The notes beneath the pieces are model-generated. The model did no database searches. It was not told where the DNA came from and saw only the letters and a list, made by a program, of their open reading frames with translations. From Jatrophihabitans cynanchi (GTDB taxonomy: Bacteria; Actinomycetota; Actinomycetes; Mycobacteriales; Jatrophihabitantaceae), in contig NZ_CP097463.1 in assembly GCF_027247405.1 (NCBI RefSeq), forward strand, positions 372,001 through 436,000: a stretch of 64,000 nt of DNA. The letters are read 5' to 3'. The position numbers and the translations under genes are program-made. Positions 1 to 64,000 of this stretch are shown piece by piece (the stretch's first letter is position 1; every line of letters starts with the position of its first letter).

Positions 1-39
1 CAGCCGCCGGGCACGAGCTACGTCACCCACAACATCCTC

Positions 40-339
40 CTAGTCGAGATCATCGTCGTCGAGCACGCGTTGCCGGCTCGAGAGCAGTTCCACCTCGGGA
101 CGGCCGGCGAGCAGCCGCTCGCAGGCCTGCAGGGTGTCCAGGACGCGCCCGTGTTCACCGCTGACCGTGCTCACCGAGATCTCGGCCCGCCGGTACAGCT
201 CCTGCGCTCCGGTCTCGGCGGCCGCCACCTCGAAGCGGCGGCGCAGTTCGGCCACGATCGGCCGAACCACGCCGCGCTTGTCCTTCAGCGACCGGATGTC
301 CCCCAGCAACAGATCCGCCACCAACACCCCGATTACCAA
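40..339 (-). CDS. DUF503 family protein, YlxP-like
   Basis: Small protein of about 99 residues in the DUF503/YlxP family. The family usually sits next to infB and rbfA and its function is not settled. The core reads VIGVLVADLLLGDIRSLKDKR, followed by the typical helix rich in Arg and Glu. I chose a TTG start at 339: a GGGAG sequence lies 6 bases before it, and the length then matches the usual 90-100 residues. The upstream ATG at 387 would add a low-complexity tail that runs into a palindromic repeat. It lies about 106 bases downstream of infB on the same strand and is probably cotranscribed with it. The C-terminus ends in an acidic DDDDLD run. Confidence 0.82.
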   Translation of the reverse strand: MVIGVLVADLLLGDIRSLKDKRGVVRPIVAELRRRFEVAAAETGAQELYRRAEISVSTVSGEHGRVLDTLQACERLLAGRPEVELLSSRQRVLDDDDLD

Positions 340-373
340 CCCAGGCTCCCTAGAAGGCGACCCACCACGCGAT

Positions 374-406
374 GAGCTCCCCCGCAAGCGGGGAGGTACC
401 CCCAGC
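374..406. repeat. Short GC palindrome between infB and the ylxP-like gene
   Basis: The hairpin CCCCG-CAAG-CGGGG is flanked by CT and AG and followed by GTACCCCCAGC. On the minus strand it begins CTGGGGGTACCTCCCC. It sits in the 106-base infB/ylxP-like gap. The half reading GCTCCCCCG on plus also begins the inserts at 7372 and 8372, so it may belong to the same family of small palindromic elements. It could equally be a local attenuator; there is no T run. Confidence 0.5.
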
Positions 407-445
407 GCGAACAGCCCGCGCGCGGCGCGACGAAGGAGCTTGCCG

Positions 446-3241
<2,796 letters not shown>

Positions 3242-3335
3242 GTGACTCCTTTGGGAGGGCCAGGCGCTACCGCTCGGCCCCGTTAGATGGTGGACGTACT
3301 CATTGCTGGCGCTTCATCGAGTGCCCATAGCTGCT

Positions 3336-3731
3336 TCACTCCTGCGGGATTCCGCTGGTGGACGTGCCGGGTGGCGCTGCGAGGTACTCACGGACCGGGG
3401 TCGGATCCACCGGACCGGGCACGCGCAGTGCCCGGGCGAAGGCCCGACGCCGCTCGGCGAGTTCGACGCACTCCAGGTCACGATGCAACCACGCACCGCG
3501 GCCGGGAGCGCGACGACGCGGGTCCGGGACGACAGGCAAGGCGACGGGCCCTCGGTCTCCCTCGGGCCTGGCGTGCGCCTGGCCGATCGCCCCCGACGTC
3601 ACGACGACGCGGAGCAACTCGGCGGCCGAGGCTCGCTTCCGGCATCCGATGCAGGTCCGGACCGGGCGCGGTGTCGAGGACACCTGCCCGCGCTGCGCAG
3701 CATCAGACACCGTCGATGATCCGACGGCCAT
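3336..3731 (-). CDS. ylxR: YlxR family RNA-binding protein (DUF448)
   Basis: DUF448/YlxR protein encoded between nusA and infB, as in most Gram-positive bacteria. The family signature RTCIGCRKR is present and is followed by LLRVVV and the GRGAWLH motif. I chose the ATG at 3731, nine bases after the nusA stop codon, with a GAGGGAG ribosome site inside the nusA end; this gives 131 residues. A GTG about 19 codons further in, at [11 protein letters not shown], would give a length closer to the usual 90-110, so the start is uncertain. Roles in RNA binding or regulation have been proposed for the family. Confidence 0.88.
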
Positions 3732-3739
3732 CGAAAAGT

Positions 3740-4780
3740 CTACTCCCTCGGCCCGGTGGGAGTGGGCCCCGCCGCCGGGGTGGTGTCGGTATCGGCCGCT
3801 TCGCCCTCGGCGTCGCTGTGGATGTCGATGCGCCAGCCGGTGAGCCGGGCGGCCAGCCGGGCGTTCTGTCCCTCGCGGCCGATCGCGAGGGACAGCTGGA
3901 AGTCCGGGACCACGATGCGCACCGACTGGGTGACCGGGTCGACCACCTCGGCCGACAGCGCGTGCGCCGGCGACAGCGCGTTGCCCACATAGGTGGCCGG
4001 GTCGGCGTGCCAGTCGATGATGTCGATCTTCTCGCCGTGCAGTTCGGCCACCACGTTGCGCACCCGCTGCCCCATCGGTCCGATGCACGCCCCCTTGGCG
4101 TTCAGTCCGGCCACCGACGTCCGGACCGCGATCTTGGTCCGGTGCCCGGCTTCGCGGGCCACGTCGATGATCTCCACGCTGCCGTCGGCGATCTCCGGGA
4201 CCTCCAGCGCGAACAGCTTCTTCACCAGGTTCGGGTGGGTGCGGCTGACGGTCACCTGGGGGCCGCGCATGCCGCGCGCCACGCCGACGACGTAACAGCG
4301 CAGCCGGCTGCCGTGCGTGTACTCCTCGCCCGGCACCTGCTCGGACTGCGGCAGCACCGCCTCCACCTTGCCGATGTCGACCAGCACCAGCCCGCGCTGC
4401 GAGGCTTGCGCGTCGGCCTGGATCACGCCGGTGACGATGTCGCCCTCGCGGCCGGAGTACTCACCGAACGTCTGGTCGTGCTCGGCGTCGCGGAGCCGCT
4501 GCAAGATCACCTGGCGCGCGGTCATCGCCGCGACCCGGCCGAAATCGGTCGGCGTGTCGTCGTACTCCTCGACCAGCTCGCCGTCCGGACCGAACTCCTG
4601 CGCCCACACGACGATCTCGCCGCTCTTGCGATCGACCGCGACCCGCGCGTGCGGCATCGAGTGCGGCGTGTGCTTGTACGCGGTCAGCAGGGCGGTCTCC
4701 AGCGCGTGGACGAGCGTCTCGAACGGGATCTCCTTCTCCCGCTCGATGCTGCGCAGTGCAGTGATGTCGACGTTGATCAC
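3740..4780 (-). CDS. nusA: Transcription termination/antitermination factor NusA
   Basis: RNA polymerase-binding elongation factor of 346 residues, the short actinobacterial form without C-terminal acidic repeats. The N-terminal polymerase-binding domain begins [19 protein letters not shown]. An S1 domain follows, around [10 protein letters not shown]. Two KH domains come next, with the [14 protein letters not shown] and [14 protein letters not shown] loops. The last 20 residues are disordered and Pro/Thr-rich. It is separated from rimP by three bases and followed closely by ylxR, so rimP-nusA-ylxR-infB looks like one operon. Confidence 0.98.
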
Positions 4781-4783
4781 GGG

Positions 4784-5281
4784 TCAGTCTTCCTTCGCAT
4801 CGGCGCGGCTGAACTCGACCTGAACCCTGCCGCGACCCAACGACGCCCAGCCGACCTCGCGCCGGTCGCCGCTGACGTCGAGCGTGACGCCCGCATCGTC
4901 GGCGGCCACGACGCGGCCGGTCAGCGTCGCATCGCCGACGCTCACCTCGACGAGGCGGCCGACTGCGCGGCGCCAGTGCCGCGGCTCGGTCAGCGGCCGG
5001 TCGACGCCGGGCGAGCTGACCTCCAGCACGTACGGGCCTGCGAACCCGCTGTCGTCCTCGGCATCCAAGGCCTCGGAGACGGCACGGCTGACCTCCGCGA
5101 CGGCGTCCAGGTCGATCCCGCCGTCCGCGTCGACACTGACCCGGACCAGGCTGCGGCGCCCCGCGGACGTGACGGTGACGTCCTCGAGGTCGTAACCGAT
5201 TCCCTCGACGACCGGCCGAAGGGTGTGCAGCAGGTGCTCGCGCGCGTTCGCTGCGGCTCTGCCTGCGGGGGCGGGCGCCAT
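4784..5281 (-). CDS. rimP: Ribosome maturation factor RimP
   Basis: Factor for 30S subunit maturation, 165 residues. The family core is visible: [17 protein letters not shown] at the start, the [14 protein letters not shown] motif in the middle, and the small C-terminal SH3-like domain. It is the first gene of the nusA operon. The 61 bases to the divergent ferritin-like gene at 5343 must hold both promoters. The start at 5281 gives a short Ala-rich N-terminus before the conserved part. Confidence 0.96.
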
Positions 5282-5342
5282 GCTTCGCTCCTGTCCTTCA
5301 GTTGTCGAACGACGAGCCTACTGGCTCTGCCAGACTCGGCAC

Positions 5343-5852
5343 ATGCACTCTCAGCCGGACGATCCCGGCGGCCCGTCCCGGCGCGCGTTCCTGATCGCCG
5401 GCGGCACCGCGGTCGTCGCCGGAGCCGGCGCCGGGGTCGGCGTCGAGTTGTCCCGGCACGAGCCGCGTCCCCGCGCGTCCGCGCCACCTCCCCCGCCACC
5501 GGCCGAGCTCGTCAACGCCCTGGCGGCCGAGCGTGAGCTGATCGCGACGTTGGACGCCTCGATCCCCACGGCGCCGCAGGTGCGCGAGCGACTGACGCAC
5601 ATCCGGGCCGACCACGCGGCGCACGAACGGGCGCTGGCCGCAGCCGTCCGGCAGGTGTCGGGGCCGAGCACGGCGCCGACTGCGTCGGGAACGCCCGCGG
5701 CGGCGCCGATCGGGGCGGCCGAACTGGCGGGCGCCGAACGCGGGGCCGCGCAGGCGGCGGCCGCACGCGCCGCCCGGCTGACCGGCCGCAACGCGGTGCT
5801 GCTCGCCTCGATCGCCGCCTGCGAGGCGACCCATGCGGAGCTGCTGAGATGA
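5343..5852 (+). CDS. Tat-exported ferritin-like protein
   Basis: A 169-residue protein that begins with a twin-arginine signal: SRRAFLIAGG followed by a hydrophobic Ala/Gly stretch ending near residue 35. A Pro-rich linker then leads into a long, mainly helical domain with HIRADHAAHERAL near the middle and CEATHAELLR at the end, like half of a ferritin-like bundle. The ATG at 5343 was chosen because the signal peptide starts right after it. It overlaps the next gene by four bases (ATGA). A pair of such genes facing rimP is the arrangement found in mycobacteria. The metal and substrate are unknown. Confidence 0.8.
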   Translation: MHSQPDDPGGPSRRAFLIAGGTAVVAGAGAGVGVELSRHEPRPRASAPPPPPPAELVNALAAERELIATLDASIPTAPQVRERLTHIRADHAAHERALAAAVRQVSGPSTAPTASGTPAAAPIGAAELAGAERGAAQAAAARAARLTGRNAVLLASIAACEATHAELLR

Positions 5853-6280
5853 GCGATCTGGTCGCCGCGTGGCAGGCGGCGCTGGCCGCCGAGTACCGGG
5901 CGGCGTTCGGCTACGGCGTGCTCGGCGCGCATCTGCACGGCAGCCCACAGCTGGGGCTGGCGATCAGTTGCTCCGACGCGCACGAGGCGTTGCGCGACTC
6001 GACCGCCCAGGCGATCGCCTCGGCCGGGCTCACGCCGGTGCCGGCCACCGCCGACTACCCGGACGTCTACCCGGTGGACGACGCGGCCGCGGCGCGCGCG
6101 CTGGCCCCGCGGCTGGAGGACGACTGCGCCGCCGCGTGGCGCTACCTGTACGCGGTGGCTGCCGCGACCAGCGGCCCGCAGGCGAGCGGGCTGCGCCGCA
6201 GCGCCCAGGTGGCACTGACCGCGAGCGCGGTGCGGGCGACCCGCTGGCGCGGCACGACCGATCCGTTCCCGGGCCTTTGA
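5849..6280 (+). CDS. DUF4439 ferritin-like protein
   Basis: A 143-residue protein of the DUF4439 ferritin-like superfamily. It starts MSDLVAAWQAALAAEYRAAFGYGVLGAHL, with helix Glu and His residues (AAEYRAAFGYGVLGAHL, SDAHEALRDS, LEDDCAAAWRYL) in the spacing of a four-helix bundle. It has no signal peptide, unlike its upstream partner, whose stop codon overlaps its ATG. The pair is thus translationally coupled and may form a complex across compartments or be exported together. Function is unproven; family members are usually discussed as metal- or redox-linked. Confidence 0.85.
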   Translation: MSDLVAAWQAALAAEYRAAFGYGVLGAHLHGSPQLGLAISCSDAHEALRDSTAQAIASAGLTPVPATADYPDVYPVDDAAAARALAPRLEDDCAAAWRYLYAVAAATSGPQASGLRRSAQVALTASAVRATRWRGTTDPFPGL

Positions 6281-6281
6281 C

Positions 6282-6332
6282 CCGATGTGGCAACCTGCTG
6301 CGTCGTGGCGCCGCGGCGGGTTGCCCCATCGG
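6282..6332. terminator. Bidirectional terminator hairpin
   Basis: CCGATGTGGCAACC at 6282-6295 pairs with GGTTGCCCCATCGG at 6319-6332. That is a 14-bp stem with one mismatch and a loop of about 23 bases, placed exactly between the convergent DUF4439 and acetyltransferase genes. There is no strong T run, as is common in GC-rich actinobacteria. Confidence 0.7.
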
Positions 6333-6333
6333 C

Positions 6334-7575
6334 TCAGATGTGAGTGCCGTGGAACGGTGCACGGTCGGTGAGCAGGGCCAGCTCCAGCCGGCGCAGCGCA
6401 TCCGGCGAACCACCGGCCCGGCCGGCCCGGGCCAGGGTCGCCAGCCGGGTACCGCCGAGGCAGATCGCGCCGAGCGCACCGACGCCGAGCTCGATGTCGG
6501 CGACCCGCTCGGTTCGGGTGCAGGTGGCGCCCTCCGGGCCGCCGCGCAACAGGTACCGCCCGTCGCCGAGCAGCGGGTCGGTCACCTGCAGCACGACCTC
6601 GACCTCCAGCGGGTAGCTGCGGCCGCCGAGCAGCGCGGCCACGTCCAGCGGCCGGACCCACATGCCGTCGCCGATGTGCAGCGTCTCGACCCGGCGCGGG
6701 TCGGTGAGCAGGTGCGGCAGCGGATCGTCCAGCGGGACTGCGTAGCTGGTGATCGTGCCGACGAGGTCCATGCCGAGGAGCGTCTGCCACAGCGCGGCGT
6801 GCGCCTCCGCCGTGACCGGCACGTAGTCGACCAGCTGGCACTCGTGCCGCGGGTCGCCGTCGCCCCAGTCGGGCTTGATCCGGTACGAGACGTAACCGTC
6901 CGGGTGAACGAGATGGAACAGCCCGGACGCGCCGCGGCGCTGGTACTCGCGATCGAGCAGCAGGAACTGCCAGCGCCGCTCGTCCCGGCCCAGCGCGCCC
7001 GGGGTCGTCGCGCGCCACCGCTCGTACAGCTCCGGCAGCACGTCGCGAGCCCGATCGGTGCTGAGCCGCCGCACCGCACCGGCGTCCACAGGGACCGCCA
7101 AGTGGCCGCGCAACCGGTCGATCGACGCGCGGCGCACCGAGGAGGCGACGCCGAAGCCGAACCGCCCGTAGATGCCTGCCTCACTCGCACCGAGGACGGT
7201 GGCGGCGTAGCCCTGCTCGGCGTGCGCACGCAGCTGGTGCTCGATCAGGGCGCGCAGGATCCCGCGCCGGCGGTGCGTGATCTCGACCGAGACCCAGGTG
7301 ATGCCCATGGCCGGGAGGTCGCCGCCGGGCACGGCCAGCTGCAGCGGCACCTCGGCACTGACCGCGACGATGCTCCCCCGCCGGCCAGGCACCCGTTGGT
7401 GAGCGCACCCCGACTCGCCGTCGACGGCGACCATGATCCGGGCCGGGTCGATGTCGAGTGCGGCGTCAGCCAGCTCCTGCGCGGAGTAGTGGAAGCCGAA
7501 GCTGGCCCCGTCGAGTTCGGCGACCGCGGGGAACTCCTCGACCCGCGCGCGCCTGATCCGGATGTCCACGGCCAC
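6334..7575 (-). CDS. Eis-like GNAT N-acetyltransferase
   Basis: About 413 residues with the layout of the Eis family: an N-terminal GNAT domain, a second GNAT-like domain and a C-terminal SCP2-like fold. The acetyl-CoA region reads GITWVSVEITHRRRGILRALIEHQL. The middle contains the typical GASEAGIYGRFGFGVAS motif. Known relatives acetylate aminoglycosides or lysines of peptides and proteins; the substrate here is unknown. I chose a GTG at 7575; a TTG at 7596 is also possible. Between MVAVDGE and SIVAV there is a stretch of about 13 residues, SGCAHQRVPGRRG, that does not look like the family. It coincides with a short repeat shared with the neighbouring ABC gene. Confidence 0.85.
   Translation of the reverse strand: MAVDIRIRRARVEEFPAVAELDGASFGFHYSAQELADAALDIDPARIMVAVDGESGCAHQRVPGRRGSIVAVSAEVPLQLAVPGGDLPAMGITWVSVEITHRRRGILRALIEHQLRAHAEQGYAATVLGASEAGIYGRFGFGVASSVRRASIDRLRGHLAVPVDAGAVRRLSTDRARDVLPELYERWRATTPGALGRDERRWQFLLLDREYQRRGASGLFHLVHPDGYVSYRIKPDWGDGDPRHECQLVDYVPVTAEAHAALWQTLLGMDLVGTITSYAVPLDDPLPHLLTDPRRVETLHIGDGMWVRPLDVAALLGGRSYPLEVEVVLQVTDPLLGDGRYLLRGGPEGATCTRTERVADIELGVGALGAICLGGTRLATLARAGRAGGSPDALRRLELALLTDRAPFHGTHI
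7372..7413 (-). repeat. Short element inserted in frame in the Eis-like gene
   Basis: A 42-base, 14-codon segment encoding SGCAHQRVPGRRG plus one residue. Aligned codon by codon with the segment at 8372-8413, about 69 percent of bases agree over 45 positions, and about 78 percent over the first 27. It interrupts the expected strand between the substrate-side Asp-Gly and the IVAV segment. One arm, GCTCCCCCG, is kept; the opposite arm is lost. Confidence 0.55.
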
Positions 7576-7609
7576 CGAGTCTGCCCGAGCGGGCAAGCCG
7601 ATTCACCGC

Positions 7610-9649
7610 TCAGCCCACCGGCACCGGTACCTCGCCATCGAGGTCGCCGGGCGCCTGCGCGAACTGCACCTGGTACAGGTCGTAGTAGGCGCCGCGCGCG
7701 GCCAGCAGTTCCTCGTGGGTGCCTTGCTCGAGGATGCGGCCGCCGTCCATCACCAGGATCAGATCGGCATCGCGGATGGTCGAGAGCCGGTGCGCGATCA
7801 CGAAGCTGGTGCGGTTGGAGCGCAGCGCGGCCATCGCGTGCTGCACCAGCAGCTCGGTGCGGGTATCGACCGAGCTGGTCGCCTCGTCGAGAATCAGCAG
7901 CGACGGCTCCGCGATGAACGCGCGCGCGATGGTCATCAGCTGCTTCTGCCCGGTGGACAGGTTGCTGCTCTCCTCGTCGATCACCGTGTCGTAGCCGTCC
8001 GGCAGGGACTGGACGAACCGGTCGACGAAGGCGGCGCGCGCCGCGGCCAGGATCTGTTCCTCGCTCGCCCCCGGGCGGCCGTACGCGATGTTGTCGCGAA
8101 TCGTTCCCCCGAACAGCCAGGTGTCCTGCAGCACCATGCCGATCTCGCCGCGCAGGTCGTCGCGGCGCATCGTGGTGATGTCGACTCCGTCCAGGGTGAT
8201 CCGGCCGGCGTCCAGTTCGTAGAAGCGCATGATCAGGTTGACCAGCGTCGTCTTGCCCGCACCGGTGGGCCCGACGATCGCGATGGTGTGTCCGGGCTCG
8301 GCGACCAGCGAGAGGTCCTCGATCAGCGGCGCGTCGGGCGAGTAGCTGAACGCGACGTGCTCGAACTCGACCCTCCCCCGTCGGCCAAGCCCTTGTTGAC
8401 GGGGGGAAGCCCACTCCGGCTCGTCGACCGGACGGGCGGGGTGGACGGGGTCGGGCGTCTGCTCCGGCGCGTCGAGCAGGTCGAACACCCGCTCCGCGGA
8501 CGCGACCCCGGACTGCAGCAGGTTGGCCATCGAGGCGACCTGGGTGAGCGGCTGGGTGAACTGCCGGCTGTACTGGATGAACGCCTGCACGTCACCGAGG
8601 CTCATGGACCCGGACGCCACCCGCAGCCCGCCGACGACCGCGATCGCCACGTAGTTCAGGTTCCCGATGAACATCATCGTCGGCATGATGATGCCGCTGA
8701 TGAACTGGGCGCCGAAGCTGGCCTGGAACAGCTCCTCGTTCTTGCGGTCGAACTCTGCCTGCACCTCCCGGTGCCGGCCGAAGACCTTCACCAGCTCGTG
8801 CCCGGAGAACGCCTCCTCGATCTGCCCGTTGAGCTGCCCGGTGTTCTTCCACTGCGCGATGAACTTGCCCTGCGAGCGCTTGGCGATCGCCTTGGTGACG
8901 ACCATCGACACCGGGATCGTGACCAGCGCGATGACCGCGAGCACCGGGGAGATCACGAACATCATGGTGACCACGCCGACCACGGTGAGCAGCGAGGTCA
9001 GCAGCTGGCTCATCGTCTGCTGCAGGCTCATCTGGATGTTGTCGATGTCGTTCGTGACGCGGCTCAGCAGCTCGCCGCGCGGCTGCCGGTCGAAGTAGGG
9101 CAGCGGCAGCCGGTTGATCTTGTCCTCGACGTCCGAGCGCAGCCGGCGCACCGCGGTCTGCACCACGTCGTTCAGCAGCCAGCCCTGCAGCCAGGACAGC
9201 AGGCTGGCGCCGACGTACACGGCGACCGCGAGCAGCAGCACGTGCGCGAGGTCGGTGAAGTCGATCCCGACGCCGGGCGTGGGGTGCGCCGTGGCCAGCA
9301 GCTGGGCACGGTTGTCGTCACCGCTCGCGCGAGCCTCGGCGATCGCCTGCTGCAGCGAGATGCCGCTGGGCAGCCGGCTGCCGAGGAACCCGGTGAAGAT
9401 GACGTCGGTGGCGCGACCGAGGATCTTCGGGCCGATCACCGCCAGCGACACGCTGCCGACCGCGAGCAGCAGCACCAGCAGCACCTTGGCGCGTTGCGGC
9501 CTGAGCCGGCCCACCAGCCGCTTGGCGGACGGGCCGAAGTTCATCGACTTCTCCGCGGGCATCCCGGCCGACATCCACGGCGGGCCGCCGCGGCGTGCCT
9601 CGGCGCCCTGGATGCGCTTCGGGACGACCTTCCCGTTCGGCGCGCTCAC
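7610..9649 (-). CDS. ABC exporter subunit, ATPase plus membrane domain (MdlB-like)
   Basis: A 679-residue half-transporter. Six membrane helices (about 60-370) precede the ATPase. The ATPase has Walker A GPTGAGKTTLVN, signature LSTGQKQL (Thr instead of the usual Gly), Walker B LLILDEATSSVD and the switch His in AHRLST. It starts at a GTG overlapping the stop codon of the upstream ABC gene (GTGA), so the two make a heterodimer of the MdlAB/LmrCD type. Such pairs export lipids or drugs. An unusual insert of about 14 residues (EWASPRQQGLGRRG) sits in the linker just before the ATPase strand RVEFEHVAFSY. It is encoded by a palindromic repeat and is probably tolerated because it is in the linker. 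Confidence 0.93.
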   Translation of the reverse strand: MSAPNGKVVPKRIQGAEARRGGPPWMSAGMPAEKSMNFGPSAKRLVGRLRPQRAKVLLVLLLAVGSVSLAVIGPKILGRATDVIFTGFLGSRLPSGISLQQAIAEARASGDDNRAQLLATAHPTPGVGIDFTDLAHVLLLAVAVYVGASLLSWLQGWLLNDVVQTAVRRLRSDVEDKINRLPLPYFDRQPRGELLSRVTNDIDNIQMSLQQTMSQLLTSLLTVVGVVTMMFVISPVLAVIALVTIPVSMVVTKAIAKRSQGKFIAQWKNTGQLNGQIEEAFSGHELVKVFGRHREVQAEFDRKNEELFQASFGAQFISGIIMPTMMFIGNLNYVAIAVVGGLRVASGSMSLGDVQAFIQYSRQFTQPLTQVASMANLLQSGVASAERVFDLLDAPEQTPDPVHPARPVDEPEWASPRQQGLGRRGRVEFEHVAFSYSPDAPLIEDLSLVAEPGHTIAIVGPTGAGKTTLVNLIMRFYELDAGRITLDGVDITTMRRDDLRGEIGMVLQDTWLFGGTIRDNIAYGRPGASEEQILAAARAAFVDRFVQSLPDGYDTVIDEESSNLSTGQKQLMTIARAFIAEPSLLILDEATSSVDTRTELLVQHAMAALRSNRTSFVIAHRLSTIRDADLILVMDGGRILEQGTHEELLAARGAYYDLYQVQFAQAPGDLDGEVPVPVG
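8372..8413 (-). repeat. Short palindromic element inserted in frame in the ABC exporter gene
   Basis: A 14-codon insert whose arms CCCCCGTC (8375-8382) and GACGGGGG (8398-8405) are perfect inverted repeats around a 15-base centre. It lies in the linker before the ATPase domain. A related copy lies exactly 1,000 bases away at 7372 in the neighbouring gene, in the same orientation and reading frame. Confidence 0.65.
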
Positions 9650-11403
9650 GCCCGGGCCCCGGTCGTCTGTTCGGCCGAGAGCTGCGACCCGACGATCTCG
9701 GCGTAGGTCGGGCAGCCGGCGACGAGCTCGTCGTGGCGCCCGATACCCGCGACCGCGCCGTTGTCGAGCACGATGATCTGGTCGGCGTCAATGATGGTCG
9801 ACACCCGTTGCGCCACCACGATCACGGCGGCATCGCGCGTCACCGGCCGCAGTGCGGCACGCAACCGGGCGTCCGTGCCGAGGTCGAGCGCCGAGAACGA
9901 CTCGTCGAACAGGTAGATCTGCGGCTTGCGCACCAGCGCACGGGCGATCGCCAGGCGCTGCCGCTGGCCGCCGGACACGTTGGTGCCGCCCTGCGCGATC
10001 GGCGCCTGCAGACCTTCCGGCGTGGCCGCGACGAAGTCCTTTGCCTGCGCGACCGTCAGTGCCTCCCACAGCTCGTCGTCGCTGGCCGCCGGGTTGCCGT
10101 AGCGCAGGTTGCTCGCCACCGTCCCGGTGAACAGGTAGGCCCGCTGCGGCACCAGCCCGAGCGTGCTCCACAACAGCTCCGGGTCGAGGTCGCGCACGTC
10201 GACGCCGTCGACCAGCACCTGCCCCTCGGTCGCGTCGAAGAGCCGGGCGATCAGCGAGACGAGGGTGGTCTTGCCCGAGCCGGTACTGCCGATCACCGCG
10301 GTGGTGCGGCCGGCCTCGGCGCGGAAGTTGATGTGCTGCAACACCGGCGCCGCCGCCCCCGGGTACGCGAAGCCGACGTCGCGGAACTCCACCTGGCCGC
10401 GCCCGCGCAGCGTGCCGACGGGCACGGCCGGCGGCGCGATCGACGGCTCGGTGTCGAGCACCTCCTGGATGCGCTCGGCGCACACCGCCGCGCGCGGCAC
10501 CATCATCAGCATGAAGGTGGCCATCATCACCGACATGAGGATCTGCATCAGATAGCTCATGAACGCGGTGAGCGAACCCACCTGCATCTCGCCGGAGTCG
10601 ACGCGCGAGGCACCGAACCAGAGCAGGGCGACGATCGAGATGTTCAGCACGAGCATCACGGACGGGAAGATGCGCACCATCAGCCTGCCCGCGCGCAACG
10701 CCGTGGCGGTGAGCTCGTCATTCGCCTCGCCGAACCGCTCGGCCTCGACCGGCTCGCGCACGAAGGCGCGTACGACGCGGACCCCGGTGATCTGCTCGCG
10801 CAGCACCCGGTTCACGACGTCGATGCGTTCTTGCATCGCGCGGAACTGCGGCACCATCTTGCGGATGATCAGCCCGACCGAGATGGCCAGCGCGGGCACG
10901 CTGACGGCGACCAGCCAGGACAGGCCGACGTCCTGCCGCACCGCCATGATGATGCCGCCGACGCACATGATCGGCGCCGCGATCATCATCGTGCAGGTCA
11001 TCACCACCAGCATCTGCACCTGCTGGACGTCGTTCGTGTTGCGGGTGATCAGCGACGGCGCGCCGAAGTGCGACACCTCGCGGGCGGCGAACCGGCCGAC
11101 CGTTCCGAACAGTGCGGCACGCACGTCACGGCCGAAGCTCATCGCGGTGCGGGCCCCGAAGTAGACCGACACGATGGAACAGGCGATCTGGGCAAGGCTG
11201 ACGGCGAGCATCCAGGCACCGATGCGCATGATGTAGCCGGTGTCGCCGGTGGCCACGCCGTTGTCGATGATGTCCGCGTTCAGGCTCGGCAGGTACAGCG
11301 CCGCGATCGTCCCGAGCAGTTGCAGCACCACGATCGCCAGCAGCCAGCGGCCGTACGGGCGCAAGAAGGTGCGCAGCAGTCGGGTCAGCACAACGACCAG
11401 CAT
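9646..11403 (-). CDS. ABC exporter subunit, ATPase plus membrane domain (MdlA-like)
   Basis: A 585-residue half-transporter, the partner of the downstream gene. Six membrane helices lie at about 15-310. The ATPase has Walker A GSTGSGKTTLVS, a canonical signature VSGGQRQRLAIARAL, Walker B IYLFDESFSALD and the switch segment VVAQRVSTI, in which Gln replaces the usual His. With a canonical signature here, a degenerate LSTGQ in the partner and no switch His in this subunit, the two ATP sites should be unequal, as in known heterodimeric exporters. The substrate cannot be told from sequence. The end overlaps the next gene by four bases. Confidence 0.93.
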   Translation of the reverse strand: MLVVVLTRLLRTFLRPYGRWLLAIVVLQLLGTIAALYLPSLNADIIDNGVATGDTGYIMRIGAWMLAVSLAQIACSIVSVYFGARTAMSFGRDVRAALFGTVGRFAAREVSHFGAPSLITRNTNDVQQVQMLVVMTCTMMIAAPIMCVGGIIMAVRQDVGLSWLVAVSVPALAISVGLIIRKMVPQFRAMQERIDVVNRVLREQITGVRVVRAFVREPVEAERFGEANDELTATALRAGRLMVRIFPSVMLVLNISIVALLWFGASRVDSGEMQVGSLTAFMSYLMQILMSVMMATFMLMMVPRAAVCAERIQEVLDTEPSIAPPAVPVGTLRGRGQVEFRDVGFAYPGAAAPVLQHINFRAEAGRTTAVIGSTGSGKTTLVSLIARLFDATEGQVLVDGVDVRDLDPELLWSTLGLVPQRAYLFTGTVASNLRYGNPAASDDELWEALTVAQAKDFVAATPEGLQAPIAQGGTNVSGGQRQRLAIARALVRKPQIYLFDESFSALDLGTDARLRAALRPVTRDAAVIVVAQRVSTIIDADQIIVLDNGAVAGIGRHDELVAGCPTYAEIVGSQLSAEQTTGARA

Positions 11404-11467
11404 CCCCCGCGCCGCTGACAGCGCGCGTACACAGCACTGGCATTTCGCGCAGGGCGAACCGGTCGGC

Positions 11468-12141
11468 TCAGCGCCACCGGTCGACCACCGCGAGGACGTC
11501 GCCGAGCCGCTGCACGACCGCGTCCGGAGTACCGACGACAGGACCGTGCTGCTCGGCCGGGATCGCGCTGTGCGGGATGTGCACGGTGCGCATGCCTACC
11601 GCAGCGGCACCGTAGATGTCGTCGAACACCGGTCGCCCACGAAGACCGTGCCCGCCGGGTCGTCCACCTCGACAGCCGCCAACGCGGAACGGAACGCCTC
11701 GGGATGCGGCTTGGTCCACGGGATCTCCGAGGTGTAGACGGCGCCGTCGATCAGGTGCGCCACCTCGTCCCGGACGAAGATCTGCTCGTGCACGCTGCGC
11801 GGCCAGATGGTGTTGGACAGCACGCCGACCTTGATCCCCCGCTCGTGCAGCGCGGTGAACAGCCCGATCGCGTCCGGGTCCAGCATCGTGTGCGGCTCCC
11901 ACCAGGCGTGGAAGGCGGCCAGCATCTGCTCGGTGTGCGCGATGCCGGCCTGCGCGAACACCTCGTCCAAGGTGGCGCTGCGCTGCTCGTCGCGGCACCG
12001 CAGCCACATCGCGTTCTCGGCCTCGTGCAGCCGCGCGGCGGCTGGCGGGTCACCGACAGCGGCGAGCCACGCCTCGAGCGGTTCGATGGTGTGCCAGGGC
12101 GTGAGCGTGCCGCCCCAGTCGAAGATGACTGACGTGATCAT
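11468..12141 (-). pseudogene. HAD family hydrolase, single-base frameshift
   Basis: HAD-superfamily phosphatase of about 224 residues when both frames are joined. Motif I is FDWGGTLT near residue 9, motif II is LSNTIWP and the motif III Lys is in WTKPHPEAF. At VFVGDR the frame breaks and would end ten residues later (CSTTSTVPLR). Reading one base earlier restores FDDIYGAAAVGMRTVHIPHSAIP and a normal C-terminus. Adding one base near 11628-11632, giving GDRLFDDIYG, repairs the gene. Either the gene is inactive, missing the end of the motif IV region and the whole C-terminus, or this is a sequencing error. It directly follows the acetyltransferase stop codon. Confidence 0.85.
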
Positions 12142-13008
12142 TTAGAGCAGCACTGTAGACAGCGTGCCGTGCTGGTGCATACCGAGTTTCGCGTACACGC
12201 GGCGAGCCGCGGTGTTGAAATCGTTGACGTACAGGCTCACGGTCGGCGCGAGGGTCAGCCCGTGCCGCACGACCGTGGCGAGCGCGGCCGTGCCGATCCC
12301 GCGGCCACGCAGGTCCGGACGCACCCAGACGCCCTGGATCTGACAGGTGTGCGCGGTGAGCGCGCCGACATCGGCCTTGAACACGACCTGGCCGCGGCGA
12401 TCGAAGCTGCCGAACGCGCGGCCGGCACGGATCAGTTCGTCGACGCGGCGCCGGAACGCGGCACTGCCCGGGGCGACGTGCGGCGACACCCCGAGTTCCT
12501 CGGTGAACATCGTTGCCGCGGCGGCCAAGTAGCGCTCGGTGTCGTCCGGGCGGGCGGCCCGCACGCTCTCGTCGCCCGGCACCAGGATCGGCCCGCTCGT
12601 GACGAGCAACGGCTGCTCGCGGCGGATGGCTCGCGGCGGGCCCCACCGCTCGGACAGCACCGGCCACATGGCGGCCACCGCGTCGGCGCGGCCCACGATC
12701 GAGGTGCAGATGCGGGGGCGCTGCGCGACCAGCGCGGCCAGCGCGGTCCACGACGCGGGGTCGCCACCGATCGGGATCAGGTTCCCCCCACTGAAGCAGG
12801 CGGCGACCAGGTCGTCGCCCTCGCGGACCGCGAACACGGTGCCCCCGAGGCGCTTCGGCTGCACCGATCCGACCGCGCGCACCCGCGAGTCGACCACCAC
12901 GTTCGTGATCGGATCGGCACCGAGCAGGCGGGCGAACCGGCCGCGCGAGCTGTCGTCCAACGCGGCCACCCGGGCCCGGCGGCTCAGCCCCGGGTGCAGC
13001 GCAGTCAC
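12142..13008 (-). CDS. GNAT acetyltransferase with DUF4081 N-terminus
   Basis: About 288 residues. The N-terminal half (to about 150) is DUF4081-like: LLGADPITNVVVDSRVRAVG and CFSGGNLIPIG. The C-terminal half is a GNAT domain with the acetyl-CoA loop VRPDLRGRGIGTAALATVV and the final LYVNDFNTAARRVYAKLGM. A gene of this kind next to ispG is conserved in mycobacteria and relatives; the substrate is unknown. The start is uncertain: GTG at 13008 is the first candidate that leaves a family-like N-terminus, but it has no clear ribosome site. The stop codon is immediately before the ATG of the HAD gene. Confidence 0.85.
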   Translation of the reverse strand: MTALHPGLSRRARVAALDDSSRGRFARLLGADPITNVVVDSRVRAVGSVQPKRLGGTVFAVREGDDLVAACFSGGNLIPIGGDPASWTALAALVAQRPRICTSIVGRADAVAAMWPVLSERWGPPRAIRREQPLLVTSGPILVPGDESVRAARPDDTERYLAAAATMFTEELGVSPHVAPGSAAFRRRVDELIRAGRAFGSFDRRGQVVFKADVGALTAHTCQIQGVWVRPDLRGRGIGTAALATVVRHGLTLAPTVSLYVNDFNTAARRVYAKLGMHQHGTLSTVLL

Positions 13009-13017
13009 GTCCGCTGA

Positions 13018-13204
13018 CGCTACCGGCAGACGCTGGTGTCGCGCAGCATCCTGTTCGCCGAGTTGACGACTGGACACGCCGGTGTGTGACTCCGAGGCCG
13101 CCAGGGTGCGCGACCTGACCACCTTCGCCCCGCTGCGGCTGCGCACCCGTGAGGCGTTGCAGACCCAGCTCGCCGTCTGCGGGTCGCGAGCGCAGGCTCG
13201 CTGA
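13018..13204 (+). other. Possible gene remnant in the ispG/acetyltransferase gap
   Basis: The 245 bases between the acetyltransferase and ispG hold no intact gene I recognise. On plus, one frame reads RYRQTLVSRSILFAEL and stops at 13087-13089. The next frame, from GTG 13082, reads on for 40 codons (CDSEAARVRDLTTFAPLRLR) to a TGA at 13202-13204. Together they look like the broken end of a helical protein, but no family is recognised. It may simply be open GC-rich sequence. Confidence 0.2.
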
Positions 13205-13253
13205 TCCCGAGGCCAGCCGCCATCGGCCCGGTCGAGGCGGCGATGATCGCCGC

Positions 13254-14417
13254 TCAGCTCACCGAAACAGAGGGCTCTCCTGAAGCCACACCGGCCTTGC
13301 CCATCTCTTCGGCCAGCCGCATCGCCTCCTCGATGAGGGTCTCGACGATCTGCGACTCCGGGACGGTCTTGATCACCTCGCCCCTGACGAAGATCTGGCC
13401 CTTGCCGTTGCCGGACGCCACACCGAGGTCGGCCTCCCGAGCCTCGCCCGGGCCGTTCACGACGCAGCCCATCACCGCGACGCGCAGCGGCACGGTCATG
13501 CCCTCGAGGCCTGCCGTGACCCGCTCGGCGAGGGTGTAGACGTCGACCTGGGCGCGCCCGCAGGACGGGCAAGAGACGATCTCCAGCTTGCGCTGCCGCA
13601 GGTTCAGCGACTCCAGGATCGCCAGACCGACCTTGACCTCCTCCACCGGCGGCGCGGACAGCGAGACGCGGATGGTGTCGCCGATGCCGCGCGAGAGCAG
13701 TGCGCCGAACGCAGTCGCGGACTTGATCGTGCCCTGGAACGTCGGGCCGGCCTCGGTCACGCCGAGGTGCAGCGGGTAGTCGCACCGCGCGGCGAGCTGC
13801 TCGTAGGCCTGCACCATGATGACCGGGTCGTGGTGCTTGACCGAGATCTTGAAATCGCGGAAGCCGTGTTCCTCGAACAGCGCGGCCTCGTTCAGCGCCG
13901 ACTCCACCAGTGCTTCCGGCGTCGCCTTGCCGTACTTGGCCAGCAGCCGCTTGTCCAGCGAGCCGGCGTTCACGCCGATGCGCAGGGACACCCCGGCGTC
14001 GGTCGCCGCTCGCGCGATCTCGGCCACCTTGTCGTCGAACGCCTTGATGTTGCCCGGATTGACGCGCACGGCCGCGCAGCCGGCGTCGATTGCCGCGAAC
14101 ACGTACTTCGGCTGGAAGTGGATGTCGGCGATGACCGGGATCTGCGAATGCTTCGCGATCTCGGGCAGCGCGTCGGCGTCGTCCTGCGACGGGACGGCGA
14201 CGCGGACGATGTCGCAACCGGTCGCGGTCAGCTCGGCGATCTGCTGCAGCGTCGCGTTCACGTCGGCCGTCAGGGTCGTGGTCATCGACTGCACCGACAC
14301 CGGCGCGTCACCGCCGACGAGGACCGATCCCACCCTGATCTGGCGGGACTTGCGGCGCGGCGCGAGGACGGGCGGGGGGCTGCTGGGCATACCGAGCGAG
14401 ACTGTCACGCCTGCCAT
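13254..14417 (-). CDS. ispG: 4-hydroxy-3-methylbut-2-enyl diphosphate synthase
   Basis: Penultimate enzyme of the MEP isoprenoid pathway, a [4Fe-4S] protein that converts MEcPP to HMBPP. At 387 residues it has the usual length. The N-terminal TIM barrel is shown by [19 protein letters not shown] and VRVNPGNIK. The cluster-binding Cys residues are in [13 protein letters not shown] and in the [12 protein letters not shown] segment. The ATG at 14417 overlaps the stop codon of rip1 (TAATG), so rip1 and ispG are translationally coupled. dxr, an earlier enzyme of the same pathway, is two genes upstream. Confidence 0.97.
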
Positions 14418-15760
14418 TATCCGCCGAAGAGCTGGACGGGTTTGAAGATGTCCGCATAGAACGTCAAAAGTGTGAGCAGGACGAGCACCGAGGCGACGCC
14501 GTACATCACCGGAAGCATCTGCGCGGTGTCCACGTAGATGGGCTTGCCGATGGCCTCGCCACCGTCGCTGTCGAGCGCCGGCGCCTTCTTGCGCACCCGC
14601 AGCCGCGCCCAGCCACGCCGGGTGGCCTCGACGATCGCGCCGGCCACGTGGCCGCCGTCCAGCGGCAGCAGGGGCAGCAGGTTGAAGAAGAACAGCAGCA
14701 GGTTGACGCTGGCGAGCAGCGAGATCAGCGCGAACACCTTGTCCTTGGTGTCCAGCAGGTTGGTCTCGGCGTACTCGCCGCCGATGCGGCCGATGCCGAC
14801 GACGCCGATAGCCCCGTTCGGGTCGCGCGGCGTGCCGTGGAAGACGGTGTCCCAGAGGCTGCCGATCTTCTCCGGGTACCGGCCGAGCGCCGACAACCCC
14901 TTGCCGATCTGGCTGCCGATCTGGCCCGGCACCGCGGTCAGCGCGACATTCTCGTAGAAGTGGTGGTTCGTCGGCGAGATGCCGACGAAGCCCGCGGTCT
15001 TGGTCTTCGTGCCGGTGTCGTTCGCGTATTTCAGGTTGCGCACCGGGGTGATGGTCAACGGAACCTGTGCGCCGCCGCGCTCGACGACCACGGACAGCTG
15101 CTTGCCGGCGGACGGCTCGACCAGCGCGACGAGCTGATCCCAGCTGGACACCGCCGTGCCGTTCACCGAAAGGATCTTGTCGCCGGGCTTGAGCCCCGCG
15201 ATCGCTGCCGGCGAGTTCGTCTGCGTGCATTTCTGCAACTCGGCCTTGGTGGCGTTGGCCGGCGAGACGCACTTGGTCACGGTCGCCACGGTCGTCGTCG
15301 GCTCGTCCTTGGGCAGGCCCAGGCCGACGAGCAGCACGAGGGTGAGCACCAGGTAGATCAGCAGGTTCATGCTCGGTCCGCCGAGCATGACGATCATCTT
15401 CTTGCCCGGAGTGAGCCGGTAGAACTCGCGGTCCTCGTCGCCCGGCTGTACCTCGGCGCGGCTGACCTGCCGGAAGTCCTCGACCGCGCTCGCCATCCGG
15501 CGCGGCCACCGCGAGACCTTGCCATCGGCGCGCGGCGGAACCATCCCGATCATCCGGATGTAGCCGCCCAGCGGGATCGCCTTGAGGCCGTACTCGGTGT
15601 CGCCCTTCTTGCGGGAGAACATCGTCGGGCCGAAGCCGACCATGTACTGGGTCACCTTCACGCCGAACTTCTTGGCCGGCACCATGTGCCCGATCTCGTG
15701 CAGCGCGATCGAGACCAGCAGCCCGACGGCGAACACGATGACGCCCAGTGCGTACAGCAC
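14417..15760 (-). CDS. rip1: Site-2 intramembrane zinc protease (Rip1/RseP family)
   Basis: A 447-residue membrane metalloprotease that cuts regulatory membrane proteins such as anti-sigma factors. The zinc motif HEIGH is at 21-25 in the first membrane helix, and [16 protein letters not shown] near residue 370 supplies the third zinc ligand. A PDZ domain lies between them, with [26 protein letters not shown]. The C-terminus is a membrane helix followed by the short [13 protein letters not shown] end. It lies between dxr and ispG, as in mycobacteria. The substrate cannot be inferred here. Confidence 0.95.
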
Positions 15761-15796
15761 GTTCGTGTCGTCCTCTCGATGCGTCCTGGTGCTCGC

Positions 15797-16990
15797 TCAG
15801 GCGTGGTTGCCGGGGGCGACGAGCGCGCGAGCACGCTCGCGGGCCCAGTCCTGCGCCCGTTCGACGTCCTCGACGGTACCTGGGCTCGCGGCGGCCGGGT
15901 GCTCGTTCCTCAGCCACTCATCCAGTACATCGGCAACGGTGTCCACGATCTGCAGGAAACTCACCGCCCCGGCGTGGAAGGCGGCGACCAGCTCCTCGTT
16001 GGCCGCGTTGTACACGGCAGGCGCCCAGCCACCGGCCTCGCCCGCCCGCCGCGCGAGGTCGACCGCCGGGAACGCCTCGCAGTCCAGCGGCTCGAAGGTC
16101 CACTGCTGCGACTTCGTCCAGTCCAGCGGGGCGGCGGCACCGCCGACCCGGTCCGGCCAGCCCATGGCCAGCGAGATAGTCAGCCGCATGTCCGGCGGCG
16201 ATGCTTGCGCGATGGTCGAGCCGTCGGTGAACTCGACCATCGAGTGCACGACCGACTGCGGGTGGACGACCACGGCGATGTGCTCGTAGGGCACGCCGAA
16301 CAGCAGGTGCGCCTCGATCAGCTCCAAGCCCTTGTTCACCAGGGTGGCCGAGTTCGTGGTGATCAGCTTGCCCATGTCCCAGGTGGGGTGCGCGAGCGCC
16401 TGCTGTGGCGTCACGTCGGCGAGGTCGGCCCGGCTGCGGCCGCGGAACGGGCCGCCGCTGGCTGTCAGCACCAGGCGGCGCACCTCCTCCGGGGCGCCGG
16501 CGCGCAGGCATTGCGCCAGCGCCGAGTGCTCCGAGTCGACCGGGACGATCTGACCGGCCGCTGCGCGATCGGCCACCAGCGGGCCGCCGGCAACCAGCGA
16601 CTCCTTGTTGGCGAGCGCGACGAACCGGCCGGCCTCGAGCGCGGCGAGCGTGGCCCGCAACCCCTGCGCGCCGGCGACCGCGTTCAGGACCACGTCCGCC
16701 TCGCGCGCGGCGAGTTCGGTGGCGGCGTCCGGGCCGCCCAGCACGCGGATCCCGGCGGCGCCGAGCCCGGCGAGTCGCGTCCTGAGCTCGGCGGCCCGCG
16801 CGGTGCCGCCGACGCCGACCACCTCGACGCGCAGTTCGGCAGCCTGCTCGGCGAGCAGCGCCAGGTTGGCGCCGCCCGCGGCCAGCGCGGTAACCCGGAA
16901 CCGGTCCGGCGCGTGCTTGGCGACGTCGATCGCCTGCGTCCCGATCGAGCCGGTCGAGCCGAGCACCGTGACTGTCCGCAGATCGCTCAC
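15797..16990 (-). CDS. dxr: 1-deoxy-D-xylulose 5-phosphate reductoisomerase
   Basis: First committed MEP enzyme, which uses NADPH and a divalent metal to make 2-C-methylerythritol 4-phosphate. It has 397 residues and the N-terminal NADPH loop [14 protein letters not shown]. The catalytic region reads [11 protein letters not shown] and [14 protein letters not shown], followed by [16 protein letters not shown] and [24 protein letters not shown]. It starts at a GTG at 16990 ([11 protein letters not shown]). It is the first gene of the dxr-rip1-ispG set, with 36 bases to rip1. Confidence 0.97.
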
Positions 16991-17025
16991 GTCCCCATCC
17001 TCTCGCTGCCCAATCCTCGCGCTGC

Positions 17026-18189
17026 TCAGTGGGGCTGCAGCGCGTCGCGGCCGAGGCCGGCCGCGCTCGCGTGGCCGGACAGCGCCAGCGCCAGGTCGAG
17101 GTCGGCGAGCAGGCTGCGCAGCACGTGCCGCACGCCGGCCGTCCCGCCCAGGGCCAGGCCGTACACCCAGGGCCGCCCGACGAGCACCGCCCGGGCCCCG
17201 AGGGCGAGCGCTTTGAGGATGTCCGCGCCGGTGCGCACGCCGGAGTCGAACAGCACCTCCAGCGAGTCACCCACCGCGTCGGCGATCGCCGGCAGCGCGT
17301 CGAGCGAGGCGATCGCTCCGTCGACCTGGCGCCCGCCGTGGTTGGAGACTACGATGCCCTGCACACCGCAGTCGAGCGCACGGCGCGCGTCGTCGACGTG
17401 CTGGATGCCCTTGAGCACCACCGGGCCGTCCCAGTTCTCGCGCAGGAACGCCACCTGGTCCCAGGTGTGGTCGACGCCGCTGAACACCGGCAGCCAGCGC
17501 ATCAGGGCGGCCGGCAGATCCTCGGCCGGCGGCTTGTCCAGCGGCGCGCAGAACGCCGGATCGGTGAAGTAGTTGGCCAGCCCCTCGCCGGTGAGGAAGG
17601 GCAGGTAGGCGCGGTCCAGGTCGTGCGGACGCCAGCCGAGCAGCCAGGTGTCCAGGGTGACGACGAGCGTGGTGAACCCGGCCGCCTTCGCCCGCGCCAG
17701 CAGGCTCAGGCAGACCTGCTCGTCGTTGGGCCAGTACAGCTGGAACCAGCGCACCCCGTCGCCGTTCGCGGCCGCGACGTCCTCCAGGCAGAACGAGGAC
17801 ACCGTCGAGAGCGCCATCGCCAGCCCGAGTTCGGCGGCCACCGCCGCGACGGCCTTCTCCGCCTCCGGGTGCACGATCGACTGCACGCCGATCGGTGCGG
17901 TGATGATCGGCGCGCGCAGCCGCTCGCCCAGCACGGTGGTGCCCAGGTCGCGGTCCGTCGCGCCGGTGAGCATCCGCGGTACCAGCCGCCACCGGTCGAA
18001 CGCCTCGCGGTTCGCCCGGTTGGTCGCGCCGGAGCCGGCCGCGCCCGCGACGTACCAGAACGGTCCGGGTTCCAGGGCCTCGCGGGCGGCCTGCTCCAGC
18101 GCGCATGAGTCGGTGGTGAACGGCGGCAGCACGCCACCCATGCCCTGCAGGTAGATCTCGCTCGCGTACGCGGACAGCGGTGCACTCAT
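17026..18189 (-). CDS. FMN-dependent alpha-hydroxy acid oxidase, lactate 2-monooxygenase-like
   Basis: A 387-residue flavoenzyme of the lactate/glycolate oxidase family. The FMN and substrate residues appear in [19 protein letters not shown] (catalytic His and Arg) and in [30 protein letters not shown]. The segment [14 protein letters not shown] followed by FTDPAF is typical of the lactate 2-monooxygenase branch, which turns lactate into acetate, CO2 and water. True substrate choice cannot be read from sequence. The N-terminus [12 protein letters not shown] is also as in that branch. It stands between dxr and efeB on the same strand. Confidence 0.88.
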
Positions 18190-18202
18190 GGGCCGCAGTC
18201 TG

Positions 18203-19444
18203 TCAGGCGAACAGCGCCTTGCCGAAGTAGTCGCCCGCTTCGGCGAGCCCGGGCGGCACCGCGAACAGCCCGCTGCCGGTGTGCCGGATGTACTCGTTCA
18301 GCAGGTCGTGCCCGCCGAGCCGGCGCTGGATCGGCACGAACTGGGTGCGTGGATCTTTCTGGAACACGATGAAGAACAGCCCGGCGTCCAGCAGACCGGT
18401 CTGCGGGTCGATGCCGTCGGTGTAGGAGTAGCCGCGGCGCAGCAGCTTCTGCCCGCCGTTGGTCGCCGGCGCCGCGAGCCGGATGTGCGCGTTCAGGTCG
18501 ATCACCGGCTTGCCCTCGCCGTCCTTGGCCGCCAGGTTCACCGTGTCGGACTCGGACTTGCCGGTCAGCGGCGCGCCGCTGGTCTTGAACCGGCCGAAGA
18601 CCTGCTCCTGGTCGAGCAGGAAGTCGGTGTCCCAGTTCTCGATCAGCATCCTGATGCGCCGCGCCACCAGGTAGCTGCCGCCGCGCATCCAGTCCTGGTC
18701 GGTCTCCGCACCGACCCAGACGAACTCGTCGAACGAGCGCGTGTCCTCGGCCTTGATGTTGTTCGTACCGTCCTTGAAACCCATCAGGTTGCGCGGCGTG
18801 TCCTGCGAGGTGGACGTGGACGAGGTACGCCCGAAGCCCAGCTGCGACCAGCGGAGCACCGCCGTGCCGCGCGCCAGCCGCGCGAAGTTGCGGATCACGT
18901 GGAAGGCGACCTGGGGGTCGTTCGCGCAGGCCTGCACACACAGGTCGCCCCCGCTGCGGTTCGGGTCGAGAGTGTCACCCGGCAGCGGTGGGATGTCGGC
19001 CAGCGCGGCCGGCCGGTAGCGGCTGAGCCCGAACCGGTCGTCGAACAGCGTCGGCCCGAAGCCGACGGTGATCGTCAACTGCGACGCCGGCAGTCCGACG
19101 GCCTCACCGGTGTCGATGGGCGGCGCGTGCGGGCTGATGTCGACCGCACCCACCGGTTCGCCGCGGGTCAGCTGGGCGGCCGCCGCGGCCCAGCGGGCGA
19201 GCATGGTCTGCACCGCGGTCTTGTCCCGTGAGGTGATGTCGAAGGCGCCGAACGCGAGCCGGTCCTGCGCGGGCGTCGCGATGCCGGCCTGGTGCGCGCC
19301 GTAGAACGGCACAGCCTCCGCGTGGGCGGACGAGCCGGTGCGCTCGGTGGCGCGGGCCACGCCGAAGCCCGCGCCACCTGCGGCGGCCAGCCCGGCCGCG
19401 CCCAGTGCTCCGCCGAGGAAGCGCCGTCGGGAGGTGTCAGGCAT
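18203..19444 (-). CDS. efeB: Dye-decolorizing haem peroxidase EfeB
   Basis: A 413-residue DyP-type peroxidase of the ferrous iron uptake system EfeUOB. A Tat signal (SRRRFLGGALGAAG) covers the first 35 residues, so it acts outside the membrane. The family motif GFKDG is at 222-226, and the likely haem-binding His is H320 in DLNAHIRL. The C-terminus RRGYSYTDGIDPQTG and GLFFIVFQKDPRTQF is intact. The ATG at 19444 overlaps the efeO stop codon by 8 bases. The operon order is efeU-efeO-efeB on minus, preceded by iron boxes. Confidence 0.95.
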   Translation of the reverse strand: MPDTSRRRFLGGALGAAGLAAAGGAGFGVARATERTGSSAHAEAVPFYGAHQAGIATPAQDRLAFGAFDITSRDKTAVQTMLARWAAAAAQLTRGEPVGAVDISPHAPPIDTGEAVGLPASQLTITVGFGPTLFDDRFGLSRYRPAALADIPPLPGDTLDPNRSGGDLCVQACANDPQVAFHVIRNFARLARGTAVLRWSQLGFGRTSSTSTSQDTPRNLMGFKDGTNNIKAEDTRSFDEFVWVGAETDQDWMRGGSYLVARRIRMLIENWDTDFLLDQEQVFGRFKTSGAPLTGKSESDTVNLAAKDGEGKPVIDLNAHIRLAAPATNGGQKLLRRGYSYTDGIDPQTGLLDAGLFFIVFQKDPRTQFVPIQRRLGGHDLLNEYIRHTGSGLFAVPPGLAEAGDYFGKALFA

Positions 19445-20645
19445 CGGCAACCTTGCTGGCCACCCTCGACAGCGGCTCCTGCACGGCCTTGATCGCGGCC
19501 GCCAGGTCACGCTTGTCCTGGTCGGTGAGCGCGGTGTACAGCACGAAGCCGGACTTCTCACCGGGGCTGCGGTACTTGTCCACGAGCTTGTCCAGCGCCG
19601 CGAAGTCCTGCTCGATCGTGCCGGCGAGCGCGCCGTCGATCTTCTCCAGCGCCGGCTGCAGCTGGGCGAACGCCTGCTCGGCGCCCTCGATGTTGTTGGC
19701 GAAGTCGAGCACGTCGATGTGCGAGTACCGCTCCTCTTCACCGGTGATCTTGCTCGCGGCCACCTCGTCGAGCAGCTCCTGCGCGCCGTTCGCCAGCTCG
19801 GTGGGCTGGTAGGTCAGCGTGCTGGTCAGCCTCTGCAGCTTGCCGATGTCGGTCACCAGGCCGGTCCCGTACACGGCCAGCCCGGTCAGGCTCTTGTCGG
19901 CGAACAGGCCCTTCTCGATGCGGTGAAAGCCCGTCCACTTGCTCGCCGGGACGTCCCCGTCGCGGGCGTCGATGTCGGCGTCCAGGCTCTCGCTGCCGAC
20001 CGTGAAGGACTCGGCTACCGGCTCGATCTTCTCGTAGAACGGCCGGGCCGCCTGGTAGGCCTCCTGTGCGGCGGCGAGGTCGGTGCCCTGCAGCGCCGTC
20101 GCGAGCTTCTTGCTGGTCTCGAGCAGGTACCCGACCTGGGTGTTCACGTAGGCGGCGTAGCCGGTCGTGGCGTCCTGCAGCAGCGCCGCCACGTCGGCGT
20201 CCCCGGTCGAGGCCTCGCCGGTGACGGTGAGCGCGGTCTTCTCGTTCGCGGCTCCCGGGCAGTAGAGCGTGTACGTGCCGGCTCCCAGCTTCACCGCGAA
20301 CTCGCCGGACAGGCCGGGCGGCAGATTCTCCTTCTCGCCGACGATGCGCTGGCCGCTGAGCACCTCGACCTCGCTGACCGCGGTCGCATCGGTGTTGCTG
20401 ATCTTGAAGGTGATGCCGCCCGCGGCGAACTCGGTGCGGTCGCTCTCGCAGCCCTTGGCCGCGGTGATCGTGACGTTCGCGGTGTGCGCGTCTCCGCTCG
20501 CGGGCTTCGGGTCCGCGCTGCCGCTGCTCGTGCAGGCGGCCAGAGCGGTGGCCAGCACGGCGCCTGCGGCGGCGGTCGTAGCGGCTCGGCAGGTCCGGAC
20601 GGCGCGGGTCCGGACGGGGCGGGTCCGGACGGGGCGAGGCGGCAT
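19437..20645 (-). CDS. efeO: Iron uptake periplasmic lipoprotein EfeO
   Basis: A 402-residue EfeO with the N-terminal cupredoxin-like domain (about 55-143) and the C-terminal M75 peptidase-like domain. The lipobox LAAC puts the lipid on Cys38. The M75 HxxE pair is H241/E244 in FHRIEKGLF, the proposed metal site. Residues C66 and C129 flank the cupredoxin fold. It delivers iron to the EfeU permease. The N-terminus carries three tandem copies of an R-x-VRT pentapeptide. A strong IdeR-type box lies 37 bases upstream of the start. Confidence 0.95.
   Translation of the reverse strand: MPPRPVRTRPVRTRAVRTCRAATTAAAGAVLATALAACTSSGSADPKPASGDAHTANVTITAAKGCESDRTEFAAGGITFKISNTDATAVSEVEVLSGQRIVGEKENLPPGLSGEFAVKLGAGTYTLYCPGAANEKTALTVTGEASTGDADVAALLQDATTGYAAYVNTQVGYLLETSKKLATALQGTDLAAAQEAYQAARPFYEKIEPVAESFTVGSESLDADIDARDGDVPASKWTGFHRIEKGLFADKSLTGLAVYGTGLVTDIGKLQRLTSTLTYQPTELANGAQELLDEVAASKITGEEERYSHIDVLDFANNIEGAEQAFAQLQPALEKIDGALAGTIEQDFAALDKLVDKYRSPGEKSGFVLYTALTDQDKRDLAAAIKAVQEPLSRVASKVADA
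20592..20636 (-). repeat. 15-bp tandem repeats in the efeO signal-peptide coding region
   Basis: GGTCCGGACGG recurs at 20592, 20607 and 20622, exactly 15 bases apart. It encodes RPVRT-RPVRT-RAVRT ahead of the hydrophobic signal sequence. This is an in-frame microsatellite that lengthens the basic n-region. Confidence 0.75.
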
Positions 20646-20681
20646 CGGGTCTCCAGGGTCGACAGGTCAGCAGGTCAATAG

Positions 20682-20700
20682 TTAGGACAGGCTAACCTAA
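20682..20700. promoter_or_regulatory. IdeR/DtxR-type iron box upstream of efeO
   Basis: TTAGGACAGGCTAACCTAA matches 17 of 19 positions of the consensus TTAGGTTAGGCTAACCTAA. It lies in the short efeU-efeO gap and covers the efeU stop codon, 37 bases before the efeO start. It predicts iron-dependent repression of efeOB independent of efeU. Confidence 0.85.
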
Positions 20701-22289
20701 CTTGCGACCAGACTCTGCGCCGGGGCCCCTACCGGGCGGCGCGACTGCCGGCGCTCCCGCTGCGACGCGGCCGCGACGGCCAGAGCACCCAGGCCGCACG
20801 CCACCGCGACCAGGCCGCAGCTCCAGGCACCGGCGACGAACGCCTGACGGCGGTCCAGGTCGTGCAACTCCGGCCGGGCGGCGGCCGCAGCGGCAGCGAT
20901 CACGCCGGCGGGCAGCGCGCTGTGCCCCTGCGCGGCGATGCCGGCAAGCGCGAACCTCGCCCCGCCGGGGCCGGTGACGCTCGCGGTCACCCGTTCGGTC
21001 CAGCTCAGGTCCAGGACGCGGCCGGTGCGCGGCTCGACCCATACGCTCAGCACGGCGCTGTCGTGGTACGTCGCGGCAAGCGTGGAGTCCGATGCCGCCG
21101 AGAGCCCGATCGGCAGCCGCCCGCCGTTGAGCGCGGCGATCCGGTCCACGCCGAGGGACGCGGGCAGGCTCGCGGAAGCACTGCCGGTGCTGGTGGCCGC
21201 GTACACGTCCGCGGCCAGGCCGGCGCGCGTGTCGGTGCCGGTCCGGGTGAGCACGAAGTCCTCGGCCGGTCCGACCGCCTGGACGGCCGGGCTCTGCGCC
21301 TGGGTGCGCACTGTCGCGGTGTCGCCGTGCCGGTCGCTCACCCGGGCGGACACCGGGCCCGCCGTTGTCGCGGCAGGCGTCGCGGGACGTCCGGGCGCGA
21401 ACAGCACCAGCGCCACAGCGCCGACCGCGAAGACGGCCGCGGCGCCGATCAGAACGCGCGACGTGGCCCGCTTGGGCAGTGACCTGCCGGGCGGCCACGC
21501 GACGTACAGGCCTACCGGGATCAGGTAGACCAACCAACCGACGACCTCGATGAACACCGGCTTGCTCTGGACGCCGAGCATGCCGGTGAGCAGCGAGGAC
21601 TGCACCGAACCGGGGTGCACCAGCCAGGTCAGGTCGACGGTGCCGCCCTGTCCCGCGTTCAGCCAGCCCGCCTCGTGGGCGGTGCGCAGCGCGTTGACGA
21701 CCAGCCCGGCCGCGACCAGCACCAGCACCAGGCCGGTGGCCCGGAAGAACTTGGACAGGTTCAGGTGCACGCCGCCGCGGTAGATGCCGTAGCCGAGCCC
21801 GATCGCCACCACGATGCCGAGCACGGCTCCGGTCGCGGCCGCCGACCCACTGCCGGACTCGTTGAACGCCGCGAGCAGGAACACGACGGTTTCGAAGCCC
21901 TCGCGCAGCACGGCGAGGAAGGCCATCAGGATCATCGCGCGGCCGGCCCGCGAGGTGCCCGCCATGGCACCGGCGGCCATCCCCTCGAGCTGGCCCTTCA
22001 GTTCGCGCGCGTGCCGGCGCATCCAGATCACCATGTAGGTGACCATGCCGACGGCCAGCGCGCCGATCACCGTCTCCAGCCCCTCCTGCTGGCGTTGCGG
22101 CAGGTTCTGCGAGAGCCGGTCGAGCGTGATGCCCACCGCGACGCACAGCAGCGTGGCCGAACCCACGCCGACGAACACCCACCGGAGTAGCTCGCGGCGG
22201 CCCTGCTTGCGCAGGAAGGCCGCGATGATGCCGACGATCAGGGCGGCCTCGAGGCCTTCACGCAGGCCGATCACGAAGGTGGGGAGCAT
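20697..22289 (-). CDS. efeU: Ferrous iron permease EfeU with extra C-terminal domain
   Basis: Iron permease of the FTR1/EfeU family, 530 residues. The two REGLE-type iron motifs are REGLEA at 10-15 and REGFE at 129-133, in membrane helices 1 and 4. Seven or so helices run to about residue 298. Family members are usually near 280 residues. Here a further 230 residues follow: an extracytoplasmic, Ser/Thr/Ala-rich domain (about 305-485) and one more membrane helix (about 490-515) with a basic cytoplasmic tail. The extra domain has a DUF3068-like feel, but I am not sure. The ATG at 22289 directly follows an iron box. Confidence 0.92.
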   Translation of the reverse strand: MLPTFVIGLREGLEAALIVGIIAAFLRKQGRRELLRWVFVGVGSATLLCVAVGITLDRLSQNLPQRQQEGLETVIGALAVGMVTYMVIWMRRHARELKGQLEGMAAGAMAGTSRAGRAMILMAFLAVLREGFETVVFLLAAFNESGSGSAAATGAVLGIVVAIGLGYGIYRGGVHLNLSKFFRATGLVLVLVAAGLVVNALRTAHEAGWLNAGQGGTVDLTWLVHPGSVQSSLLTGMLGVQSKPVFIEVVGWLVYLIPVGLYVAWPPGRSLPKRATSRVLIGAAAVFAVGAVALVLFAPGRPATPAATTAGPVSARVSDRHGDTATVRTQAQSPAVQAVGPAEDFVLTRTGTDTRAGLAADVYAATSTGSASASLPASLGVDRIAALNGGRLPIGLSAASDSTLAATYHDSAVLSVWVEPRTGRVLDLSWTERVTASVTGPGGARFALAGIAAQGHSALPAGVIAAAAAAARPELHDLDRRQAFVAGAWSCGLVAVACGLGALAVAAASQRERRQSRRPVGAPAQSLVAS

Positions 22290-22311
22290 CCGCCGGTCCT
22301 CGTCGTCGTCG

Positions 22312-22330
22312 TTAGGTAAGGCATACCTTC
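22312..22330. promoter_or_regulatory. IdeR/DtxR-type iron box upstream of efeU
   Basis: TTAGGTAAGGCATACCTTC matches 14 of 19 positions of the IdeR/DtxR consensus. It lies 22 bases upstream of the efeU start, inside the 78-base divergent gap with pxpA. It probably controls efeU; an effect on pxpA is possible but unlikely to be the main role. Confidence 0.7.
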
Positions 22331-22367
22331 GTAACGATAACCGGGGCCGACCACTAGCGTCACGCGG

Positions 22368-23126
22368 GTGCCCATCGACCTGAACGCCGACCTCGGCGAG
22401 AGCTTCGGTGCCTGGCGTCTCGGTGACGACGACGCCCTGCTCGAGCTGGTCACGAGCGCCAACGTGGCCTGCGGCTTCCATGCCGGTGACCCGGTGACCA
22501 TGCGCCGGGTGTGCGCCCGCGCCGCCGAGCGAGGGGTGAGGATCGGGGCGCAGGTCGGCTACCGCGACCTGGCCGGGTTCGGCCGGCGGCGCATCGACAT
22601 CGACCCCGAGGACTTGACGGCCGAGGTCATCTACCAGCTCGGCGCGCTGGACGCGTTCGCGCGCGCGAGCGGGTCGCGGGTGCGGTACGTCAAGCCGCAC
22701 GGCGCGCTGTACAACACGGCGGCCGACGACTCCGGGCAGGCCGGTGCGATCGCCGCGGCCGTCGCCGCCGTGGACCCGGAGCTGCTGGTGCTCGGCCTGC
22801 CCGCCTCCGAGCTCGAACGCGCGGCGCGGGGGGCCGGACTGGCGTTCGTTGCCGAGGGGTTCGCCGATCGTACCTACCTGCCGACCGGTCGGCTCGTACC
22901 GCGCGGGCAGCCGGGCGCGGTGCACACCGACCCGATGGCCGCGGTCGCGCAGGCGGTGCAACTGGCCCGCTTCGGCACCGTGACGGCTGTGGACGGAACC
23001 CGCATCGAGGTGCAGGTCGAGTCGGTGTGCGTGCACGGTGACACCCCCCGCGCGGTGCACCTGGTGCGCGAGATCCGCCGGACGCTGGCCGACGCCGGGA
23101 TCGAACCGGCCCCGTTCTGCGCGTGA
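22368..23126 (+). CDS. pxpA: 5-oxoprolinase subunit A (LamB/YcsF family)
   Basis: Subunit of the ATP-dependent 5-oxoprolinase PxpABC, which opens pyroglutamate to glutamate. It has 252 residues and starts at GTG with the family N-terminus PIDLNADLGESFG. Further family motifs are NVACGFHAGDP, GAQVGYRDLAGFGRR, RYVKPHGALYN and the C-terminal VCVHGDTPRAV. It overlaps pxpB by four bases (GTGA). The three subunits form a plus-strand operon divergent from efeU. Confidence 0.95.
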   Translation: MPIDLNADLGESFGAWRLGDDDALLELVTSANVACGFHAGDPVTMRRVCARAAERGVRIGAQVGYRDLAGFGRRRIDIDPEDLTAEVIYQLGALDAFARASGSRVRYVKPHGALYNTAADDSGQAGAIAAAVAAVDPELLVLGLPASELERAARGAGLAFVAEGFADRTYLPTGRLVPRGQPGAVHTDPMAAVAQAVQLARFGTVTAVDGTRIEVQVESVCVHGDTPRAVHLVREIRRTLADAGIEPAPFCA

Positions 23127-23725
23127 TCAGCCGACCGTACGGCGACCGCGCCGTGCTCCTCGAGCCCGACGATCCGGCGCAGCTGGCCGGCTTGCGGGCG
23201 ACGCTGGGCGCCGCGCCCGGGGTGCTGGAGGTAGTGCCCGCCGCCCGGACCCTACTGGTGAGCTTCGACCAGGCACGCACCTCGGGGGCCGCGATCGTCG
23301 AGGCCGCTCGGCAGGCCGAACACGCTCCGCAGGAGCTGCCGGAGGCCGCGCTTGTCGAACTGCCGGTCCGCTATGACGGCGCCGATCTGCAGGACGTCGC
23401 CGAGGAGGTCGGGTGCAGCGTGCCGGAACTCATCGCGCGGCACAGCTCGGCCGAGTACACCGTGGACTTCTGCGGCTTCGCGCCCGGCTTCGCCTACCTC
23501 AGCGGGCTCGAGCCGGCCCTGCACCGCCCCCGGCTGGCCACCCCGCGCACGCAGGTCCCGGCCGGCTCGGTCGGCATCGCGGGCGAGTACACCGGCGTCT
23601 ACCCGCGCTCCTCCCCCGGCGGCTGGCGGCTGCTCGGGCGTACCGAGGCGGCCCTGTGGGACCCGTCCCGGACGCCGCCTGCACTGCTGGCGCCCGGCGT
23701 CCGGGTGCGGTTCCGGCCGCTGTGA
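23123..23725 (+). CDS. pxpB: 5-oxoprolinase subunit B (allophanate hydrolase subunit 1-like)
   Basis: A 200-residue PxpB. The family motifs are the N-terminal PYGDRAVLLEP, the central VDFCGFAPGFAYLSGL and RVQ-like RTQVPAGSVGIAGEYTGVYPRSSPGGWRLLGRT, all complete. It works with PxpC as the kinase-like part of 5-oxoprolinase. Both ends overlap the neighbours: GTG inside the pxpA stop codon, and pxpC starting inside its own stop codon. Confidence 0.95.
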   Translation: MISRPYGDRAVLLEPDDPAQLAGLRATLGAAPGVLEVVPAARTLLVSFDQARTSGAAIVEAARQAEHAPQELPEAALVELPVRYDGADLQDVAEEVGCSVPELIARHSSAEYTVDFCGFAPGFAYLSGLEPALHRPRLATPRTQVPAGSVGIAGEYTGVYPRSSPGGWRLLGRTEAALWDPSRTPPALLAPGVRVRFRPL

Positions 23726-24558
23726 GCCGCGCCGTGCTGGAGGTTCTCGCACCCGGCCCGCTGACAACCGTCCAGGACGGCGGCCGCGCCGGATACGCGC
23801 GGCTGGGGGTGCCGCGAAGTGGCGCGTTCGACCGCAGCGCACTGCGGGCCGCCAACCGGCTGGTGGGCAACCCGCCGGACGCGGCCGCCCTGGAGGTCAC
23901 GCTCGGCGGCCTGCAGCTTCGGCTGCACCATGCCCTGACGTTGGCGATCACCGGCGCGCCGTGCACCGGGCTCGACCACGGCGTCGCCGTCACCCTGCCG
24001 GCGGGCGCCGTCGTCCGGCTGGACACCCCGCGGGCGGGATTGCGCAGCTATCTGGCGGTGCGGGGGGCGATCGCGCTTTCCGCGGTGCTGGGTTCGCGCA
24101 GCACCGACACGCTCAGCGGTCTGGGCCCGGCGCCGCTGCGTGCCGGCGACCGGCTGGCGGTCGGGCCGGAGCCACCGGCCCCGGTGGACGGGTCGCTCGT
24201 CCCGGCGCCGGCGCTGCCCAGGCGGCTGCGCGTCGTCCTCGGCCCGCGCGCCGACTGGTTCGCGCCGGACGCGCCGACCGCGCTGACCCGGACCGGGTGG
24301 ACGGTGCGCCCCGACTCGGACCGGATCGGCGTGCGGCTGGTCGGCCCGCCGTTGCGACGGATCCGCGCGGGCGAGCTGCCGAGCGAGCCGACCCTGCCGG
24401 GGGCACTGCAGGTGCCGCCGGACGGCCGCCCGATCCTGCTCGGGCCCGACGCGCCGGTCACCGGCGGCTACCCGGTGATCGCGGTCCTGCGCACCGCCGA
24501 GCTGTCCGCGGCCGCACAGCTGCGCCCGGGCGATCGGGTCCGGTTCGTCACGTCGTGA
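23722..24558 (+). CDS. pxpC: 5-oxoprolinase subunit C (allophanate hydrolase subunit 2-like)
   Basis: A 278-residue PxpC, partner of pxpB. The start GTG at 23722 overlaps the pxpB stop (GTGA) and gives the family N-terminus VLEVLAPGPLTTVQDGGRAGYARLGVPRSGAFD. It ends with GPDAPVTGGYPVIAVL and LRPGDRVRFV, which are typical. The last 11 bases overlap the end of the convergent phosphate transporter gene. There is no clear terminator, so the two transcripts probably overlap. Confidence 0.95.
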   Translation: MSRAVLEVLAPGPLTTVQDGGRAGYARLGVPRSGAFDRSALRAANRLVGNPPDAAALEVTLGGLQLRLHHALTLAITGAPCTGLDHGVAVTLPAGAVVRLDTPRAGLRSYLAVRGAIALSAVLGSRSTDTLSGLGPAPLRAGDRLAVGPEPPAPVDGSLVPAPALPRRLRVVLGPRADWFAPDAPTALTRTGWTVRPDSDRIGVRLVGPPLRRIRAGELPSEPTLPGALQVPPDGRPILLGPDAPVTGGYPVIAVLRTAELSAAAQLRPGDRVRFVTS

Positions 24559-25549
24559 ACGGGTGCACACCGAGCCAGACGAGCGCCGCGACGAGCGCCG
24601 CGGCCGGCATGGTCAGCACCCAGGCGACGACGATGTTGCCGGCCACGCCCCAGCGCACCGCGGAGAACCGCCGGGTCGCGCCGACGCCCATCACGGCCGA
24701 GGAGATCACGTGCGTGGTCGAGACCGGCAGGCCGTAGGCCGAGGTGCCGAGCATGACGCCGCTGGCGACGGCCTGCGCGGCGAACCCGCTCGGCGGGGTC
24801 AGCGAGAAGATGCGCCGGCCCATCGTGCGCATGATGCGCCAGCCGCCGGAGTAGGTGCCGAGCGAGATCGCGGCCGCCGAGGACAGGATCACCCAGAGCG
24901 GGACGCCCGCGTGCGCATTCAGGTGACCGGACACGATGAGGGTGAGCGTGATGACGCCCATCGTCTTCTGCGCGTCCTGGGTGCCGTGCGCGAAGGACAT
25001 CGTGGCCGCCGACGCGATCTGTGCCCAGCGGAAGCCACGGTTGGCCCGCACCGCGTTGATGCTGCGAAACGTCCACAGCACGAGCAGCATGAACAGGTAA
25101 CTGAGCCCGAAGCCGATCAGCGGCGAGAGGACCATCGGGACGATCACCTTGTCCACGACGCCGGACCACTTCACCGCCTCGGACGCGGCGAGCGCGGCCC
25201 CGACGAGCCCGCCGATCAGGGCGTGCGACGAGGACGACGGCAGCCCGAAGTACCAGGTGCCGAGGTTCCAGACGATCGCGCCGACCAGGGCGGCCAGCAC
25301 GACGGCGAGCCCTGCCGTGCCGCCGGTCGGCGTCTCGATGATGCCCTTGCCGACCGTCGCGGCGACCTTGGTCGAGATGAGCGCGCCGACCACGTTGGCG
25401 ACCGCTGCCATGGCGAGCGCGACCCGGGGGGTCAGCGCCTTGGTCGAGATCGACGTCGCGATCGCGTTGGCCGAGTCGTGGAAGCCGTTCGTGTAGTCGA
25501 ACCCGAGCGCGACGACGACGATGACCACCACGAGGGCGGTTGATCCCAC
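24548..25549 (-). CDS. Inorganic phosphate transporter, PiT family
   Basis: A 333-residue low-affinity phosphate permease, probably a metal-phosphate or proton symporter. The PiT signature is present twice in inverted repeats: DYTNGFHDSANAIATSISTKALTPR near the N-terminus and FAHGTQDAQKTMGVITLTL in the second half, with SSSHALIGG and STTHVISSAVMG. About ten membrane helices are visible. A GTG start at 25549 lies three bases after the stop of the PhoU-like gene, so they form an operon. Confidence 0.95.
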   Translation of the reverse strand: MGSTALVVVIVVVALGFDYTNGFHDSANAIATSISTKALTPRVALAMAAVANVVGALISTKVAATVGKGIIETPTGGTAGLAVVLAALVGAIVWNLGTWYFGLPSSSSHALIGGLVGAALAASEAVKWSGVVDKVIVPMVLSPLIGFGLSYLFMLLVLWTFRSINAVRANRGFRWAQIASAATMSFAHGTQDAQKTMGVITLTLIVSGHLNAHAGVPLWVILSSAAAISLGTYSGGWRIMRTMGRRIFSLTPPSGFAAQAVASGVMLGTSAYGLPVSTTHVISSAVMGVGATRRFSAVRWGVAGNIVVAWVLTMPAAALVAALVWLGVHPFTT

Positions 25550-25552
25550 CGG

Positions 25553-26170
25553 TCAGGACTCCTTGACCGCGATGGTCTCGACGGCGTGCGCGACGTGCTC
25601 GAGGGCATCGGCGGCGTCCTCGAGGCCGTCGGCCACCTCGCGCAGCTTGACCATCGTCAGCGCGTCGTAGTCGCCGCTGAACAGCTTGGACAGCAGCTTG
25701 CGGTAGACCCGGTCCGCCTCGTTCTCCAGGCGGTTCACCTCGATCCAGTAGGGCTCGAGGTCGCGCAACGTCTTCAGCCGCGCCATCGCGTCGGCGGTCT
25801 CGTGCGCCGAAGTCACCAGCAGGTTGATCTGATCGGCCATCAGCGCCGGCAACTTGCCCACGTCGGCCAGCACGACGAAGTCGGCGGCGGCCTCCATCGC
25901 GTCGACCACGTCGTCCAGCGCGGCCGCCAGCCGGTAGATGTCCTCGCGGTCGAACGGGGTGACGAAGCTGGTGTTCAACTGGCGCATGATCCGGTGCGTC
26001 ACCGAGTCGCCGGCGTGCTCGCGCTCGCGCAACTGCTTGGCGATCGATTCGCGGTTCGCGTTGGGATCGAGCAGGCCGGACAAGATGTCCGCCGACGCCG
26101 CGACGTTCTGTCCGGCTTCGGTGAACATCGCATAGAAGGCGCTGTCACGCGGGGTGAGGCTGAAGGCCAC
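25553..26170 (-). CDS. DUF47 PhoU-like protein
   Basis: A 205-residue helical protein of the DUF47/PhoU-like family, the usual companion of PiT transporters and thought to modulate them. Visible features are the N-terminal FSLTPRDSAFYAMFTEAG, the REREHAGDSVTHRIMRQLNTSFVTPFDREDIYRLA region and the C-terminal LREVADGLEDAADALEHVAHAVETIAV. I chose the GTG at 26170 because AGGAG lies four bases before it. It is encoded immediately upstream of the transporter. Confidence 0.94.
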   Translation of the reverse strand: MAFSLTPRDSAFYAMFTEAGQNVAASADILSGLLDPNANRESIAKQLREREHAGDSVTHRIMRQLNTSFVTPFDREDIYRLAAALDDVVDAMEAAADFVVLADVGKLPALMADQINLLVTSAHETADAMARLKTLRDLEPYWIEVNRLENEADRVYRKLLSKLFSGDYDALTMVKLREVADGLEDAADALEHVAHAVETIAVKES

Positions 26171-26271
26171 GATGCTCCTCGCAGGTCGTGCGGTGGCAAG
26201 CGGAACGAGCCTAGTCACAGGTCAGTCGGCGATCCGCACCCGCCCGCCCGCACCGGGCATCACGCCGCTGG

Positions 26272-27123
26272 TCAGCCGAACACGATTGTCTTGTTCCCGA
26301 AAACGAGCGTTCTGTGCTCCACGTGCGCCCGGACGGCGCGCGCCAGCACGACCGTCTCCAGGTCACGCCCCTTGCCGATCAGGTCGGCCACCGAGTCGCG
26401 GTGGCTCACCGGTTCGACGTCCTGGGCGATGATCGGCCCCTCGTCCAGGTCCGCGGTCGCGTAGTGCGCGGTCGCGCCGATGAGCTTCACGCCGCGCTGC
26501 TGCGCCTGGTGGTAGGGCCGCGCGCCGACGAACGCGGGCAGGAACGAGTGATGGATGTTGATGATCTGCGCGGGGAACGCGTCCAGCACGGTCGAGGTGA
26601 GCACCTGCATGTAGCGGGCCAGCACCACCAGTTCGACGCGGTAGCCGCGCAGCAGTTCGACGAGCGCGGCCTCCTGCGCGGCCTTGGTGTCGGGCGTCAC
26701 CGGCAGGTGGTGGAAGGGGACGCCGCTGAAGGTGGCGAGCGCGGCGTGGTCGGCGTGGTTGCTGATCACCGCGACGATCTCGGCGGGCAACTCGCCGGCC
26801 CGCCAGCGTCCGAGCAGGTCACCCAGGCAGTGCGCTTCCCGCGAGGCGAGCACCGCGATCCGGGGCCGCTCGTCGGAGAAGTGCACGTCGGCGTGCATAC
26901 CGAACCGGTTCGCGACCGGCGCGAACGCGGTGGCGACCTGATCGCGGCCGAGCGTGGCCTCGTCCAGCTCGAACTCCACCCGCTGGAAGAAGACTCCGGC
27001 TTCCCGGTCGACGTGCTGCTCGGCGTGCAGCACGTTCCCGTTCGCGGCGAGCACGAACTCGGCGACTGCGTGGACCAGGCCGGGCCGATCCGGGCAGGAG
27101 ATCAGCAGGACGGCAGTGGGCAC
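26272..27123 (-). CDS. purU: Formyltetrahydrofolate deformylase
   Basis: Hydrolyses 10-formyl-THF to formate and THF, feeding formate to purine synthesis and balancing the one-carbon pool. It has 283 residues. An N-terminal ACT domain (SCPDRPGLVHAVAEFVLAANGN) is followed by a formyltransferase fold with INIHHSFLPAFVGARPYHQAQQRGVKLIGATAHYAT and DLDEGPIIAQDV; the catalytic Asn, His and Asp are in these. The start is a GTG at 27123. It is on the same strand as the DUF3618 gene four bases away. Confidence 0.96.
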   Translation of the reverse strand: MPTAVLLISCPDRPGLVHAVAEFVLAANGNVLHAEQHVDREAGVFFQRVEFELDEATLGRDQVATAFAPVANRFGMHADVHFSDERPRIAVLASREAHCLGDLLGRWRAGELPAEIVAVISNHADHAALATFSGVPFHHLPVTPDTKAAQEAALVELLRGYRVELVVLARYMQVLTSTVLDAFPAQIINIHHSFLPAFVGARPYHQAQQRGVKLIGATAHYATADLDEGPIIAQDVEPVSHRDSVADLIGKGRDLETVVLARAVRAHVEHRTLVFGNKTIVFG

Positions 27124-27127
27124 GTGC

Positions 27128-27355
27128 TCAGTGCTTGCGGAGCTTGCGGACGATCATGACGACGACGAACGCACCGACGCCACCGATCACGGCCTTGCCC
27201 TGTGGCGTCTGCGCCTTCTCGGCAAGCGACTTCTTGGCGTTCTCGACGAGGCGCTTGGGGTTGGTGCGATACGTGATCTGGTCGACTGCGACCGCGAGGG
27301 AGGCGCGCGCCCGCTCGATGTCGCGCTGGATCTGGTCTGCCGTGCGGTCGGCCAC
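27128..27355 (-). CDS. DUF3618 membrane-anchored protein
   Basis: A 75-residue protein of the DUF3618 family: an amphipathic helix RTADQIQRDIERARASLAVAVDQITYRTNPKRLVENAKKSL, then one membrane helix (IGGVGAFVVVMIV) and a short basic end. Such proteins are common in actinobacteria, often near phage-shock or membrane-stress genes. No function is established. The start is a GTG at 27355. Confidence 0.9.
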   Translation of the reverse strand: MADRTADQIQRDIERARASLAVAVDQITYRTNPKRLVENAKKSLAEKAQTPQGKAVIGGVGAFVVVMIVRKLRKH

Positions 27356-27395
27356 GTCACGCTCCCTTCCCCTGGCCCGCTGTCGGGCCGGCTGG

Positions 27396-27432
27396 GCCTA
27401 GTGGGTTGCTGGGCCGAGCCTAGTGGGTTGCT
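27396..27432 (+). repeat. Tandem repeat upstream of the peroxiredoxin gene
   Basis: GCCTAGTGGGTTGCT occurs at 27396-27410 and again at 27418-27432, a 22-bp period. It lies in the 100-base gap between the divergent DUF3618 and peroxiredoxin genes, ending 23 bases before the latter's ATG. It could be a regulator site or just a local duplication. Confidence 0.6.
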
Positions 27433-27455
27433 TCGGCGCCGGTAGCGTGACGGCC

Positions 27456-27923
27456 ATGAGCCGCCTCACGCCCGGTGACACCGCGCCCGCGTTCACCCTT
27501 CCCGACGCCGACGGCGCACCCGTCTCGCTCGCGGACTTCCGCGGCCGCAAGGTCGTCGTGTACTTCTACCCGGCCGCGATGACGCCCGGCTGCACGAAGC
27601 AGGCCTGCGATTTCCGGGACTCGCTCGCTTCGCTCAGCGCGGCCGGTTACGCGGTCGTCGGCATCTCGCCGGACAAGCCGGAGAAGCTCGCGAAGTTCCG
27701 CGAGCGCGACGCGGTCAACTTCCCGCTGCTGTCGGACGTGGACCGTTCGGTGCTGCAGGCGTACGGCGCGTTCGGCGAGAAGACGATGTACGGCAAGAAG
27801 GTCACCGGCGTGATCCGCTCCACCTTCGTGATCGACGAGCAGGGCAAGGTCGAGCTGGCCCAGTACAACGTGAAGGCGACCGGGCACGTGGCCAAGCTGC
27901 GCCGCGACCTCGGCCTGGACTGA
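27456..27923 (+). CDS. bcp: Thiol peroxidase, Bcp/PrxQ family
   Basis: A peroxiredoxin of 155 residues that reduces peroxides through Cys. The active-site segment is TPGCTKQACDFRD, with peroxidatic Cys46 and resolving Cys51, the typical atypical-2-Cys spacing of five. FYPAAMTPGCT and GISPDKPEKLAKF are as in the family, although the first usually reads PKANTPGCT or PKDMTPGCT. The ATG at 27456 is preceded by a tandem repeat. It ends just before a strong hairpin. Confidence 0.96.
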   Translation: MSRLTPGDTAPAFTLPDADGAPVSLADFRGRKVVVYFYPAAMTPGCTKQACDFRDSLASLSAAGYAVVGISPDKPEKLAKFRERDAVNFPLLSDVDRSVLQAYGAFGEKTMYGKKVTGVIRSTFVIDEQGKVELAQYNVKATGHVAKLRRDLGLD

Positions 27924-27925
27924 CA

Positions 27926-27978
27926 GTTGGCCCCGTAGCAGGGTCTCGCCCGCGTGTCGCGCCTGCTATGAGGCCAAC
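27926..27978. terminator. Bidirectional terminator hairpin
   Basis: GTTGGCC at 27926 pairs with GGCCAAC ending at 27978, and GTAGCAGG pairs with CCTGCTAT within it. The hairpin fills the 57-base gap between the convergent peroxiredoxin and secreted-protein genes. Confidence 0.65.
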
Positions 27979-27980
27979 GC

Positions 27981-28931
27981 TCAGTGCCGGATGCGGCCGG
28001 TCGCGACCACCTGGAATGCCGAGCCGGGCACCCGCTTCAACTGGTTGAGGTCGTCGTCGTTCCAGCCGCGGTAGGTGGCACCGGAGATGAACCAGTTCGA
28101 GCCGTTGTCCGCGACGAACATGCCGTACTTCTTCAGACACCGCAGGATGATCAGCGCCGCGCCGTGGTAGCCCTTGAGGCTGAACGAGGCCTTGAGCCGG
28201 AAGCGGGCGCCCATGGGCGGCGCGGACATCGAGTTGGTGGAGCCCGCCTGGTGCGTGGCCGGATGGATGTAGCCGCGCTGCGTGCGCGCCACCGTGAACC
28301 GCAGCGCGTGGTCGATGTGCCCGGCGCGGATCTCGTCCGGGCGCACCAGCCCCGGCAGGATCGGCAGCCCGGCAGCGTCGGCGGACGTCCAGCCCGCCGG
28401 GCGCAGCTTGTTGCTGCGCAGGTCGAACACCGCGCCGGACGCCGCGCGCCAGCTGTTGCCGGACCGGCGGGCGCCGTACAGCTCGTACACGTGACAGTTC
28501 CGCGAGGCGACCAGCACGTGCCGGTCGCTGCCGGCCTCGATGCGTGCCTTCGGCGGGATCGGGTACGGGCCGCGGTCGCTCTCGTCGCCGTACGCGGTGA
28601 ACGTGACTTCGACCTTGGGCTGGCTCGTCGGCACCACGCTGTACGGGATCCCGTAGCTGGGGTTCGAGCCGAAGTCCGCGTGCAGGTGCCCACTCAACCC
28701 GACGCTGCGTACCCACGCCTTCGAGTGCGGGTTGACGCGCGCGTGCGAGATGTCCTTGCGCCACGCGCTGTTCGCCGGGAACAGCGGGCAGCCCGCGAGT
28801 GTCGGCACCGACTTCGCAACTGTCGTGGCATGCGCCCCGGCCACGACGACCGGCGCGGCGCCGGGTAAGGCGGCGACGACCGCGAGCGCGACCGCCGCCG
28901 CGAGCGTACCAACCTTCGCGCGACCCCGCAC
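27981..28931 (-). CDS. Secreted protein of unknown function
   Basis: A 316-residue exported protein. A Sec signal of about 35 residues (RGRAKVGTLAAAVALAVVAAL) is cut near AGAHA. The mature part begins with CPLFPANSAWRKDIS and has an ordered, Tyr/Trp/His-rich fold: SYGIPYSVV, YGDESDRGPYPIPP, CHVYELYGARRSGNSW, HALRFTVARTQRGYIHPA, GARFRLKASFSLKGYHGAALIIL and NGSNWFISGATYRGWNDD. I know of similar secreted proteins in soil bacteria but no assigned function. A hydrolase or carbohydrate-binding role is only a guess. I chose the GTG at 28931, which has AAGGGA six bases upstream. Confidence 0.75.
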   Translation of the reverse strand: MRGRAKVGTLAAAVALAVVAALPGAAPVVVAGAHATTVAKSVPTLAGCPLFPANSAWRKDISHARVNPHSKAWVRSVGLSGHLHADFGSNPSYGIPYSVVPTSQPKVEVTFTAYGDESDRGPYPIPPKARIEAGSDRHVLVASRNCHVYELYGARRSGNSWRAASGAVFDLRSNKLRPAGWTSADAAGLPILPGLVRPDEIRAGHIDHALRFTVARTQRGYIHPATHQAGSTNSMSAPPMGARFRLKASFSLKGYHGAALIILRCLKKYGMFVADNGSNWFISGATYRGWNDDDLNQLKRVPGSAFQVVATGRIRH

Positions 28932-29037
28932 GTCATTCCCTTCGTAGTTCCGTCGATCGCCTACATCGGCCGGATCGTCTTCGCCGTAAGGGCCGCAGCT
29001 CGACCCAGTTGTCGGTGCCACTGCGTACTATTCGTCC

Positions 29038-29508
29038 ATGGGAGCGAATCGTCGCTATCCGGCCGAGGAACTCGCTGAAGCCGCGAGCAGCTCTGTAAGT
29101 TTCGCCGGTGTGCTCAGGTACCTCGGACTCCGTCAGGCCGGCGGCACCCAGTCACACATCGCAAAAAGGATCCGCCATTACGGTATCGACACATCCCACT
29201 TCACCGGCCAATCTCACCAACGCGGCAAGCTGGGTACCCGCCGTCTTACTGCGCAACGAGTCCTCGTCGTGCGACCGGAGGGCAGTCTGCGCGAGAAACC
29301 TGCGGCCCTTCGGCGCGCACTTGTCGAGATTGGTCGGCCGTACATCTGCGCGCATTGCGGACTCGATCCCCGTGAGGTCCCGTTGACACTGCACGTCGAT
29401 CACGTCAACGGCGACTGGCTCGACAATCGCGCCGAGAACCTACGCTTCCTGTGCCCGAACTGCCACGCGATGACGCCGACGTATTGTGTTCCCCGCAAGG
29501 GGCCGTAG
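29038..29508 (+). CDS. HNH endonuclease overlapping a tRNA gene
   Basis: A 156-residue HNH nuclease. An N-terminal helix-turn-helix-like unit (RYPAEELAEAASSSVSFAGVL, then RIRHYGIDTSHFTGQSH) resembles modules that are repeated several times in longer actinobacterial relatives; here there is a single copy. The nuclease core has a zinc knuckle CAHC, HVDHVNGDWLDNRAENLRFL and CPNCH, all intact. The last codons (GGG CCG TAG) are also the first 10 bases of the tRNA gene at 29499, so nuclease and tRNA share sequence. It may act as a site-specific or homing-type nuclease; the target is unknown. Confidence 0.88.
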   Translation: MGANRRYPAEELAEAASSSVSFAGVLRYLGLRQAGGTQSHIAKRIRHYGIDTSHFTGQSHQRGKLGTRRLTAQRVLVVRPEGSLREKPAALRRALVEIGRPYICAHCGLDPREVPLTLHVDHVNGDWLDNRAENLRFLCPNCHAMTPTYCVPRKGP

Positions 29509-29573
29509 TCCAACTGGCAGGAGACCCACGGCTTAGGACCGTGACAGTGCGGGTTCGAATCCCGCCGGCCCTA
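29499..29573 (+). tRNA. Unusual class I tRNA, anticodon UAG
   Basis: The cloverleaf is clear. The acceptor stem is GGGGCCG/CGGCCCT (one G-U at the end), followed by U8-A9. The D arm carries GG in its loop and has one C-A mismatch. The anticodon stem CACGG/CCGTG has the loop CTTAGGA, the variable loop is ACAGT (5 bases), and the T arm is GCGGG-TTCGAAT-CCCGC. The discriminator is A and CCA is not encoded. The anticodon reads UAG, which pairs with Leu codon CUA. Bacterial tRNA-Leu is normally class II with a long variable arm, so identity is doubtful. It starts 10 bases before the HNH gene ends and a GNAT gene follows within 20-40 bases. Confidence 0.85.
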
Positions 29574-29610
29574 CTGGCGCGCCCTCGGCGTGCGGCGAGA
29601 CGGGGTTCGC

Positions 29611-30084
29611 GTGCTTTCGATTCGGCATGCGCGCGCGGCTGATTCAGCCATGTGTCGCGCTATCGCCGCGGGCCTGCCCGAGTACTTCATTGCGGACGAC
29701 CTCGACGAGATCGAGCGCGCCGCCGAGACCGGCAACTGCTGGATTGCTGACCTGCAGGAGCGGCCAACCGCCTTCACAATTGTCGATCGGCGAGCGGTCA
29801 CGGTGGCCGAAGTCGCGTGGATGGCGACGGACGAGAAGTTCCGCGGACAGGGCATCGGTACTGCGCTGCTCGCTCACGTCCTTGCGGAACTGTCCGGTAC
29901 CGGTGTGCAACTCCTCGAGGTGAAGACACTCGACGCCTCGGCCGGTTACGAACCGTACGAGAGCACCCATGCGTTTTGGCGAAGGCACGGATTCGTCCAG
30001 ATCGACACCATCGATCCGCTGCCCGGATGGCGTCCCGGCAACCCCGCTGCCATCTACATCGCCGCGCTCGCGCCGACGCGATGA
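29611..30084 (+). CDS. GNAT family N-acetyltransferase
   Basis: A single GNAT domain of about 157 residues: VLSIRHARAADSAMCRAIAAGLPEYF at the start, then VAEVAWMATDEKFRGQGIGTALLAHVLAEL, the acetyl-CoA loop, and YESTHAFWRRHGFVQIDTIDPLPGW at the end. I chose the GTG at 29611; a GTG at 29590 would add seven residues. It directly follows the tRNA and HNH genes on plus, so it may belong to that unit. The substrate is unknown. Its base use looks slightly less GC-rich than the neighbours, like the HNH gene. Confidence 0.85.
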   Translation: MLSIRHARAADSAMCRAIAAGLPEYFIADDLDEIERAAETGNCWIADLQERPTAFTIVDRRAVTVAEVAWMATDEKFRGQGIGTALLAHVLAELSGTGVQLLEVKTLDASAGYEPYESTHAFWRRHGFVQIDTIDPLPGWRPGNPAAIYIAALAPTR

Positions 30085-30540
30085 TCAGTAGAGCCAGGTG
30101 GCGTCGCGCATGACCGTACGGCCGCGGATCTCGTTGGCCTCGCGCCAGGCCTGGACCTGGATGGGACGCAGGACGAGGTAGGTGAACTCGCCGCCGGCCC
30201 GACGCGGGTCCCAGTCGGCCTGCGTCGCGTAGGCGTCCGCCACCTCCGGTGGAGTCTCGGCCAGCGCCGTCGCAGAGAGCAGCTCGGCGTCCACCATCAC
30301 CACGTCACGCGTGCCGCCCAGGGCCATCCGAGCTCGTCCGGCGCGCTCGATGTTCACCGCCGTGGGCGAGCCGGTCACGGTCGCCAGGACGATCCGCTCG
30401 CCGGCCCAGCACAGCGACAGCGGAACGAGGTAGGGCCGCCCGTCGGCCGAGGCGGACGCCACCCAGGCGTCCGCCGCGGGCGCGGACAGCAGCGCACGCG
30501 CATGGTCGGCGCGCTCGGGCCCCGGACGTGGCGCGGCCAC
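30085..30540 (-). CDS. PPOX-type flavin/F420-binding protein
   Basis: A 151-residue split-barrel protein of the pyridoxamine 5'-phosphate oxidase-like group: DAWVASASADGRPYLVPLSLCWAGERIVLATV, then GSPTAVNIERAGRARMALGGTRDVVMVDAEL. Such proteins bind FMN or F420 and reduce small molecules; which one cannot be seen. It starts at a GTG at 30540, just three bases after the stop of the Rieske/MBL gene on the same strand, and is probably cotranscribed with it. Confidence 0.85.
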   Translation of the reverse strand: MAAPRPGPERADHARALLSAPAADAWVASASADGRPYLVPLSLCWAGERIVLATVTGSPTAVNIERAGRARMALGGTRDVVMVDAELLSATALAETPPEVADAYATQADWDPRRAGGEFTYLVLRPIQVQAWREANEIRGRTVMRDATWLY

Positions 30541-30543
30541 GGG

Positions 30544-32154
30544 TCAGGGCTCGAGTTCGTGCTGGCCACGCGCGTCGTGATGCTCGACGGGCGGGATCGG
30601 CTCACCGGGCACCGGCTCCCCCACCGGCGCACAGCGCAGGTCGTGACCCACCGACGTGAGGCACTTGCCGTCGGCGAGCCGCCACTTCCAGCCGTGCATC
30701 TGGCAGGTCATCACGCCGTCCTCGATGGTTCCGAAGCGCGACAGGTCGGCCTTGAGGTGCGGGCAGCGGCGCTGCATCTCCCAGCCGTCCAGCACGATCG
30801 TCTCGGCTGCCTCGGCGGCGTTCTGCTCGGCGAACCAGCCCTCGGCATAGTTCAGCCGCTCCTCGGACAGGCACTTGAAGAACACGTAGATGAACTCGTT
30901 GTACGGGCCGATGCGGTGCGCGGAGAACCGGCACGACAGGAACAGCGAGTTCACCCAGTCGATCTCGTGCTCGAAGATCAGTTGCTCCAGGTACGCGCGG
31001 CGGGTGCGGAACCGGTAGCGCACCTTCTCGCCCGCGTAGGCACGCACCTCGCGAGCCACGAAGTCGAGCAGGACGTCCACGTCGCCCCGCTCGGCGTCCT
31101 CGGCGGTGAACCGGACGCCACCGTCGATGCCCTTCGCCATGTGGTCGGCCTCGGCCAGCAACGGCGTGAACCATTCGACGAGCGCGGGCAGGATCTCGAT
31201 CTCCGGATGCGCCCACCCCGCCTTGGCAGCCTCGACCTCCGGCATCCGCCTGGCCTGCATCTCGCGCAGGTAGGACTCCTTGTTCGCGAACACCTTCTCG
31301 GGCTCGTACGGGTGCTGGACGCGGCAGTCCGGCGTGTCCAGGTCGGCGACCGAGCCGGGCAGCAGCAGCCGGCCCTCGTCGTGGCCCTGGGAGGCCAGCC
31401 AGTCCAGGTACACGGTCTGGTCCGGGAAGATGTTCGACTCGTCGCCGAAGATGTCGTTGAAGCCCCAGAGTTCCTCGTCCAGGAAGCACGGCGGGCCGGC
31501 GGTGGGGAACACGAACCGGGCCCCCAGGTCGTTGATGTAGCGCAGCGTGCGGTCGAACTGCCGCTCGCGCTTGGACAGCCCGAGCGCCTGCTTCGCGCGC
31601 GCCGGCAACTCGTACACCATCGGGAACCAGATCGCGCCGGAGAACTGCACCAGGTAGCCGTCCACCGGGCCGAGTTCGGTGAAGACGTCCAGTTCGGACG
31701 GACGCGCGTCGTTCTGGTTGAGCACCCGGTGCCGGCCGTCGTACACCCAGAGCGAGGAGTCGCCGATCGGCCCGTCCGTCGGCGACGTCAGCGAGTGGAT
31801 CATGACCTGCAGGCCGTCGACGTCGAGCGGTTCCCCGTTCTCCGGCTTGACGAAACTGGTGAAGCCGAGCTCGCGCAGAGCGTCCTCGAGCTCGCTGGTC
31901 GGGAAGTCCGGCAGCAGCACGGTGGTCTTCTTGGACACGTGCTTGCGCAGCTGTTCCGGGTCGAAGTGATCACGGTGCAGGTGGCTGACGAACAGGTAGT
32001 CGGCCTGCCCGATCGCGTCCCAGTCCAGCGCCGAGTTGTCCGGGAACGGAAACCACGATCCGAAGTACGCCGGGTTCACCCACGGGTCGGTCAGGATGCT
32101 GCCGTGTGCCGTCTCGATCAGCACACTGGCGTGGCCCAGGCCGGTGATACGCAT
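30544..32154 (-). CDS. Metallo-beta-lactamase fold fused to a C-terminal Rieske domain
   Basis: A 536-residue protein with two metal sites. The N-terminal UlaG-like MBL domain begins MRITGLGHASVLIETAHGSILTDPW and has HLHRDH at 58-63. After a long middle region comes a Rieske domain with C464-P-H466 and C484-Q-M-H487 (C-X-H-X17-C-X2-H), which binds a [2Fe-2S] cluster. CMP-N-acetylneuraminate hydroxylase also combines Rieske and MBL folds, but with the Rieske part at the N-terminus. An oxygenase or hydroxylase role is thus possible but unproven. It is followed closely by the PPOX gene, which might supply electrons. Confidence 0.88.
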   Translation of the reverse strand: MRITGLGHASVLIETAHGSILTDPWVNPAYFGSWFPFPDNSALDWDAIGQADYLFVSHLHRDHFDPEQLRKHVSKKTTVLLPDFPTSELEDALRELGFTSFVKPENGEPLDVDGLQVMIHSLTSPTDGPIGDSSLWVYDGRHRVLNQNDARPSELDVFTELGPVDGYLVQFSGAIWFPMVYELPARAKQALGLSKRERQFDRTLRYINDLGARFVFPTAGPPCFLDEELWGFNDIFGDESNIFPDQTVYLDWLASQGHDEGRLLLPGSVADLDTPDCRVQHPYEPEKVFANKESYLREMQARRMPEVEAAKAGWAHPEIEILPALVEWFTPLLAEADHMAKGIDGGVRFTAEDAERGDVDVLLDFVAREVRAYAGEKVRYRFRTRRAYLEQLIFEHEIDWVNSLFLSCRFSAHRIGPYNEFIYVFFKCLSEERLNYAEGWFAEQNAAEAAETIVLDGWEMQRRCPHLKADLSRFGTIEDGVMTCQMHGWKWRLADGKCLTSVGHDLRCAPVGEPVPGEPIPPVEHHDARGQHELEP

Positions 32155-32243
32155 GCCTCGACCCTAATGCCAGAATGGGGACGTCCTTCCCGGACCACTC
32201 GGGACGGTGCCAGCACCGGACGACCTGACAGGAGCGCGCAGCC

Positions 32244-32522
32244 GTGGCCCTCAACCCCCACAGCGAGCAGCCCGATCTGAGCCTGCCCGAGGACTACAAG
32301 GCCGACCATCCGAGCGAGCACCCCACCGACTGGGGCTGGCACGGCGAATGGGGCCGCGCCGCCCGGATCGGCGGCTGGGTGGTCGCGATCATCCTGCTGT
32401 TGATGATCACCGCGACGCACTACAACCACTCCGGGACGGGGTGGCTGGTCGGCTTCACCGCGGCCCTGTTCGTCATCTTGATCTGGGACGTGCAGCGCCG
32501 CCGCCACAGCTGGCGCAAGTAG
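32244..32522 (+). CDS. DUF2631 membrane protein
   Basis: A 92-residue protein of the actinobacterial DUF2631 family. A soluble N-terminus with EDYKADHPSEHPTDWGWHGEWGR is followed by two membrane helices (IGGWVVAIILLLMITATHY and GWLVGFTAALFVILIW) and a basic end, RRRHSWRK. It starts at a GTG at 32244 behind GGAGCG. A homologue sits in the same part of the chromosome in mycobacteria, between dxr and rlmN. Function is unknown. Confidence 0.9.
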   Translation: MALNPHSEQPDLSLPEDYKADHPSEHPTDWGWHGEWGRAARIGGWVVAIILLLMITATHYNHSGTGWLVGFTAALFVILIWDVQRRRHSWRK

Positions 32523-32525
32523 CGC

Positions 32526-33479
32526 TCAGGCCCGCGCCGCGCGGCGCGCACGTAGCCGCTCGCGCTGCTCGACGAAACGGGTCGCCTGCTCGTCGAGCGC
32601 GCCGAGGAAGCCGGCCAGCTCCTCACGTGCCTGCTCACCAGCGGGGCCGAAGTCCTCGCGGCTGAAGACCTTCCAGTAGCGCAGCACCGGCTGCAGCACG
32701 TCGTCGTGGTGCAGCCGCAGGTCGTAGATCCCCGCCTTGGCGATGGTGACCGAGTTGCGGGTGAAGTCGGGCATGCCGGCGCCGGGCATCGCGAACCCGG
32801 TGGCCTCGTCGCAGATCGCGCGCATCGTCTCGTCCGGCGAGATGTCCAGCGCTGCCGCAACCAGGTTCCGGTAGAAGACCATGTGCAGGTTCTCATCGCT
32901 CGCGATGCGCTGCAGCAACTGCTCGGCGATCGGGCAGCCGGTGGCAGCGCCGGTGTTGCGGTGCGAGACGCGGGTCGCTAGCTCCTGGAAGGAGACGTAC
33001 GCGATCGTCTGCAGCGGTGTCTTGTCGCCGGAGTCATAGCCCGCGCACATGTGCAGCATGCGCAGCCGCTCCAGTTCGACCGGGTCGACGCCGCGGGTGA
33101 CCACCAGGTAGTCGCGCAGGGCGATGCCGTGCCGCGCCTCCTCCGCCGTCCACCGGCCGACCCACTCGCCCCACGCGCCGTCACGACCGAATCTGGTCGC
33201 GATCTCGCGGTGGTACGAGGGCAGGTTGTCCTCGGTGAGCAGGTTCACGGTCATCGCGGTGCGCGCGACCGGATCGAGCGGGCTGTCCTCGGGCTGCCAG
33301 TCCTCGCCGCCGAGGAACGCGAAATCGCGACCGCGGCTCCACGGGATGTAATCGTGCGGCTGCCAGTCCTTGGTCATCTTCAGATGCCGGTCCAAGTTGG
33401 CGGCGACGACGGGTTCGAGCTCGTGCAGGACCCGAACGGCGGCGCCGGTCTCGGTGCCGGCTGCCTCGAGAACACTCAT
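32526..33479 (-). CDS. Acyl-[acyl carrier protein] desaturase
   Basis: Soluble di-iron fatty-acyl desaturase of 317 residues, DesA1/DesA2-like. The iron ligands are in LLTEDNLPSYHREIATRF (Glu83), EEARHGIALRDYL (E114/H117) and ASDENLHMVFYRNLV. It introduces a double bond into ACP-bound acyl chains for membrane or mycolate-type lipids. The ATG at 33479 is behind a strong GGAGG site. The gap to the agmatinase gene carries a perfect 8+8 inverted repeat, which suggests control by a TetR-type fatty-acid regulator. Confidence 0.94.
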   Translation of the reverse strand: MSVLEAAGTETGAAVRVLHELEPVVAANLDRHLKMTKDWQPHDYIPWSRGRDFAFLGGEDWQPEDSPLDPVARTAMTVNLLTEDNLPSYHREIATRFGRDGAWGEWVGRWTAEEARHGIALRDYLVVTRGVDPVELERLRMLHMCAGYDSGDKTPLQTIAYVSFQELATRVSHRNTGAATGCPIAEQLLQRIASDENLHMVFYRNLVAAALDISPDETMRAICDEATGFAMPGAGMPDFTRNSVTIAKAGIYDLRLHHDDVLQPVLRYWKVFSREDFGPAGEQAREELAGFLGALDEQATRFVEQRERLRARRAARA

Positions 33480-33500
33480 GCGCACCTCCGGATGCGGTCG

Positions 33501-33526
33501 ACGGTAACTTACGGCTACGTTACCGT
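33501..33526. promoter_or_regulatory. Candidate operator of the desaturase gene
   Basis: ACGGTAAC (33501-33508) and GTTACCGT (33519-33526) form a perfect inverted repeat with 10 bases between, 22-47 bases upstream of the desaturase ATG. A second pair, TACGG/CCGTA, is nested in it. Size and position fit a TetR-family operator over the promoter. Confidence 0.65.
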
Positions 33527-33556
33527 AGGTTTGCCCATCGCCCGGACATCTCTCAC

Positions 33557-34597
33557 CTACCCGCCAGCACGGGTCGGCGAATCGGGCCGGCCGTCGAGCA
33601 GCGGGCGGCGCGGGTCCCACGTCGTCCCGTCGGCCGCGTCACGGCGGCGGCGGGCGATGCCGGTGAGCGCCTCGAGCACGACCCGGTTCGCCAGGAACGA
33701 GGTGATCTCGGCGTGGTCGTACGGCGGGGACACCTCGACGACGTCCATACCGACCACGGGCAGCTCGTACCCGATGCGCCGGACGGAGTCGAGCAGTTGC
33801 CGGGCGGTCAGCCCGCCGGGTTCGGGCGTGCCGGTGCCGGGGGCGTGGCCGGGGTCGCACACGTCGATGTCGACCGACAGGAACACCCCGTCGCAGTCGT
33901 CCAGGGCGATACCGAACGCCTCGGTGAGGCACTCGTCCAGGCCGCGTGCCCCGATCTCGCTCATCTCGTAGGACCGCATCCGCTGCTCGGCCATCCAGTC
34001 CAGCGTCTCCGGCGGCGGCCAGTAGCCGCGCAGGCCGAGTTGCAGGAATCGGTCACCGCGCAGCGCGCCGGACTCGATGAGCCGCCGCATCGGCTGGCCG
34101 TGCCCGATCAGCGAACCGAACTCGATGTTGCCGGTGTCCGCGTGCGCATCGAAGTGGATCATCGAGATGCGGCCCTGACCGAGGTGCTGCGCTACGCCGG
34201 CGGCGTCCGGCCAGGCGATGGTGTGATCGCCGCCGAGCACGAGCGGGATCGCGCCCTGGGAGGTGACGGCGTACACAGCCGCCTGCAGGTCGCGCACGGA
34301 TCGGGCGGCGTCGCCGGAGAACATCTCGACGTCGCCCGCGTCGTAGACCGAGAGGTCCTGCAGACCGTCGACCCGCATCGCCAGCGAGGGTCGCGAACCG
34401 TCGTGCGGCAGGTAGCAGGTCTGCCGGATGTACTGCGGCCCGAAACGCGTCCCGGCGCGGTGCGAGGTGCCTCCGTCGAAAGGCGCGCCGAGGATGACCA
34501 CGTCGGCGCCGGCATAGCTGCCGGGGTCGGCCCAGTCGCAGCGATCCACGCCGAGGAAGGTGATGTCGGGACCGAACTGCGGTCCGTAGCGCGCCAT
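33557..34597 (-). CDS. speB: Agmatinase / ureohydrolase
   Basis: Binuclear manganese ureohydrolase of 346 residues that releases urea, most likely agmatine to putrescine. The metal motifs are GGDHTIAWP, MIHFDAHADTG and SVDIDVCDPGHAPGTGTPEPGGLTAR, all complete. It begins MARYGPQFGPDITFLGVDR. It is the last gene of the minus-strand operon potA-potD-potB-potC-oxidase-speB, which supports a polyamine substrate. A guanidinobutyrase activity cannot be excluded on sequence. Confidence 0.92.
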   Translation of the reverse strand: MARYGPQFGPDITFLGVDRCDWADPGSYAGADVVILGAPFDGGTSHRAGTRFGPQYIRQTCYLPHDGSRPSLAMRVDGLQDLSVYDAGDVEMFSGDAARSVRDLQAAVYAVTSQGAIPLVLGGDHTIAWPDAAGVAQHLGQGRISMIHFDAHADTGNIEFGSLIGHGQPMRRLIESGALRGDRFLQLGLRGYWPPPETLDWMAEQRMRSYEMSEIGARGLDECLTEAFGIALDDCDGVFLSVDIDVCDPGHAPGTGTPEPGGLTARQLLDSVRRIGYELPVVGMDVVEVSPPYDHAEITSFLANRVVLEALTGIARRRRDAADGTTWDPRRPLLDGRPDSPTRAGG

Positions 34598-34624
34598 GTC
34601 AGCAACCTATCTCGCCGAACGCGA

Positions 34625-36019
34625 TCAAGAATCGAAGCCGAGCCCGAGCCGGTCGAGCGTGCGTAGCCATGGTCCGCGGCGGCCGCCGTTGCGGTCGGCC
34701 CGGGCGAGCGCGCGCCGGGTCAAGGCGATCCCGGCCGATCGCGCCGGTTCGGGCGGGAACGGCACCGGGCGGCTGCGCACCGCCTGCAGCCGGGTCGCCT
34801 CGCTCTCGCGCCCGGCGAGCAGGTCGAGCATCACCTGGGCGCCGAAGCGGCTGGCGGCGACCCCGAGGCCGGTGTACCCGAGGCTGTATGCCACCCGCCC
34901 GCCGAGTGCGGTGCGCTGGAAGGCGAAGAACCGGGTGGACGTGTCGATCGCGCCGCCCCACGCATGGCTGAAGCGCAATCCTTCCAGCTGCGGGAAGGTG
35001 GCGAAGAACTGCTTCGCCAACAGTTCGAACGTCGCTGGCCGCCGGTCGAACTCGGGCCGCATCCCGTTGCCCCAGTGGTAGATCGCGTCGTAGCCGCCCC
35101 ACAGGATCCGGTTGTCGGCCGAGCGGCGGTAGTAGTGGAACTGGTTGCTGACATCGCCCAGTCCCTGCCGGTTCTGCCAGCCAAGTGCGTCCTGCTGCGC
35201 CGGCGAGAGCGGCTCGGTCATCAAGGCGTAGTCGTACACCGGGACGACGTACGGACGAACCCGGCGCAGCAGCGACGGGAACGCGTTGGTGGCCAGCGCG
35301 ACGCGATCGGCGCGCACCGCAGCGTGTGAGGTGGTGATTCGTACCCCCGTGCCGTCGCGGCGCAGTCCGTGCGCCGCGGTGTGCTCGTGCAGCCGCACGC
35401 CGAGGCGCAGGCAGGCGGCGCGCAGCCCCCAGGCCAATCGCGCCGGGTCCACGAGCGCGGTGTCGTCGCGGTGCCAGCTGCCGGCCAGGTAGGTCGGCGA
35501 GTTCACCTCGGCGCGGACGGCCTGCTGGTCCAGGAACACCGCGTCGTGCCCGTACGCGCGCGCCTGTTCGACGTCGTCGTCGAGCCAGGGCACCTGGTGT
35601 GGCTCGGTCGCGACGTCCAGCGCACCGGTGCGCTCGAAGCCGCAGTCGATGTCGTACTTGCGCACGCTCGCCTCGATGGCGTCCAGGTTCGCCAGGCCGA
35701 GCCGCTCCAGGGTGTGCAGCTCGTCCGGGAATCGCGCCAGCCCGTTGTCCAGGCCGTGCGTCAGGCTGGCCGCGCAGAAGCCGCCGTTGCGCCCGGACGC
35801 CGCCCAGCCGGCGGTGCCTGCGTCGATCAGCACCACGTCACGCGACGGGTCGGCCTCCTTGGCCAGCAGGGCGGTCCACAGGCCGGTGTAGCCGGCGCCC
35901 ACCACCGCGAGGTCGCAGCGCGTGTCGCCGCCGAGCGGCTCGGCGGGCTCCGGTCGATCGGGCGAGTCGAGCCAGAAGCAGGCGGGCGCCGTGTCCGCGA
36001 GTGCGGAGGAGCGGGTCAA
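34625..36019 (-). CDS. FAD-dependent amine oxidase (DAO family), PuuB-like
   Basis: A 464-residue flavoprotein of the glycine/D-amino-acid oxidase family. The FAD loop is DLAVVGAGYTGLWTALLA near residue 32. ASGRNGGFCAASLTHGLDNG follows, as in gamma-glutamylputrescine oxidase. The C-terminus LGYTGLGVAASRFGAQVMLDLLAG closes the FAD domain. It begins at a TTG at 36019 whose bases overlap the potC stop (TTGA), so translation is coupled. The context points to oxidation of putrescine or a derivative. No PuuA-like ligase is in the window, so the free amine may be the substrate. Confidence 0.87.
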   Translation of the reverse strand: MTRSSALADTAPACFWLDSPDRPEPAEPLGGDTRCDLAVVGAGYTGLWTALLAKEADPSRDVVLIDAGTAGWAASGRNGGFCAASLTHGLDNGLARFPDELHTLERLGLANLDAIEASVRKYDIDCGFERTGALDVATEPHQVPWLDDDVEQARAYGHDAVFLDQQAVRAEVNSPTYLAGSWHRDDTALVDPARLAWGLRAACLRLGVRLHEHTAAHGLRRDGTGVRITTSHAAVRADRVALATNAFPSLLRRVRPYVVPVYDYALMTEPLSPAQQDALGWQNRQGLGDVSNQFHYYRRSADNRILWGGYDAIYHWGNGMRPEFDRRPATFELLAKQFFATFPQLEGLRFSHAWGGAIDTSTRFFAFQRTALGGRVAYSLGYTGLGVAASRFGAQVMLDLLAGRESEATRLQAVRSRPVPFPPEPARSAGIALTRRALARADRNGGRRGPWLRTLDRLGLGFDS

Positions 36020-36894
36020 GACTCGACAGCCCTCGCCTTCGCCTTCCTCTCGCGGTTGGCGAGGAAGCCGATCAGCGCGAGCAACACGCCGAAGCCGAAG
36101 ATCAGCGTGCCCATGACGTTGACCTGGCCCGGGACGTTGCCGCCGTTGCGCTGCGCCGCGCCGTACACCCAGAGCGGGAACGTCTGGGTCGAGCCGTTGT
36201 TGAAGCTGGTGATGATGTAGTCGTCGATCGACAACGCGAACGTGAGCAGGCCGCCGGCGAGCACACCGGGCATCAGCATCGGCAGCGTGACCCGCAGGAA
36301 CGTCATCACCGGGCCGGCGCCGAGATCGCGGGCCGCCTCCTCCAGCGCCGGGTCCATCCCTGCCATTCGCGCCCGGACCGTCACCGCGACGTACGCGATG
36401 CTGAACATCACGTGCGCGATCACGATCGTCCAGTAGCCGCGCGGCACGCCCAGCGTCAGGAAGAAGCTCAGCAGGGCCGCACCGAGCACGATCTCGGGCG
36501 CGGCGATGTTGGCGAACAGCAGCAGGTTGACCGAGCCCGACCCGCGGAACCGGTACTTGCCCAGGGCCATCCCGAGGAACGTGCCGAGGACGGTGGCGAT
36601 CACAGTGACGATCGCAGCGATCGTCAGCGAATGCTCCAGCGCCGTGGTCAGGTCACTGATCGCGAACAGGTTCCGGTACCACTTGATGGAGAAGCCCTGC
36701 CACGTGGTGTTGAACTTCCCCTTGTAGTTGTTGAAGCCGAAGATGATCATCACGATGATCGGCGCGCACAGCCATGCGATCACCACCCAGCCCCACAGCG
36801 GCAGCACCCAGCGCGCACCGCGCCGCCGTCGCGGCTGGGGCCGCCGTTCGTGCTGCTCGGCGATCTCGAGCGCTTCCCCTGCCAGTGCCGACAT
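36016..36894 (-). CDS. potC: Polyamine ABC transporter permease, PotC-like
   Basis: A 292-residue inner-membrane permease of a spermidine/putrescine-type importer. It has six helices and the inner-membrane coupling motif EAARDLGAGPVMTFLRVTLPMLMPGVLAG. The N-terminus is an Arg-rich cytoplasmic stretch of about 28 residues. The end overlaps the oxidase start. potB lies three bases upstream. Confidence 0.92.
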   Translation of the reverse strand: MSALAGEALEIAEQHERRPQPRRRRGARWVLPLWGWVVIAWLCAPIIVMIIFGFNNYKGKFNTTWQGFSIKWYRNLFAISDLTTALEHSLTIAAIVTVIATVLGTFLGMALGKYRFRGSGSVNLLLFANIAAPEIVLGAALLSFFLTLGVPRGYWTIVIAHVMFSIAYVAVTVRARMAGMDPALEEAARDLGAGPVMTFLRVTLPMLMPGVLAGGLLTFALSIDDYIITSFNNGSTQTFPLWVYGAAQRNGGNVPGQVNVMGTLIFGFGVLLALIGFLANRERKAKARAVES

Positions 36895-36897
36895 CGC

Positions 36898-37782
36898 TTA
36901 CCTCGCCGCCATATCCAGGACGTCGTCCGTGCCGAGTGCCTTCGCGTAGATGAAGATGCCGACCAGCAGGGCACCCATCAGGATGAAGGACAGCGCGGCC
37001 GCGGTCGGGTAGTCCGAGTTGGTGAAGTACTCGGTCTGGATGATGTTGCCGATCATGGTGGTCTTGGTGCCGCCCAGGATCGTGGCATTCACGAAGTCCG
37101 ACGCCACCGGGACGAAGGTGAGCAACACCCCGGCGAACACTCCGGGCACCGAGAGCGGGAACACCACCCGCAGGAACGAGGCGGTCTTGGACGCGTACAG
37201 GTCCGAGGACGCCTCCAGCAGCGCCGGATCCACCCGCTCGAGCGCGACGTAGATCGGCAGCACCATGAACGGCAGGAAGTTGTAGACCAGCCCGCCGACG
37301 ACGGCGGTGGAGGTCTGCAGGAGCGCGAAGTCCTTGCCGATCGGGTGCCAGCCGAACAGGCTCAGATGCTTGAGCGGCCCGAGCAGGATGCCGTTGTCGG
37401 AGAGGATGAAGTTCCACGACTGCGTCCGGATCACGAACGAGACGAAGAACGGCAGCAGCAGCAGGAACAGCAGGCTGGACTTGTGCCGGCCGCCGCGGAA
37501 CGCGATCCAGTACGCCACCGGGTAGGCGATCACCAGGCAGATCACGGTGGCGACGAGCCCGTACACGATCGACCGGATGAACTGGATGTGATACCTGCTC
37601 CAGCCGTCGGAGTACGTGTGCCAGGCGAAGGTCTGCTTGAAGCCGTCCAGCAGGTTGCCGGTCATGGTGGACACCGACAGCATCACCAGCGTCGGCACCA
37701 CGAAGAAGATCACCAGCCACAGCCAGGCAGGCAGGACCAGCCAGTACGGTGCCAGCCGGGCGCGGATGCTGCGCGCACTCAT
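36898..37782 (-). CDS. potB: Polyamine ABC transporter permease, PotB-like
   Basis: A 294-residue permease with six membrane helices and the coupling loop EASSDLYASKTASFLRVVFPLSVPGVFAGVLLTFVP. It pairs with PotC. It follows potD by ten bases and precedes potC by three, in the same operon as potA. Confidence 0.92.
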   Translation of the reverse strand: MSARSIRARLAPYWLVLPAWLWLVIFFVVPTLVMLSVSTMTGNLLDGFKQTFAWHTYSDGWSRYHIQFIRSIVYGLVATVICLVIAYPVAYWIAFRGGRHKSSLLFLLLLPFFVSFVIRTQSWNFILSDNGILLGPLKHLSLFGWHPIGKDFALLQTSTAVVGGLVYNFLPFMVLPIYVALERVDPALLEASSDLYASKTASFLRVVFPLSVPGVFAGVLLTFVPVASDFVNATILGGTKTTMIGNIIQTEYFTNSDYPTAAALSFILMGALLVGIFIYAKALGTDDVLDMAAR

Positions 37783-37792
37783 GCCGTGCCCC

Positions 37793-39076
37793 TCACGACT
37801 CGTAGATCGGTTCGAAGAGGTCGTCCCAGACCTTCTCCTCGTCGGCGTCCAGCACCCGGTAGCGGTGCAGCTTGGAGTAGTCGGCGACGCTCGGGAAGAT
37901 CAGCGGGCTCGAGGCCAGTTCGTTGTAGAAGTCGCGGTCGTCGGAGTTGTCAGCGTCCTTCGCGTCCTTGCGGATGAGGGCCTGGGTCGCCGGCACCGGG
38001 GTGATGTAGTTGATGTACTCGGCCAGCATGGTCGCGACGTCCGGCTGGTACACCCAGTCCATGTAGATCATCGCGTCGCGCGGGTGCTGCGCGCGCACCG
38101 GGATGCACATGTTGTCCGTCCACAGCGGTGCCCCTTCCTTCGGCACCACGAACTTCAGGTCCGCGCCCGAGGCGTTCGCCTGGAAGATGTCGCCGGACCA
38201 GGCGAGCGAGATCCACAGATCCCCCTTGGACAGCGGGGCGATGTAGTCCTGCTGGTAGTACTTGCGCACGAGCGGCCGCTGCTTCTTCAGCCAGTCGGCC
38301 GCCTTCTTCCAGTCGTCCTGGGTGGACGTTTCCGGGTTGACGCCGATCGCGCAGAGCGCCGAGTTGGGGGTGTCCTCGATGTCGGCGAACATGCCGACCT
38401 TGCCCTTGAACGCGGGATCTTGCAGGTCCTGCCAGCTGGTGATCTCGCGGTCGACGTACTTGGGGTTGTAGGCGATGCCGGTCATGCCGGACTGCCAGGC
38501 CATCGTGTAGACGTTGCCGCGGTCGAAGCTCGGGTTGAGCACGAGCGGGCTCGCGTTGGCGTAGAAGTTCGGCATCGCGTTCTGGTCCAGCGGGATCAGA
38601 TAGTCCAGCTCGACCAGCTTGTCCAAGAAGATGCCGTTGGTGATGACGATGATGTCCCAGCCGATGCTCTGCCCGGCGGCGAGTACCGGCTGGATCTTGC
38701 CGAAGTAGGAGTCGTCGTCCTGGATCCCCTCGTCGTACTTGACCTTGATGCCGGTCTGCTTGGTGAACAGTTCGAGCGACGGGTGGTTGTTCTTGTCGTC
38801 GACGTCGATGTACAGCGGCCAGTTCTCGAAGTTGAGCTGACCGGTCTTCTTCGGGTGCTGCTGCCAGAACTCCTTGATGTTCTTGCGCGCGGCGTTCAGG
38901 CTCAGGTCGTTCTTGCCGCTGCTGGCGCCGGGGATGCCGCACGCGGCCAGGCTGAGGCCGAGCGCCGACAGGCCTCCCAGTTGCAGCGCGCGCCGCCGGC
39001 TGAGCCGGGGCGAGGTCATGCCACGCACCAGGTCGGGCGGCAGCCAGCCCGGCTGCGGGACGTTCGGTGTGCTCAT
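37793..39076 (-). CDS. potD: Polyamine-binding lipoprotein, PotD-like
   Basis: Extracellular solute-binding protein of 427 residues. The N-terminus has a twin-arginine-like basic stretch LSRRRALQLGGL and a lipobox LAAC, so it is a lipoprotein, possibly Tat-exported. The mature part matches PotD/PotF-type binders: LNFENWPLYIDV, GIKVKYDEGIQDDDSYFGKIQP, WQSGMTGIAYNPKYVD and MCIPVRAQHPRDAMIYMDWVYQPDVATMLAEYINYITPV. The ATG at 39076 overlaps the potA stop (ATGA). Confidence 0.93.
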   Translation of the reverse strand: MSTPNVPQPGWLPPDLVRGMTSPRLSRRRALQLGGLSALGLSLAACGIPGASSGKNDLSLNAARKNIKEFWQQHPKKTGQLNFENWPLYIDVDDKNNHPSLELFTKQTGIKVKYDEGIQDDDSYFGKIQPVLAAGQSIGWDIIVITNGIFLDKLVELDYLIPLDQNAMPNFYANASPLVLNPSFDRGNVYTMAWQSGMTGIAYNPKYVDREITSWQDLQDPAFKGKVGMFADIEDTPNSALCAIGVNPETSTQDDWKKAADWLKKQRPLVRKYYQQDYIAPLSKGDLWISLAWSGDIFQANASGADLKFVVPKEGAPLWTDNMCIPVRAQHPRDAMIYMDWVYQPDVATMLAEYINYITPVPATQALIRKDAKDADNSDDRDFYNELASSPLIFPSVADYSKLHRYRVLDADEEKVWDDLFEPIYES

Positions 39077-40281
39077 GCCGGTGCTCCCACGGTCTGGGGC
39101 GCGAGCTGCCCGGGCGAGTCGGCCAGCGCGAGCGAATGCTCCGGTCGCCACGACAGCCACACGTCCTGCTCGCGCTCGGCGACGTCGCTGGAGTCCGAGG
39201 AGTTCTGCACGAACACGGACAGCTCCGCCCCGGTAGGCGTGCGCACCGCGTACTGCGTGGACGAGCCGAGATAGACGACCTCGGCGATCCGTCCGCGCAG
39301 CGTGCAGCGACCGGCCGCAGGCTGCTCGAGGCTGATGACGATCTTCTCCGGGCGCACGGTCAGGTGCAGCGGTCCGCCCACGGTCGCGCCGACCGGCACC
39401 GCGTCCGGCACCACGATCGACTCGCCGCCGCCCGGTTCGAGGACGGCGGTGTCGCCGTCGACACGGGTCACCCTCCCCTCGATGAGGTTGGACGTGCCGA
39501 TGAACCCGGCGACGAACCGGGTGCGCGGCCGCTCGTACACCTCGCGGGGCGCGCCGAGTTGCTCGATCCGGCCGGCATTCATGACCACCAGCCGGTCGGA
39601 CATCGTCAGCGCCTCGTTCTGGTCGTGCGTGACGAACACGAAGGTGATGCCGACCTCGCGCTGGATCCGTTTGAGCTCCAGCTGCATCGCCTGGCGCAGC
39701 TTGAGGTCGAGTGCGGCGAGCGGCTCGTCGAGCAGGAGTGCGCGCGGCCGGTTCACCAGGGCGCGCGCGAGTGCGACGCGCTGCTGCTGGCCGCCGGACA
39801 ACTCGCGGGGCCGCCGGTCGGACTTGCCCTGCAGTTGGACGAGGTCGAGCATCTCACCCACGCGCGTCGCGAGTTCGGCCTTGGAGACCGCCTTGCGGCG
39901 CAGCCCGAACGCGACGTTCTCGAACACCGACATGTGCGGGAACAGCGCGTACGACTGGAACACCATGTTGACGTCGCGGTGGTTGGGCGGCACGCCGACG
40001 ACGTCGTGGCCGTACAGCAGGATCTGTCCTTCGGTCGGCTCCTCGAAGCCGCCGATCATCCGCAGTGTCGTGGTCTTGCCGCACCCGGACGGCCCGAGCA
40101 GCGAGAAGAACTCGCCCTCGCCGATGATCAGGTCGACGTGCTCGACCGCAGCGACGACCCCGCGTCGGCTGTGGAAGCGCTTGGCTATGCCGACCAATTC
40201 GATCGCCGGCAGTGGCTGGCTCGCGGTCGCGGGCCGCGCCGCCGCGGGCGCTCCTGCCTCAGGTGGCTTCGTCAGGTCCAT
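39073..40281 (-). CDS. potA: Polyamine ABC transporter ATPase, PotA-like
   Basis: A 402-residue ATPase with Walker A GPSGCGKT at 63-70, signature LSGGQ at 161-165 and Walker B LLLDEP around 182-187. A C-terminal TOBE domain follows from about 300. It is the first gene of the six-gene polyamine operon. The ATG at 40281 has GGGGAG four bases upstream. The divergent Lrp-type regulator starts 140 bases away, across an inverted repeat. Confidence 0.94.
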   Translation of the reverse strand: MDLTKPPEAGAPAAARPATASQPLPAIELVGIAKRFHSRRGVVAAVEHVDLIIGEGEFFSLLGPSGCGKTTTLRMIGGFEEPTEGQILLYGHDVVGVPPNHRDVNMVFQSYALFPHMSVFENVAFGLRRKAVSKAELATRVGEMLDLVQLQGKSDRRPRELSGGQQQRVALARALVNRPRALLLDEPLAALDLKLRQAMQLELKRIQREVGITFVFVTHDQNEALTMSDRLVVMNAGRIEQLGAPREVYERPRTRFVAGFIGTSNLIEGRVTRVDGDTAVLEPGGGESIVVPDAVPVGATVGGPLHLTVRPEKIVISLEQPAAGRCTLRGRIAEVVYLGSSTQYAVRTPTGAELSVFVQNSSDSSDVAEREQDVWLSWRPEHSLALADSPGQLAPQTVGAPA

Positions 40282-40341
40282 CTGTCTCCCCAGCTCGTCG
40301 GACGGGCTAGCGAGGATCCTGGCATGTGACGCCGCTCGCCA

Positions 40342-40387
40342 CAAGGGATTCCGTAGTCATTCCGGGGAAACACGACGGATTCGCTTG
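40342..40387. promoter_or_regulatory. Inverted repeat between potA and the Lrp-type gene
   Basis: CAAGGGATTCCG (40342-40353) and CGGATTCGCTTG (40376-40387) are inverted copies matching at 10 of 12 positions, in the 140-base divergent gap. A further ATTCCG lies between them. It is a good candidate site for the adjacent Lrp-family regulator controlling both directions. Confidence 0.5.
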
Positions 40388-40421
40388 CTTTATCCCGCCC
40401 CGATGGGCGAAGCTGGGGCAC

Positions 40422-40889
40422 ATGGCGCGCACCGGGCCCCGCGAACTCGTCGACGACACGTCGCGAGCGATCATCGAGCAGTTGCAGGCAGATGGTCGCC
40501 GCGCGTACGCCACGATCGGCAAGGCCGTGGGGCTGTCCGAGGCCGCGGTGCGCCAGCGCGTGCAGAAGCTCGTCGACCACGGCGTCATGCAGATCGTCGC
40601 GGTCACCGACCCGATGCAGACCGGTTTCGCGCGGCAGGCGATGGTGGCCATCTCGGCCACCGGCGACGTCGAGGCGGTCGCCGAGCAGCTCAGCAAGATC
40701 GACGAGGTCGACTACCTGGTGATCACGGCCGGCTCGTTCGACATCCTCGCCGAGGTCGTGGTGGAGGACGACGCGCACCTGCTGCAACTGATCAACGAGC
40801 GGATCCGCGCGATCGAGGGCGTCATGCGCACCGAGACGTTCCTGTACCTGCGGCTGGCCAAGCAGACCTACAACTGGGGCGCGCGGTAA
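40422..40889 (+). CDS. Lrp/AsnC family regulator of the polyamine genes
   Basis: A 155-residue Lrp/AsnC regulator. The HTH is in DTSRAIIEQLQADGRRAYATIGKAVGLSEAAVRQRVQKLVDHGV, and the ligand-binding RAM domain follows to the C-terminus (DYLVITAGSFDILAEVVV). It lies between the divergent potA operon and the aminotransferase gene 42 bases downstream. Its position suggests that it senses a polyamine or a product and controls both units; the effector is not visible in sequence. Start ATG at 40422. Confidence 0.9.
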   Translation: MARTGPRELVDDTSRAIIEQLQADGRRAYATIGKAVGLSEAAVRQRVQKLVDHGVMQIVAVTDPMQTGFARQAMVAISATGDVEAVAEQLSKIDEVDYLVITAGSFDILAEVVVEDDAHLLQLINERIRAIEGVMRTETFLYLRLAKQTYNWGAR

Positions 40890-40931
40890 CGCGTTCCGCA
40901 ACCACTGCACCACAACTACAAGGGATATCGC

Positions 40932-42332
40932 ATGACCACCACACCCATCCGCACCAGCGACCCGGCATTCGACGCGAGCGACCTGTCGAAGAAGGCCTAC
41001 GAGCACCTGTGGATGCACTTCACCCGGCAGTCGTCCTACGCGACGGCGCCGGTGCCGACGATCGTGCGCGGCGAGGGCGCCCGCATCTTCGACGTCCACG
41101 GCAAGAGCTACCTGGACGGGCTGTCCGGGCTGTTCGTCGTGCAGGCCGGCCACGGTCGCACCGAACTGGCCGAGGCGGCCTACAAGCAGGCGTCCGAGCT
41201 GGCGTTCTTCCCGCTGTGGTCGTACGCGCACCCGGCCGCGATCGAGCTGGCCGACCGGCTTGCCGACCTGGCGCCGGGTGATCTGAACAAGGTCTTCTTC
41301 ACCACCGGCGGCGGCGAGGCGGTCGAGACCGCTTGGAAGCTGGCCAAGCAGTACTTCAAGCTCGTCGGCAAGCCGATGAAGACCAAGGTGATCAGCCGCA
41401 ATATCGCCTACCACGGCACGCCGCAGGGCGCGCTGTCGATCACCGGCATCCCGGACGCCAAGAAGTGGTTCGAGCCACTGGTGCCCGGGGCGCACAAGGT
41501 TCCGAACACCAACTTCTACCGGGCGCCCGAACACGGCGACGACCTCGAGGCGTTCGGCCGCTGGGCCGCGGACGCGATCGATCAGGCGATCGAGTACGAG
41601 GGACCGGACACGGTGGCGTGCGTGTTCCTCGAGCCGGTGCAGAATTCCGGCGGCTGCTTCCCCCCGCCGCCCGGCTACCTGCAGCGGGTGCGCGAGATCT
41701 GCGACCGGCACGACGTGCTGCTCGTGTCGGACGAGGTCATCTGCGCGTTCGGCCGGCTGGGCACGATGTTCGCCGCCGACAAGTTCGGCTTCGTCCCGGA
41801 CATGATCACCTGCGCCAAGGGCATGACCAGCGGCTACTCCCCCATCGGCGCCTGCATCGTCAGCGACCGCATCGCGGCACCGTTCTGGAGCGGCACCGAC
41901 TACTTCCCGCACGGCTACACGTTCGGCGGCCACCCGGTGTCGGCCGCCGTCGCGATGGCGAACCTGGACCTGTTCGAGCGGGAGGGGCTGAACCAGCACG
42001 TCCTGCAGAACGAGGGCGCCTTCCGCGCGACGCTGGAGAAGCTGCTCGACCTGCCGATCGTCGGCGACGTCCGTGGTGACGGCTACTTCTACGGGATCGA
42101 ACTGGTCAAGGACAAGACCACCAAGGAGACGTTCGACGAGGACGAGTCGGAGCGGCTGCTGCGCGGGTTCTTGTCCAAGGCGCTGTTCGAGGCCGGGCTG
42201 TACTGCCGCGCGGACGACCGCGGAGACCCGGTCGTGCAGCTCGCGCCGCCGCTGATCATCGGGCAGAGCGAGTTCGACGAGATCGAGCAGATCCTGCGCG
42301 GTGTCCTCACCGAGGCGTGGAACCGGCTGTAG
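40932..42332 (+). CDS. Class III aminotransferase, probably polyamine transaminase
   Basis: A PLP-dependent class III aminotransferase of 466 residues. K296 in CAKGMTSGYSPIGA is the Schiff-base Lys, and FTTGGGEAVETAWKLAKQY and SDEVICAFGRLGTMF are the other family motifs. Relatives of the SpuC type transfer the amino group of putrescine or cadaverine to pyruvate, giving 4-aminobutanal and alanine. With alanine dehydrogenase encoded 3.7 kb away, alanine could be recycled to pyruvate. The ATG at 40932 follows AAGGGA. Substrate is inferred from context. Confidence 0.9.
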   Translation: MTTTPIRTSDPAFDASDLSKKAYEHLWMHFTRQSSYATAPVPTIVRGEGARIFDVHGKSYLDGLSGLFVVQAGHGRTELAEAAYKQASELAFFPLWSYAHPAAIELADRLADLAPGDLNKVFFTTGGGEAVETAWKLAKQYFKLVGKPMKTKVISRNIAYHGTPQGALSITGIPDAKKWFEPLVPGAHKVPNTNFYRAPEHGDDLEAFGRWAADAIDQAIEYEGPDTVACVFLEPVQNSGGCFPPPPGYLQRVREICDRHDVLLVSDEVICAFGRLGTMFAADKFGFVPDMITCAKGMTSGYSPIGACIVSDRIAAPFWSGTDYFPHGYTFGGHPVSAAVAMANLDLFEREGLNQHVLQNEGAFRATLEKLLDLPIVGDVRGDGYFYGIELVKDKTTKETFDEDESERLLRGFLSKALFEAGLYCRADDRGDPVVQLAPPLIIGQSEFDEIEQILRGVLTEAWNRL

Positions 42333-42347
42333 CGATACCGTCCGGTA

Positions 42348-43214
42348 ATGACGGACGACTTCGCGGTTGCACTCTCCGCGCGTGCTCACCGGGCCACCGA
42401 GTCACTGCACTCGCTGGTGTACTTCGCGCCTGAGGCCCAGGCCCAGTACGTCGACATCGGGCTGCGGCCCGGTTCGATGCCGTACTTCGCGAGCCGGTCC
42501 GCGGCGATGGGTGCGGTGTGCGCGGGTGTCACCGCGGCGACGTTCTACAACTTCAATCCGGCGATGGTGGCCAAGCACATCCCGCGGGCGTGGACGTTGG
42601 CCTCGCCCGCGGAGGTGCTGGCGGCGCGGCTGCGGATCGCTGACAGCGTACTACGCCGGCTCCTCGGCGAGGGACTCGGTTCGGCCGAGCTGACCGAGCT
42701 AGCCCAGCTTGCCCGCGAGGCGACCGAGCCGCTCGCGCCGGAAGGACGCCCGCTGTATGCCGCGCACGCGACGCTCGACTGGCCGGACGAGCCGCACCTG
42801 GCCCTCTGGCACGCGGCCACGTTGCTGCGCGAGTACCGCGGCGACGGCCACCTCGCCGCCCTGCTGCGCGCCGGGCTGTCCGGGATAGAGGCGATCATCA
42901 CCCACACGGCGACCGGCCGTGGCTTCACCGTCGAATCGGCGAAGAAGATCCGCGGGTGGTCCGACCAGCAGTGGGACGCCGCCACCGAGGCGCTGCGATC
43001 GCGCGGCTTGATGGACGCCGACGGGTTGAGCGCGGCCGGCGTGGCGTTGCGCGAATCCATCGAGGCGGACACCGACCGGCTGGACACCGCCGCGTGGCGA
43101 CACCTCGGCGAGGACCGCACCGTGCGCCTGATCGAGTTGGGCAAGCGGCTCACCCGCGCCGTCGTGGCACACGGCGCGTTTCCGCCGGAGGTTTTCGCCG
43201 GCCCGCACGCCTAG
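42348..43214 (+). CDS. SCO6745 family protein
   Basis: A 288-residue protein of the SCO6745-like actinobacterial family. It starts LSARAHRATESLHSLVYFAPEAQAQYVDIGL, has FYNFNPAMVAKHIPRAW and the repeated AARLRIADSVLRRLLGEGL, and ends in a winged-helix-like part, WSDQQWDAATEALRSRGLMDADGLSAAGVALRESIEADTD. It may be a regulator or an enzyme-associated protein; the function is unknown. It begins 15 bases after the aminotransferase. Confidence 0.85.
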   Translation: MTDDFAVALSARAHRATESLHSLVYFAPEAQAQYVDIGLRPGSMPYFASRSAAMGAVCAGVTAATFYNFNPAMVAKHIPRAWTLASPAEVLAARLRIADSVLRRLLGEGLGSAELTELAQLAREATEPLAPEGRPLYAAHATLDWPDEPHLALWHAATLLREYRGDGHLAALLRAGLSGIEAIITHTATGRGFTVESAKKIRGWSDQQWDAATEALRSRGLMDADGLSAAGVALRESIEADTDRLDTAAWRHLGEDRTVRLIELGKRLTRAVVAHGAFPPEVFAGPHA

Positions 43215-43216
43215 GT

Positions 43217-43882
43217 TCAGCCGCGGACGTAGGCCGCGAGCCAGCGGTGGCTGCCGCCGCCGTCCGCTCCCGGCACGCAGTCGATGCCGGTGCTGACCAG
43301 GCCGTCGGCCGCGAACTCGTCCAGCTCGGCGCGGCTCAGCAGCCACGGCGGCCCCTCGTCCGGATCGTCCCCGTCGCCGAGGGCTCCGGACACCACCAGC
43401 AGCCGACCGGCGGGCGCGACCAGGCTGCGCACCGCTGCGATCGCCCGCATCCGCAGCGTCCGCGGCAGCGACTGCACGGTCAGGCTCTCGAACACCAGGC
43501 TGTACGCGCCGGCCCATCCGTCCGGCAGGTCGAACAGGTCGGCCACGTCGTACGAGACCGGCGAGGACGGGAAGCGGTCGCGGGCAGCGGCCACCGCCGC
43601 GGGAGCGATGTCGAAACCGGTCGTGGCGAAGCCGAGCGAGGCGAGGAACTCCGCGTCCTCACCGAGGCCGCAGCCGACGACTATCGCGTTCCGGGCCGAT
43701 CCGTCCAGCGCGTGCTCGGCCGCCCACTGCACGAGCAGTGGGTGCGGCGCGTGCCGGTCCCACGGGACCTGGGCCTCGTCCCGCGCTGCCGCCGAGTACA
43801 GCGTGTCGAACCAGGCCGTCGGCTCTCCTGCTGCGATCGCGTCGGCGGCCAGTCCGTTGGCGCTGATCGGCCGGGAGCTCAT
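43217..43882 (-). CDS. SAM-dependent methyltransferase
   Basis: A 221-residue class I methyltransferase. The cofactor loop is AIVVGCGLGEDAEFLASLGFATTGFDIAP, followed by DVADLFDLPDGW (motif II). It resembles small thiol or thiopurine-type methyltransferases, but the acceptor is unknown. It runs convergent with the SCO6745 gene, two bases apart. The upstream 180-base gap contains a strong hairpin rather than a gene. Confidence 0.85.
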   Translation of the reverse strand: MSSRPISANGLAADAIAAGEPTAWFDTLYSAAARDEAQVPWDRHAPHPLLVQWAAEHALDGSARNAIVVGCGLGEDAEFLASLGFATTGFDIAPAAVAAARDRFPSSPVSYDVADLFDLPDGWAGAYSLVFESLTVQSLPRTLRMRAIAAVRSLVAPAGRLLVVSGALGDGDDPDEGPPWLLSRAELDEFAADGLVSTGIDCVPGADGGGSHRWLAAYVRG

Positions 43883-43967
43883 CCGGCCACCCTACGGCCG
43901 GCGCTCGCGACCGGCCTGGAGCCGGGCCCGGTTGGGCTGTGAGCTAGCGCTGATCACTCGCGTCAGA

Positions 43968-44027
43968 AGCCTCGAAAGGCTCCGTCGGACTGGACGGTGT
44001 CCGCGAACTCGCGACGCGGACACCGTC
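43968..44027. terminator. Two hairpins downstream of the second Lrp gene
   Basis: GACGGTGTCCGCG at 43993-44005 pairs perfectly with CGCGGACACCGTC at 44015-44027: a 13-bp stem with a 9-base loop. A smaller hairpin AGCCT-CGAA-AGGCT precedes it at 43968-43981. They lie 36 bases past the stop of the minus-strand Lrp gene, so they are its probable terminator. The rest of the 180-base gap shows nothing else. Confidence 0.75.
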
Positions 44028-44062
44028 ACGATCACCCCCGCGAGCCTGGCGGCGGAACGACG

Positions 44063-44575
44063 CTAGTGGCTCGCCCCGGACCGGACGTGCTCGAAGATCA
44101 GGTTGGTCTCGGTGAGCGCGACGTCCGGGTCGCTGGACAGGTTGCCCACGACGAAGTCGCGCAGCGCGTCGCTTCCGGTGGTGGCGATGTGCACCAGAAA
44201 GTCGTCGGCCCCGCCGAGGAAGAAGACGTCGAGCACCTCGGGCAGCGCGGCCATCTTCTCGGCGAAGCCGGAAAGGTGCCCGCGTGCGCCGGACTGCAGC
44301 CGCACCGAGATCATCGCCTGCAGCGGACGCCCCAGCGCGGCCGGATCGATGTCCGCCCGGTAGCCGCGGATCACGCCCCGTTCGCGCAGCGCGCGCACCC
44401 GGCCGAGGCAGGTGGACGGCGCGATCCCCGCCCGTTCGGCCAGCGCGTTGTTCGGCAGCCGCGCGTCGGCCGCCAGCTCGGTCAGCAGCCGCCGGTCGAC
44501 GGCGTCCAGTGCGGGACGAACATTGTTCGGCGGCGCCGCCCCACGCCGGATCGAGCTCGAAGGATGTTCAGCCAC
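44063..44575 (-). CDS. Lrp/AsnC family regulator, AldR-like
   Basis: A 170-residue Lrp/AsnC regulator with HTH at DAVDRRLLTELAADARLPNNALAERAGIAPSTCLGRVRAL and a RAM domain ending in LTETNLIFEHV. It is divergent from alanine dehydrogenase with 98 bases between, the same arrangement as AldR and ald in mycobacteria, where the regulator activates ald in response to alanine. Start is a GTG at 44575. Regulation here is by analogy. Confidence 0.9.
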   Translation of the reverse strand: MAEHPSSSIRRGAAPPNNVRPALDAVDRRLLTELAADARLPNNALAERAGIAPSTCLGRVRALRERGVIRGYRADIDPAALGRPLQAMISVRLQSGARGHLSGFAEKMAALPEVLDVFFLGGADDFLVHIATTGSDALRDFVVGNLSSDPDVALTETNLIFEHVRSGASH

Positions 44576-44673
44576 GGCCGTATCCTACAGAATCTTCGGC
44601 AGACATATAGTACGAGGGCCGGGCTTACTTCATCATTGGTCGAACCCAGTCACGGCAATGGAGGCGTGCTCAG

Positions 44674-45789
44674 ATGAAGGTCGGCATCCCGCGCGAGGTC
44701 AAGAACCACGAGTACCGGGTGGCGATCACGCCCGCCGGCGTGCACGAGCTGGTCCAGCACGGCCACGAGGTGTTCATCGAGCGCGAGGCCGGGGTCGGCT
44801 CGGCCATCCCGGACGCCGACTACGCCGCGGCCGGCGCGCGCATCCTCGACGGCGCCGACGACGTGTGGGCGGCCGGCGAGATGGTGCTCAAGGTGAAGGA
44901 GCCCGTCGCCGAGGAGTACCACCGGATGCGCAAGGACCAGATGCTGTTCACCTACCTGCACCTGGCCGCCGACAAGGCCTGCACCGACGCGTTGCTGCAG
45001 GCCGGCACCACCGGCATCGCCTACGAGACCGTGCAGCTCGCCGACAGGTCGCTGCCGCTGCTCGCCCCGATGTCCGAGGTCGCCGGCCGGCTCGCCCCGC
45101 AGGTGGGCTCGTACCACCTGATGCGCCAGGGGGGTGGGCGCGGCACCCTGATGGGCGGCGTGCCCGGGGTCTACGCCGCGAAGGTCGTCGTCATCGGCGC
45201 GGGCGTCTCCGGGCAGAATGCCGCGGCGATCGCGCTCGGCATGCAGGCCGAGGTGCTGCTGCTGGACAAGAACGTCGCGCGGCTGCGCCAGATGGACGCG
45301 ATCTACCAGGGGCACTGCCAGACGGTCACGTCGAACGCCTACGAGGTCGAGCGGGCGGTGCTGGACGCCGACCTGGTCATCGGCGCGGTGCTGATCCCCG
45401 GGGCCAAGGCGCCGACGCTGATCAGCAACGAGCTGGTCTCGCGGATGAAGCCGGGCTCGGTGCTGGTCGACATCTCGATCGATCAGGGCGGTTGCTTCGA
45501 GGATTCGCGGCCGACCACGCACGCCGACCCGACCTATCGCGTGCATAACTCGGTCTTCTACTGCGTCGCGAACATGCCGGGCGCGGTGCCGCACACGTCC
45601 ACCTACGCGCTGACCAACGTGACGCTGCCGTATGCAGTCGAACTGGCGAACCGCGGCTGGCGCGACGCGCTGCGCGCGGACCCGGCGCTGGCGCTGGGCC
45701 TGAACACGCATGAGGGCCAGCTCACCAACGCCCCGGTGGCGCAGTCACACGGCTACACCGCGGTGCCGCTGGCCGACGTGCTCGCCTGA
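44674..45789 (+). CDS. ald: Alanine dehydrogenase
   Basis: A NAD-dependent enzyme of 371 residues that interconverts alanine and pyruvate plus ammonia. Family motifs: [26 protein letters not shown] with [30 protein letters not shown], and the NAD loop [20 protein letters not shown] near residue 171. [18 protein letters not shown] and [11 protein letters not shown] complete it. The ATG at 44674 has GGAGG 10 bases upstream. It may recycle the alanine made by the aminotransferase of the polyamine block. Confidence 0.97.
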
Positions 45790-45796
45790 ACTCCCC

Positions 45797-45866
45797 CGCC
45801 GAGTGGCGACCTACCGCGCCGAGTGGCGACCTACACGCCGCCACTCGGCGGCTGGAGTCGCCACTC
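45797..45866. repeat. Clustered direct and inverted repeats between ald and an oxidase gene
   Basis: CGCCGAGTGGCGACCTAC occurs at 45797-45814 and again at 45817-45834 (20-bp period). An inverted copy CGCCACTCGGCG follows around 45838-45849, and GTCGCCACTC at 45857-45866. The four copies fill most of the 111-base gap and can form strong hairpins. Function is unknown: terminator, attenuator or part of a dispersed repeat family. Confidence 0.75.
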
Positions 45867-45900
45867 GCGAGGAGTTGGCGGCGGGACTGAGGGGACGACC

Positions 45901-47268
45901 ATGAGCGATTACCGCGCGCTGTCCCTCTGGTTCGACCAACTGCCCGGCCCGCTGACACCGCGCGAGCCGCTGCCCGGCACGACGGAGGCCGACGTAGCGA
46001 TCGTCGGTGCCGGCTTCACCGGGCTCTGGACGGCGTACTACCTGCTCGCCGCGAACCCGACGCTGCGGGTCGTGCTGCTGGAGTCGGAGATCGCCGGCTT
46101 CGGCGCTTCCGGGCGCAACGGCGGCTGGTGCTCCGCGCTCTACCCGGTCGGCATCGCGACCCTTGCGGCTGAGGCGGGGCGGGACGCCGCGGTCGCGCAG
46201 TACCTCGCGATGCGCGCGTCGGTGACCGAGGTGGTACGGGCAGCCGCCGCCGAGGGCATCGACGCGGACGTCGCCGTCGGCGGCACCATCGTGCTCGCCC
46301 GCTCGGCGACCCAGCTGCAGCGCGCCCGGGCGGAGGTGGCCGAGTCCGACGACTTCGGCCTGGACCTGCAGCTGTTGGACGCGGACGAGGCGCGTGCCCG
46401 GCTGGCCGCGACCGGGGTGCTCGGCGCCAGCTACACGCCGCACTGCGCCGCGCTACAGCCGGCGAAGCTGGTGCGTGGACTGGCGAGTGCTGTCGAGGCG
46501 CGCGGCGGCGTGATCCACGAACGCACCCGGGTGACGACGATCGAGCCGCGCGTGGTGTACACCGACCACGGCACCGTCCGCGCACCTACCGTGGTGCGCG
46601 CCACGGAGGGCTACACCGCCCGGCTGGCCGGGCTGCGCCGGGCGCTTGCCCCGGTGTACTCGCTGATCATCGCGACCGAGCCGCTGCCCGAGCAGGTGTG
46701 GGACCAGATCGGGCTTCGCGAGCGCGAGACGTTCAGCGACCACCGCCACCTGATCATCTACGGCCAGCGCACCGCCGATGACCGATTGGTCTTCGGCGGG
46801 CGCGGCGCGCCGTATCACGTCGGCTCGCGCATCGACCCGACCTACGACCGGGTGCCACCGGTGTTCGATGCACTGCAGCGCACCCTGGTCGAGCTGTTCC
46901 CGGTGCTGCACGACGCCCGGATCACGCATCGCTGGGGCGGCCCGCTCGGCATCGCCCGCGACTGGCACGCCTCGGTCGGGCTGGACCGCGCCACCGGGAC
47001 CGCGTGGGCCGGCGGGTACGTCGGCGACGGCGTCTCGACGACGAACCTGGCCGGCCGCACGCTCGCCGAGCTGATCCTCGACCGGGACACCGAACTGACC
47101 CGGCTGCCCTGGGTGGGGCACCGCTCCCGGCGCTGGGAGCCGGAACCGCTGCGCTGGCTGGGTGCGAACGCCGGGCTGCGTGCGATGTCCTGGGCCGACA
47201 ACGCCGAGCGGCGAAGCGGGCGGCCCTCGCGGCTGGCCGGCCTGGTGAACGCGATGATGGGCCGATGA
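45901..47268 (+). CDS. FAD-dependent amine oxidase (DAO family), second copy
   Basis: A 455-residue DAO-family flavoprotein, with FAD loop EADVAIVGAGFTGLWTAYYLL near residue 32 and ASGRNGGWCSALYPVG. It is of the same family as the oxidase in the pot operon (34625) but clearly diverged. GDGVSTTNLAGRTLAELIL closes the FAD domain. It is probably an amine or amino-acid oxidase. The ATG at 45901 follows GAGGGG. The downstream PPOX gene overlaps it by four bases. Confidence 0.87.
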   Translation: MSDYRALSLWFDQLPGPLTPREPLPGTTEADVAIVGAGFTGLWTAYYLLAANPTLRVVLLESEIAGFGASGRNGGWCSALYPVGIATLAAEAGRDAAVAQYLAMRASVTEVVRAAAAEGIDADVAVGGTIVLARSATQLQRARAEVAESDDFGLDLQLLDADEARARLAATGVLGASYTPHCAALQPAKLVRGLASAVEARGGVIHERTRVTTIEPRVVYTDHGTVRAPTVVRATEGYTARLAGLRRALAPVYSLIIATEPLPEQVWDQIGLRERETFSDHRHLIIYGQRTADDRLVFGGRGAPYHVGSRIDPTYDRVPPVFDALQRTLVELFPVLHDARITHRWGGPLGIARDWHASVGLDRATGTAWAGGYVGDGVSTTNLAGRTLAELILDRDTELTRLPWVGHRSRRWEPEPLRWLGANAGLRAMSWADNAERRSGRPSRLAGLVNAMMGR

Positions 47269-47918
47269 GCCGCACCACGGTCACCCGGTTGCGCGAGAAG
47301 CAGAGCATCGAACGTTCGGTCCTGGACGCGCTGCTGGACGCCGTGCACGTCGGCCACGTCGGCTTCGTCGACGACGCCGGCCTGCCCCGGGTGATCCCGA
47401 CCGCGACGGTGCGCGACCGTGACCGCATGCTGCTGCACGGTTCGACCGGCTCGCCCTGGATGCGCCGGCTCGTCGGTGGGGCGCCGGTGAGCCTGGCCGT
47501 CACCGCGGTCGACGGCCTGGTGGTGGCGCGCTCGGCCTTCGAGTCCTCGATCCGCTACCGCAGCGCCGTCCTGTTCGGAAGCTGCGCCACGGTGCAGGGC
47601 GCGGACAAGCTCGCGGCCCTCGACCTGATCACCGACGCGATGATCCCCGGGCGGGTGGCCGAGCTGCGCCGTCCGAACGAGCGCGAGCTCGCGGCCACGC
47701 TGGTGCTCGCCCTGCCCATCGCGGAGTGGTCCCTGAAGGTGTCGGCGGGCTGGCCGGAGGACCCGGACGAGGACGTCGCGGGCGAGGCCTGGGCGGGGGT
47801 TGTCCCGGCGGTCACGCGGTACCGGACGCCGCTGGCGGCACCGGACCTGCGGCCCGGGCTCCCGGTGCCCGCGTCGGTGCGCGCGCTACCCAGCGATCAG
47901 CCCGCCTCGACCCCGTAG
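47265..47918 (+). CDS. PPOX-type flavin-binding protein, NimA-like
   Basis: A 217-residue split-barrel flavin-binding protein: REKQSIERSVLDALLDAVHVGHVGFVDDAGLPRVIPTATVRDRDRMLLHGSTGSPWMRRLVGGAPVSL. It resembles the nitroimidazole-resistance/PPOX group but the substrate is unknown. The ATG at 47265 overlaps the stop of the oxidase (ATGA). Its last 22 bases overlap the end of the convergent TetR gene. Confidence 0.85.
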   Translation: MSRTTVTRLREKQSIERSVLDALLDAVHVGHVGFVDDAGLPRVIPTATVRDRDRMLLHGSTGSPWMRRLVGGAPVSLAVTAVDGLVVARSAFESSIRYRSAVLFGSCATVQGADKLAALDLITDAMIPGRVAELRRPNERELAATLVLALPIAEWSLKVSAGWPEDPDEDVAGEAWAGVVPAVTRYRTPLAAPDLRPGLPVPASVRALPSDQPASTP

Positions 47919-48511
47919 CGCAGGCCGTCGAGCGCGACCGAGAGCACCCGCTTCATCTGGTCCGGCGTCGCGTTGCGCACCATGGTGATGCCGCTGACCA
48001 ACTGGATGACCTCGAGGAACTCGACGTCATCTCGCACGACGCCCTCGGCCTTGGCGCGCGCGAGGAGCGGTTCGCCGGCGGCGAAGATCGCGTCGTGACA
48101 GGTGCGGAACACCGGCGCGTCCTTGCTCATCGTGGTCATCATCTCTTCGGCCAGCGCCCGCTTGGTGGCCACATAATCGACGAACCGGCTCAGCCAGTCG
48201 GCGAGCGCGTCCCACGGTGCTGCCGCGGCGAAGTCCTCGGCCGAGCGACACAGCGCCATGACCTCCTCGACGTACACGGCCTCGAGCAGCGCCTGCCGGG
48301 TCGGGAAGTGCCGGTACAGCGTGCCGACGCCGACCTCGGCGCGCCGGGCGATCTCCTCCAGGGAGGCACCCGCGCCGCGGGACGCGAACTCGGCGCGGGC
48401 GGCCGCCAGCAGCCTGTCGTAGTTGCGGCGCGCGTCCGCCCGCATCGGCTTGCGAGCGGCCGTGCAGTCCAGGGCGGCAGCCGTGACCAGCTGCTCCGCG
48501 GTGTTCGCCAC
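47897..48511 (-). CDS. TetR family repressor of the adjacent efflux gene
   Basis: A 204-residue TetR regulator. The HTH is in YDRLLAAARAEFASRGAGASLEEIARRAEVGVGTLYRHFPTRQALLEAVY, and a ligand-binding helical domain follows. I chose the GTG at 48511, with AGGAGG five bases upstream; the longer open frame would add eleven residues. It is divergent from the MFS gene and an inverted repeat lies in the promoter between them, so it very likely represses that pump. Confidence 0.9.
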   Translation of the reverse strand: MANTAEQLVTAAALDCTAARKPMRADARRNYDRLLAAARAEFASRGAGASLEEIARRAEVGVGTLYRHFPTRQALLEAVYVEEVMALCRSAEDFAAAAPWDALADWLSRFVDYVATKRALAEEMMTTMSKDAPVFRTCHDAIFAAGEPLLARAKAEGVVRDDVEFLEVIQLVSGITMVRNATPDQMKRVLSVALDGLRYGVEAG

Positions 48512-48545
48512 GACGCCTCCTCGCGAAACCCGTACCGAAATCACG

Positions 48546-48575
48546 TTGCAATCCGGAGGCTACCTCCGCTACTGT
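48546..48575 (+). promoter_or_regulatory. Promoter and TetR-type operator of the MFS gene
   Basis: TTGCAA (48546-48551) and TACTGT (48570-48575), 18 bases apart, form a plausible -35/-10 pair. The perfect inverted repeat CGGAGG-CTA-CCTCCG (48554-48568) fills the spacer. A half-related TTCCGGAGGGCCCTTCCG follows. The layout explains repression by the divergent TetR protein. Confidence 0.65.
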
Positions 48576-48627
48576 TTCCGGAGGGCCCTTCCGTTTCACC
48601 CGATGCTACTCCACTCAGGAGTGTTCT

Positions 48628-50160
48628 GTGACTGTCCAATCTCCACCAAACACTGCCGGCGCCGCACCCGCGGTCGCCCGGCGCTTCCTCCGGCCCGGCC
48701 ACCCCGGGCTGGTGCTGACCGCGATCCTCACCGCCCAACTGATGGTGGTGCTGGACGCGACCATCGTGAACATCGCGCTGCAGGACATCAAGGGCGCGCT
48801 GCACTTCTCCCCCGCCGGGCTGTCCTGGGTCGTGAACGCCTACACCCTCACGTTCGGCGGACTGTTGCTCCTGGGCGCCCGGGCCGGCGACCTGCTCGGT
48901 CGCAAGCGCGTCTTCCTCGCGGGCATCGCCCTGTTCGCCCTGGCCTCACTGGCCGGCGGCTTCGCCCAGAACCCGGGCGAACTGCTCACCGCGCGCGCCA
49001 TCCAGGGCATCGGCGGCGCACTCGCCTCGCCCTCCGCGCTGGCGCTGCTCATGACCATGTTCCCCGGGACCCGCGAGCGCACCCGCGCGATCGGGCTCTA
49101 CACCGCGGTCTCGATCGGCGGCGCCGCTGTCGGCCTGATCGCCGGCGGGATGCTCTCGGAGTGGGCGTCCTGGCGGTGGGTGCTGTTCGTGAACGTGCCG
49201 ATCGGTCTGGCACTGCTCGTGATCGCGCGCCCGGTGCTGATCGAGACGCCGCGGCGCAGCGGTCACTTCGACCTGCTCGGGGCGCTGACGTCCACGCTCG
49301 GGATGACCGCGCTGGTCTACGGCTTCGTGCACGCTGCCAGCGACGGCTGGTCGAACGCCGGGACGATCGGCTCGTTCGCCGCGGGCCTGGTGCTACTGGC
49401 CGCGTTCATCCGCACCGAGTCGCGGGCGGAGTCGCCGATCACGCCGCTTCGGCTGTTCGCCGACCGCAACCGCGCCAGCGCGTACCTGGCCCGGCTGCTG
49501 CTGGTGGCCGGGATGATGGGGATGTTCTTCTTCCTCACCCAGCTGCTGCGCGGAGTGCTCGGCTACAGCGACCTGAAGACCGGCTTCGCGTTCCTGCCGC
49601 TGACCGTGATGGTGTTCCTGGGCTCGCAGCTGAGTTCACGCGGGCTGGTCGAGCGGTTCGGCGAGAAGGTTGTGATGGTCGGCGGGATCACCCTGTCCAC
49701 CACCGGCATGGCGCTGCTGACCCAGCTGAACGAGCACAGCGGCTACCTCGCCCTCGTGGTCCCGCTGCTGATCTTCGGCGCGGGCAACGGGCTAGCGTTC
49801 GTGCCGCTGACCACCGCCGCACTGGACGGGGTGGCACCGGAGGACTCCGGGGCCGCGTCGGGCCTGGTGAACGTCATGCAGCAGGTGGGCGGCTCGTTGG
49901 GCCTGTCCGTGCTGGTCACCGTGTTCGGCACGGCGAGCAGCAACGCTGCAGACAATCTGCGCCCGGGGCTGTCGGCGGCCGAGGCCGCGCGGCACGTATT
50001 CGTCGCGGGTGCGCACTCGGCGTTCTGGGCGGCCAGCGTCTTCCTGCTGGCCACCTGGCTGCTGGTCGCGTTCGCGATCCGGCGCCGCCCCGCGGCACCG
50101 GACGTGGACTACACCGACGCCGAGCTCGAAGCGGAGTTGCAGGCCGTCCTGGCCGAATAG
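48628..50160 (+). CDS. MFS drug efflux transporter, DHA2/EmrB family
   Basis: A 510-residue major facilitator with 14 membrane helices. The DHA2 signature LDATIVNIALQDIKGALHFS and the loop motif GARAGDLLGRKRVFL are in the first half, and SALALLMTMFPGTRERTRAIGLY is typical. It exports drugs or metabolites by proton antiport. The start is GTG at 48628. The divergent TetR gene and the operator point to induction by the pump's substrate. Confidence 0.93.
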   Translation: MTVQSPPNTAGAAPAVARRFLRPGHPGLVLTAILTAQLMVVLDATIVNIALQDIKGALHFSPAGLSWVVNAYTLTFGGLLLLGARAGDLLGRKRVFLAGIALFALASLAGGFAQNPGELLTARAIQGIGGALASPSALALLMTMFPGTRERTRAIGLYTAVSIGGAAVGLIAGGMLSEWASWRWVLFVNVPIGLALLVIARPVLIETPRRSGHFDLLGALTSTLGMTALVYGFVHAASDGWSNAGTIGSFAAGLVLLAAFIRTESRAESPITPLRLFADRNRASAYLARLLLVAGMMGMFFFLTQLLRGVLGYSDLKTGFAFLPLTVMVFLGSQLSSRGLVERFGEKVVMVGGITLSTTGMALLTQLNEHSGYLALVVPLLIFGAGNGLAFVPLTTAALDGVAPEDSGAASGLVNVMQQVGGSLGLSVLVTVFGTASSNAADNLRPGLSAAEAARHVFVAGAHSAFWAASVFLLATWLLVAFAIRRRPAAPDVDYTDAELEAELQAVLAE

Positions 50161-50167
50161 CCCTGCC

Positions 50168-52219
50168 TCACAGCAACGTGCTCGGCAGACACTCGCGGCC
50201 GAGCACGTGCTGGTCGCAGAAGCCCAGGACGGTGTCGTACCAGAGCTGCGCGTTGGCCGGCGAGAGCACCCAATGGTTCTCGCCGGTCAGCTGCAGGAAG
50301 CGGTGCGGCATCGTCTCCGGCGTTCCGTCGTAACGGCTGACCAGGTCCCACCACAGCCGCAACGCCTCGCTGATCGGCACCCGGTAGTCGCGGTTGCCGT
50401 GCACGATCAGCATCGGGGTGGCGATGTTGTCGACGAAGTTGTGCGGGCTGTTCTCCGCGTACCAGTCCGGGTGCTCGGCCGGCGTACCGAAGATGCCGGT
50501 CTTCCACTGCGCACCGTCTGTGGTGGCGTGCTGCTGGTCCAGCGCCCACAGCCCGGCATGCGTGACGATCGCGCCGAACCGGTCGGTGTGCCCGGCGATC
50601 CAGTTCGTCATGTAGCCGCCGAAGGACGCACCCAGGCAGGCGACGTGATCGCGGTCGAGATCGAACCGGTCGAGGACGTCGTCGAGCAGCGTCTCCAGGT
50701 CGCGCCACACGACGCCGGCACGGTGCGGCCAGGCGCGCCGCAGGGATCCCTCTCCGTAGCCCGTCGACAGCGCCGGGTCGGGCAGCAGCACCGCGTACCC
50801 GCGGGCAACCGCGACCCACGGGTTCCAGCGCCACGACCAGGAGTTCCACGAGCTGAACGGCCCGCCGTGGATCCACAGCATCACCGGACAAGGCTGCTCA
50901 CCGGCTGGGGGAAGGCAGAGCCAGCCGTGCAGCGTGCTGCCGTCCGGTGCCGTGGTGTCGAGCTCCACGAGCGTGCCGGGCAGCTGCGGGGTGGGCGCGG
51001 GGGTCGGCAGCGGGCGCGGAACCTGGGCCTCGATCCTGGTGTCCAGCCGGACCGGTGTGGGCGCGCACTCGACGGCCGAACGCAGCGCGTAGACGTATCG
51101 GCCGTCCGGGCTCGGGCACAGGCAGGAGTACGAGGCGTCCACCGCGAGCAGATGGGTCGCCGCCCCGGTGGCTGCGTCCACGGCCACCACGGCACCGCGA
51201 CCGTGCAGGTCACCGGCGACGTAGAGCGTGCGCGAATCGCGGGAGAACGCCCATTCGTGCGGGAACACGTCGCCGAGGTCCGGCAGCACCGGCTCGCTCG
51301 ATCCGTCCGTCCGGCGCAGCTGCACCGATTCGGCGAGCGGCCGCTCGTAGTCACCGCCGAAGTTGCGTCCGACAGCGATCATCGTGCCGTCGGGCGAGAT
51401 CACCGGCGCGACGTAGTCGATCCCGTCCTCGTCGGCGAGCACGGTGTGCTCGCCGGACGCGACGTCGATTCCGACGAGAACGCGGTCGAACCGGCCGCCG
51501 CGACGGCGCGATCGCCAGTTCGTCACGACGGTCGTGCCGTCGGCGGTGATCGAGCAGGACGTCTCGTGCAGCGCCTGGCCGGCGTGCGGCGTCAGATCGC
51601 GCAGCTCCCCGCCGCCGAATGCGAGCAGACGCGGCGACTCCTCGCCCAGCTCGTGATCCCAGTGCCGGATCGGCATGCCGGTGTGCAGGATCGCGCTGAC
51701 CCCGCGCTCGGCGCGGGTCTTGCGGCGGGCGCCGTCGTCGCCGTCCGGGGCGGTCCAGGCCAGCCGGCTGCCGCTGACCACGACCGTCCCCGAATCGGCG
51801 GCCACCACCGGGCTGGCCACGCCACCCGGGCTGCGGGCGATCAGCCGCGCTTCGCCGCCGGCCGGAAGGAGCCACAGCGCCGCTTCGTCGTCGGCGGTCC
51901 CGTCACCGGTGCCGTCGCTGCCTTCGCTGCCGCCCGAGCGGGCGGAGATGAACAGCAGCTCGCCGCTCGGCAGGAAGGCGGGCGACGCCTCGCCCCGCTC
52001 CGAGCGGGTGAGGCGCACCGGCTCGCCGCCCTGCAGCGGGATCTGCCAGATGCAGGAGACGTACCGCGCACCCTTGCTGTCCGGCTGCTGTACGCAGGCG
52101 ACGAGCCGCGACCCGTCCGGGCTCAGCGCGAGCCCGGTCAGCCTCGGCAGCGTGGTGTAGCGGGCCGGATCGGCGAACGGGCCGGTGTCGGACGGGTGCC
52201 CTTCATGATCAGCGTCCAT
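50168..52219 (-). CDS. S9 family serine peptidase (prolyl oligopeptidase type)
   Basis: A 683-residue S9 peptidase, acylaminoacyl/dipeptidyl type. An N-terminal beta-propeller (to about 430; repeats such as LTGLALSPDGSRL, FAGDEDGIDY-type blades) leads to an alpha/beta-hydrolase domain. The nucleophile is Ser532 in GASFGGYMTNW, and HGNRDYRVPISEALRLW and LQLTGENHWV contain the Asp and His candidates. There is no signal peptide, so it is likely cytoplasmic. It lies convergent with the MFS gene, seven bases away. Confidence 0.92.
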   Translation of the reverse strand: MDADHEGHPSDTGPFADPARYTTLPRLTGLALSPDGSRLVACVQQPDSKGARYVSCIWQIPLQGGEPVRLTRSERGEASPAFLPSGELLFISARSGGSEGSDGTGDGTADDEAALWLLPAGGEARLIARSPGGVASPVVAADSGTVVVSGSRLAWTAPDGDDGARRKTRAERGVSAILHTGMPIRHWDHELGEESPRLLAFGGGELRDLTPHAGQALHETSCSITADGTTVVTNWRSRRRGGRFDRVLVGIDVASGEHTVLADEDGIDYVAPVISPDGTMIAVGRNFGGDYERPLAESVQLRRTDGSSEPVLPDLGDVFPHEWAFSRDSRTLYVAGDLHGRGAVVAVDAATGAATHLLAVDASYSCLCPSPDGRYVYALRSAVECAPTPVRLDTRIEAQVPRPLPTPAPTPQLPGTLVELDTTAPDGSTLHGWLCLPPAGEQPCPVMLWIHGGPFSSWNSWSWRWNPWVAVARGYAVLLPDPALSTGYGEGSLRRAWPHRAGVVWRDLETLLDDVLDRFDLDRDHVACLGASFGGYMTNWIAGHTDRFGAIVTHAGLWALDQQHATTDGAQWKTGIFGTPAEHPDWYAENSPHNFVDNIATPMLIVHGNRDYRVPISEALRLWWDLVSRYDGTPETMPHRFLQLTGENHWVLSPANAQLWYDTVLGFCDQHVLGRECLPSTLL

Positions 52220-52228
52220 ACCCCGACG

Positions 52229-54331
52229 TTAGGCCAGCTGCCTGCGCAACTCGTTCACCAGGGTGTCCAGGCTGTTGGTGATGCGGTCCGAGGCGTCGAG
52301 CAGCGCGCTCGCCGTGGCCGGGTCACTGAGGGGGTCGGCGGCGAGCACGCGTGCCAGCGACTCCTGCAGCGGGCGCAGCTTCGGTACCGATCGCGGCGGC
52401 GTGCCGCCCCGGATCGCGCGCTCGCAGCTGGTGAGGACGGCTGCGGCCGCGACCATGAACCCGTCCAGCTCGTCGATCCGGCCGGCGCGGTGCACGGTGG
52501 TGCGCACCGCGTCGACGGTGAGCATGGCGTGGATGAACCGGTGCGAGTGGGCGAGCACCGCCTCGCCCAACTCGACCTGGGCCTCGCCACGCACCGGCTC
52601 GGAGCGGGCCCGGTCGACCGAGGCCCGCGCGTTGGTGCGGGCCAGCCGGGACGCCGCCCGGGTGCGCTGGCGCCGCGCGAGGTCCGAGTCCGGATCGGAC
52701 ACCGCAGCGAGGTAGTTGCGGTAGGCGGCGAGCAGGTCCCCGAGCCGGCTGGGCACCAGGTCGCGCTCCCAGGTCGGGCTGAGCAGCATCGCGGCCAGCG
52801 CCAGCACACCACCGATCAGGGTGTCCTCGGCACGCAACTGCACCGTGGCATGTGGCGCGATGCCGTCGATCGCCAGCAGCACGACGACCAGCCCGGCGAG
52901 CGCGACCGCACTGAGCGCGAGATTCCCCGGCCCGGCCAGCCGCATGCCGAAGAAGAACAGGGCCACCAGCACCACCTGGTACCACTGCCCGCCGGGTATC
53001 CAATGCACCAGCGCGGTCGCGAGCAGCAGGCCGACGATCGTCCCCGCAACCCGCATCGAGGAGCGCTGGAAGGTGGAGGCGAAGTCCGGACGCAGCACCA
53101 CCAGCACGGTGAGCGGCACCCAGTAGCCGCGGTCGACGCCGCCCAGTCGCACCAGCAGGTCCGAGCCGGCGACCAGCAACGCCACCCGCAGGGCGTGCCG
53201 CAGCACCGCCGAGCTGGGGGTCAGGTTGGCCCGCAGGATCGCGATCGGCGCACGCAGCCGGCGCACGCCGTAGACGTCCGGCTCCTCCCCGCTGCGGCCC
53301 TCGCTCGCACCGGCGCGGGCCGTCTCGACGGCGGCGCGCAGCTGGCCGGCCAGGCTGCGCAGCCGCGCGGCGGCGGCCCGGGCGGTCAGGTCGGCGCCGG
53401 CGGCCGCGTCCAGCACCGACAGCTGCGCGTCGATGGCGGTACGCACCGGATCCAGCACCGCGGGGTCCGTGCGGCGGCCGTCCTCCAGCGCTGCGGCCAG
53501 TTCGCCCAGCACCCGCGCGGACTCGGTGAGTCCGGTCCGGATCGCGGTCTCCGGTGCGGTGCGGCCGGCGCCGCGCAACCGCTCGGCCTGCCCCGCCAGC
53601 ACGATCAGCTCGCGGCGGATCCGCTCCGCCTCGTCGAGCAGCACGCGGTAGGCCTCCACGCTCGGGCCGTGATCGTGCCCGAGCCCGTACAGGACCAGGC
53701 GGACCCCGGTGACCGTGTCACCGGCCGGCGGCCCGACGTGCGTCCCGGGCGGGCGCTGCGCCACGCCGACGAGCTCGCGGTACAGCCCGGCCAGAGCAAG
53801 CCGTTCGGGACGGTGCCGGCCGAGCGGCCACGCGGCGATCGCAAGCAGCACCTGCCCGGCGCCGCCGGCGAGCACGAGCAGTGCCACATGGGGCGCGACG
53901 GACGCCGGCTCGGGCCGGTGTCCCAGAACCAGGGCGGCCGCGGTCGCGGCGACGCCGACCTGGGTCGCGGCCGGTCCGCCGGTCAGCAGCAGGCCGGCCC
54001 CGAAGCCGAGGACGAGCAGGAGCAGAACGGACGCGGCGTCGCTGCGCGAGCACGCCACCGCGAGGCCGCTGGTGAGCGCGGCCGCGGTCGCGGTGGCGAG
54101 CATCCGCAGCAGGCGCAGCCGATACGGCCCCGGGCGGTCGGCGAACGCGGTCTGCAGCGCGCCGATCGTCGACGGCAGCCCGTACGCGACGTTGCCGGCG
54201 AGGGCTCCGATCGCGAGCGGCAGCGCGACGCCGATGGCGTTGCGGGCCGAGACGATCGGGTCGGACTGGGTGCGGTCCAGCCGCGCCGCCGTGCGCAGCA
54301 ACCCGACGAGCGAGCCGCCGCGGGTCGCCAT
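52229..54331 (-). CDS. FUSC family membrane protein
   Basis: A 700-residue protein with two sets of membrane helices (about 30-180 and 370-520) separated and followed by soluble helical parts, the layout of FUSC/aromatic acid exporter proteins. GYWVPLTVLVVLRPDFASTFQRSSMRVAGTIVGLLLATAL marks the second membrane unit. The export substrate is unknown. The ATG at 54331 was chosen; other starts upstream exist in the same frame. It follows the S9 peptidase gene on the same strand. Confidence 0.87.
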   Translation of the reverse strand: MATRGGSLVGLLRTAARLDRTQSDPIVSARNAIGVALPLAIGALAGNVAYGLPSTIGALQTAFADRPGPYRLRLLRMLATATAAALTSGLAVACSRSDAASVLLLLVLGFGAGLLLTGGPAATQVGVAATAAALVLGHRPEPASVAPHVALLVLAGGAGQVLLAIAAWPLGRHRPERLALAGLYRELVGVAQRPPGTHVGPPAGDTVTGVRLVLYGLGHDHGPSVEAYRVLLDEAERIRRELIVLAGQAERLRGAGRTAPETAIRTGLTESARVLGELAAALEDGRRTDPAVLDPVRTAIDAQLSVLDAAAGADLTARAAAARLRSLAGQLRAAVETARAGASEGRSGEEPDVYGVRRLRAPIAILRANLTPSSAVLRHALRVALLVAGSDLLVRLGGVDRGYWVPLTVLVVLRPDFASTFQRSSMRVAGTIVGLLLATALVHWIPGGQWYQVVLVALFFFGMRLAGPGNLALSAVALAGLVVVLLAIDGIAPHATVQLRAEDTLIGGVLALAAMLLSPTWERDLVPSRLGDLLAAYRNYLAAVSDPDSDLARRQRTRAASRLARTNARASVDRARSEPVRGEAQVELGEAVLAHSHRFIHAMLTVDAVRTTVHRAGRIDELDGFMVAAAAVLTSCERAIRGGTPPRSVPKLRPLQESLARVLAADPLSDPATASALLDASDRITNSLDTLVNELRRQLA

Positions 54332-54360
54332 CGCGTGTGTGCCGGTCGGCCCGGTGCCGG

Positions 54361-55488
54361 TCAGCCCTGTGCGGCGAGCTGGCCGCAGGCGCCGTCGATC
54401 TCGCGGCCGCGGGTGTCGCGCACGGTCACCGCGACGCCGCGCGCCTCGAGCCGGCGGACGAACTCCTGCTCGACGCGCTTGGGCGAGGCGTCCCACTGCG
54501 ACCCGGGCGTCGGGTTGAGCGGGATCAGGTTCACGTGCGCGAGTCGCGGGGCGAGCAGGTCACCGAGCAGGTCGGCGCGCCACGGCTGGTCGTTGACGTC
54601 CCTGATCATCGCGTACTCGATCGAGTAGCGGCGTCCCGTGCGCGCCGCGTAGGCATCGGCGGCACCGAGCACCTCGGCCACCTTCCAGCGCGTGTTCACC
54701 GGCACCAGGGTGTCGCGCAGCTCGTCGTCCGGCGCGTGCAGCGACACCGCGAGGGTGACGTCGAGGCTCTCCTCGGCCAGCCTGCCGATTGCCGGGACCA
54801 GGCCGACGGTCGAGACCGTGATGGAGCGGCGGGACAGCCCGAGCCCCCCAGGGGCCGGATCGATGAGCCGGTGCAGGGCCGCGACCAGCCGGTTGTAGTT
54901 CGCGAGCGGCTCGCCCATGCCCATGAACACCACGTTCGAGAGCCGCCCCGGGCCGCCCGCGATCTCGCCGTGCGCCACGGCGCGGGCCGCGGCCACCACC
55001 TGGTCGACGATCTCACCGGTGGACAGGTTGCGCTTCAGGCCACCCTGACCGGTCGCGCAGAAGGGGCACGCCATGCCGCAGCCGGCCTGGCTGGACACGC
55101 ACACCGTGATCCGCTCGGGACGCTTCGCGGTGGCCGGGTAGCGCATCAGCACCGACTCCACGAGCGTGCCGTCGTGCAGCCGCCACAGCGACTTGCGCGT
55201 GGTGCCGCTGTCGGTCTCCTGGTGCCGCACCTCTGACAGCAGCGGGGGGAACAGCTCGTCCCGCACCCGGGCGCGCGCGGCAGCGGGCAGGTCGGTCATG
55301 GCCTCCGGGTCGTTCTCTAGCCTGGCGAAGTAGTGCCGGCTCAACTGGTCGGCCCGAAAGGCCGGCAGCCCGAGTTCGGTCACCGCCGCGCGGCGACCGG
55401 CTGCGTCGAGGTCGGCGAGATGGCGCGGCGGCAGGCCGCGCCTGGGCGCGTCGAAGACGAGTGGGAGGGACGTCATGAGGTGTCCCAT
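54361..55488 (-). CDS. rlmN: 23S rRNA A2503/tRNA A37 methyltransferase
   Basis: A radical SAM methyltransferase of 375 residues that makes 2-methyladenosine in 23S rRNA and tRNA. The cluster-binding Cys are C137, C141 and C144 in [14 protein letters not shown]. The GGCxx-type Cys is in the C-terminal [11 protein letters not shown], and the SAM region [12 protein letters not shown] is present. The start is either 55488 or the Met five codons in, at 55476, which gives the family N-terminus. It lies upstream of the FUSC gene. Confidence 0.96.
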
Positions 55489-55522
55489 TGTCCCAGAAAC
55501 GGCGGCCCGCTCCGAACGGGCT

Positions 55523-56029
55523 TCAGCCCGTTGCGCCTTGTTCCTCCTCGGTCATCGCGAACGCGGTGAGCCAGGTCGCATCGATCCGGGCGTACAGCGC
55601 GCCGGGCGCCCACTCCTCCGGCGAGCGTCCGTAGACGTCGGTGAAGTGATCGACGACCAGCTGCCGCTCGGCGCCGTCCAGAACCGCCGCCCTGCCGTGG
55701 CAGAAGACGCCGAACCCGTCGCGTGGTGTGTACGACGCGCTGATCGCCGGCCGGGCCGCCACGTGTCGTGCCTTGGGCGAGTCAGCCGCGGTGCCCCAGT
55801 ACCAGTGACCGTGCAGGAAGTGCCCGTCGACGGCCGAGATCCGGGGCTCACCCGCCTTCGTCACGGTGGCGATGTTCAGCACGGCCGGGCACGGGAGCTC
55901 GGCCACCAGTCGCTCCGCGCCGAGCCGCCGCTGCGGTTCCATGATCGACTTCAGGTGATCGGATGCCCGCTCGAAGCTGTGGTCGAGCAGCGATTGCAGT
56001 GCGTGCAGTTCGTCGGGTGTCTCGTGCAT
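55523..56029 (-). CDS. PPOX-type flavin-binding protein
   Basis: A 168-residue PPOX-like split barrel: [76 protein letters not shown]. It probably binds FMN or F420; the reaction is unknown. It lies between rlmN and the uridine-kinase-like gene on the same strand. The ATG at 56029 was chosen because the residues before it are not conserved-looking. Confidence 0.85.
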
Positions 56030-56063
56030 CCCAGCAGCGTGCCAGGCGGTGCCGACAGCGTTC

Positions 56064-56618
56064 TCAGCCCTCGCCGCTGACGAGCAGATCGACGCGCTGC
56101 TGCGGGCGTTCGCGCGCGACGTACGCATCCTCGGACGGCATCCACTGCTGCAGCCAGCGTGCCAGCATCGCCTCGCCGTCCCGCTCCAGCGCCCGGGCCA
56201 ACCGCACCTCACGCGATGCCTCGACCCACACGGTGAGCGCCCAGGGCGCGTGCACCTCGCGCCGCGTCGACGACACGCCCTCGACGACGACCACCGCGCC
56301 GGGAGGCACATCGTGCCATTCAGCACCCTCGTCGCGGTCCCAGTCCCAGCGTTGGTAGTGCGCCGGACGCCCGGCGAGCAGCGGCTGGACCAACTGCGCG
56401 TCGAACCGCGCCCAGTCCCACTCGGCGATCCGGGGGCCGGCGAAGTCGTCGATGTGCACGACGGCGGCCTCCGGGACTGCTGCCGCGATCGAGGCCGCCA
56501 GGGTCGACTTGCCGGCTCCCCCGCACCCGTCGATCCCGACCCAGCGCGTCTGACCGTCACGCGTCGCGGCGATCCGGGCCACCGCCTCGATCACGCCCTC
56601 GGGCGCGGCCCTGGTCAC
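56064..56618 (-). CDS. Uridine kinase-like P-loop protein
   Basis: A 184-residue P-loop kinase: Walker A GIDGCGGAGKSTLA near residue 29, then HIDDFAGPRIAEWDWARFDAQLVQPL, the uridine/phosphoribulokinase type pattern, and VVVVEGVSSTRREVH. It probably phosphorylates a nucleoside or similar small alcohol. The GTG at 56618 overlaps the cdsA stop codon (GTGA), so it is translated after cdsA. Confidence 0.82.
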   Translation of the reverse strand: MTRAAPEGVIEAVARIAATRDGQTRWVGIDGCGGAGKSTLAASIAAAVPEAAVVHIDDFAGPRIAEWDWARFDAQLVQPLLAGRPAHYQRWDWDRDEGAEWHDVPPGAVVVVEGVSSTRREVHAPWALTVWVEASREVRLARALERDGEAMLARWLQQWMPSEDAYVARERPQQRVDLLVSGEG

Positions 56619-57445
56619 ACCGGTGCGAACGCGGACAGCAGCAGGTAGGCGACCGCGGCGCACGGCAGCAGCGAGTCGAGCCGGTCCATGATCCCGCCGT
56701 GCCCAGGTAGCACGGTCCCCATGTCCTTGATGCCGAGATCGCGCTTGAGCAGCGACTCACCGAGATCACCCAGCGTCGCGGTCACCACGATGGCCAGGCC
56801 GAACAGCAGGCCAGTCCACCACGGCTGGTGGAAGGTGAGCGTGAGGAACAAGATCCCGGACGCCGAGCAGAACAGCACCGAGCCGGCGAACCCCTCCCAG
56901 GTCTTCGCCTTGGAGACGATCGGGGCGAGCGGGTGGCGGCCGAAGAACACGCCGGTCGCGTAACCGCCCGTGTCGCTGCAGATCACCGTCGCCACGAACG
57001 CGATGATCCGCGCGGCACCGTCGTCGGCGTGTGCGGACAGCACCGCGAATCCGGCCAGGGTGGGCAGGTACAGCAGGATGAACGCAGACGCGCCGACATC
57101 GCCCAGGTAGCCGTCGGCACCGTCGCCGAGTCGCCAGATCAGCACGCCGCACAGCGTGATCAGCAGCGCCAGCACCAGCCCGTTCGGCCCGCGCAGCCAG
57201 GCGGCCGCAAGCATCGCCACCGAACCGACGGTCAGCGGTGCGAGCGCGGGCCGCAACTGCGCCGCGCCGAACGCGCGGGACAGCTCGTAGCAGCCGTAGA
57301 CCACGGCCGCACCGACGATGAACGCGAAGCTCGGCCGGTACACGAACAAGCTGGCGACGATCAGCGCGACGAGCCCGACCCCGACGCCGATCGCGGCAGG
57401 CAGGTCCCGCCCGGCGCGCGACTTCTTCGGCTCGGCGTCGGTCAC
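56615..57445 (-). CDS. cdsA: Phosphatidate cytidylyltransferase
   Basis: Makes CDP-diacylglycerol from phosphatidate and CTP. It has 276 residues and eight membrane helices. The C-terminal signature is SKAKTWEGFAGSVLF and GDLGESLLKRDLGIKDMGTVLPGHGGIMDRLDSLL, with the Asp residues that bind metal. I chose the GTG at 57445, behind GAGGAG. It is immediately downstream of frr, as in mycobacteria (pyrH-frr-cdsA-rlmN). Confidence 0.96.
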   Translation of the reverse strand: MTDAEPKKSRAGRDLPAAIGVGVGLVALIVASLFVYRPSFAFIVGAAVVYGCYELSRAFGAAQLRPALAPLTVGSVAMLAAAWLRGPNGLVLALLITLCGVLIWRLGDGADGYLGDVGASAFILLYLPTLAGFAVLSAHADDGAARIIAFVATVICSDTGGYATGVFFGRHPLAPIVSKAKTWEGFAGSVLFCSASGILFLTLTFHQPWWTGLLFGLAIVVTATLGDLGESLLKRDLGIKDMGTVLPGHGGIMDRLDSLLPCAAVAYLLLSAFAPV

Positions 57446-57467
57446 GGCCGTCTCCTCGATCAACGGC

Positions 57468-58025
57468 TCAGACCTCGAGCAGTTCGGCTTCCTTGGCCTT
57501 GACGACGTCATCGACCAGCACGGTGTACTTGCCGGTCAGCTTGTCCAGCTCCGCCTCGGCGCGGTGCACGTCGTCTTCGCCGCTCTCACCGTCGCGCACC
57601 AGCTTGTCCAGGCTGTCCTTCGCGTGCCGGCGGATCGAGCGGATCGAGACCTTCGCGTCCTCGCCCTTGGTCTTGGCCACCTTCACCAGTTCGCGCCGGC
57701 GCTCCTCGGTGAGTTGCGGGAACACCACCCGGATGACGGTGCCGTCGTCCGTCGGGTTCACGCCCAGGTCGCTGTCGCGGATTGCCCGCTCGATCGCGCC
57801 GAGCTGCGACGCGTCGTACGGCTTGATGATCGCCATGCGTGCCTCGGGAACGCTCACCGAGGCCATCTGCGGGATCGGCGTGGGCGCGCCGTAGTAGTCG
57901 ACGACGAGGCGCGCGAACGCCGACGCGTTGGCCCGGCCGGTGCGCAGCCCGCCGAGTTCCTCCCGCGCGACGTGCACCGCCTTCTCCATCTTCTCCTCGG
58001 CCTCGAAGAGGGTCTCGTCAATCAT
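57468..58025 (-). CDS. frr: Ribosome recycling factor
   Basis: A 185-residue RRF that splits post-termination ribosomes with EF-G. Motifs: [37 protein letters not shown] and [30 protein letters not shown]. It is complete and of the standard length. It follows pyrH on minus with 36 bases between. Confidence 0.98.
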
Positions 58026-58061
58026 GCTCGCTCCACAGCTCGTCGCTCGATGATCACGCGG

Positions 58062-58808
58062 TCAGGCCGATCCGGTGACCAGGGTGCCGATCTTCTCACC
58101 GCGCACGACCCTCGCGATGTTCCCATCGCTGAGCTCGAACACGACGATCGGCATGCCGTTGTCGCGGCACAGGCTGAACGCGGTCGAGTCGGCGACCTTG
58201 AGGTCACGGGTGAGGACGTCGTCGTACGTCATCGTGTCGAAGCGCACCGCGTTGGGGTTGGTCCGCGGGTCGTCGTCGTACACGCCGTCGACGCCGCGCT
58301 TGCCCATCATCAGCACGTCACAGCCGATCTCGAGCGCCCGCTGGGCCCCCGCGGTGTCGGTCGAGAAGTAGGGCATGCCCACCCCGGCGCCGAAGATGAC
58401 CACCCGGCCCTTCTCCAAGTGCCGCTCGGCGCGGCGCGGGATGTACGGCTCGGCGACCTGGCCCATCGCGATCGCCGTCTGCACCCGCGTCGGAATGCCT
58501 TCCTTCTCCAGGAAGTCCTGCAGCGCCAGGCAGTTCATGACGGTACCCAGCATCGCCATGTAGTCGGCGCGGTCGCGGTCCATGCCGCGCTGGCTCAGCT
58601 CGGCGCCGCGGAAGAAGTTGCCACCGCCGACGACGACCGCGACCTGGGTGCCGGCGAGCACGACCTCGGCGATCTGCCGGGCGAGCGAGTGGACCACGTC
58701 CGGATCGACGCCCACGCGGCCGCCGCCGAACTCCTCGCCGGACAGCTTGAGCAGCACCCGCTGGTAGGCACCGGACGAGGAAGGGGCCGCCGACCCGGTT
58801 CCGGTCAT
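58062..58808 (-). CDS. pyrH: UMP kinase
   Basis: A 248-residue bacterial UMP kinase of the amino-acid-kinase fold, making UDP for pyrimidine nucleotides. Visible: [76 protein letters not shown] and [25 protein letters not shown] at 58808; the tsf gene is 53 bases upstream. Confidence 0.98.
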
Positions 58809-58861
58809 CAGTCAGCGGCCCCTTCCGTCGCGGTGCGGTCTTGTCGAACCTTAGTTGACTG

Positions 58862-59680
58862 CTACTGGCCGACCTCGAAGTGCGCGAACTTCGTCAGCGT
58901 CACGCCGGCCTCGTCGAGCACCGCCTTGACGGTCTTCTTGGCCTCGCGGACCGACTCCTGCTCGAGCAGGACGTTGTCGGCGAAGAACGCGTTGAGCCGC
59001 CCCTCGACGATCTTCGGCAGCGCAGCGTCGGGCTTGCCCTCGGCACGCGACTTCTCCTCCAGGACCCGCTTCTCGGTGGCGACGACGTCGGCGGGGACGT
59101 CCTCGCGGGTGAGGTAGCGGGCGCGCAGCGCGGCCACCTGCATGGCGGCGCCGCGGGCGGCCTCGGCGTCGTCACCGGTGAACTGCACCAGCACGCCCAC
59201 CTGCGGTGGCAGGTCGGACGACTTCTTGTGCAGGTAGGTGGCCACCTTGCCGTCGAGCTTGACGGCGCGGCGCAGTTCGAGTTTCTCGCCGATGACGGCC
59301 GCGAGCGCGTCGACGCTCTCGGCGACGGTCTTGCCGTCCTTGAGCGTCTCGGCGCGCAGCGTGTCGGCGTCGGTGGCCGACGAGCCGGCGAAGTGCGTCA
59401 CGATGTCGGCCGCGAGGGTCTGGAACTGCTCGTTCTTGGCCACGAAGTCGGTCTCGGACGCCAGTTCGATCATCGCGCCCTCGGCGGCGGCGACCAGCCC
59501 GTTGGACGTGGTGCGCTCGCTACCGCGCTTCTGGGCCTTGGCCTCACCCTTGACTCGCAGCACCTCGATGGCGCGCTCGTAGTCGCCGTCGGCCTCCTCG
59601 AGCGCCTTCTTGCACTCCATCATCCCGGCGCCGGTGGCGTCGCGGAGCTTCTTCACATCGGCAGCGGAAAAGTTCGCCAT
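58862..59680 (-). CDS. tsf: Elongation factor Ts
   Basis: Nucleotide exchange factor for EF-Tu, 272 residues. The N-terminal domain reads [42 protein letters not shown], followed by [16 protein letters not shown], the EF-Tu contact. It starts at the ATG at 59680. rpsB lies 32 bases upstream, and the two form an operon. Confidence 0.98.
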
Positions 59681-59712
59681 ATCTCGTTCTTTCGTCTCGT
59701 TCTCGCGGGGGG

Positions 59713-60552
<840 letters not shown>

Positions 60553-60840
60553 GCCGGTCGTCCTCCTTGCTTTTCGTGCACGCTGACGCAGCGGCCCGCG
60601 TGCGGCCTCGGTTGTCGCGGACAGCTCGGGTGAGCGCCCGCCCTGGTGCCCGGTGTCGCGGACGGCTGCCGTCCCGTCGGGACGGACCGAGGCCGACCGC
60701 CTACTCCCGTGGGAGCGGGCACGCGAAGTCAGCCCACTCTCGCGGGCTGCGTCGCTCAGTCTAGCCGGTCTGCGGGGACGCCGCGGACCACGCCGGTGCG
60801 CCGGCTCGACAGGCCTCGCGCCGCGCCTCGCCTGGCGAAC
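60553..60840 (-). promoter_or_regulatory. rpsB leader with hairpins and a promoter-like -10
   Basis: The 288 bases between rpsB and the LuxR-type gene hold no gene. On minus a TAGACT (-10-like, at 60758-60763) precedes a leader of about 200 bases. Two hairpins follow: CTCCC-GT-GGGAG at 60704-60715 and a perfect CCGTCCC-GTC-GGGACGG at 60669-60685. Leaders of uS2 operons often fold for autoregulation by the protein; that is only a suggestion here. The LuxR gene terminator may also lie here. Confidence 0.45.
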
Positions 60841-63762
60841 TCAGCCGAGCAGCGCAGCGTCGCGGCGGGCGACCGCGGCGGCCTCGTTGCGGCTGTGCAC
60901 GCCCAGCTTGGCCAGGATGTTGGACACGTGCACGCTCACGGTCTTCTCACTGATGTACAGCCGCTGGGCGATCTGCCGGTTGGTACGGCCCTCGACGAGC
61001 AGCGCGAGCACCTCGCGCTCGCGATCGGTCAGCCCGGTGGTGCCGTGCTCGGCCGATCGGGCCGCGGTCGTGCCGAGCCGGCGGATCTCCGCCAGCAACG
61101 GTCCGGCGCCCAGGGCGCGGGCGGTCTCGCGTGCCTGGCTCGCGTGCTCGGCGGCCTCGGTGCTGCGCCCGGCCGCGCGCAGCACCGCCGCCAGCCGGGT
61201 GCGGGAGCGTACCTGTTCGACGGTGTCGCCGTAGCCGAACGCCTCGACGGCCTGCTGCCACAGCGCGATGTGCTCGTCGACCTCGGGCGGTTCGACGCCG
61301 GCCAGCCAGCGCAGCCGCGCCCACTCGGCCTCCAGCCGCGCCTGCCAGGCGATCGCCTCGATGCCCAGCCGGCGGCCACTGGGCACGCCCTTCTCGGCAC
61401 TCGTGCGGCCGTCCTCGACCAGAGTCTGGGCGCGCTTGACCAGCGCGGCTCGCTCGGCCTCAGGCGCCGCCGTGACCGCCGCGGCGAAGACCGCGATCCC
61501 CAGTGCCGAGAGCCTGATCCTGGCGAGGAACCACGGGTCCTGCCACAACACCGAGAGCAGTTCGACGGCGTCGCCGATCGCCTCCAGCGCGGCGTCCACA
61601 TCGCCCCGCTGCGCGGCCGACTCGAGGGCCGCCACGGTGGCGTTGAGGGCGACCCGGCTCTCGCGTCCCCACCAGGGACGCAGCTCGCCGGCCAGCGCCA
61701 TCGCGTCCGGCTCGCCCCGGCCTACGCGGACCAGCAGCTCGATCGACGCATACAGTGCCTCGGCCTGCGGAGTCGGCGACTGGCCACCGACGTCCAGGGT
61801 GCGCAGCGCGCCGTCCCAGTCGCCGCGCATGTACTGGATCAGCCCGCCCATGCCGCGCGCCTCGAGCCCGAACGCCGCCCACGGCCGGCCGAGCTCGCTG
61901 GCCCGCCGCGCGGTGTGCTCATAGGCCTCTTGAGCCTCGGCGAGCGCGCCCTGCTCGGTGTAGAGCGAGCCGAGGTTGTAGCGGCTGCGCAGCTCGGCCG
62001 CGGTCTCGCCCGCCCGCTGCGCCTCGTCGGCCACGGCGCGGAGCCGCTCGGCGGCCTCCTCCGGTTGGTCGGCGCGCCGGGCGAGCAGGGCGAGTGTGGT
62101 CTCGGCGTCGGCCGCGGCGCCGGGCACCCCGGCGGCCCGAGCGGTCTCGACGGCCTCGCGGGACCAGCGCTCGGCGTCGACCTCGCGGCCGAACAGGAAG
62201 GCGAGCCGGCCGTGCATCGCCGCCAGGTTGGCGCGAAAGGGGGTGGGTGGCTCGGCCGGTACCAGGCGCAGCGCCTCGGCGGTGCCCTGGAACGTCTCCA
62301 TGTCGACCTCACCCGCCGCGGCTGCGAGCGCGACCGCGTAGAGCACCCGCGCACGTGACTCGTCGGGCGCATCGGCGGGCAGGCCGGCCAGCGTCTCGCG
62401 GGCCAGCCGCAGCGCACGGTAGCCGCGGCCGGCGGCGACGCCGGCGTCGACGAGAGCGAGCAGCAGCGCGGCCGGGTCGTCGGGCGGCTCGGGCAGCTGC
62501 GCCGACAGTTCGAGTGCGGTCTGCAGGTGCTGCAGCGCCTCGCTCGGCGCGGCGACCGACATGGCGTCCTCGCCCGCGCACACGCTCGCCCGGTAGGCGG
62601 TGAGCAGGTCGTGCGAGGCGCGGGCGTGCCGCGCCAGCTCGGCGGTGTGCCGGCCCGGGGCGGCCGCGAACGCCGCCGCGTATCCCGCGTGGATGCGCAC
62701 CCGCTCGCCCGGCAGCAGGTCGTCGTAGACGGCTTCGGCGAGCAGCGCGTGCCGGAACGTGTAGCCGCGACCGCTCGGGGTCGGTTCCAGGATGTTCGCG
62801 TCGACCGCCTCGCGCAGCGCGTACTCCAACGCGGTGGGCGTCAGTTCGATGACCTTGGCGAGCAGGTCGTGCCCGACCCGGCGGCCGCCCACCGCCGCGA
62901 CCCGGACCACCTCACGCGCGTCCTGCCCCAGCCGGTCGAGCCGCACGAGCAGAACGTCGGCCAACTGCCAGGGCAACTGGCCCATGTCGCCGTACTGGTC
63001 GCTGGCGGCGGTCAGTTCCTCGGCGAAGAACGCGTTGCCGTCGGCGCGGCTGACGATGGTGCGGATCTCCGACTCGCGGATGGCACCGCCCCGGGCAGCC
63101 CGGACCAACGCCCGCACGTCAGCGACCGGTAGCGGGCCGAGGTGCACCCGATCGACGATGGGCAGCCGGGACCACTGCGCGAGGGTCGGGCGCAGCGGGT
63201 GCCGGCGGTGCAGGTCGTCGCTGCGGTAGCTCGCCACGATCGCGATCGGTTCGTCGCGTAGGCGGGTGAACAGGAAGCCCAGCAGATCGCGGGTCGCCTG
63301 GTCCGCCCAGTGCACATCCTCGACGAACAGGGCGACGGGCACCTCCGCGGCGAGCAGCGCGAGCGCCCCGAACACCGACTCGAACAGCTCGCCGCGATCG
63401 ATGCGGTCGCCCGGTGCCACCGGCTCGGTGCCGCGCGGCAGCAGCCGGGCGATCGCGGGGAATGCCGTTCGCAGCCGCTCGGACCGGGACGGATCCTGAG
63501 CGGCCAGGCGCGCGAACGCCTCGGTGAACGGCAGGTACGGCGGTGGCGCGTCACCGAGGTCGACGCAGTGGCCGATCAGGGTGAGCACGCCGCGGTCGTG
63601 CGCCTTGCGGACCAGTTCGCTCAACAGCCGCGTCTTGCCGACGCCGGCGTCGCCGTCCAGCACGACGACGGCCGGTGCCCCACCCGTGGTGTGCTCGAGT
63701 GTGCCGACGAGCGAGGCGAGCTCGGCCTTGCGGCCGACCAGAGTCATCACGGAGCGGGGCAC
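60841..63762 (-). CDS. Large ATP-dependent LuxR family regulator (LAL type)
   Basis: A 973-residue regulator. The N-terminal AAA/STAND ATPase has Walker [16 protein letters not shown] at about 37-51 and the Walker B-like [13 protein letters not shown] long helical, TPR-like middle runs from about 350 to 880. The C-terminal LuxR HTH is in [52 protein letters not shown]. Such MalT-like proteins turn on genes after binding a ligand and ATP; the ligand and target are unknown. It is minus-strand, upstream of rpsB. Confidence 0.93.
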
Positions 63763-63796
63763 CCAGTCATCTTCGCGCGTTCCTACGACATCCGTC

Positions 63797-63940
63797 TCAG
63801 CCGGTGCGCCCGGAACTCCTGCGGGCGAGCCACGACCGGCGAAGCGTCCGGTGCAGTTCGCGCGCGTGCTGGTTGTCGCTGGTGCGGTGCCGGTAGGCGA
63901 CCTCGGCGGCGACGACGTCCAGGTTCTGGTTGTCGATCAT
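63797..63940 (-). CDS. 47-residue small basic protein
   Basis: A short gene with ATG at 63940 and TGA at 63797-63799. AAGGAG lies seven bases before the ATG. The protein begins [19 protein letters not shown] and is rich in Arg, His and Leu with no Cys or membrane segment, like a short helical hairpin. The stop is 35 bases upstream of the LuxR-type gene on the same strand, so the two may be cotranscribed. I do not recognise the family. Confidence 0.6.
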
Positions 63941-64000
63941 GGTCCGTCTCCTTGCTTGCTGTGGTGGTGAGGTTGACTGTGCGCGGCTAAGGGGTGCGCG

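Follow-up and report, generated by a model that had tools for sequence, protein, structure and literature searches.

How do two adjacent genes of Jatrophihabitans cynanchi come to carry inserts of the same length, strand and codon phase at points where homologues lack these residues? The genes lie in a window of 64,000 nt (positions 372,001 to 436,000 of contig NZ_CP097463.1), which is the whole stretch analysed here and from whose first letter all positions are counted. The best explanation, in our view, is that both stem from a dispersed 39-bp repeat that forms a hairpin and entered these genes long ago.

Two inserts and their host genes

Two sequence models of the repeat are used below, together with a family alignment of 57 distinct copies by 43 columns. 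R1 holds the window copies. R2 draws on 19 copies, among which are neither the window copies nor any of the five seeds; because these copies were gathered using R1, the two models are not fully independent. The features of interest are as follows.

6334-7596, minus strand: Eis-like GNAT N-acetyltransferase gene (PF13527, PF17668, PF13530)
7375-7413, minus strand: 39-nt (13-codon) insert SGCAHQRVPGRRG in the acetyltransferase domain (13-residue gap in L038 and L039)
7373-7415, minus strand: probable, strongly diverged element copy AGTCGGGGTGCGCTCACCAACGGGTGCCTGGCCGGCGGGGGAG in the Eis-like gene (R2 match, register, 13-residue insert)
7610-9649, minus strand: ABC exporter gene with membrane and ATPase domains (PF00664, PF00005)
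8375-8413, minus strand: 39-nt (13-codon) insert WASPRQQGLGRRG in the linker between membrane and ATPase domains (absent from the 29 homologous loci shown; codon view)
8373-8415, minus strand: element copy in the ABC gene, 43-nt model span AGTGGGCTTCCCCCCGTCAACAAGGGCTTGGCCGACGGGGGAG (R2 and R1 matches)
8375-8382, plus strand: hairpin arm CCCCCGTC (perfect inverted repeat with 8398-8405; family covariation)
8398-8405, plus strand: hairpin arm GACGGGGG (perfect inverted repeat; family covariation)

The preliminary description had placed both segments correctly, on the minus strand and in identical codon phase, the inserted part proper being 39 nt. It had also held that they sit where such residues are normally missing, and alignment with homologues bears this out: the insert residues are missing from all 29 homologous ABC loci shown (L008-L036), and the two closest Eis homologues (L038 and L039) have exactly 13 residues fewer at the insert site. 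Both places tolerate insertions and deletions, as other additional residues are found in the ABC linker of L008 and L024 and in the Eis loop of L041 and L043. A local tandem duplication within the ABC gene was considered by eye and rejected, the upstream look-alike being out of register.

The identity of the two segments, given earlier as about 69% over 45 positions, was close to the recomputed 30/45 (67%). Such a resemblance is within chance, given that 27 of 300 random 43-mers from the window match elsewhere in the window at 30/43 or better. It is the wider family, not the window pair, that makes the observation real. R2 recovers the ABC copy at 40.3 bits (E 2e-7), and R1, which includes this copy, scores it at 63.8 bits. 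The Eis copy is the third-best R2 match (15.1 bits, E 0.13 over the window), short of significance when taken alone; it shares the register of the ABC copy and coincides exactly with the 13-residue insert, which suggests that it too is probably a copy of the element.

A dispersed family and its hairpin

Further copies exist. Among the best 150 candidates scored, the host genome has at least 24 clear copies (E below 3e-4), versus none better than E 0.166 among the best 150 candidates of each of six control genomes. Most host copies are intragenic and in an open frame: 20 of the 24 clear ones lie within or at the edge of recognised genes, including those for isocitrate dehydrogenase, GcvP, LpdA and GatB, and more than 12 unrelated genes carry copies in this one genome, judged by Pfam/NCBIfam matches and codon frames. 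One copy falls on the N-terminal side of a PHP/DNA polymerase III alpha protein. Apart from four DUF222-HNH paralogues and the tandem copies, the 20 bases flanking each copy show no evident relation.

Host copies differ from the consensus at 2 to 11 of 43 bases, so the activity of the element may be ancient. With 8 and 10 differences out of 43, the window copies belong to the most diverged ones, which is why queries close to their two sequences missed the others in the host. Such queries also brought up nothing clear in 24 family genomes. Rfam offered no credible family, its two matches lying far below gathering scores.

The perfect arms reported for the ABC copy do form a perfect inverted repeat. 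In the family, the stem is an 8-bp helix with arms at columns 11-18 and 34-41, and columns 17 and 35 covary in 56 of the 57 distinct copies. In this set 95.7% of helix cells are paired (96.7% in the 19-copy set), and its covariation score was equalled by none of 500 shuffles. Folding of the single strands gives z values of 0.29 and 0.69 for the Eis copy, which are not significant, and modest ones for the ABC copy (-0.94 on the minus strand, -1.58 on the plus strand). The stem is supported by covariation, not by folding energy.

Of its six frames, the consensus leaves four open. The commonest encodes NGGPPANEGVAGG, which is small and Gly-rich; with the window set aside, 10 of the 14 coding sites that are clear and independent use this frame (P 3e-4 on the assumption of four equal open frames). 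Other frames are tolerated, as in an FtsH tail, an MFS loop and the window copies themselves. The frame of the latter is one that a TGA closes in the consensus, and both copies stay open because this codon has been replaced (by CGG and CAA).

Outside the host, the repeat is present in the relative G001, in Prauserella and in Streptomyces phytophilus; the host and S. phytophilus genomes hold the most copies. Of the 394 class genomes sampled, 3 have near-consensus copies. When the genome collection, from which host records were possibly excluded, was scanned with a degenerate pattern, eight contigs came up. Those of Prauserella alba and S. phytophilus match far past the pattern; the other six (L096, L097, L099, L100, L102 and L103) were discarded, being unmatched upstream and yielding nothing with R2 at E up to 1. 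Searched up to E 10, 19 plasmid records and seven phages yielded only partial matches, each spanning less than 80% of the query, and viral contigs gave no match to two exact patterns.

Filled and empty sites and the route of spread

Prauserella has the HsaA, ValRS and FadD genes in versions with and without the unit, and the difference between a filled and an empty site is exactly 39 bp. Tandem units stand in frame in Prauserella FadD and in one acyl-CoA dehydrogenase gene, and S. phytophilus has a head-to-tail array with a 39-bp period (L171). The insertion junction is immediately 5' of GGGAGG in HsaA and of GGGGGA in ValRS; comparison across species at these two sites reveals no visible target duplication. 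G001, the closest relative by ABC identity, carries a separate copy in a different part of the orthologous ABC gene: an exact insert of 13 residues, 5' of a GGGGG tract, which had not been suspected until R2 found it (E 9e-6). For the host copies, evidence of empty sites is entirely at the protein level. Solved-structure homologues leave gaps opposite the insert of 13 residues in GcvP and HsaA, 12 in the P6C and isocitrate dehydrogenases, and 10 in LpdA. The host copies, the Prauserella 39-bp sites and the G001 insertion all show a small, dispersed unit that inserts into coding sequence in frame, and they support the preliminary reading of a small mobile repeat. Neither of the two findings that would have spoken against that reading was made: orthologues lack the residues, and there are more copies.

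We regard it as likely that the dispersed 39-bp hairpin repeat, of which the window inserts would be old copies, is a non-autonomous mobile element. Some factor acting in trans would copy the unit, with a single-stranded hairpin as the probable intermediate, and the new copy would enter 5' of a short G-rich tract, leaving no visible target duplication. Copies would survive in coding DNA because 39 is divisible by three and the consensus is open in four frames, and because the small, Gly-rich peptide is probably a flexible loop. Counting against this, a search for the Y1 transposase (PF01797) found no match in the host, S. phytophilus, five of seven Prauserella genomes or the three relatives searched; the other two Prauserella genomes, P. 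alba (G430) and G436, gave a single match apiece, and five of 14 control genomes, Escherichia coli included, had matches. With four copies in their genes, the DUF222-HNH proteins are a first candidate for the mobilising enzyme.

Several other readings deserve weighing. The repeat could be a minisatellite that disperses without transposition, by ectopic recombination, template switching at G-tracts or hairpin-prone slippage. Tandem arrays and G-tract targets are also compatible with slippage or recombination, and the 39-bp head-to-tail period, the G-rich junctions, the lack of a visible target duplication at two closely inspected sites and a host in which the PF01797 search found nothing all suit this reading. 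We nevertheless think it unlikely: slippage does not make first copies in new genes, and the unit is not confined to one locus but recurs in the host, G001, Prauserella and S. phytophilus, with most of the clear host copies in unrelated genes and between flanks that mostly look unrelated. If instead the 13 residues were retained for a useful property, as a flexible linker or an interaction tag, the bias towards the NGGPPANEGVAGG frame would fit; the host proteins are unrelated, however, other frames are tolerated, and the same site is filled in some Prauserella species and empty in others. Such domestication seems very improbable to us, and selfish persistence is more likely than a peptide function.

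Less credible still is a GTAG-type REP moved by a RAYT tyrosine transposase. The repeat is palindromic and has GTAG at consensus columns 28-31; REPs inside genes are known (passages of PMC3733652), and one Y1 transposase does occur in P. alba. Against this, the GTAG sits inside the loop and not at the stem end, and is lost in the window copies; PF01797 was not found in the host or S. phytophilus, the most copy-rich genomes, so that RAYT/IS200 mobilisation is unsupported for the host; and REPs are predominantly extragenic according to the same passages, whereas the 39-bp copies are mainly intragenic. The least probable reading takes the window inserts as unrelated, ordinary indels in variable loops, made alike by G+C-rich codon bias. 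Length variation among relatives at both sites, the 30/43 identity of the pair and the E of 0.13 for the Eis copy would agree with it, yet R2, which contains neither window copy, detects the ABC copy (E 2e-7), the clear host copies have no counterpart in six controls, the empty sites lack exactly 39 bp, and the stem covaries. Ordinary indels are refuted for the ABC copy; for the Eis insert by itself this reading may still be right.

Returning to the mobile repeat, a bolder version can be offered tentatively, as a possibility that we hold at somewhat below even: an undescribed class of minimal, protein-invading selfish DNA, in which a 39-bp hairpin of 13 codons is written by an enzyme 5' of G-tracts in housekeeping genes and has moved between distant actinobacterial genera. 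If true, it would rank with the smallest dispersed elements known to be adapted to open reading frames.

Meaning and comparison with known systems

Short repeats that invade proteins in frame are best known in Rickettsia, and intragenic REPs occur in certain other species (passages of PMC3733652); part of a MITE review (PMC10969869) calls the same process conceivable in other prokaryotes. The repeat described here is an actinobacterial case, and it combines exact filled and empty sites, tandem growth and core-enzyme hosts (isocitrate dehydrogenase, glycine dehydrogenase, valyl-tRNA synthetase). No description of it was found in open-licence PubMed Central papers, including searches with a 14-base core on both strands and five peptide strings, which leaves its absence from the literature unproven. 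Its copies form a naturally made series of 13-residue insertions in which loop tolerance and protein change can be probed, and the repeat poses the question of which agent moves a 39-bp hairpin.

Compared by traits, the repeat resembles the Rickettsia palindromic elements (RPEs) in being a palindromic hairpin, dispersed and in frame in unrelated coding genes. RPEs are not known to have a transposase of their own. Many of them are inserted in frame, in genes that are unrelated and whose products probably still function (passages of PMC10969869 and PMC3733652), and their length is given as about 150 bp in part of PMC10969869. Unlike these alphaproteobacterial elements, the present unit is 39 bp, about a quarter of that length, G+C-rich, actinobacterial and found in head-to-tail arrays.

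MITEs usually make target duplications. Like them, the repeat is short, non-autonomous and patchy between species, with inverted-repeat arms; unlike them, it has 39 bp and 8-bp arms, against the 70-300 bp and terminal repeats of 15-30 bp that passages of PMC3733652 give for MITEs. At the HsaA and ValRS sites, compared across species, no duplication was seen. The same passages describe GTAG/CGTC REPs as palindromes of 20-40 bp, some of them intragenic, including in DnaE2 polymerase genes. The repeat shares with REPs a short palindrome and one host copy in a polymerase III alpha protein, and it differs from REPs and REPtrons in a stem end without a tag, a host in which PF01797 found no Y1 transposase and a mainly intragenic location. 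Finally, it has the head-to-tail arrays of minisatellites and, unlike them, is spread over many loci.

Two inserts in adjacent genes

The window covers positions 372001-436000 of the host contig; the inserts in it lie in neighbouring genes and share one codon phase:

6334-7596, minus: Eis-like GNAT acetyltransferase gene, holding the Eis insert
7375-7413, minus: Eis insert SGCAHQRVPGRRG, 13 codons
7610-9649, minus: ABC exporter gene, holding the ABC insert
8375-8413, minus: ABC insert WASPRQQGLGRRG, 13 codons

The preliminary description took them for copies of a small mobile repeat, alike in direction and frame and foreign to both protein families. Direction and frame are indeed the same, the ABC residues are absent from all 29 homologues compared at the ABC locus (L008-L036), and exactly 13 residues are missing in the two closest Eis homologues. 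Both places are length-variable among relatives, with other additional residues in two ABC homologues (L008, L024) and two Eis homologues (L041, L043), and structure homologues align poorly at the Eis place. The pair by itself is no proof of a repeat: the two 43-mers are identical at 30/43 positions, and 27 of 300 random window 43-mers match equally well or better elsewhere in the window.

Searches close to the window sequences returned nothing beyond the copies themselves or chance-level matches; the sample of relatives was 24 genomes of the host family, with the host the sole member of its genus. Scanning the genome collection with a degenerate pattern yielded eight contigs, and in two of them, from Prauserella alba and from Streptomyces phytophilus, the agreement extends well past the pattern. 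A pattern combining these two with the window copies, run on 394 genomes of the class, had just two matches, both in the host: the ABC copy and a third copy, in an LpdA gene. A covariance model of these five copies (R1) has 24 matches at E < 3e-4 in the host (4,515,412 bases, one contig), all spanning the full 43 positions and three of them its own seeds; the motif does recur in the host genome. At the same threshold R1 has 4 matches in P. alba and 10 in S. phytophilus; in six control genomes no match is better than E 0.166. The R1 copy counts are lower bounds, the best 150 candidates per genome being scored. Weaker host matches, E 0.004 to 1.4 among those examined, include some plausible ones (HsaA, MiaE-like).

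Because R1 contains the window copies, a second model (R2) was built from 19 copies with all five seeds left out; these were gathered with R1, so independence from it is incomplete. R2 scores the ABC copy at 40.3 bits (E 2e-7), from which its membership is secure. The Eis copy ranks third in the window (15.1 bits, E 0.13) and is a probable member, since a chance match would also need to land in register on a 13-residue insert. We regard as the best single confirmation an insert in the ABC orthologue of G001, the nearest relative by ABC identity. This insert, GGGTAADDGAAGG, is exactly 13 residues long and lies within the ATPase domain, at a site different from the host's. It is the one significant R2 match (E 9e-6) in 58 loci of relatives chosen on other grounds, and R1 had given it E 0.032; a second R2 match stands at E 0.59.

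Anatomy and host genes

The host consensus over 43 model positions is AGTGGGGGTCCCCCCGCCAATGAGGGCGTAGCCGGCGGGGGAG, and the repeat period, from tandem arrays and empty sites, is 39 bp. Columns 11-18 pair with 34-41 in a hairpin: the paired share of cells is 95.7% across 57 distinct copies, versus 91.9% in shuffles (0/500 as high), and the 19-copy set agrees (96.7%). Covariation is carried mainly by columns 17/35 (C-G 46, G-C 7, U-A 2, A-U 1, other 1) and partly by 16/36, because most remaining pairs hardly vary.

Four of the six consensus frames are open. The window copies use one closed by TGA at columns 21-23, where the Eis copy has CGG and the ABC copy CAA; insertion in a closed frame would cut the protein short, and the loss of such copies may be why neither has a stop. 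Outside the window the NGGPPANEGVAGG-encoding frame is used at 10 of 14 independent coding sites (P 3e-4 if the four open frames are equal).

Recognised genes hold 20 of the 24 clear host copies, within them or at their edge:

Eis and ABC exporter (window)
LpdA-type quinone dehydrogenase
Monomeric isocitrate dehydrogenase
GatB, C-terminal end
CCG-domain iron-sulphur protein
Hydantoinase A
M20 dipeptidase
Piperideine-6-carboxylate dehydrogenase
FAD monooxygenase
Glycine dehydrogenase
Four DUF222-HNH paralogues (Pfam on one, others assigned by common flanks)
FtsW, at the first codon of its open frame and so perhaps not in the gene itself
FtsH tail, two copies
MFS transporter
PHP/DNA polymerase III alpha protein, N-terminal side of the domains

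The other four (L139, L141, L151, L153) have no recognised gene; the domain scan, on L141 alone, gave no match. In solved-structure alignments the gap opposite the insert is 13 residues in glycine dehydrogenase and HsaA, 12 in isocitrate and aldehyde dehydrogenases and 10 in LpdA.

The DUF222-HNH endonuclease paralogues (L140, L143, L145, L149; host 1655004, 2218220, 581539, 2907103) carry the unit at an identical site with near-identical flanks, and this carrier family may itself help to spread it. A further palindrome lies near the window's start:

377-406, minus: second palindromic repeat, TGGGGGTACCTCCC(C)GCTTGCGGGGGAG

It occurs at three host places (L104, L105, L106) with like flanks, GCGCTG before and CTCATCGCG after; at L105 it is <100 bases from the 39-bp unit at L151. 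Since R2 scores the window copy at 20.8 bits (E 0.0066), it may be remotely related to the unit.

Filled and empty sites

Five genes were aligned, as nucleotides and in translation, across seven Prauserella genomes (G430, P. alba; G433-G438, others).

State of the unit in five Prauserella genes
HsaA (seven genomes): G430 filled; G438 38-nt copy; G433 diverged stretch of equal length; G434-G437 empty
ValRS (seven): G430, G433, G435, G438 filled; G434, G437 empty; G436 other residues
FadD (six, without G435): G437 nearly three tandem units; G438 two; G430 one; G433, G434 none; G436 other residues
One acyl-CoA dehydrogenase (four): ~1.7 to 3 units in G430, G435, G437; none in G434
Another acyl-CoA dehydrogenase (six, without G434): unit in G430 only; empties variable

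The ValRS piece measures 340 bases in G433 and G435 versus 301 in the empties (G430 is 42 longer), and in FadD G430 exceeds G434 by 39 bases. The HsaA and ValRS inserts end immediately 5' of GGGAGG or GGGGGA, with no target duplication visible at these junctions, and in G001 a GGGGG tract follows the ABC insert.

The G438 copies in HsaA (L178) and FadD (L187) each lack one base, which puts the genes out of frame; the genes may be broken, or the assembly may be wrong at the GGGGGCGCCCC hairpin. The host HsaA insert (L160, a weak copy, E 0.054) sits at about the same codon as that of P. alba (L098/L174), although four of the seven Prauserella are empty there; a preferred site, transfer of the gene or shared ancestry may account for this. 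S. phytophilus has four head-to-tail units of 39-bp period (L171, 3021-3180 of its contig) and a 578-codon open frame with two copies in opposite orientations (L170).

The unit is a dispersed 39-bp hairpin, present or absent by exactly 39 bp, at times in tandem, in open frames of core-metabolism genes. It would be moved by an enzyme acting in trans, possibly through a hairpin intermediate, with insertion presumably directed to G-tracts. The main rival is enzyme-free spread by recombination or template switching. A RAYT is an unlikely mover in the host, as no Y1 transposase was found there; P. alba has one.

Distribution and known systems

The consensus pattern with <=3 mismatches, which misses diverged copies, matches 3 of the 394 class genomes (host 23 places, G405 4, G289 1); its reversed control has one match in one genome. 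G405 belongs to the host's order, probably GTDB Mycobacteriales, and from contig coordinates we infer that it is Prauserella genome G435. The plasmids, phages and viral contigs searched hold no full copy.

No published description of the unit was found in open-licence PubMed Central papers. By the description in PMC3733652 the unit is not classed as a GTAG REP, on tag position and on the lack of a RAYT in the host. Being in-frame and palindromic, the unit is like the Rickettsia palindromic elements of PMC10969869, from which, at the ~150 bp given in the excerpt of that paper, it is set apart by its length.
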